IMG/VR virus record: IMGVR_UViG_3300042922_000277
Coordinates: 1-21,712 of that record
Source of the DNA: a virus
DNA: 21,712 nucleotides
Strand: one strand, 5' to 3'
The number at the start of each line of letters is the position of its first letter. The stretch's first letter is position 1. The notes under the pieces were generated by a model that had not been told where the DNA came from, did not search any database, and saw only the letters and a list, made by a program, of their open reading frames with translations. Position numbers and translations under genes: made by a program. This document shows positions 1-21,712 of this stretch, in pieces.

Positions 1-163
1 TTATTGATTTTTGCATAGCAGTTAAGTTCTTACCGCTGTTATCTGTAAAATCTTTAACTGAATTATCTGCATCATTCATTGACTTTTTTGCTTTATTTAA
101 TGTCTCTGAATCTACTTTAAATCCTATCCCTACCAAATACTGTTTAATAACATCTAATGACAA
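1..163 (-). CDS. Tail tape measure protein, N-terminus (partial)
   Basis: The reading frame runs off the left edge; only the first 54 codons are present. It starts at a TTG (163-161) with a GAGGTG ribosome binding site about 7 nt upstream, 3 nt after the TGA that ends the chaperone frameshift extension. The protein begins SLDVIKQYLVGIGFKVD and continues with a charged helical stretch (LNKAKKSMNDADNSVKDF), which looks like the N-terminus of tape measure proteins in clostridial phages with contractile tails. Position directly after the tail assembly chaperone pair is where a tape measure gene is expected. The protein should set tail length and help deliver DNA. The family call rests on position and N-terminal style only. 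Confidence 0.75.
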   Translation of the reverse strand, partial: MSLDVIKQYLVGIGFKVDSETLNKAKKSMNDADNSVKDFTDNSGKNLTAMQKSI

Positions 164-166
164 CTA

Positions 167-403
167 TCACACCTCTCTTTCTGCAGCTTCACGTGCTCTA
201 TCTTCATTTTCTCTTTTTACAGCTAATATTTCATGTGCATCTAATAAATCATCTAAAGAATAAGTCCCATCCCATATCTCATGCTGTTGCCACATTCCTG
301 CTATTACTGGTGCATATACAAATGTATTTATGTTTGGGAAGTTTGCGGGGATATATCCTTCAACCTCTCGGTTATAGAATCCAAGAGGTTTTCGCTGAAA
401 AAA
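167..403 (-). CDS. -1 frame extension of the tail assembly chaperone (GT-type product)
   Basis: This open frame lies -1 to the chaperone gene and overlaps its last 25 codons. It has no start codon or ribosome binding site of its own near its beginning. It joins the chaperone frame at a TTTTTTC heptamer (403-397), whose zero-frame reading is T TTT TTC. Slippage would give a fusion of about 209 aa: 133 residues of chaperone plus 76 new residues ending in a charged helix (KRENEDRAREAAEREV). The extension contains MWQQHEIWDGTYSLDDLLDA, which resembles the second chaperone ORF of other myophages. Known precedent: many tailed phages express a G/GT pair by -1 frameshifting, and the GT part binds the tape measure protein. 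A weak independent start at the internal ATG (MWQQ) cannot be excluded. Confidence 0.75.
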   Translation of the reverse strand, partial: FFQRKPLGFYNREVEGYIPANFPNINTFVYAPVIAGMWQQHEIWDGTYSLDDLLDAHEILAVKRENEDRAREAAEREV

Positions 404-795
404 CCTGATACATTAAAAATCAAAGCTTGGACTGTTAAATTTAAAATTAGCATTGTATCATATTCAGCATCTAATATTCCATAATTACCAAATTCATCTA
501 GTACCTGAGGTGCATTACCTGGTAATAACTCTTTAACTGTTCTTAAGCAGTTATCTTGAATATATCTAAAATCTTTTTCAGGTAAACTTGTTAAACTAGA
601 AAGCATTTCAGTTAAATTTATATCTTCTATGTTAATATCTTTTACATCTTTCTTTGTATCAATATTTTTAAATATTGGTGTTAATATACCAACTAATTTA
701 AAAAGCATGTAAGAGCCTGTTCTAGCATCAAATTTGCCCAATCTAAACTTACGCCCATTTACTTCTATGTCCTTATACAATACGCTTTGTTCCAT
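328..795 (-). CDS. Phage tail assembly chaperone (unshifted G-type product)
   Basis: A 155-aa protein encoded directly after the tail tube gene, starting at ATG 795 behind a TAGGAGG site. It is predominantly helical with an acidic middle (DTKKDVKDINIEDINL) and no membrane segment. Gene order (sheath, tube, this gene, short overlapping frame, tape measure) is that of tail assembly chaperones, which coat the tape measure protein while the tube polymerises and are absent from the finished virion. The identification is supported by the -1 frame extension with a TTTTTTC site at codons 132-133. The primary sequence alone is not diagnostic. Confidence 0.8.
   Translation of the reverse strand: MEQSVLYKDIEVNGRKFRLGKFDARTGSYMLFKLVGILTPIFKNIDTKKDVKDINIEDINLTEMLSSLTSLPEKDFRYIQDNCLRTVKELLPGNAPQVLDEFGNYGILDAEYDTMLILNLTVQALIFNVSGFFSENLLDSITERLKDISPQTSQT
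397..403 (-). promoter_or_regulatory. Slippery heptamer TTTTTTC for -1 ribosomal frameshift
   Basis: The minus strand reads TTTTTTC, with chaperone codons TTT TTC in frame zero. This matches X XXY YYZ with X=Y=T. Slipping back one base leads directly into the open -1 frame that ends at 167. The -1 frame stays open from here to the tape measure start, while the +1 frame hits a stop within ten codons. I did not find an obvious strong stimulatory hairpin downstream. Confidence 0.75.
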
Positions 796-807
796 TTAAA
801 CTACCTC

Positions 808-1251
808 CTATATATTAGCTTGAGTTATTTCTGCTACCATAAGTGTCCATGTTATCTGCTGTCCTTGTGCTTGATATGGCTTATCAGGTAATTTCTGTGG
901 TGAAACTCCTGTACAATTAGTTAACTCTCCCATAGCATTTGATCTAATACTTATATTCATGTTTGTCCAATCAGTAAGTGGTGCATCTGGACTATTTATA
1001 TAGTTGTACCAAGCTAATAAATATTTATGAAGCTTTGAAGTTTGCTGCATTGCAATAGCTATAGTTCCATTATTGGCAATTATTTTTGATACCATAACAC
1101 TGCCATCAGCAGCAACTTCATGTGCTGTCCTCTCATTTGCCATTGCAATAGCAATACTTCCTAAGCCTGCGCCTTTTGAACTTGCAGCGCCTACGCTATT
1201 ACAGCTAAATGCTATATTAACATCTTCAAAACTATATGTTGTATAATTCAT
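808..1251 (-). CDS. Phage tail tube protein (DUF3277 type)
   Basis: A 147-aa protein that polymerises inside the contractile sheath to form the channel for DNA. The sequence has the style of DUF3277 tube proteins of short-sheath myophages: an N-terminal YTTYSFEDVNIAF strand, a Gly/Ala-rich GSIAIAMANERTAHEVAADG region, a middle LLAWYNYINSP and a C-terminal QQITWTLMVAEI strand. It starts at ATG 1251 behind AAGGGGTGAG, 11 nt after the sheath stop, and is followed by the assembly chaperone. Sheath-then-tube order is the standard one. Length fits the family. Confidence 0.85.
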   Translation of the reverse strand: MNYTTYSFEDVNIAFSCNSVGAASSKGAGLGSIAIAMANERTAHEVAADGSVMVSKIIANNGTIAIAMQQTSKLHKYLLAWYNYINSPDAPLTDWTNMNISIRSNAMGELTNCTGVSPQKLPDKPYQAQGQQITWTLMVAEITQANI

Positions 1252-1262
1252 CTTCTCACCCC

Positions 1263-2372
1263 TTATCTATTGACATAAACGCCAATTACTACATTCTGCA
1301 TTGCTCCTGATAGCTTAACTAATATATATATAGGTGGTGACTTCCTGGCATCTCTGTCAGCCTGCGATTGATTTGCTATTGTATCATTCAATATTACATA
1401 ACCTCTGGTTAAAACATCTCCTGTTTTTACAGAAAGCACACCTGCAGTATTCCATATACCTGGTGAAATAAATCCAATGGAACGTGCCTTTTCAAGAGGT
1501 GTTGTTATTGCATTTGTAATAGTTGAAACTCCATCATCAGTTTGCGGCACCTTTGGCAATGTTGTAAATGTATTGATAATTGCAGTTTGAATATTATTCG
1601 TTAATATATCCAAGTTAAGCAATTCATCAAAATAAGTGCCATCTGCCATTACTCCATTTTCAAATAAATTATAAGTAGCGCCATAATTTACATAGTAATT
1701 TCCATTAGTATTTTTTATTAAATTTACTTGAGTGCTTGTTAGAGATTCCGGAGAAACTCCTACTTCCTGTTTATCTGCTAATGTATATGCTGAATCAGCA
1801 GTTTGGGTATTTGCTCCCATTGCATAACCCATGATTGCTACTACGGCATCTGTTGTTGTGGAATATTGTCCAATACTTCTATGAATTTTATTTTGTTTAA
1901 GCGTATCCATAACATTACCAGCAGTGCCTGCAAGTACATCAGCATCAGCTGTTGTGTAAAAATATGCTGAAGCTGGAATTGCTGATTCTATATATGTAGC
2001 AACTGCAATAATATCAGACTTAGCAGCTCCGCAAACCGTGCAAGCATACCATTCATTATTAGCAGTTCTACATGCTGTCACTGCTTCAACTGCTGTTTCT
2101 GTACCTGTTCCATCCCACAGTCCTATAGCTACTTTTAAAGGTCTTGGTACTTGTGAAAAATACATCTGAGCAGCTAAATATTCTGGTTCCGTTCCCTGCC
2201 ATCCGTCTGCAGTCATATCTAAAAGTTTCGAATAGGTCTTTACTCTTGTTGCAGCATCTATTATTGTTGATTTGCCTATTATTAACCCAAGATTAAATCC
2301 ACTTCGTATTGAAGATACCGGGCCAACATTTACGCTAATATTAACAATGTCGCTTAAAGGTAAAGTGTTCAT
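1263..2372 (-). CDS. Contractile tail sheath protein (DUF3383 type)
   Basis: A 369-aa sheath protein that surrounds the tube and contracts at infection. The N-terminus (LPLSDIVNISVNVGP) and C-terminus (SPPIYILVKLSGAMQNVVIGVYVNR region) match the DUF3383 sheath family, which is about 370-500 aa. I chose the ATG at 2372 because GAAAGGAAGGG sits at the right spacing. An upstream in-frame ATG at 2390 (adding MKGRDK) would place that site inside the coding sequence. The gene follows a strong hairpin terminator (2397-2423), so it is the first gene of the tail module. Its presence establishes a contractile tail. Confidence 0.88.
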   Translation of the reverse strand: MNTLPLSDIVNISVNVGPVSSIRSGFNLGLIIGKSTIIDAATRVKTYSKLLDMTADGWQGTEPEYLAAQMYFSQVPRPLKVAIGLWDGTGTETAVEAVTACRTANNEWYACTVCGAAKSDIIAVATYIESAIPASAYFYTTADADVLAGTAGNVMDTLKQNKIHRSIGQYSTTTDAVVAIMGYAMGANTQTADSAYTLADKQEVGVSPESLTSTQVNLIKNTNGNYYVNYGATYNLFENGVMADGTYFDELLNLDILTNNIQTAIINTFTTLPKVPQTDDGVSTITNAITTPLEKARSIGFISPGIWNTAGVLSVKTGDVLTRGYVILNDTIANQSQADRDARKSPPIYILVKLSGAMQNVVIGVYVNR

Positions 2373-2396
2373 TTTATCCCTTCCTTTCATGAAAAT

Positions 2397-2423
2397 AAAA
2401 AAAGAGATACTTAAATCTCTTTT
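2397..2423 (-). terminator. Intrinsic terminator between tail terminator gene and tail sheath
   Basis: On the minus strand AAAAGAGAT pairs with ATCTCTTTT across a 6-nt loop (TTAAGT), and the run continues to seven Ts followed by ATTTTC. The hairpin starts inside the stop codon of the upstream gene (2424-2422). It lies in the middle of the late operon, so it must be read through or act as a partial terminator. Confidence 0.75.
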
Positions 2424-2970
2424 ATCTGTCTGAAATTATTCTAAAGTCTGTGCTATTAATGTAAGGCACAGTTTCTCTTCTTACTACCATTTCGTTAAAA
2501 GTGGCATTAAAGTCTGTTCTTTCCCACCATTGGCCATTATATAATTCTGGCAATCTGACTGGCATTGGGACATCTGTTATTAAAAAAAGATTATTCGTTT
2601 TTAATATATTGGAATAATCTTCTTTAAAAATATTAAATCTAATTAAGTCTGCGTTATCATAACTATTGGGACCATATAAAGTCCAGTCAACCTTATGAAC
2701 TCTTGTATATCCTGTTTCTTTTGTGGTATTTAAATCATCATTAGGATTATAAATAATATCCTGTTGACGTGTTAATTTATCATCTTGTGGTGTTATTCTT
2801 AAAAAAACAATATCGTCTGATATTTTCCATGCTGGAGCTCCTGTTGTTGGCCATGCTAATCTGATTTTGCCTTGATTATCTGGTGCAGTTGGATCTAACC
2901 CTAACATTTGACAAGTTAAAGTAAAAAAAATATCCTCAATTTGCTTTAAAGTTAATACTGTATCTGCCAT
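2422..2970 (-). CDS. Tail terminator / neck protein (LIC_12616-like)
   Basis: A 182-aa protein that starts at ATG 2970, sharing one base with the upstream stop. It carries conserved-looking segments TLKQIEDIFFTLTCQMLGLD, PAWKISDDIVFLRITP and a DWTLYGPNSYDNADLIRF core. This is the style of a family placed between the connector proteins and the sheath in myophages and usually annotated as neck or tail terminator protein. The role would be capping the tail tube and joining it to the head. The function is inferred mainly from position; the assignment to the LIC_12616-like group is from memory of the family and should be checked by profile search. Confidence 0.65.
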   Translation of the reverse strand: MADTVLTLKQIEDIFFTLTCQMLGLDPTAPDNQGKIRLAWPTTGAPAWKISDDIVFLRITPQDDKLTRQQDIIYNPNDDLNTTKETGYTRVHKVDWTLYGPNSYDNADLIRFNIFKEDYSNILKTNNLFLITDVPMPVRLPELYNGQWWERTDFNATFNEMVVRRETVPYINSTDFRIISDR

Positions 2971-3338
2971 TATTCACTTACCATCCTTATACCAATAGCT
3001 TTGTAAAAGCCATAATCTATAAATGGTTGTGTAGAATAAACTCTATATCTTTCACTATGCCATTCTATTTGGTCAGATGTACCAGCACCTTGCTGACCAT
3101 CACTAATGGCATGAGTGGTATATATTTGTTGAGGACAATATACTGTTATTATTCCTTTAACTCTATCTCCTTCAGGTACCTGGTCTAAATCTTTTGGATT
3201 ATCGGGTACAATAGTTCCTTCTAGTGTTATTGGATTTTCACTTTCTTGCCATCTTCCTCCTGCCCATTGCCCCGTTTTCCTATATACAGTAAAAGATTGT
3301 TTATTTCTTCCTAAAACTATTCTGCTTAGGTTAATCAT
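2970..3338 (-). CDS. Head closure / head-tail joining protein
   Basis: A 122-aa protein beginning MINLSRIVLGRNKQSFTVYR, starting at ATG 3338 immediately after the preceding TAA. It is predicted to be rich in beta strand, with GDRVKGIITVYCPQ and an EWHSERYRVYSTQPFIDYGF segment. Small beta-barrel stoppers of the SPP1 gp16 / HK97-connector type show a similar layout and occur in the same position, between connector and tail completion genes. It probably closes the portal channel after packaging. No catalytic motif is visible. Confidence 0.6.
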   Translation of the reverse strand: MINLSRIVLGRNKQSFTVYRKTGQWAGGRWQESENPITLEGTIVPDNPKDLDQVPEGDRVKGIITVYCPQQIYTTHAISDGQQGAGTSDQIEWHSERYRVYSTQPFIDYGFYKAIGIRMVSE

Positions 3339-3932
3339 TTATTCATGGCCTCCTTCTTTTACTATATAAGTAATGGATTTACGCAATTCTCCAGTATCAA
3401 TTAATGGTTTATCACTGCCTTTTCTTTTAATTGTACCTGCTGTATTAGGCTCCCATTTGTTATCTGGATTTGTAAACCATGCTCTGGCAACATTTTGCCC
3501 CAGCATACCAACTTTATTAAGTTCAGTTGTAATTTCTCCACCATCTAACGCTGATCCTGCAGCTTTCTTCATTTGTTCTGATATTATTTCTTTACTATTA
3601 TTTATAGATGGTTCAAGTACTGGTCTAGGTGGTGATTGCCATAAAGGAGAACCATGCTCATGAACATATAACTCATGTGCTTGCGAATAAGGCATACCAT
3701 GGTCTATGTCATGTTGCATTTCTTTTATCATGTCTTGATTTCTTATTCCATGGGTGTGGATATATAATAATTGAGCATCTGTTATGTCTTCATGCACTGA
3801 TTTTCCTTCATGCGCGTTTTCTTCTTCAGGTACTCCGACATAAACGTTTTTATCTGCTAATTCATTTAAAGATTTTAGAATGTCACCTGTTAAATCTTTT
3901 GTTATAGCCATTTTTGCAAAACTTTCAATCAT
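3339..3932 (-). CDS. Tail completion / HK97-gp10-like neck protein
   Basis: A 197-aa protein. I chose the ATG at 3932 because it has a GGTGGTGAT site 4-5 nt upstream; the longer frame up to 4031 would overlap the previous gene by almost 90 nt and has no binding site. The C-terminus, PLIDTGELRKSITYIVKE, is the recognisable signature of gp10-like tail completion proteins, and PPRPVLEPSI corresponds to their central RPFLRP-like motif. Two His-rich motifs (YIHTHGIR and YVHEHGSP) flank a 30-residue insertion. The protein would attach the tail to the head. Confidence 0.7.
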   Translation of the reverse strand: MIESFAKMAITKDLTGDILKSLNELADKNVYVGVPEEENAHEGKSVHEDITDAQLLYIHTHGIRNQDMIKEMQHDIDHGMPYSQAHELYVHEHGSPLWQSPPRPVLEPSINNSKEIISEQMKKAAGSALDGGEITTELNKVGMLGQNVARAWFTNPDNKWEPNTAGTIKRKGSDKPLIDTGELRKSITYIVKEGGHE

Positions 3933-3943
3933 AATATCACCAC

Positions 3944-4399
3944 CTAATAAACATACATTCCACCCATTCCAACAAGCTTGCCCATAGTTGCTAATTGCTG
4001 GCCATAAATAGTTAACTTCCACGCTGCCCATCCGTCCAAGTCTTGACCTATAGCATTATAATCAGTAGTTACTGAAACCCCGCCAACACTTTGCGAAACA
4101 TCTAATCCTTTAGCTTTTCCTGCTTCAATAACAGCACCTGCGGCACTATTTGCATCTGCAGTACCTTGTACATATAGAGAACAGAAATGGGCAACAAACC
4201 ATCCCATTGCAATATTCCACATATCATGCCATCTAGCTTCTTTTATACATGAATGAGCCAGATTAATATATTTCTCAACTAGTATTTGGGGTATTATTGT
4301 TGAATTAAATTGTGGGTAATCATCTGTAAAGTCTGTATAAACATAGGAAGGATTGCTCCCAACTATTATGTTAGAAGCATCCCCAATTAAACCAGACAT
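3944..4399 (-). CDS. Head-tail connector (DUF4054 type)
   Basis: A 151-aa protein with the layout of DUF4054 adaptors: an N-terminal FTDDYPQFNSTIIPQILVEKYINLA helix pair, a WNIAMGWFVAHFCSLYVQG helix in the usual AHxxxLY position, and a Gly-rich C-terminus (GKLVGMGGMYVY). DUF4054 proteins correspond to the SPP1 gp15 / HK97 gp6 adaptor ring that binds the portal. It starts at ATG 4399 behind AGGTGATT, after the 76-aa gene that follows the major capsid gene. Confidence 0.75.
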   Translation of the reverse strand: MSGLIGDASNIIVGSNPSYVYTDFTDDYPQFNSTIIPQILVEKYINLAHSCIKEARWHDMWNIAMGWFVAHFCSLYVQGTADANSAAGAVIEAGKAKGLDVSQSVGGVSVTTDYNAIGQDLDGWAAWKLTIYGQQLATMGKLVGMGGMYVY

Positions 4400-4409
4400 A
4401 AAAAATCAC

Positions 4410-4640
4410 CTACTTTCCAGCAGGTGTATTTGTTGCTTTTGGATTTTCAGGTGCTACTTCAACCTTTTTTTCATCCTCTTTATTAGTTATTACAACTATG
4501 CTTTCATCTTTTAAAGCTAAAGCAAATATTGGTGTCTTTTCTGCCCAATCTGGTATAGTTGCAAATGAAGCCATATTAACTGTGACTTTCTCTCCATCTG
4601 AATTTTCAAATTCAAATGCTTTTCGTGCAAATATTCTCAT
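4410..4640 (-). CDS. Small conserved head-region protein
   Basis: A 76-aa protein with ATG at 4640 behind AAGGAGGA. It contains a beta-like segment MRIFARKAFEFENSDGEKV followed by FATIPDWAEKTPIFALAL and a Lys/Glu/Pro/Thr-rich, probably disordered tail. Short proteins with a TIPDW-like motif are common directly after the major capsid gene in clostridial phages and have no established function. A capsid accessory or connector-assembly role is possible from position only. Confidence 0.6.
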   Translation of the reverse strand: MRIFARKAFEFENSDGEKVTVNMASFATIPDWAEKTPIFALALKDESIVVITNKEDEKKVEVAPENPKATNTPAGK

Positions 4641-4654
4641 TATACAAGTCCTCC

Positions 4655-5665
4655 TTAAATTCCATCTATATATTTAGCACATTGATTATAAAGGAACTTA
4701 ACCTGCCCTAATTGTGCTGCATATGCTGTTAAATATGCTAATTGTGTAACATCAGGTTGAGTCATTACTCTGCTTAGTGGTACTGGTAAATCAAAGTTAA
4801 CTCTATCTTCATCATTAACATATGCTACCATTCTATCTGTGCCACCAGTTCCAGCTCCTATACACCATCTTGAAGGCTCAATTGATAAATCTCTGCCCTG
4901 ATTTTTAGCTATATTGTTTTCTAATAAATACTGAAGAATTGAAATATTCCCAGCATTACTTACTTTGGTATTAACTAAATAAGTATACTGAGCTGGTGGA
5001 ATTAAAATATGGTTTGCCATGCCAGTTAAATCATATTCGGATGCTGTCCATGTGTCTGTGATAACTTTATTTATATCATAAAGTATTTCATCTGGTGTTT
5101 TTGGTGCTCCGGCATAATTCCACTGTGTATGTGTACTTGCACCTACTGCAGCAGTTGTAGCAGCAATTGCTGGGTTATTTACAAGGCCATAAACATTATT
5201 GCCAGGTAATCCTAAATAAACTATGTTATCTATAGATTTGTTATAATTTAATCTGATACCTTTATCTAAGATATCATCTAGGCTCCTGCCTATGCCCTGT
5301 AATTTAGCCTGATCAACGAAAGGTACTTTAAGTATATTTGAAAATGTGAATACTTTGAAAGTATCTTTATTTACATTAGCCTGCATGATAGGAATATTAT
5401 CAGTTTGTCCACCAATTATTCCATTTTCATTTCCGCCTGTTGAAGCATAGTCTACAAAGTAATTGCTAGAGAATTCAATCCATCCTCCACCTGTCTTTGC
5501 TACTATATCTCTCATCCAAGTTACACTTGTTAATGGCTCTAATAATCTAGGGTCTCTCTTTTCAAGTTCACCTGTTAAGAAAGCCATTCCGCTTGATATT
5601 GCTGCATCAGTAGTTGCTATCCCACGTCCGCCGATTGAAAATACTTGTTTATCTCCAACTAACAT
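4655..5665 (-). CDS. Major capsid protein (DUF2184 type)
   Basis: A 336-aa HK97-fold-type capsid subunit of the DUF2184 family. Visible family-like segments are the N-terminal GMAFLTGELEKRDPRLLEPL, the middle VPFVDQAKLQGIGRSLDDIL, and the C-terminal VPLSRVMTQPDVTQLAY followed by a short strand. The start ATG 5665 has AAGGAGGACG upstream. It follows a decoration protein gene and the protease/scaffold gene, which is the standard protease-decoration-capsid order. The length is typical for DUF2184. No N-terminal delta domain is visible, so scaffolding is probably supplied by the C-terminal half of the upstream protease gene. Confidence 0.88.
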   Translation of the reverse strand: MLVGDKQVFSIGGRGIATTDAAISSGMAFLTGELEKRDPRLLEPLTSVTWMRDIVAKTGGGWIEFSSNYFVDYASTGGNENGIIGGQTDNIPIMQANVNKDTFKVFTFSNILKVPFVDQAKLQGIGRSLDDILDKGIRLNYNKSIDNIVYLGLPGNNVYGLVNNPAIAATTAAVGASTHTQWNYAGAPKTPDEILYDINKVITDTWTASEYDLTGMANHILIPPAQYTYLVNTKVSNAGNISILQYLLENNIAKNQGRDLSIEPSRWCIGAGTGGTDRMVAYVNDEDRVNFDLPVPLSRVMTQPDVTQLAYLTAYAAQLGQVKFLYNQCAKYIDGI

Positions 5666-5684
5666 TTATTCGTCCTCCTTTATA

Positions 5685-6215
5685 TTAGTTATTTCTTGAA
5701 AGTAATGTTATTTCTGCAACTTTATTAGAATCAATATTTCCAGTTGTCCATCTTGCATTAGTTATTTCAATTGAATTGGTTCCATCTGCTGCTGCTTCAA
5801 ATCCACCGACTACTCCTGTTGGTATAGCACCATTTGCAACTGTACGAATATAAACTTTTCCTCCTGCTGTTGGGGTGCCAACATTGCAAACTACTGTTAT
5901 ATCTCCTCTAGCTAAAACATCAGCTGGTTGTCCTGGCAAATATGCCCCTGTTGTAGCAAAGTAATCAGTTGCCTGTTTAACTTCTCTAACAGCAACACCG
6001 ATAAATGCAGCCATAGTTCCGGTTGCACCAAATTTACTATAAGTGTTATCACTATTTAAAATAACTGGATCTCCGAAATTAATCGAAGGTTCTGTTTCAT
6101 TTCCTGCGTTTAATACACTCTTTACTGTTCTGTTATCAATTATTGCCTCGGCACTTCTTGATACGCTTCCTGCATACCCAAGGTTCATTAATTTTCCGAT
6201 TACACTTCCTGGCAT
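5685..6215 (-). CDS. Capsid decoration / structural cement protein
   Basis: A 176-aa, Gly/Ala/Thr-rich, mostly beta protein (for example YLPGQPADVLARGDITVVCN) starting at ATG 6215, one base after the upstream gene ends. The pattern of an exposed N-terminal arm, then NFGDPVIL, a GVAVREVKQ strand, and a GDITVVCN strand resembles capsid decoration or cement proteins encoded between prohead protease and major capsid in DUF2184-capsid phages. It probably stabilises the expanded capsid. The exact family name is not certain. Confidence 0.7.
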   Translation of the reverse strand: MPGSVIGKLMNLGYAGSVSRSAEAIIDNRTVKSVLNAGNETEPSINFGDPVILNSDNTYSKFGATGTMAAFIGVAVREVKQATDYFATTGAYLPGQPADVLARGDITVVCNVGTPTAGGKVYIRTVANGAIPTGVVGGFEAAADGTNSIEITNARWTTGNIDSNKVAEITLLSRNN

Positions 6216-6216
6216 A

Positions 6217-6972
6217 TTATTTTACCTCCTTGTAATGTGGATTATATTTTTTTGCTATATCTTTACCTAGCTTTGAATAATCCTTTTCTTTTGTATCTTT
6301 GTTTTGTTTATCTTTTGCTGCTTTTTTTTGTCTGTTTACTATAGATGCATAAGTGTTTTTATCTTTAGCAGCAGGCTTTTTTACACTTGCAATAAGTGCA
6401 TCACATGCCTTTTTCTTAGCTTCTGGATCTGTTATTGCAGCTATTACTGGTTTCATAGCTTTTAGTGCAGCAATTTTATAAGCATTATCTTCACCTGGTA
6501 TTGGATTCTTTGGCTTATCCTTTTCGCCTGCAACTGGGGCATCATCTTCATTCATTTCCTCAGGTGAAATTGTCACAGATTCTTCATCCGGTACATCATC
6601 ATCCTTATTAGGATCTTTTGATAATTCAGCTATTACATTGTCAATAGCATCTTCTGGGTTAACTTCTTTATGGACTTCTTTGTCACTTTCAACTAACTTA
6701 GTAACTATTTCAGTTAATTTATCAACCTTAGTTGCAAGTGCTTTTAATGGATCATCTTTATTTTCTAGATCAGAATCTTTTGTTTCTGGATCTTTCTTTT
6801 CCTCAGTGCCATCTTCCTTTTCTTTTAATTCTCCTTTCTCCTCTGCCATTGCATTTACTGCATCCATTATTTCTTCTGGTTCAGCATCAGTGGCATAATG
6901 TTTTAATCCTAGAGCAGCTAATATATCTGTTACTCTAGAGTTTGCTTTAGGAAATGCTAATTTTTTACTCAT
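6217..6972 (-). other. Possible nested in-frame scaffold gene inside the protease gene
   Basis: Met186 of the protease is encoded by ATG 6972-6970. An AAGGAGAAAAG-type ribosome binding site lies 11 nt upstream, at the protease-scaffold junction. Independent translation would give a 251-aa scaffold (SKKLAFPKANS start). Lambda C/Nu3 and several other phages use this arrangement. The spacing is a little long, so this is inference. Confidence 0.45.
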
Positions 6973-7527
6973 AATTTTCTTTTCTCCTTCCTTTTTCTGA
7001 GATTTAGAATCTTTTATTGCAACACGGCTACCAGCTCTGCCTTCTTTAACTACAGCTACGTGGTTACCGCAAATTTGCCTTTGTGAATATGTTCCGTCTC
7101 CGTTATCTACATAAACACAGTCGTATCCGCAAGAAACTTCACGTTTACCACTTTTTATTTCAGATATTAGATTAGAATCATAAATCATTAAATCAGCAAT
7201 TAACAAGTCAGGTTCATCAGCACTTCTTCTGATATTCTGTGCTGTGCCCTTACAATAAATTGCTACATTTTCAGGGGTTACCCATTCCATTGGATGTTCA
7301 TCCGTTGTAGGTTTTCCTTCAAAACTTGCCATTGCAGCAGGTTTAAATACTTCTTCAGGATCTCTATAAACTTTTACTATTTGTCCTTCTTTACCATCTG
7401 CGCCTATTTCATCACCCAAATACTCATACCAGCCAGTACGCGCTATAGGAACGTTATGACATACTAGAAATCCCTCAGGTGTTTCTGTCATGTTAGGACT
7501 AAATTTACTACCGTAATAAGCTTTCAT
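6217..7527 (-). CDS. Prohead protease (DUF2213 type) fused to scaffold-like domain
   Basis: A 436-aa two-part protein. Residues 1 to about 175 match DUF2213 prohead proteases: SFEGKPTTDEHPMEWVTPEN carries the likely catalytic His78, and REVSCGYDC carries the likely nucleophile Ser132, as in herpesvirus-type prohead proteases. Residues 186-436 are highly charged and coiled-coil-like (ATKVDKLTEIVTKLVESDKE) with acidic and Pro-rich linkers and a basic end, as expected for a scaffold that is digested during maturation. I chose ATG 7527, with GGGGGTGAG upstream; the in-frame GTG at 7536 lies within that site. An internal start at 6972 may produce the scaffold part alone. Confidence 0.82.
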   Translation of the reverse strand: MKAYYGSKFSPNMTETPEGFLVCHNVPIARTGWYEYLGDEIGADGKEGQIVKVYRDPEEVFKPAAMASFEGKPTTDEHPMEWVTPENVAIYCKGTAQNIRRSADEPDLLIADLMIYDSNLISEIKSGKREVSCGYDCVYVDNGDGTYSQRQICGNHVAVVKEGRAGSRVAIKDSKSQKKEGEKKIMSKKLAFPKANSRVTDILAALGLKHYATDAEPEEIMDAVNAMAEEKGELKEKEDGTEEKKDPETKDSDLENKDDPLKALATKVDKLTEIVTKLVESDKEVHKEVNPEDAIDNVIAELSKDPNKDDDVPDEESVTISPEEMNEDDAPVAGEKDKPKNPIPGEDNAYKIAALKAMKPVIAAITDPEAKKKACDALIASVKKPAAKDKNTYASIVNRQKKAAKDKQNKDTKEKDYSKLGKDIAKKYNPHYKEVK

Positions 7528-7554
7528 GTCTCTCACCCCCTTTCAAAGCAAAAT

Positions 7555-7578
7555 AAAAAAGCCTTATTCCTAAGACTT
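7555..7578 (-). terminator. Intrinsic terminator before the prohead protease
   Basis: On the minus strand AAGTCTTA pairs with TAAGGCTT (8 bp including one T-G pair that forms only in the minus-strand RNA), closing a GGAA loop, followed by six Ts and ATTTTG. The 5' arm overlaps the stop codon of the preceding gene (7579-7577). It separates the portal/head-protein module from the capsid module. Confidence 0.75.
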
Positions 7579-7990
7579 AATCTCTTTTTAGTAATGCTCT
7601 TATTCTTCTATATACTTTATTAGCTATTTCATCCATGTTACTACTAAATGATACGGTTATATTATTATTAACAATTACTTTTCTCCTTTTGAGCACTTCA
7701 TTCTGTAATTCATCATTTGTAAAATCTTCAATATCTTTATCTCTTATAATTGCAGCATCACCGGTTATTTTTATTTTGTCAGGTAAAAATTTTAATTCTA
7801 CTGTTGGAGCTTTTGCAGCTATATTTTCTACTTTAACACTATATAACCTATTGGTAACATCTGTCCCTTCTATGATTACCTTATTCTCTTGTGGCTTAGT
7901 TGAAAGGAATATTTCTACCATTAATTTTCTCCTATTTATATTCTCTTTTCTCATATTTTCTAAATTTGAATTATCATATCCATTTTCCAT
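7577..7990 (-). CDS. Hypothetical protein (head module)
   Basis: A 137-aa protein from ATG 7990, which shares one base with the TGA of the upstream gene (TGATG); an in-frame TTG lies one codon earlier. A binding site AAGGAAG precedes it. The N-terminal 25 residues are polar and Asn/Glu/Arg-rich. The rest alternates short strands (VEIFLSTKPQENKVIIEGTD, VSFSS) with a C-terminal basic helix (ANKVYRRIRALLKRD). I do not recognise the family. It lies between the portal module and the protease, and a terminator overlaps its stop codon. It could be a minor head protein or a small regulator. Confidence 0.65.
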   Translation of the reverse strand: MENGYDNSNLENMRKENINRRKLMVEIFLSTKPQENKVIIEGTDVTNRLYSVKVENIAAKAPTVELKFLPDKIKITGDAAIIRDKDIEDFTNDELQNEVLKRRKVIVNNNITVSFSSNMDEIANKVYRRIRALLKRD

Positions 7991-8226
7991 CAACTTACTT
8001 CCTTTCTACCTATGATAAACGCTGAAAAGAACTTGTCGCTTTGCTGATACTGTACTTCAACTTCTAGTCCTTCGCTCTGCATTTTTTGAATTGTATTAAA
8101 TACATTGTCTCTAAATAGTTTCTCTTGAGTTAAATTATTGGCAATATGCTCAGTATCAATTATATTTTTTTTATTTTCTTTCCCTTTTTTATGATTTACT
8201 GCTGGTGCCTTTTTATTATCTTCCAT
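7990..8226 (-). CDS. Hypothetical small protein (head module)
   Basis: A 78-aa protein starting at ATG 8226 behind GTTGAGGAT. The first 25 residues are Lys-rich and probably disordered (KKGKENKK). The remainder is predicted as a helix (EKLFRDNVFNTIQKMQSEGL) followed by two strands ending in FFSAFIIGRKEVS. No family is recognised. Its leader contains the 15-bp element ATTTAGCGAAGTTAC that also occurs inverted upstream of the 46-aa gene at 11392; both proteins begin Met-Glu-Asp. It is translationally coupled to the downstream 137-aa gene. Confidence 0.6.
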   Translation of the reverse strand: MEDNKKAPAVNHKKGKENKKNIIDTEHIANNLTQEKLFRDNVFNTIQKMQSEGLEVEVQYQQSDKFFSAFIIGRKEVS

Positions 8227-8244
8227 ATCCTCAACTCTTTTCTT

Positions 8245-8259
8245 GTAACTTCGCTAAAT
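8245..8259 (+). repeat. 15-bp inverted repeat copy B (partner 11427-11441)
   Basis: The plus strand reads GTAACTTCGCTAAAT, the exact reverse complement of 11427-11441. It lies 19 nt upstream of the start of the 78-aa gene at 8226. Confidence 0.6.
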
Positions 8260-8333
8260 AGATATTTAATGTATATTGACAAATTTCATGCAATCTATTG
8301 ATATATCTATAGTTATGAGTATTTTTATGAAAT

Positions 8334-8360
8334 AAAAAAGCGAAGTTAAATTTACTTCGT
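8334..8360 (-). terminator. Intrinsic terminator downstream of the 53-aa membrane protein
   Basis: On the minus strand CGAAGT pairs with ACTTCG across AAATTTA, then C and six Ts followed by ATTTC. It ends the unit containing the small membrane protein gene at 8595-8434, about 75 nt after its stop. Confidence 0.7.
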
Positions 8361-8415
8361 TCCCTTTTTATGCTTTTATGCAGTATATTTATGCAATATT
8401 TATTGTATATTAGTA

Positions 8416-8661
8416 AATATATACATTTTTAGTTTAACAACTATTTGCATTATATACAGCTAAAATTATTAACAACATGAAAACAATACCCGCGAAAAAA
8501 TTATATGTACTTGGATGTATGTTAAAAATAAAATAGCTTGCTATTATAGCCATACCTCCAAATATAATAATTAAAATTGATATTAATAATTTCATATCAC
8601 ATAATCCTTTCAAATTGTTTTTTAAACATAAAATGAATATTGTTGAATATATACATTTTAG
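8416..8661 (+). repeat. 14-bp direct repeats flanking the 53-aa membrane gene
   Basis: AATATATACATTTT occurs at 8416-8429 and again at 8646-8659, followed by TAG and AG respectively. The two copies closely bracket the small membrane protein gene. The repeat is AT-rich, so chance is a real possibility in this composition. Confidence 0.35.
8434..8595 (-). CDS. Small two-helix membrane protein (53 aa)
   Basis: ATG 8595 opens a 53-codon frame ending TAA at 8434. An AAAGGA site lies about 10 nt upstream. The protein is almost entirely hydrophobic: segment 1 (residues 2-26, LLISILIIIFGGMAIIAS core), a short polar turn (NIHPSTYN), and segment 2 (residues 33-48, FFAGIVFMLLIILAVY). It therefore looks like an integral membrane hairpin. 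It sits between head genes, where no structural role for it is expected, and has its own downstream terminator. It resembles a holin in size and topology, but no lysin is adjacent. A cargo gene such as an exclusion protein or small toxin is equally possible. Confidence 0.6.
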   Translation of the reverse strand: MKLLISILIIIFGGMAIIASYFIFNIHPSTYNFFAGIVFMLLIILAVYNANSC

Positions 8662-8683
8662 ACTTAATCTATTTTATAATTAT

Positions 8684-8923
8684 TTATATTACCCCTACTA
8701 ATTCAAAACAATAAACAATTATAGGTATTTCTTCGGTTCCTATATTCCTATTGTAAATAATAAATGACAACCCTAATTTTATAGCCGCATCAATGTACCC
8801 TTTTAGGTCCTCAATTTTTTCAGATGTAATTAATTTTTCTTGTTTAAGCGGTTTTACAGGCGGCATTGGTATTTTTAAATTACTATATGGTAATCCTGTT
8901 GATTTTTTGTTCCTGAATAGCAT
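8684..8923 (-). CDS. Hypothetical protein after the head morphogenesis gene
   Basis: A 79-aa protein from ATG 8923 behind AGGAGATG. It has a basic, Pro-rich N-terminus (PYSNLKIPMPPVKPLKQEK), a helix (SEKIEDLKGYIDAAIKLG) and a beta C-terminus (SFIIYNRN, IPIIVYCFELVGVI). It is not recognised. Spacing of 11 nt from the head morphogenesis gene suggests co-translation in the head module. A minor head or connector role is possible from position only. Confidence 0.6.
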   Translation of the reverse strand: MLFRNKKSTGLPYSNLKIPMPPVKPLKQEKLITSEKIEDLKGYIDAAIKLGLSFIIYNRNIGTEEIPIIVYCFELVGVI

Positions 8924-8934
8924 TTATTCATCTC

Positions 8935-9777
8935 CTACATAATAGCTTCAAACTGCTTTCTAAACATAGTTTGAATCTTACCAGCATAATATACTTTATG
9001 CGGCCATCTAATGTAATCCAAAGTCACTAACGGCTCAGGGTAACACCTACAATTATAAATATTACCTGCATGGTAGTTACCAACTGACCTTTCATGGTTA
9101 AGCTTTTCTGGTGAAGGTGGGTTGTTCCAGTTAATCAATACATCATCCATATGTTTATGTGATGATCTCACTCGGCTATCTTCTGAAGTTCGCCACACAT
9201 ACCAATTAATACCCATGTTTTCTGATCTGGCTTTTGTTAAAGCTGTTGATGTCTTTGAAACTTCCGTCCTTGCAATTAATCCAGCTTTAGCTTTAGTTGT
9301 CCTTGGGAAAATTTCTTTTATTTCCTCTGCTATTTCTGTTGCCCTTTTCCCATTTAAACTTTCAGTTGCAATATGTTCTGTTACTTGTTTTGAAATATCC
9401 AATGGTAAAGTTTTTATTATAGCTGCATTTCTTTCAATTTGATATCGCACATCTCCGCCTAATGATCCATTCAATTCTTTTTGTAATGCTTCATAGATTA
9501 ATTTACCTTTACTATTTTCTTTTGCTGCTTCACGCCATGTATGGCCTGCATCTGTAAATAAATGAGTTACCATTTTCATTGCTGCAGCACTAGCATATTT
9601 ATTAAAATCTTTGTTATTGATATAATTTTTAATTTCCTTTAGAATGTCTAAAGGTTCGTACAAGCCAATTAATCTTTTTTCTAAACTTTTCATCATTTGC
9701 TTTAAAGCCTGTTTGTACATCTTTTCTATTCTTAATTTGGGTTTCCAGAGGTCCTTCGCTGTATTCTTCTGAATCAT
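8935..9777 (-). CDS. Phage head morphogenesis protein (SPP1 gp7 / Mu F type)
   Basis: A 280-aa minor head protein. The PF04233-type domain covers about residues 145-250: LIARTEVSKTSTALTKARSE, then WRTSEDSRVRSSHKHMDDVL, and the Cys/His end YHAGNIYNCRCYPEPLV. Family members bind the portal and are ejected or assist DNA delivery. The ATG at 9777 has GGGGG 9 nt upstream and is the best start found. It overlaps the last 149 nt of the portal gene in another frame, so the first 49 codons are dual-coding. Later Met codons at 20, 28 and 29 have no convincing ribosome binding site. Confidence 0.82.
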   Translation of the reverse strand: MIQKNTAKDLWKPKLRIEKMYKQALKQMMKSLEKRLIGLYEPLDILKEIKNYINNKDFNKYASAAAMKMVTHLFTDAGHTWREAAKENSKGKLIYEALQKELNGSLGGDVRYQIERNAAIIKTLPLDISKQVTEHIATESLNGKRATEIAEEIKEIFPRTTKAKAGLIARTEVSKTSTALTKARSENMGINWYVWRTSEDSRVRSSHKHMDDVLINWNNPPSPEKLNHERSVGNYHAGNIYNCRCYPEPLVTLDYIRWPHKVYYAGKIQTMFRKQFEAIM

Positions 9778-11212
9778 TATCTATACCCCCATTTGGAACA
9801 ACTTCGCCAATATCAGTTGTATCATCTGAATTTTGAATATCTTCATCAGTAATATTTGTAAACATTCCTGTTGTGTCGCTCATTTGCCTTAACTCTTTTA
9901 AAGCAATCCTTTGGCTTATTATTCCTGAATTAAATACATCATTTATTGCGGTTGTCTTTTTACCTACTAAATCGGCGATTTCGCTATCATCAGGTGTTCT
10001 AATTGGATTAAAATTATAATCCATATCATCAGGTATTGCACCAAATTCACTCATAAAAAGTATTGGTAATAGCTTATCTATTATAGGTGAGAGTATTGCA
10101 TCTTGTTTTTCTTGAATTGTATCATAATAATTCTGCATATCGCTTTCACCAGTTGCATTCAATCCAGCCGGACTTCTTCCAAATAGTCTTGTTACTGGTA
10201 TTTCACAGGCTCCTGCTAAATCCATCATAAAGCTTTCATATATATCATTTAGTCCAGAAAATGTGTATTGTTTTGTATCAAATTCATCATCCTTATTTAG
10301 CACATATAATCCCATATTACTCATAAGCCAATTCTGAGCTTGTAAAGTGTTATAAACTTGTTCTTGTAACTTTTCGTTGCCTGTTGCAAGCATTTCCCCT
10401 ATATCTGCCATTTTTAGTACTCTTAAATTAGCCAGAAAAACTAATTGGGCTATATTCCAGCTTGTATTATCACGTTTTTTAAGTTCATCAAAGATTATTT
10501 CTACTTCGCTGGCTCCCCAATAAGTTTCAGCTAGTTTTTCCCAATAAGGTAACTGTCTGCCTGTAAATCTTATTATTCTACTGTGATGCACTTTAACTGT
10601 TTGCCCATCTTCAGTAGTAACTTCATAATACTCTGGCAGTCCAAATTCAGGATCAGATATATCTACAACTAAATCTGTCCCAGGTATTATCCCGGACCAT
10701 CTGTCAGTTATATATAGTCCTTTAAAAGAATCTGGCATAATATCATCATAATTTAAAGGTTGGTCTAATATATCCTCATGTCCTTTAATTAATATTAACC
10801 CTCCAGCTCCACCATAAAGCCTTCCCCATTTAAGTCCTTCAAGCACTTTTGCTTTTAATCTGGATGTCCTCTGTAATTTTTCTAATCTTTTTAATTGCTT
10901 TGGTTCCAGCTGTGAAGTTATTGTAATCCAGTTCTTACACATATCTTCAGGTATTGTATCTATAACTTTTCTAACTATCCAATGTGATCTGTACAAGCTA
11001 TTCATTAATTGATAGTCTTTAGTAAGCCTTGTCATTGGATATTCTGTGCCCTCTAATAGGTTAGCAGTATTAAATCCTAACCTTGCAAGCACGTTAGAAA
11101 ATGCATCTGTAGTTAGCCCTTTAGGAGGCTTAATATGATTTTTATTAGTATTATTATCCACTTTTTTAGTATTTGGTTGTGAATCTCTGTTATATTTCTT
11201 TTTCTTACTCAA
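9629..11212 (-). CDS. Portal protein (DUF1073 type)
   Basis: A 527-aa portal subunit of the DUF1073 (PF06381) group. This forms the dodecameric vertex through which TerL pumps DNA. Visible family-like blocks are LYRSHWIVRKVIDTIPEDMC, LKWGRLYGGAGGLILIKG, ADIGEMLATGNEKLQEQ and PVTRLFGRSPAGLNATGESD, the last being a near-diagnostic motif of this portal type. The N-terminal 35 residues are polar and basic. The C-terminal 70 residues are acidic, then basic, and overlap the start of the head morphogenesis gene. It starts at ATG 11212 behind AAAGGAGG, directly after the terminator-like hairpin at 11238-11261. Confidence 0.88.
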   Translation of the reverse strand: MSKKKKYNRDSQPNTKKVDNNTNKNHIKPPKGLTTDAFSNVLARLGFNTANLLEGTEYPMTRLTKDYQLMNSLYRSHWIVRKVIDTIPEDMCKNWITITSQLEPKQLKRLEKLQRTSRLKAKVLEGLKWGRLYGGAGGLILIKGHEDILDQPLNYDDIMPDSFKGLYITDRWSGIIPGTDLVVDISDPEFGLPEYYEVTTEDGQTVKVHHSRIIRFTGRQLPYWEKLAETYWGASEVEIIFDELKKRDNTSWNIAQLVFLANLRVLKMADIGEMLATGNEKLQEQVYNTLQAQNWLMSNMGLYVLNKDDEFDTKQYTFSGLNDIYESFMMDLAGACEIPVTRLFGRSPAGLNATGESDMQNYYDTIQEKQDAILSPIIDKLLPILFMSEFGAIPDDMDYNFNPIRTPDDSEIADLVGKKTTAINDVFNSGIISQRIALKELRQMSDTTGMFTNITDEDIQNSDDTTDIGEVVPNGGIDNDSEEYSEGPLETQIKNRKDVQTGFKANDEKFRKKINWLVRTFRHSKGN

Positions 11213-11237
11213 TGCTAAACCTCCTTTCTTTACAAAA

Positions 11238-11261
11238 TAAAAAGAAGGCTGTTAACCTTCT
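11238..11261 (-). terminator. Terminator-like hairpin between the 46-aa gene and portal
   Basis: On the minus strand AGAAGG pairs with CCTTCT across TTAACAG, followed by TTTTATTTTG. The stop codon of the 46-aa gene (11254-11252) is in the loop. It lies 26 nt upstream of the portal ATG, so it could attenuate portal expression. Confidence 0.65.
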
Positions 11262-11392
11262 ACACTTTTTGTAACTTTATCTAATTCCAATAAAAACTTT
11301 TCTTCTTTTTCTGTTAGATTGTCTTTATCTAAAAGTTCCTGTCCTAGTTCTAAAGCACTTTTGATAAAATCTTGAGCTATTTTATCTTCCAT
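11252..11392 (-). CDS. Small acidic helical protein (46 aa) between TerL and portal
   Basis: ATG 11392 follows a good GGGAGGAAC site and opens 46 codons ending TAA at 11252. The protein is short, helical and highly charged (DKIAQDFIKSALELGQELLD, then LTEKEEKFLLELDKV). It has no membrane segment or metal site. I do not recognise it. Its leader holds a long imperfect hairpin (11407-11439), and a terminator-like hairpin overlaps its stop codon, so it is a discrete expression unit between packaging and portal genes. Confidence 0.6.
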   Translation of the reverse strand: MEDKIAQDFIKSALELGQELLDKDNLTEKEEKFLLELDKVTKSVEG

Positions 11393-11406
11393 TATGTTCC
11401 TCCCAC

Positions 11407-11439
11407 AACTTCGTCACTAAATTTACATTTAGCGAAGTT
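11407..11439 (-). other. Long imperfect hairpin upstream of the 46-aa gene
   Basis: The minus strand reads AACTTCG-CTAAAT-GTAA-ATTTAG-TGA-CGAAGTT: a 13-bp stem interrupted by a 3-nt bulge and closed by GTAA. There is no T-run. The 5' arm is part of a 15-bp sequence found inverted at 8245-8259. It may be an operator, an RNA structure or a recombination scar. Confidence 0.55.
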
Positions 11440-11441
11440 AC
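11427..11441 (-). repeat. 15-bp inverted repeat copy A (partner 8245-8259)
   Basis: The plus strand reads ATTTAGCGAAGTTAC. Its exact reverse complement, GTAACTTCGCTAAAT, is at 8245-8259, about 3.2 kb away. The two copies bracket the 46-aa, portal, head morphogenesis, 79-aa and 53-aa genes. Partial copies occur at 11407-11422 and at 8340-8359. Confidence 0.6.
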
Positions 11442-11581
11442 TAATTTACTATGCTTAAAACCATTGATATTAAGCCATTTCTTAAATTTGGGATTTAAAA
11501 ATTAAATCTTTCATTCTCAATTAGTGTTTTATACATGCATATATATACAAAAATATATGTATATTACTGTATATATTCACT

Positions 11582-12853
11582 TTAACCAGCTAATCTTCTT
11601 GGTTTGATTATTGTTTTTACCATATATCTTAGTGCATCATCGCCATGGTCATTTACTTTTAAAGGTTTTTCTTCACCACGTTCAGCTGCTTTTTCATCCC
11701 ATACATATGAAGCTATATCCTTTAAAGTTCTTGGGCATTTATCTTTTACAATTTTTATTTTTCTTTGTGCCATCATCGTAGAGGTCATTCTAATACCATC
11801 TGATACCTCGTTATCTGCATCTTTTATTCTGTAACCTCGGCTCCTCATTTCTACTTTAAAGCTTGCTGCAGATGGATCTAGTATTACTGCTATTGGGTAA
11901 TCTTCTCCAATAAATTTTATTAAATCATCTGCATATTGTTTATCTGTCTTCTGTGAACCTTTTTCTTTACTGTCATAATAATATTCATTTACTACCCATA
12001 AAGTATCTCCATCATCCCATATATCTAAAAAAACCATAGGGTTAGTTGTACCATAATCTATGGAAATATATCTTTGAGCAGTATATTTATATCCTAATGG
12101 CAGTTCAGATTCAGTTATTTCATTTTCTTCTGACCACATATCAAATATTGCACCTTGAGCCATTACCCAAAGTCCTTGAATAAATCTTTTGAAGAATACT
12201 CCTACATACCATCTTCTATATTGTTCTTTTTTCTTTTCAGATAAACTTAAGTTATCATCCATTACAAAATGAAGATATAATAAATGTTTCTCTTTAGCCT
12301 TATCAATCCAGTTTACTTTAAACCAGTGCATAGGCCCATCTGGATTGCAGTTAAACCAAAACTTTGAGCCTTCTACTGAACAACGTCCAGTACCCTGGTT
12401 AACAAAGCTTTCAGGCATCAGTGCAACTTCGTCAAAGAATATACCTGCTAGGGTAATACCTTGTATAAGATCTTGTGAGCTTTCGTCTTTCCCGCCAAAA
12501 ATATAAAAATAATTTATTTTACCATTTTTAGCTATCTCGATGTAATTTTCGGTTTTATGATCTTTATATCTATAACCTCTGCTTAAAAGCATAAGTCTAA
12601 GCCAAAACCATACATTACGTCTAAAGCTTCCAACGGTTTTACCACACATACCAAGATTTTGACTATCGAAAGTTTCCATTGCCCATATTACGAAACTTAA
12701 TGCCATGGATACTGTTTTGCCTGACCTTATGGCACCATCAGCAATAATTCCATCAGCATCTTTTACGGGACTATTTTCAGTCCACCAATTAAGTACTTTT
12801 CTTTGCTTTTTAGAGAATGGTTTAAATTTAAAGACTGCTTTAATCTTCTTCAT
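11582..12853 (-). CDS. terL: Terminase large subunit (PBSX / Terminase_3 type)
   Basis: A 423-aa packaging motor. The ATPase domain has Walker A GAIRSGKT (residues 40-47), Walker B GIFFDE (137-142, Asp141 and Glu142) and a coupling motif FWFNCNPDG around 166-173. The RNase H-like nuclease domain has acidic residues Asp266 (SIDYG), Asp326 (VILDPS) and the HGDDALRY motif (Asp405/406). The length is typical and all key residues are present, so it looks functional. It starts at ATG 12853 behind CAGGAGGATT and overlaps the small subunit gene by 14 nt. A 190-nt gap with hairpins follows. Confidence 0.93.
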   Translation of the reverse strand: MKKIKAVFKFKPFSKKQRKVLNWWTENSPVKDADGIIADGAIRSGKTVSMALSFVIWAMETFDSQNLGMCGKTVGSFRRNVWFWLRLMLLSRGYRYKDHKTENYIEIAKNGKINYFYIFGGKDESSQDLIQGITLAGIFFDEVALMPESFVNQGTGRCSVEGSKFWFNCNPDGPMHWFKVNWIDKAKEKHLLYLHFVMDDNLSLSEKKKEQYRRWYVGVFFKRFIQGLWVMAQGAIFDMWSEENEITESELPLGYKYTAQRYISIDYGTTNPMVFLDIWDDGDTLWVVNEYYYDSKEKGSQKTDKQYADDLIKFIGEDYPIAVILDPSAASFKVEMRSRGYRIKDADNEVSDGIRMTSTMMAQRKIKIVKDKCPRTLKDIASYVWDEKAAERGEEKPLKVNDHGDDALRYMVKTIIKPRRLAG

Positions 12854-13775
12854 CTGACCAATCCTCCTGAGCTGTTCCTTTTAATGCATCAATAAATCCA
12901 TCATCTTCTACTTCTTCCTCTGGGTCTTCTCCTGATTTCAATGCTGCTAGTTCAACTTTCTTTCTTTCAAGTTCAAGCCTTGCATTGTCATACTCGATTT
13001 TATGCTTATCCAAAGGATTCATTTCAAAGAAATTTGTTAACCATTCTAAGGCTTTCATCCTATCCTCAAGCTTAATGCTAACACCTTGCTTACCAGCTTT
13101 AATTTCTGTGATTATTTCTCCATCTACTTCAAAACTTTCTTTAAGCCTTACTGAACTCACCATATGAGTTAATATTTCATCCTTACCAGTTGCAGGATTT
13201 TTCATCATTACCGGAACTCCTGCTGATGTCATAGGTAATCTTTCTTGTCCAAATTCTACATAATCATTCATATCTGAAAAGGCAATTCTCATATATTTAT
13301 CAACTATATCTTCTTTATCCAGCATTATAGACTCCCTTTTAAGTTTTTTAAGGTAATTTATATATGCTTTTACCTTATCATTTCTCATCAACCTAGAGCC
13401 TTCCATAAATGCGCAATTTAATGAATAGCCAGCTTTTATAGCAGCCTTATATGCAATAGGTACTCTTACAAATTCTTCAGCGAATAATCTTTGTCTTTCA
13501 GTGAGTTCATCAATTTCTAATGATGTATTATTTTCTTCATTTATAACTTTACTAGCTTCTACTTTTTTATTAATATTTTTATTAGTTGCGCAACTTTTCT
13601 TTTTTGATTGCGCAATTTTATTTTTATTATCCCAATCGTCCTTTGCTTTCCAATTTCTTACTTGGCTTTCAGATACACCAAGTTTTTTAGCAATATCTTT
13701 GCAAAGCATTGTTTTATTGGAATCTAAATACATTTTTTTAGCTTTATCTCTGTTTGGGCTTCTTACTCTACCCAC
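12840..13775 (-). CDS. terS: Terminase small subunit
   Basis: A 311-aa DNA-recognition subunit. The N-terminus (residues 1-50, RSPNRDKAKKMYLDSNKTM then CKDIAKKLGVSESQVRNWK) is a helix-turn-helix of the phBC6A51/PBSX type. After a Lys/Asn-rich linker (about 51-90), the Terminase_2-like region starts with LTERQRLFAEEFVR and AYKAAIKAGYS, and the C-terminal tail is acidic (DPEEEVEDDGF), which probably contacts TerL. The start is a GTG at 13775 with AGGTGAG upstream. It is larger than most small subunits (about 150-250 aa) because of the fused HTH and tail. It is the first gene of the late operon. Confidence 0.88.
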   Translation of the reverse strand: MGRVRSPNRDKAKKMYLDSNKTMLCKDIAKKLGVSESQVRNWKAKDDWDNKNKIAQSKKKSCATNKNINKKVEASKVINEENNTSLEIDELTERQRLFAEEFVRVPIAYKAAIKAGYSLNCAFMEGSRLMRNDKVKAYINYLKKLKRESIMLDKEDIVDKYMRIAFSDMNDYVEFGQERLPMTSAGVPVMMKNPATGKDEILTHMVSSVRLKESFEVDGEIITEIKAGKQGVSIKLEDRMKALEWLTNFFEMNPLDKHKIEYDNARLELERKKVELAALKSGEDPEEEVEDDGFIDALKGTAQEDWSDEED

Positions 13776-13815
13776 ATCACCTCACCTGCCCTAATCGGTA
13801 ATTTATTTTATGCAT

Positions 13816-13843
13816 AAAAAAAGAGCCCTTAGTGTGAGCTCTT
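13816..13843 (-). terminator. Intrinsic terminator upstream of the terminase operon
   Basis: On the minus strand AAGAGCTC pairs with GGGCTCTT (8 bp with one T-G) across ACACTAA, merging into a seven-T run and ATGCATAAAAT. It ends transcription of the 55-aa gene. A related copy lies at 14116-14140. The late operon promoter would then lie between here and 13776, or transcription reads through. Confidence 0.8.
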
Positions 13844-13893
13844 AGATATATTCATTTGATTCTAAAATTCATTGCCATTTGAGTTTATATCCT

Positions 13894-14061
13894 TTAACGT
13901 TTATTTTCTTTATTTTTTACTTCTTTCCCAAGCTTAGATTCATTTGCACCATCTCCAATAATACTTAATCCTAAGCCTGTAGATCCATAAGCTAGCATTG
14001 TATTTACTGAATCCTTGGATGGATTTTCTAAATTATTCTTTTCTTTATCGTTATTCTTCAT
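13894..14061 (-). CDS. Small polar protein with central Gly-rich segment (55 aa)
   Basis: I chose ATG 14061 because GAAAGGAGATTG is correctly spaced upstream; the frame stays open to 14115 but without such a site. The protein begins with a Lys/Asn/Glu stretch, has a short Gly-rich, moderately hydrophobic centre (MLAYGSTGLGLSIIGDGAN) and ends with a basic tail. No family is recognised. It is flanked on both sides by near-identical terminator cassettes, so it forms its own small unit between the 213-aa membrane protein and terminase. The centre is too weakly hydrophobic for a confident membrane call. Confidence 0.55.
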   Translation of the reverse strand: MKNNDKEKNNLENPSKDSVNTMLAYGSTGLGLSIIGDGANESKLGKEVKNKENKR

Positions 14062-14115
14062 AATTAGCAATCTCCTTTCTATATTATATTCTTCAATAGA
14101 AAGTATTTTATACAT

Positions 14116-14140
14116 AAAAAAGACCCCTATGAAGAGCTCT
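14116..14140 (-). terminator. Intrinsic terminator after the 213-aa membrane protein gene
   Basis: On the minus strand AGAGCTC pairs with GGGGTCT (7 positions, one G-G mismatch) across TTCATA, followed by TTTTTTATG. The TAG stop of the membrane protein gene (14129-14127) lies at the loop/3' arm. Sequence and flank (TTTATACATAAA against TTTATGCATAAA) are similar to the terminator at 13816-13843. Confidence 0.6.
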
Positions 14141-14768
14141 CATCTTTCTTAATAAGTGGTTCAGTATAAACTTTTCCCTCTTTGAAAATTAACTTAAATC
14201 CTTTAGTATAAGGTAAAGATTTTGATACTATTTCCTTTTGTTCATCCGTAAGCTTATTATATTGTTCAAAGTACTGTTTTAATGCGGTCACTATTGAATT
14301 GTTACTACTTAAACTGGTAAATGTATCTTTTGTTTCCCGCTTAGTCTTATTGATACTTTGATCTATAATATTTGAAGTTTTCTCATAGTCTTCTGTATTT
14401 GTATTTTTTAACTTGGTACTTATGTCTTCATGCAATTGGTCAAACATTGTATTGACTGAATCTGCTAAAGTATCTAAATCAATATTATTTATATCAATAC
14501 CTATTTGATTAATTTTCTCTGTTATTTTATTAAGTGCATCTTGTGATTTTACATTAATAATATTGGAATTATTTCCTTGGCTTAATGTTATCCAAATTGC
14601 AACAAAAGATAACGCTATAGAAATTCCTCCTGAAGTTATTGAAATTATATTAGTTACGTTTATATCATTAGATAGCTTATATGCGCTAATAAGTATAATT
14701 ATAAAAATAAGCTCCGCTATAATTCCAATGAAAATGCCTATTACCCATTTTATATTCTTTTTATCCAT
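14127..14768 (-). CDS. Two-helix membrane protein with long coiled-coil tail (213 aa)
   Basis: I chose ATG 14768, with GGGGTG 6-7 nt upstream; the in-frame GTG at 14777 is part of that site. Segment 1 (about residues 8-31, IGIFIGIIAELIFIIILI core) and segment 2 (about 42-63, SITSGGISIALSFVAIWI core) are transmembrane. Residues 70-213 are hydrophilic, Asn/Lys/Asp/Thr-rich and coiled-coil-like, predicted cytoplasmic. No family is recognised. It lies between the late regulator and terminase with an AT-rich 200-nt leader and its own terminator. This placement suggests an accessory gene (superinfection exclusion or lysogenic conversion), as inference only. Confidence 0.65.
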   Translation of the reverse strand: MDKKNIKWVIGIFIGIIAELIFIIILISAYKLSNDINVTNIISITSGGISIALSFVAIWITLSQGNNSNIINVKSQDALNKITEKINQIGIDINNIDLDTLADSVNTMFDQLHEDISTKLKNTNTEDYEKTSNIIDQSINKTKRETKDTFTSLSSNNSIVTALKQYFEQYNKLTDEQKEIVSKSLPYTKGFKLIFKEGKVYTEPLIKKDESSS

Positions 14769-14861
14769 AACTTTCACCCCAGAGTAATAATTTCTACGCT
14801 AAAAAAAGTATTCCTGCACAAAACGAATTATTTTTTATTAATTTGTAAATTTACTGACTTA

Positions 14862-14881
14862 ATTGCAGATATACTTGCAAT
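14862..14881 (-). promoter_or_regulatory. Inverted repeat in the leader of the 213-aa gene (possible operator)
   Basis: ATTGCA and TGCAAT are separated by 8 nt (plus strand ATTGCAGATATACTTGCAAT). It lies about 95 nt upstream of the ATG in an AT-rich intergenic region (14769-14983) that otherwise shows only an AAT-type simple repeat near 14905-14942 and no clear promoter. Size and symmetry suit a repressor operator, but nothing proves it. Confidence 0.35.
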
Positions 14882-14983
14882 AATTTATACATTTAAAAAT
14901 TTAATAATATAATAATAATAAAAAAATAATAGTAATAAATAATTAAAAACTTAATTTCACCTATTTTATTTCTTAAATATAAT

Positions 14984-15208
14984 TTACTCTTTCTCCCTTA
15001 TTGCTCCGCCTTTAGTTCTTATATAGCTTCTAGCCTTCATGCACTCTCTAAAGTCATCAGTTTCTTTTTCTTTAATCAGGCGTTTACATCCACAGTGAGA
15101 ACAGCAAAGATACTTGCCTTCCTTCTTAGTTGTTTCCACTTCTTCAGTTAGCAGTATAGTTTCCCTTTTACATCTTTTGCACTTATAGCATGTATATATT
15201 TTTAGCAT
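14984..15208 (-). CDS. Zinc-ribbon-like small protein (74 aa)
   Basis: I chose ATG 15208, with GGGTGAG 3-4 nt upstream; an in-frame GTG at 15220 has a weaker site. The N-terminus reads MLKIYTCYKCKRCKRETILL, followed 20 residues later by CCSHCGCKRLI. This gives CxxCxxC and CCxxCxC knuckles consistent with a zinc ribbon. The basic C-terminus (KARSYIRTKG) could contact nucleic acid. Similar small Cys-knuckle proteins are common near late-gene regulators of clostridial phages, without known function. It follows the 50-aa Cys-rich gene by 20 nt and probably shares its transcript. Confidence 0.65.
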   Translation of the reverse strand: MLKIYTCYKCKRCKRETILLTEEVETTKKEGKYLCCSHCGCKRLIKEKETDDFRECMKARSYIRTKGGAIREKE

Positions 15209-15228
15209 GTTCTCACCCACTTTCTTTG

Positions 15229-15381
15229 CTATTTCTCTTTTAAACTACTTATAATCTTAAGGGCTTTAATAAGTTCGTTGCTGTTCTTAACTCTGTGTTT
15301 ATAACTCTTACAGTTCTTTTTATCTTTTAAAGTAGGATATTTTTCACAATGTTCGTCACAGAATCTTTGACATAACCTCAT
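15229..15381 (-). CDS. Small Cys-containing basic protein (50 aa)
   Basis: ATG 15381 has a strong AGGAGG 5-6 nt upstream. The 50-aa frame ends TAG at 15229. The protein begins MRLCQRFCDEHCEKYP, giving Cys at 4, 8, 12 and 24 (NCKSY), enough for one metal site, followed by a basic helical C-terminus (LIKALKIISSLKEK). It lies immediately downstream of the tRNA-like element and upstream of the zinc-ribbon-like gene. Family unknown; a small nucleic-acid-binding protein is possible. Confidence 0.6.
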   Translation of the reverse strand: MRLCQRFCDEHCEKYPTLKDKKNCKSYKHRVKNSNELIKALKIISSLKEK

Positions 15382-15414
15382 TTTCAATCCTCCTAAAAAT
15401 CTCCTATTTCTAAA

Positions 15415-15509
15415 TAGTGGGTAAGGATTTGCACCTTACATGGTTCACCTGCCTCTACTATCTCCTCCGTGATGGATAGTCCCAGCGTCTACCTATTCCG
15501 CCACCACTA
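15415..15509 (-). ncRNA. tRNA-like RNA element with a 12-nt GGAGGA loop in place of the anticodon loop
   Basis: The minus strand has a Leu/Ser-tRNA-like D-arm (TGGCGGAATAGGTAGACGC, 3-bp stem, GG in loop, 15503-15485), a T-arm (GTAAGG/CCTTAC, 15439-15421, 7-nt loop TGCAAAT with G where T55 is expected) and acceptor strands TAGTGG/CCACTA (15509-15504 with 15420-15415). Between D- and T-arm no normal 5-bp/7-nt anticodon arm can be drawn. Instead ACTATC/GATAGT (15480-15475 with 15462-15457) closes the loop CATCACGGAGGA, followed by a 17-nt variable region. No CCA is encoded. It may be a decayed tRNA-Leu or a dedicated tRNA-mimicking RNA. It is certainly structured; its function is unknown. Confidence 0.65.
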
Positions 15510-15516
15510 ATTTTTC

Positions 15517-15548
15517 ATAAAACAAAAGCACCCTATTTCTAGAGTGCT
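15517..15548 (-). terminator. Strong hairpin terminator directly upstream of the tRNA-like element
   Basis: On the minus strand AGCACTCTA pairs with TAGGGTGCT (9 bp, one T-G) closing a GAAA tetraloop, followed by TTTTGTTTTATG. It is the best-formed terminator in the window. It would end the 232-aa gene transcript, yet the tRNA-like element begins only about 8 nt later, leaving no room for a promoter between them. Confidence 0.8.
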
Positions 15549-15651
15549 AAACTAAGGGGAATTAACTTGATTTGCTGTTACCAGGTTTGTATGGCCCTGC
15601 TAACAACCGAAAATCTTATATTACTATTTTCTCATATTTTTTATATGTCAG

Positions 15652-15670
15652 CTTGCCAAAATCTTGCCAA
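15652..15670 (+). repeat. Direct repeat CTTGCCAA, one helical turn apart
   Basis: CTTGCCAA occurs at 15652-15659 and 15663-15670, 11 bp apart. The surrounding stretch (15549-15752) holds no gene or promoter that I can support. Same-face spacing fits binding of a protein dimer or pair of monomers, but two 8-bp copies can arise by chance. Confidence 0.35.
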
Positions 15671-15752
15671 GTTTATAATTTTTGAAATAAGAACTAACTC
15701 AATATAAAAATACTGCACTTTTCAATACTAAATAATAAGGTGTGCAAAATTA

Positions 15753-16451
15753 TTATAGTTTTTTGATTTTAATGTGAGTATGATGAGATGGGGTGTTCTG
15801 TATATGTTCACGTTCATTTTCAGTTGAAACACTAAATGAGAAGTTATTCTCTGAAATGCAATCATCTTTACCATAAATCCATACTCTGAATATCATGATG
15901 TAATCTCCACTAATCAAGTGGAATGGCAACCCAGTATTTTCGGAAAATGTAATTATCTTAGAAAAGCTTGATTTGCCATTTATGGATACTGGAAATACAA
16001 TGCTCTCATTTTCCCAATTACCTCCTTCTGTTTTACAAAAGAAAGACCAATTTATAGTCCACTTCAAATCTGGATTAGTATTATTAGTTCCAAATATTTC
16101 AACTTGGCATTTTTTAATCACAGCATTTAAAGAACCTAAGTTTGTAAAAGTTACTGGTATATGCATTAAATCTGAATTTGGTCCATCTGTTCGTTTTGCT
16201 ATAATTATATTTTCACCAACAGATGTTATGATTTTTGCTTTTCTATGATTTTCAATAAAGTTCAAAAATGACAAGGTTAGTGCTATTAATGAAATAACAG
16301 TAGTTGGACTCACTTTAATAACCTTGCTAAATAAGCCAATTATAACTTGCTGGCTCGCCCCATTGAACAGGACAAAACATGTAATTAAAATTAAACATAT
16401 AATCATAAAATCCATAAATTTTTTTTTATTTTTCATCCCATTTTCCCCCAT
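15753..16451 (-). CDS. Membrane protein with two N-terminal helices and a beta-rich domain (232 aa)
   Basis: The frame opens at ATG 16451; ATG 16436 (MKNKKK) is an alternative start. Segment 1 (about residues 14-31, MDFMIICLILITCFVLF) and segment 2 (about 46-64, SPTTVISLIALTLSFLNF) are transmembrane. Residues 70-232 are a soluble beta-sandwich-like domain (IPVTFTNLGSLNAVIKKCQV, GLPFHLISGDYIMIFRVWIY). The C-terminal tail is His/Lys-rich. No family is recognised. It stands alone between the ArpU-like regulator and a strong terminator, with 130 nt upstream able to hold a promoter, so it looks like accessory cargo. Superinfection exclusion or host modification are possibilities only. Confidence 0.65.
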   Translation of the reverse strand: MGENGMKNKKKFMDFMIICLILITCFVLFNGASQQVIIGLFSKVIKVSPTTVISLIALTLSFLNFIENHRKAKIITSVGENIIIAKRTDGPNSDLMHIPVTFTNLGSLNAVIKKCQVEIFGTNNTNPDLKWTINWSFFCKTEGGNWENESIVFPVSINGKSSFSKIITFSENTGLPFHLISGDYIMIFRVWIYGKDDCISENNFSFSVSTENEREHIQNTPSHHTHIKIKKL

Positions 16452-16580
16452 TTAAGTTTACTGGTATAAAAATGTTCTTTAAAATTATTAAAAGTCTTAT
16501 ATCAGTATCTAGTTTATACCATACTTTTCTGTTATTAAAGAATAATTCTCAATTTTATTCCAATATATATGAATTTTTCG

Positions 16581-17009
16581 TTATTCTTCCCCAAAAATAA
16601 CTATGGCCATTTTCTTTAATGCATCTTTTTTCTTTCGTCTGGCAGTTCTTTCCCCTAAACTGAGCTTATAGCAAAACTGATAATAAAATTTATTCTCTAT
16701 ACATCTATATTTTATAATCATTCTTTCTATTTCCGTTAAGCTCCCCATGGCTTTATTAACAGCATTTACAACGTTAGCCATAGACTTAATTCTCTTTTGT
16801 ATATTCAACTTTTCCATTCTTATTGCCTTATTTTCAGTATCACTGTTATATTTATTTGTTGGGCTTATCTTATCTCTGCTATAATCTATTCCCATGCCTT
16901 CATCTGCTATGTCCTCAATTAACTCTTTTAAATTCTCTATGCTATATTTATAAGCTTCATAATCTTTAAGCCATTCAATTATTTGCTGTTCTTTTTCATA
17001 CTGATTCAT
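16581..17009 (-). CDS. ArpU / sigma-region-4-like late transcription regulator
   Basis: A 142-aa protein. N-terminal two thirds are helical (IEWLKDYEAYKYSIENLKEL, KLNIQKRIKSMANVVNAVNK). The C-terminus LTEIERMIIKYRCIENKFYY then LSLGERTARRKKKDALKKMA is a sigma-70 region-4-like helix-turn-helix, as in ArpU/RinA-type phage activators of late genes. I chose ATG 17009 because an AGGAGG lies 6 nt upstream; the ATG at 17024 overlaps the previous stop (ATGA), but the AGGAGG would then be codons 2-3. It is the last gene of the early operon, as expected for the switch to late transcription. Confidence 0.8.
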   Translation of the reverse strand: MNQYEKEQQIIEWLKDYEAYKYSIENLKELIEDIADEGMGIDYSRDKISPTNKYNSDTENKAIRMEKLNIQKRIKSMANVVNAVNKAMGSLTEIERMIIKYRCIENKFYYQFCYKLSLGERTARRKKKDALKKMAIVIFGEE

Positions 17010-17020
17010 AGACTTCCTCC

Positions 17021-17479
17021 TCATTTTACTATTTTCCCTCTTACCTTGTTAATTCCTAGTTTCTTTAGGTATTTTTCACTTGCATTAGGTATATACATAT
17101 CTACTTTTATAGTGTTACTGTTAATTCTTTTTATTGCTCCACCGGTATCCTGATTCTCAAATACTCCCATGCCCTCTAAATATAACTTAGTTCCGAATTC
17201 ATACTCTTTAGGCATTGCTATATGTCCCCTGCTTAATTTTAAATTATTAGCTCCTATTCCATCTGTTTTTCCGCAGTCAGCAACTGTATTTGAATAGTAG
17301 GATACTATAACATTTATCGAGTTTTCATCCTCAGAAAAGGATGTAGTTATATATTCTTCTCGCTTTATTTCTGATACGCTAATTTCTTTGCCTCTTGCTA
17401 CTGCTGTCATAGGTCTAGCTGGTTTACAAGCTGTTATATAAGCTGCAAAACCAACTGTTCCAACTAAGCCAAATGACAT
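17021..17479 (-). CDS. 3D-domain protein, possible lipoprotein (152 aa)
   Basis: The C-terminal half is a 3D domain (double-psi beta-barrel related to RlpA/MltA): TDGIGANNLKLSRGHIAMP, EFGTKLYLEGMGVFENQDTG and IKVDMYIP carry the three characteristic Asp residues (73, 111, 127). Such domains occur in cell-wall-active proteins. The N-terminus is a hydrophobic stretch ending ITAC at position 18, a plausible lipobox, although the usual basic n-region is missing. The ATG at 17479 is fixed by AGGAG and an in-frame TAA just upstream. It lies in the early operon, not with lysis genes, so its role may be envelope modification at infection rather than host lysis. Confidence 0.8.
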   Translation of the reverse strand: MSFGLVGTVGFAAYITACKPARPMTAVARGKEISVSEIKREEYITTSFSEDENSINVIVSYYSNTVADCGKTDGIGANNLKLSRGHIAMPKEYEFGTKLYLEGMGVFENQDTGGAIKRINSNTIKVDMYIPNASEKYLKKLGINKVRGKIVK

Positions 17480-17494
17480 TTAATCACTCCTTTT

Positions 17495-17686
17495 TTATTT
17501 CTCCCAGAGATAATCTAAAAAATCAAAGTATTCTTTTAATTCATCATTGTCCATTCTATCTATTGGTGCTGGCTCAATACCAAACATTTTTTCACTTTCT
17601 CTAATAAAATCTCTATAAGTTTGAGTATTTGAGGAGGTTTGCTCAACATCACAGATTCTTTTGTCTAGACTTTCTATATTTATCAT
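17495..17686 (-). CDS. Small acidic hypothetical protein (63 aa)
   Basis: ATG 17686 shares one base with the TAA of the ASCH gene (TAATG), so translation is probably coupled. The protein is acidic and helical: IESLDKRICDVEQTSS, then YRDFIRESEKMFGIEPAPID, ending DNDELKEYFDFLDYLWEK. The acidic, aromatic C-terminus could mimic DNA or act as a protein-binding helix. Not recognised. Confidence 0.6.
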   Translation of the reverse strand: MINIESLDKRICDVEQTSSNTQTYRDFIRESEKMFGIEPAPIDRMDNDELKEYFDFLDYLWEK

Positions 17687-18105
17687 TATCCTATAGCCCC
17701 CTTAAATTCCCACAAACTTAGCTGCCCTTTAGCTGGTATATACTTGTCTAATACCTCTATATTACTTAATATCCAAGCATACCTACCCACTGTGTAATCT
17801 CCAAAATCATATTCATTATCCGTAATCATTAGACGCCCATCTGTTATTGCATATGTGCCACTATCTTCTATTACTTTCTGGCACGCTACTAAATTACATT
17901 TTGCTATAATAACACCTGTATGATATTGGTAATCTTCCATTACTTTATAGATTTCTGGCATTTTACAAGCCACTTTATCAATGGTCTTTCCTGCATGTAT
18001 TAACAATGAGCCTCTATAATTTGTTTTCCAGCTTCTAGTTTCAATATTTTTCCCACCAAGGGCAATCAATGTCGCCCAAGGCTGTTTTATCGTTAAAGCT
18101 TTCAC
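17686..18105 (-). CDS. ASCH-domain protein
   Basis: A 139-aa single-domain ASCH (PUA-like) protein. It shows the characteristic start MKALTIKQPWATLIALGGKN, then IETRSWKTNYRGSLLIHAGK, and a conserved C-terminal WILSNIEVLDKYIPAKGQLSLW. ASCH domains bind or process RNA and nucleotides; some hydrolyse modified nucleosides such as N4-acetylcytidine. In phages the role is unknown. The start is GTG 18105, overlapping the upstream TGA by 4 nt (GTGA), so it is translationally coupled to the Cys-cluster protein. Confidence 0.88.
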   Translation of the reverse strand: MKALTIKQPWATLIALGGKNIETRSWKTNYRGSLLIHAGKTIDKVACKMPEIYKVMEDYQYHTGVIIAKCNLVACQKVIEDSGTYAITDGRLMITDNEYDFGDYTVGRYAWILSNIEVLDKYIPAKGQLSLWEFKGAIG

Positions 18106-18338
18106 TTCTCTACCTCCCTATATCCGCCGCACTTTCCACAATCTTCTCCGCAACACCTTTGACATTCATTCCTTACACTGCATTCTCCACAAGGCTTTTC
18201 GTAGCAGAGAACACACTCGTTGTAAATGCAAATATGCTTTTTAGATTTTTTAACATGATTTTGGTCATAATACAATTTTAGAGTTATTATTGTGCTTGCC
18301 ACTGCCGCAACAAATAATAGAATCTCCGTTTTACTCAT
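18102..18338 (-). CDS. Membrane-anchored Cys-cluster protein (78 aa)
   Basis: Residues 5-22 form one transmembrane helix (EILLFVAAVASTIITLKL). A basic stretch (HVKKSKKH) follows, placing the C-terminus in the cytoplasm by the positive-inside rule. Residues 37-70 then contain ten Cys in 34 residues, for example ECVLCYEKPCGECSVRNECQ and CCGEDCGKCG, enough for two or more Zn or Fe-S sites. ATG 18338 overlaps the upstream stop by 4 nt (ATGA). No family recognised. Coupling on both sides places it firmly in the early operon. Confidence 0.68.
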   Translation of the reverse strand: MSKTEILLFVAAVASTIITLKLYYDQNHVKKSKKHICIYNECVLCYEKPCGECSVRNECQRCCGEDCGKCGGYREVEK

Positions 18339-18526
18339 ATCCTCACACCCCTTTTAATCGCTTGTCCATTTACTATAACTGTCTCATTTTCAAAACATAT
18401 CCGAGCATGTTCCCATTTTCCGTTAACTTTATATCTGCAATAATAAAATATATCTTTATGTTGTGCTTCAAATCGTATTTCCTGCCCAGCTAAATAGTTT
18501 GATAGTGATACTTTTAGCTGTTCCAT
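18335..18526 (-). CDS. Small beta-rich hypothetical protein (63 aa)
   Basis: ATG 18526 lies behind GGAGGG, with the upstream TAG just before it. The 63 residues are likely beta-rich (IRFEAQHKDIFYYCRYKVNG, then ARICFENETVIVNGQAIKRG), with a basic end. It is not recognised. It ends in an ATGA overlap with the Cys-cluster gene. Confidence 0.6.
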   Translation of the reverse strand: MEQLKVSLSNYLAGQEIRFEAQHKDIFYYCRYKVNGKWEHARICFENETVIVNGQAIKRGVRI

Positions 18527-18529
18527 GTT

Positions 18530-18865
18530 CTACCCTCCCAATCTTTTTTCTTTTAAACCCTGTTCACCTTTATTCCATAGCATTCTTGAAAACTCATGTA
18601 TATACTGCATCTGTCTATATTTGCGGTAGCAATAATCCTTTAAATCTGTTTTATTAACCTTATTACTGAGTGCTAATTTACCTACATTTGCAGATATATT
18701 TGCCCATCTATCAGCTAATACCCAGGCTTTTTTACTTATTTCAAAAGCTGAAGCATAATCCTCTGTACTTAGATTTAAAAATCTATTCGCTATTTGGTAA
18801 TACTGCTCTATGTCTTCCGGAAAGCAGCCATCAAAATCGACTGTTCTTCTTTCAATAGTAAACAT
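18530..18865 (-). CDS. Hypothetical helical protein (111 aa)
   Basis: ATG 18865 is one base after the preceding TAA. The protein has an N-terminal segment FTIERRTVDFDGCFPEDIEQ, then helices (KKAWVLADRWANISANVGKL, KVNKTDLKDYCYRKYRQMQY) and a Lys/Glu/Gly tail. The many Tyr, Trp, Arg and Lys residues in the second half suggest nucleic-acid or protein contact. I do not know a named domain. Confidence 0.6.
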   Translation of the reverse strand: MFTIERRTVDFDGCFPEDIEQYYQIANRFLNLSTEDYASAFEISKKAWVLADRWANISANVGKLALSNKVNKTDLKDYCYRKYRQMQYIHEFSRMLWNKGEQGLKEKRLGG

Positions 18866-18866
18866 C

Positions 18867-19073
18867 TTAATTCACCTTCCCGAATATTCCGTTATCTCTT
18901 CTTTTAATCTGTCTTTTCCTGCTTAAATGAAGTAATAATAAAAATGTTTCATCAGTATCCCTTTTTATTGCCGCACTTATTACTCTTAAATTTATATTCT
19001 GATTCCACAATTTAATAACTTTATCAATGTCTTTCTGCTTCCACTGAAAATCAACATCTTCTAAAATAATCAT
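18867..19073 (-). CDS. Small HTH-like protein (68 aa)
   Basis: ATG 19073 overlaps the upstream TGA by 4 nt. Residues 11-55 (WKQKDIDKVIKLWNQNINLR, VISAAIKRDTDETFLLLLHL) can be drawn as three helices with a turn like a helix-turn-helix, followed by a very basic end (SRKRQIKRRDNG). A small DNA-binding regulator is plausible. Not recognised at family level. Confidence 0.6.
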   Translation of the reverse strand: MIILEDVDFQWKQKDIDKVIKLWNQNINLRVISAAIKRDTDETFLLLLHLSRKRQIKRRDNGIFGKVN

Positions 19074-19540
19074 TTTTTTACCTCTGAATAAGCATATCTG
19101 CAGTTACCGTTATCCTCCCCAGGATCGGGTATACAATGAGATTCAAATTCTTTGTATATCTCACATTCTCTATTACTCTTAGTACAATTCTTACAGTTGT
19201 TATCAAACATTAACTCTATCAGTCTGTAATAATCCTTATTAAGCTCATATGCAGCATCCATTTCAGTGTGTAATTTTTTATTATACATTTCTACTGCATA
19301 CCTATCTTCAACATTGATAAAAGCTTCTTTAATGCTGTTCCAGAATGTTTTTAAAGCTGTTTCATTTAATCTTTCTACTTTGGAATTGAACCCTTTTAAT
19401 CCAAAACTCATAGCCATTTTTAAGTTCTTATGTTCTTCTTTAGTAATATTTTGTGATTCAAGCATTTTCTCTAAGTTATCTATATATTTTTTAAGGAAGA
19501 GGAGTTGTAATCTCTCCTCTTTATTTAAATAATCCTTCAT
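19070..19540 (-). CDS. DUF5651-like protein with C-terminal Cys cluster (156 aa)
   Basis: The protein is mainly helical. The N-terminus MKDYLNKEERLQLLFLKKYI leads to a long charged helical region, and the last 40 residues carry Cys 116, 119, 126, 136 and 147 (NNCKNCTKSNRECEIYKEFE, then CIPDPGEDNGNCRYAYSE). This C-terminal pattern resembles the DUF5651 group of Firmicute phages, from memory of the family. Metal binding is likely; function unknown. It lies between the DUF1064 nuclease and the HTH-like gene. Confidence 0.65.
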   Translation of the reverse strand: MKDYLNKEERLQLLFLKKYIDNLEKMLESQNITKEEHKNLKMAMSFGLKGFNSKVERLNETALKTFWNSIKEAFINVEDRYAVEMYNKKLHTEMDAAYELNKDYYRLIELMFDNNCKNCTKSNRECEIYKEFESHCIPDPGEDNGNCRYAYSEVKK

Positions 19541-19552
19541 AGCAGCACCCCT

Positions 19553-19954
19553 CTACACTTCTTTTAATACTTTTAATTCAATACCTGGATACCTTAATTT
19601 GAATTGCTTGTATGTTCTCTTCCATTGCTCTGATTCATAGCCTTTGGTATCTTCAACCTCATAAGTACCATCTTTATTTAAGATAAGAAAATCAGCACTA
19701 TAGGTTATTGCTTTATTAGTTTCATTGCCTTCCTGAAGAATAAATTCAGGTTGTAATATATATCCTGCTATTTCTCCGGCATGGAATAATAATTTTAGCT
19801 GGCAGTATCTTTTGCATTCAAGTTGGCTCCTAAAAAATAAACCATCATACCAGATACCTTTATTGCTATATTTCTGTTTTTTCTCCTTAGGCTTGTCTAC
19901 TTTTTTACCTTGCCTTTTTAAATATTCCTCATACTGCTCTTGTGTCCAATTCAC
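19553..19954 (-). CDS. DUF1064 protein, PD-(D/E)XK-type nuclease
   Basis: A 133-aa protein. After a basic N-terminus, the core reads GIWYDGLFFRSQLECKRYCQ, LQPEFILQEG, ITYSADFLIL and YEVEDTKGYE. Glu46, Asp88 and the EDTK104 motif make a complete PD-(D/E)XK arrangement. DUF1064 proteins are phage early proteins predicted to be endonucleases of the Holliday-junction-resolvase type. The start is GTG 19954, overlapping the TGA of the 48-aa gene (GTGA). It probably acts in recombination or replication with the nearby HNH protein. Confidence 0.82.
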   Translation of the reverse strand: MNWTQEQYEEYLKRQGKKVDKPKEKKQKYSNKGIWYDGLFFRSQLECKRYCQLKLLFHAGEIAGYILQPEFILQEGNETNKAITYSADFLILNKDGTYEVEDTKGYESEQWKRTYKQFKLRYPGIELKVLKEV

Positions 19955-20097
19955 TTACCATACCTTCTTGTCCTCTTATGAATTCTAAGTGTATTGTCTA
20001 TTATGAAGCCGTTAGCATCTACTATTCCCTTTTCTCTTGCTGCTTTTCTTCTCTGAAGTGCAATATAAGTTAATTGTGCCCTTTCCTTATTGCTCAT
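19951..20097 (-). CDS. Small basic protein between HNH and DUF1064 genes (48 aa)
   Basis: ATG 20097 sits behind GGGAGGTCGG. The frame ends TGA 19951, inside the GTG start of the DUF1064 gene, and its start overlaps the last 11 nt of the HNH gene. The protein is very basic: MSNKERAQLTYIALQRRKAA, then FIIDNTLRIHKRTRRYGK. Overlaps on both sides plus a strong binding site make it a real gene. It may be a DNA- or RNA-binding accessory to one of the two nucleases. Confidence 0.65.
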   Translation of the reverse strand: MSNKERAQLTYIALQRRKAAREKGIVDANGFIIDNTLRIHKRTRRYGK

Positions 20098-20455
20098 AAA
20101 TCCGACCTCCCAATAACCGCCTTATAATATCCTCTTTTTTATAGCCTTCTTTGTATAATGGAAACTTTCTGCAAATCTTATGTGCTTGTGTTCGATTGAG
20201 TTCTAGTAGCTTTATTAACTCATTCTCTGTATAATAGTGTTTGTCTAATATACTTTTTAATTTGGCTTGGAGTTCTTGCTTGTACTCCAGGTCTATTTTT
20301 TTATTTCTGTGTGGGCTTTTGTTTCCTTTATGATCTTCACTACATAAGTATTTATAATTAAGTGGAAAATCTAAGCCACCTTGTGATCTAAAAATAATGT
20401 GATGTCGTTCAACAATATTCCTTCCGCAAACCTCACAACATTTATATTCCTCCAA
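20087..20455 (-). CDS. HNH endonuclease with C-terminal HTH-like segment
   Basis: A 122-aa protein. The zinc-supported HNH motif is complete: CEVCG (Cys7, Cys10), RHHIIFRSQGGLDFPLNYKY (His18/19, Asn33), LCSEDHKG (Cys38, His42) and SPH49. The C-terminal half has NELIKLLELNRTQAHKICRK, a helix-turn-helix-like stretch that may direct DNA binding. The start is a TTG at 20455, 8 nt after AAGGGG; no ATG fits. HNH proteins often work with terminase in cos phages, but this one lies 6 kb upstream in the early operon, so a recombination role is equally likely. Confidence 0.82.
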   Translation of the reverse strand: MEEYKCCEVCGRNIVERHHIIFRSQGGLDFPLNYKYLCSEDHKGNKSPHRNKKIDLEYKQELQAKLKSILDKHYYTENELIKLLELNRTQAHKICRKFPLYKEGYKKEDIIRRLLGGRIYEQ

Positions 20456-20463
20456 TGTTTCAT

Positions 20464-20492
20464 CCCCTTAGGGGACAGGTGTTAGCCTGTCC
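20464..20492 (-). promoter_or_regulatory. Two mutually exclusive hairpins in the HNH leader
   Basis: On the minus strand GGACAGG/CCTGTCC (7 bp, loop CTAACA, 20492-20473) is followed by CCCC-TAA-GGGG (20474-20464). They share two C residues, so both cannot fully form. The GGGG of the second hairpin is the core of the AAGGGG ribosome binding site for the TTG start of the HNH gene. No T-run follows, so it is not a standard terminator. Confidence 0.55.
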
Positions 20493-20497
20493 AATTA

Positions 20498-21220
20498 TTA
20501 TGAAATTATCTTTATATTGTCTAGCCCTTCTAAGGATTTAGTTAAGTATTCCTTTATGCTTTCCATTGCTTCATTTCTCCATGCTCCTCCATCTGCTTCA
20601 AATAGTGCTGCACTTGGACCTGATTGCATTCTGAATATAAACTTGCTTTCAGGCTGTTCTATCTCTGGGAATGTTCTATAAGGTGCCAATGTTACTGGGT
20701 TAGGTACTTTTACATCACCAACCGTAGCAACTCCAGTCTTTATAGTTGCGGCTTGGCTTACTCCATCATCACCAATTTCCTTTATTCCACTTTCTTTTAT
20801 TAACCCAGTTAATTTTAAGAGTATTTCCTTATCAGCCTTATTAACAAAACTTGATTGAAGCATGATATTAAAATCTTCTGTATCTAAAAATTTACTAAAT
20901 CTTATATTGTCAGGTAATAATGCTTTAGCAAAAATAAATTCTTCTCTGTCCCTATCACCATTAAGTGGGCTATATAATTTAACCTTTGTTGGTGTTTCAA
21001 CATGGATTAATAGTTCTTCTGGCAATACATCTATTTTTGCTTTTATATAGTCTACTAATCCTGTTAAAGTTGATACTTCCAATGCCGATGCTTTTGGTGC
21101 TTTTAGCCTTGCTAGATTTTCCTTTGTGTATAATCCTAATTCTGTTTTTACTATTGGTTCCTTTTCATATCCTAAACCTACTAAATACTGCAATGCTTCT
21201 TTTCCGTTTAAATTTTCCAT
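20498..21220 (-). CDS. DUF2303 (YfdQ-like) protein
   Basis: A 240-aa protein. The C-terminal block PVTLAPYRTFPEIEQPESKF, then FRMQSGPSAALFEADGGAWR and an EAMESIKEYL helix, is the recognisable part of the DUF2303/YfdQ family found in early regions of phages from both Firmicutes and enterobacteria. The N-terminus (EALQYLVGLGYEKEPIVKTE) and the middle (a DREEFIFAKALLPDN strand-helix) complete the usual length of about 240-280 aa. Function is unknown; DNA metabolism is supposed from context. ATG 21220 follows AGGAGG. Confidence 0.75.
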   Translation of the reverse strand: MENLNGKEALQYLVGLGYEKEPIVKTELGLYTKENLARLKAPKASALEVSTLTGLVDYIKAKIDVLPEELLIHVETPTKVKLYSPLNGDRDREEFIFAKALLPDNIRFSKFLDTEDFNIMLQSSFVNKADKEILLKLTGLIKESGIKEIGDDGVSQAATIKTGVATVGDVKVPNPVTLAPYRTFPEIEQPESKFIFRMQSGPSAALFEADGGAWRNEAMESIKEYLTKSLEGLDNIKIIS

Positions 21221-21243
21221 TATAAATTCCTCCTAAAAATTAA

Positions 21244-21627
21244 TTATTTTACTATTTGAAGTCCACTAACATCCGGTTTATTTTCAATGATTTCTCCGGT
21301 TTCACTGTCTACCTTAATTGCCTGTTGCCCTGGTATTTGTTTTCTATACTCTGCTGCAATTATTTCGCCATCAAGTTGTTTGTCTATTATTATGTTTGTA
21401 TGAACTCCTTTCTTTGGCGCTAGTGCTGGTTTAGCTACTATGTCAACATTTGTTATGTCCCTATCTTCACTTGCTTCAAATACCATTGTTATAGTAACTT
21501 TTCTTTTAGTTTTCCATGCTGTATTAGGGTCAGCTATATTCTCCATCACCTCCTGAATAGCTTGATTAACCCTTTCTGTGAATGCTCCACCTGCAAGTGT
21601 TTCAAGATTTAACGATTTTTCTGACAT
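21244..21627 (-). CDS. Phage 'replication terminator'-type protein
   Basis: A 127-aa protein commonly annotated in clostridial phages as replication terminator protein. Visible features: LNLETLAGGAFTERVNQAIQ, VMENIADPNTAWKTKRKVTI, TMVFEASEDRDITNVDI and VAKPALAPKKGVHTNIIID, ending in a polar tail with ISGLQ-like residues. It is a compact alpha-beta protein without catalytic motifs. The experimental basis of the family name is weak, so I give the name only as customary. ATG 21627 has AAGGAGG upstream and it precedes the DUF2303 gene by 23 nt, a pairing typical of these phages. Confidence 0.75.
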   Translation of the reverse strand: MSEKSLNLETLAGGAFTERVNQAIQEVMENIADPNTAWKTKRKVTITMVFEASEDRDITNVDIVAKPALAPKKGVHTNIIIDKQLDGEIIAAEYRKQIPGQQAIKVDSETGEIIENKPDVSGLQIVK

Positions 21628-21661
21628 AATTTTTCCTCCTTAAAATTGTATTACTATATTA

Positions 21662-21712
21662 TTACTCTAATACAGTTAGAGTATAGTAAAGCCTGAATGT
21701 ACTCTTAATCCT
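21662..21712 (-). CDS. Possible C-terminus of an upstream gene (partial)
   Basis: From the window edge the minus strand encodes RIKSTFRLYYTLTVLE and a TAA at 21664-21662. The spacing to the next gene (34 nt including its AAGGAGG site) is normal for this operon. Only 16 codons are visible, so this is a tentative call. The same stretch contains a palindrome, TACTCTAA-5-TTAGAGTA (21683-21663), that may be coding coincidence or an operator. Confidence 0.4.
   Translation of the reverse strand, partial: RIKSTFRLYYTLTVLE

What the first reader, a model, noticed from the sequence alone, without database searches (positions are those of the whole stretch)
15415..15509. tRNA-like RNA with a GGAGGA-bearing 12-nt loop instead of an anticodon loop
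Seen: acceptor-like strands, a Leu/Ser-type D-arm with GG, and a T-arm with a near-canonical loop (TGCAAAT) are all in the correct order over 95 nt. The central arm is ACTATC/GATAGT with loop CATCACGGAGGA, and the normal anticodon stem cannot be formed. Inference: this could be a degenerate tRNA, but the perfect 6-bp central stem and 6-bp T-stem argue for selection on another fold. A GGAGGA loop complementary to the 16S 3' end suggests a ribosome-binding or translation-modulating tRNA mimic. A structural role in packaging or RNA processing is also possible.
Basis: partly seen in the sequence, partly recalled or inferred. Interest (0 to 1): 0.72.

Follow-up and report, generated by a model that had tools for sequence, protein, structure and literature searches.

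The report
Anticodon-less tRNA-like phage RNA family
This is one copy of a large, so far unannotated family of viral RNAs that copy the outer shell of a leucine transfer RNA but replace the part that reads the genetic code with a fast-changing, swappable RNA domain, which suggests a role outside translation, perhaps in the contest between phages and bacteria.

Summary
The tRNA-like element is real (window 15414-15510, minus strand) but is not a lone decayed tRNA. I parsed 354 relatives (341 different centres) from phages, plasmids and prophages of Bacillota. All have a 7-bp acceptor stem, a tRNA-Leu-type D arm and a 6-bp T stem with loop UGCAAAU. None has an anticodon arm. The acceptor, D and T stems covary strongly (233 double-changed cells against 63 in shuffles; 98% paired against 31-48% when slid). 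In place of the anticodon arm sits a hypervariable centre (median 70 nt), which forms an H-type pseudoknot about 20 times more often than shuffled sequence at the stricter cut-off. Centres behave as cassettes: phages with near-identical flanks carry unrelated centres, and identical centres sit in unrelated frames. Elements lie between the late-transcription activator and the terminase genes (as in this window), or in tRNA arrays. The GGAGGA loop is private to this copy and SD-like motifs are not enriched, so the 16S-binding idea is not supported. No Rfam 15 family covers the element, ARAGORN and phage annotations miss it, and no paper found describes it. Most likely, not shown: a processed trans-acting tRNA mimic whose centre gives specificity against a fast-evolving host target.

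The parts
15414..15510 (-). whole tRNA-like element, 97 nt; discriminator position T at 15413
15504..15510 (-). acceptor 5' strand TTAGTGG
   Evidence: covarying helix in 50 relatives; here 6 of 7 pairs
15485..15503 (-). D arm TGGCGGAATAGGTAGACGC, tRNA-Leu type (A14, A15, G18, G19)
   Evidence: shared with 354 elements and with genuine tRNA-Leu
15475..15480 (-). P1 5' strand ACTATC of the central domain
   Evidence: inverted repeat I21
15469..15472 (-). PA 5' strand TCAC, proposed pseudoknot pairing with 15445-15448
   Evidence: P about 0.01, inferred by family analogy
15463..15468 (-). GGAGGA, residual loop; position of the variable insert in relatives; not conserved
15457..15462 (-). P1 3' strand GATAGT
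15445..15448 (-). PA 3' strand GTGA
15440..15441 (-). A47-T48; T48 would make the Levitt pair with A15 as in tRNA-Leu
   Evidence: T48 in 354 of 354 elements, including 39 found by the D-arm scan, which did not ask for it
15421..15439 (-). T arm GTAAGG-TGCAAAT-CCTTAC, 6-bp stem
15414..15420 (-). acceptor 3' strand CCACTAT
15527..15548 (-). intrinsic-terminator-like hairpin just upstream of the element (AGCACTCTAGAAATAGGGTGCT + T-rich tail)
16581..17024 (-). late transcription activator-like gene (phrog_36/248/2198)
   Evidence: the same families lie next upstream of the element in other phages
12840..13775 (-). terminase small subunit, downstream
   Evidence: phrog_2606 E 9e-84
11582..12853 (-). 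terminase large subunit, downstream
   Evidence: phrog_2 E 6.5e-46

Best explanation
What it is: one member of a family of tRNA-like RNAs of phages of Bacillota. A frame derived from tRNA-Leu (7-bp acceptor, D arm, 6-bp T arm, D-loop/T-loop elbow) is kept, and the anticodon arm is replaced by an exchangeable, hypervariable domain that is often an H-type pseudoknot. Confidence in this part: about 0.93 (shown by sequence comparison). How it works (inferred): the RNA is transcribed with the late genes or with a tRNA array. Host RNase P and RNase Z trim it like a tRNA, and it persists as a stable trans-acting RNA. The acceptor and elbow dock on host proteins that bind tRNA, while the swappable centre supplies specificity toward a fast-evolving target, most plausibly a tRNA-acting or translation-acting host defence, or a rival phage or satellite. 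Confidence in this mechanism: about 0.35-0.4.
For: Frame: 12 of 16 pairs have changes on both sides; 233 double-changed cells against 63.1 +/- 6.8 in shuffles; 98% of cells paired against 30.6-48.1% when slid. With no acceptor filter, 73 of 99 T-arm/D-arm pairs have 7 of 7 acceptor pairs, against 2.7% when partners are re-dealt. Two discrete classes: a D-arm scan blind to the T loop gave tRNA-Leu genes (TTC loop, 5-bp T stem, found by ARAGORN) and this class (mostly TGCAAAT, 6-bp T stem, not found by ARAGORN). The D-arm motif occurs only in tRNA-Leu among 505 predicted tRNAs. Centre: pseudoknot score of 24 or more in 25% of centres against 1.3% of shuffles, 30 or more in 10% against 0. Cassette exchange: of 43 pairs with both flanks at least 80% identical, 18 have centre identity of 0.60 or less and 22 have 0.9 or more; 49 pairs share a centre in unrelated flanks, some with different acceptor stems. 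The 21 loci with several copies never carry the same centre twice. Trans action: elements lie in intergenic gaps, in late operons and in tRNA arrays, and the surroundings are not constant.
Against: No expression, processing or binding data. No target was identified. The centre could vary because it is tolerated rather than because it is selected. Not every centre scores as a pseudoknot. Repeated co-location with the late activator and terminase genes would also fit a cis role. The first scans required the T-arm sequence, so its invariance is partly ascertained; the D-arm scan relaxes this only in part and shows variants.
Confidence: 0.4

Rival explanations
1. Cis-acting leader or punctuation element: the tRNA-like fold in the late transcript is cut by RNase P and RNase Z to set the 5' end and stability of the terminase/head mRNA; the centre is mostly spacer.
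For: Often placed between the late activator gene and HNH/TerS/TerL; co-directional with neighbours; in Listeria phages it sits directly behind the rliG-like late-leader hairpin.
Against: Also in tRNA arrays (tRNA within 1 kb for 94 of 312 elements; EFDG1) and inside the SPP1 head operon. Pseudoknots in the centre and bimodal centre exchange are not expected of a spacer.
Confidence: 0.2
2. An aminoacylated tRNA-like RNA: LeuRS and SerRS need little or nothing from the anticodon, so the RNA is charged and used outside decoding.
For: Leu-type D arm, A15-T48, discriminator A in 155 of 249 fully paired elements against 33% A background.
Against: The discriminator is not A in 38%; CCA is encoded in 1 of 312; the first acceptor pair is free.
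Confidence: 0.1
3. The centre is an antisense or guide region against phage or host transcripts.
For: Hypervariability on a constant scaffold.
Against: Longest complementary stretch to the own contig equals that to other contigs (9.28 against 9.23 nt). Host and rival genomes were not tested.
Confidence: 0.06
4. A packaging RNA placed at the terminase/cos end of the genome.
For: Near cos and terminase in the Leuconostoc phages, phiJL-1, phiFL2A and this window.
Against: In tRNA arrays and elsewhere in other phages; A118, A500 and A006 lack it at the equivalent site.
Confidence: 0.05
5. One reading: GGAGGA presented in a loop binds the anti-Shine-Dalgarno end of 16S rRNA.
For: GGAGGA is present in this copy.
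Against: Not conserved and not enriched in relatives.
Confidence: 0.03
6. A degenerate tRNA-Leu gene.
For: D arm identical to that of real tRNA-Leu genes.
Against: Compensatory changes in the parsed family, none with an anticodon arm.
Confidence: 0.01

Closest known systems
tRNA-Leu
   Same: D arm sequence, A14/A15, G18G19, T48 before the T stem, 7-bp acceptor; one real phage tRNA-Leu even has the T arm GTAGG-TGCAAAT-CCTAC
   Different: no anticodon arm; T stem 6 bp, not 5; T loop UGCAAAU rather than UUCRANU; centre of median 70 nt
tmRNA (ssrA)
   Same: tRNA-like frame without anticodon, plus pseudoknot(s)
   Different: much shorter (median about 120 nt); has a D stem; no Rfam tmRNA match to the element; no tag ORF sought or found; in EFDG1 a separate tmRNA lies beside the element
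Listeria sRNA rliG (RF02415, prophage A118)
   Same: late-leader RNA at the same site; in some Listeria phages the element follows the rliG-like hairpin directly
   Different: A118, A500 and A006 have the leader without the element; the Rfam model does not cover it
T4 species 1 RNA (rnaC)
   Same: stable phage RNA in a tRNA cluster; T-arm-like 3' part CCGGGTTCGAATCCCGG
   Different: no shared sequence motif seen; kinship untested
Bacillus cereus pseudo-tRNA tRNA-Other (PMC3399842)
   Same: tRNA-like RNA with a role outside translation
   Different: has a Trp anticodon and lies in a chromosomal island
GOLLD / ROOL RNAs
   Same: structured RNAs that occur in phages, some near tRNAs (own knowledge; PMC12286853 covers their structures)
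   Different: much larger; no Rfam match here

Membership tests
canonical tRNA (RF00005) | 5-bp anticodon stem with 7-nt loop | tested here: not met
   ARAGORN none at default, forced 4-nt anticodon at 70%; 1 of 312 relatives overlaps an ARAGORN call, at its edge only
canonical tRNA (RF00005) | Rfam tRNA model at gathering score | tested here: not met
tRNA-Leu ancestry | Leu-type D arm and A15-T48 | tested here: met
tmRNA | Rfam tmRNA model | tested here: not met
   (the tmRNA hit in EFDG1 is a separate gene next to the element)
tmRNA | mRNA-like domain with tag ORF | not tested
   no scan for tag ORFs was made across the family
rliG (RF02415) | covered by the Rfam covariance model | tested here: not met
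   the match ends where the element's acceptor begins
this tRNA-like family | acceptor, D and T helices with covariation | tested here: met
   the window copy has 6 of 7 acceptor pairs and a full T stem
this tRNA-like family | pseudoknotted centre | tested here: inconclusive
   holds for a good part of the family; window P about 0.01 with a 4-bp second helix set back 3 nt
this tRNA-like family | expressed as a discrete processed RNA | not testable with these tools
   no RNA data

The most novel reading that the evidence does not exclude
A widespread class of phage RNAs in which a tRNA-Leu shell carries a swappable hypervariable domain that neutralises, or marks, fast-evolving host or rival systems acting on tRNA or translation: an RNA counterpart of anti-defence protein cassettes.
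Probability: 0.33. Interest if true: 0.88.

Novelty: categorically new. Interest (0 to 1): 0.78.

Why it matters
A structured RNA present in well-studied phages (SPP1, SPbeta, several Listeria and Leuconostoc phages) and in hundreds of metagenomic phages appears to have been missed because tRNA finders reject it and Rfam has no model. Its constant shell and exchangeable core point to a conflict-driven function that can be tested in a laboratory phage. It also provides a natural scaffold in which RNA domains are presented inside a tRNA fold.

Tried and rejected
Degenerate tRNA (rejected: family covariation). SD/16S mimic (no conservation or enrichment). Antisense to the own phage (no excess complementarity). 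tRNA with an intron (ARAGORN -i gave nothing on the element at default threshold). Known Rfam RNA. Core bacterial RNA (rejected: with a strict T-arm pattern only 5 of about 790 Bacillota genome searches match, and 3 of those 5 are the genomes used as centres, as expected of prophages). A match in a Methanobrevibacter MAG is likely contamination, since it is the only archaeal match. Ten paper searches in the open PMC library gave no description; subscription journals and preprints were not searchable. I did not build a covariance model, because the centre is too variable for one; pattern scans plus a parser were used instead. Searches failed for technical reasons and were repeated.

Full report
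Anatomy in the window. The element reads on the minus strand from 15510 to 15414, in the direction of all phage genes around it. Order: acceptor TTAGTGG; T8 G9; D arm GCGGAATAGGTAGACGC; TGGG; ACTATC; CA; TCAC; GGAGGA; GATAGT; AGAGGCAG; GTGA; ACC; AT; T stem GTAAGG, loop TGCAAAT, CCTTAC; acceptor CCACTAT. ARAGORN at default and Rfam 15 find nothing; a forced ARAGORN call has a 4-base anticodon.

Relatives. blastn against phages showed that two blocks, the D arm and the T arm, recur at variable spacing in unrelated phages of Leuconostoc, Listeria, Enterococcus, Lactobacillus, Weissella and Paenibacillus, in almost all of which nothing is annotated there. In genomes the exact T arm occurs in 38 stretches, nearly all Bacillota; among plasmids only in Bacillota. 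A parser yielded 354 elements with 341 different centres.

The frame is an RNA structure. On 50 diverse frames the 7-bp acceptor, 3-bp D stem and 6-bp T stem pair in 98% of cells; 12 of 16 pairs change on both sides; there are 233 double-changed cells against 63 in shuffles and 29-44 in slid controls. The parser asks for at least 5 acceptor pairs, so I repeated the acceptor test without that filter: 73 of 99 have 7 of 7 pairs against 2.7% for re-dealt partners. The 13 bp of acceptor plus T stem (7+6) exceed the 12 of ordinary tRNA (7+5).

Kinship to tRNA-Leu. The D-arm motif occurs in tRNA-Leu and in no other isotype among 505 predicted tRNAs. A contig with this element also holds a true tRNA-Leu with the identical D arm (L039). 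Nucleotide 48 is T in 354 of 354, including 39 elements found without asking for it, which allows the A15-U48 pair of tRNA-Leu (own knowledge). A D-arm scan blind to the T loop splits mainly into ordinary tRNA-Leu and this class; a few intermediates (TTC loop, replaced anticodon arm) also exist.

The centre. It has median length 70 nt. A common plan is: 3-5 nt, helix P1, 1-3 nt, helix PA, variable insert, P1', a loop, PA', then AT and the T stem. Requiring both helices in this crossing order, a score of 24 or more is reached by 25% of centres against 1.3% of shuffles. Some related centres show compensatory changes, for example L074 GAGTG/CACTC against L107 GCGTG/CACGC. The window copy fits with a weaker PA (TCAC/GTGA) set back by 3 nt (P about 0.01). 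Ten of the first 312 centres contain an extra tRNA T-arm motif, where about 0.05 was expected.

Cassette behaviour. With both 45-nt flanks at least 80% identical, centres are mostly either unrelated (18 pairs) or nearly identical (22 pairs) out of 43. In 49 pairs the same centre lies in unrelated flanks, e.g. L034 and L037, identical over 46 nt with acceptors TGACAGG and GATTTGG. Listeria phages LmcIH1-8, LM 4-14-1, PSA, LP-101 and B025 share the acceptor but carry several different centres; A118, A500 and A006 have the same late leader without any element. I infer homologous exchange at the conserved arms.

Context. The nearest upstream gene matches the late activator family phrog_36 in 13 of 61 sampled loci; downstream genes include HNH nucleases, terminase subunits and scaffold. 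The window shows the same order. About 30% of elements have a tRNA gene within 1 kb; in EFDG1 the element lies in a tRNA array beside a phage tmRNA.

Mechanism. Shown: a conserved tRNA-like frame, no anticodon arm, exchangeable centre, late-operon or tRNA-array location. Inferred from general knowledge: RNase P/RNase Z maturation, use of host tRNA-binding proteins, specificity by the centre. The exchange pattern resembles that of specificity modules in phage-host conflict; no target is known. The GGAGGA idea fails because neither the motif nor its class is conserved.

Novelty. tRNA-like RNAs are a known kind, but I know of none with a constant tRNA-Leu shell and a swappable core, and no family, annotation or paper found here describes it. 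The literature check covers open PMC papers only, so a description elsewhere cannot be excluded.

Noticed in passing
L125 (SPP1 X89721) about 2130-2180: A second, about 45-nt mini tRNA-like hairpin (ACGGAC...GCGGGTTCAATTCCCGG...GTCCGT + T run), right behind the SPP1 element.
   Followed up: no
L131 (Enterococcus phage EFDG1) 2476-2826: A phage-encoded tmRNA (RF00023, 140.6 bits) directly upstream of the element in a tRNA array; not annotated in the record.
   Followed up: no
L436, L451, L460, L469, L484, L500: Apparent subclass in which the T arm reads GGGTGAC... with what looks like an insertion inside the T loop.
   Followed up: no
L446, L462, L499: Variants with ordinary TTC T loop and 5-bp T stem but still a replaced anticodon arm.
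   Followed up: no
L051, L076, L162, L180, L181, L220, L229, L271, L291, L348: Centres that contain an additional T-arm motif GGTTCRANTCC, far above chance.
   Followed up: partly
L408-L413, L005, L129: Listeria sRNA rliG lies in the late leader of A118-type phages; the tRNA-like element is an optional module behind its conserved hairpin.
   Followed up: partly
window 15574-15605: An imperfect hairpin (TGTTAC-CAGG...CCTG-CTAACA) upstream of the terminator-like hairpin at 15527-15548; together they look like a small RNA with terminator (sroB-like only below threshold).
   Followed up: no
L407 (T4) 409-547: T4 species 1 RNA (rnaC) has a T-arm-like 3' part, so it may be another anticodon-less tRNA-like phage RNA.
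   Followed up: no
L130 (FelixO1) 1501-1522: An isolated T-arm-like remnant GTAAGGTGCAAGTCCTTA lies between tRNA genes in Felixounavirus.
   Followed up: no
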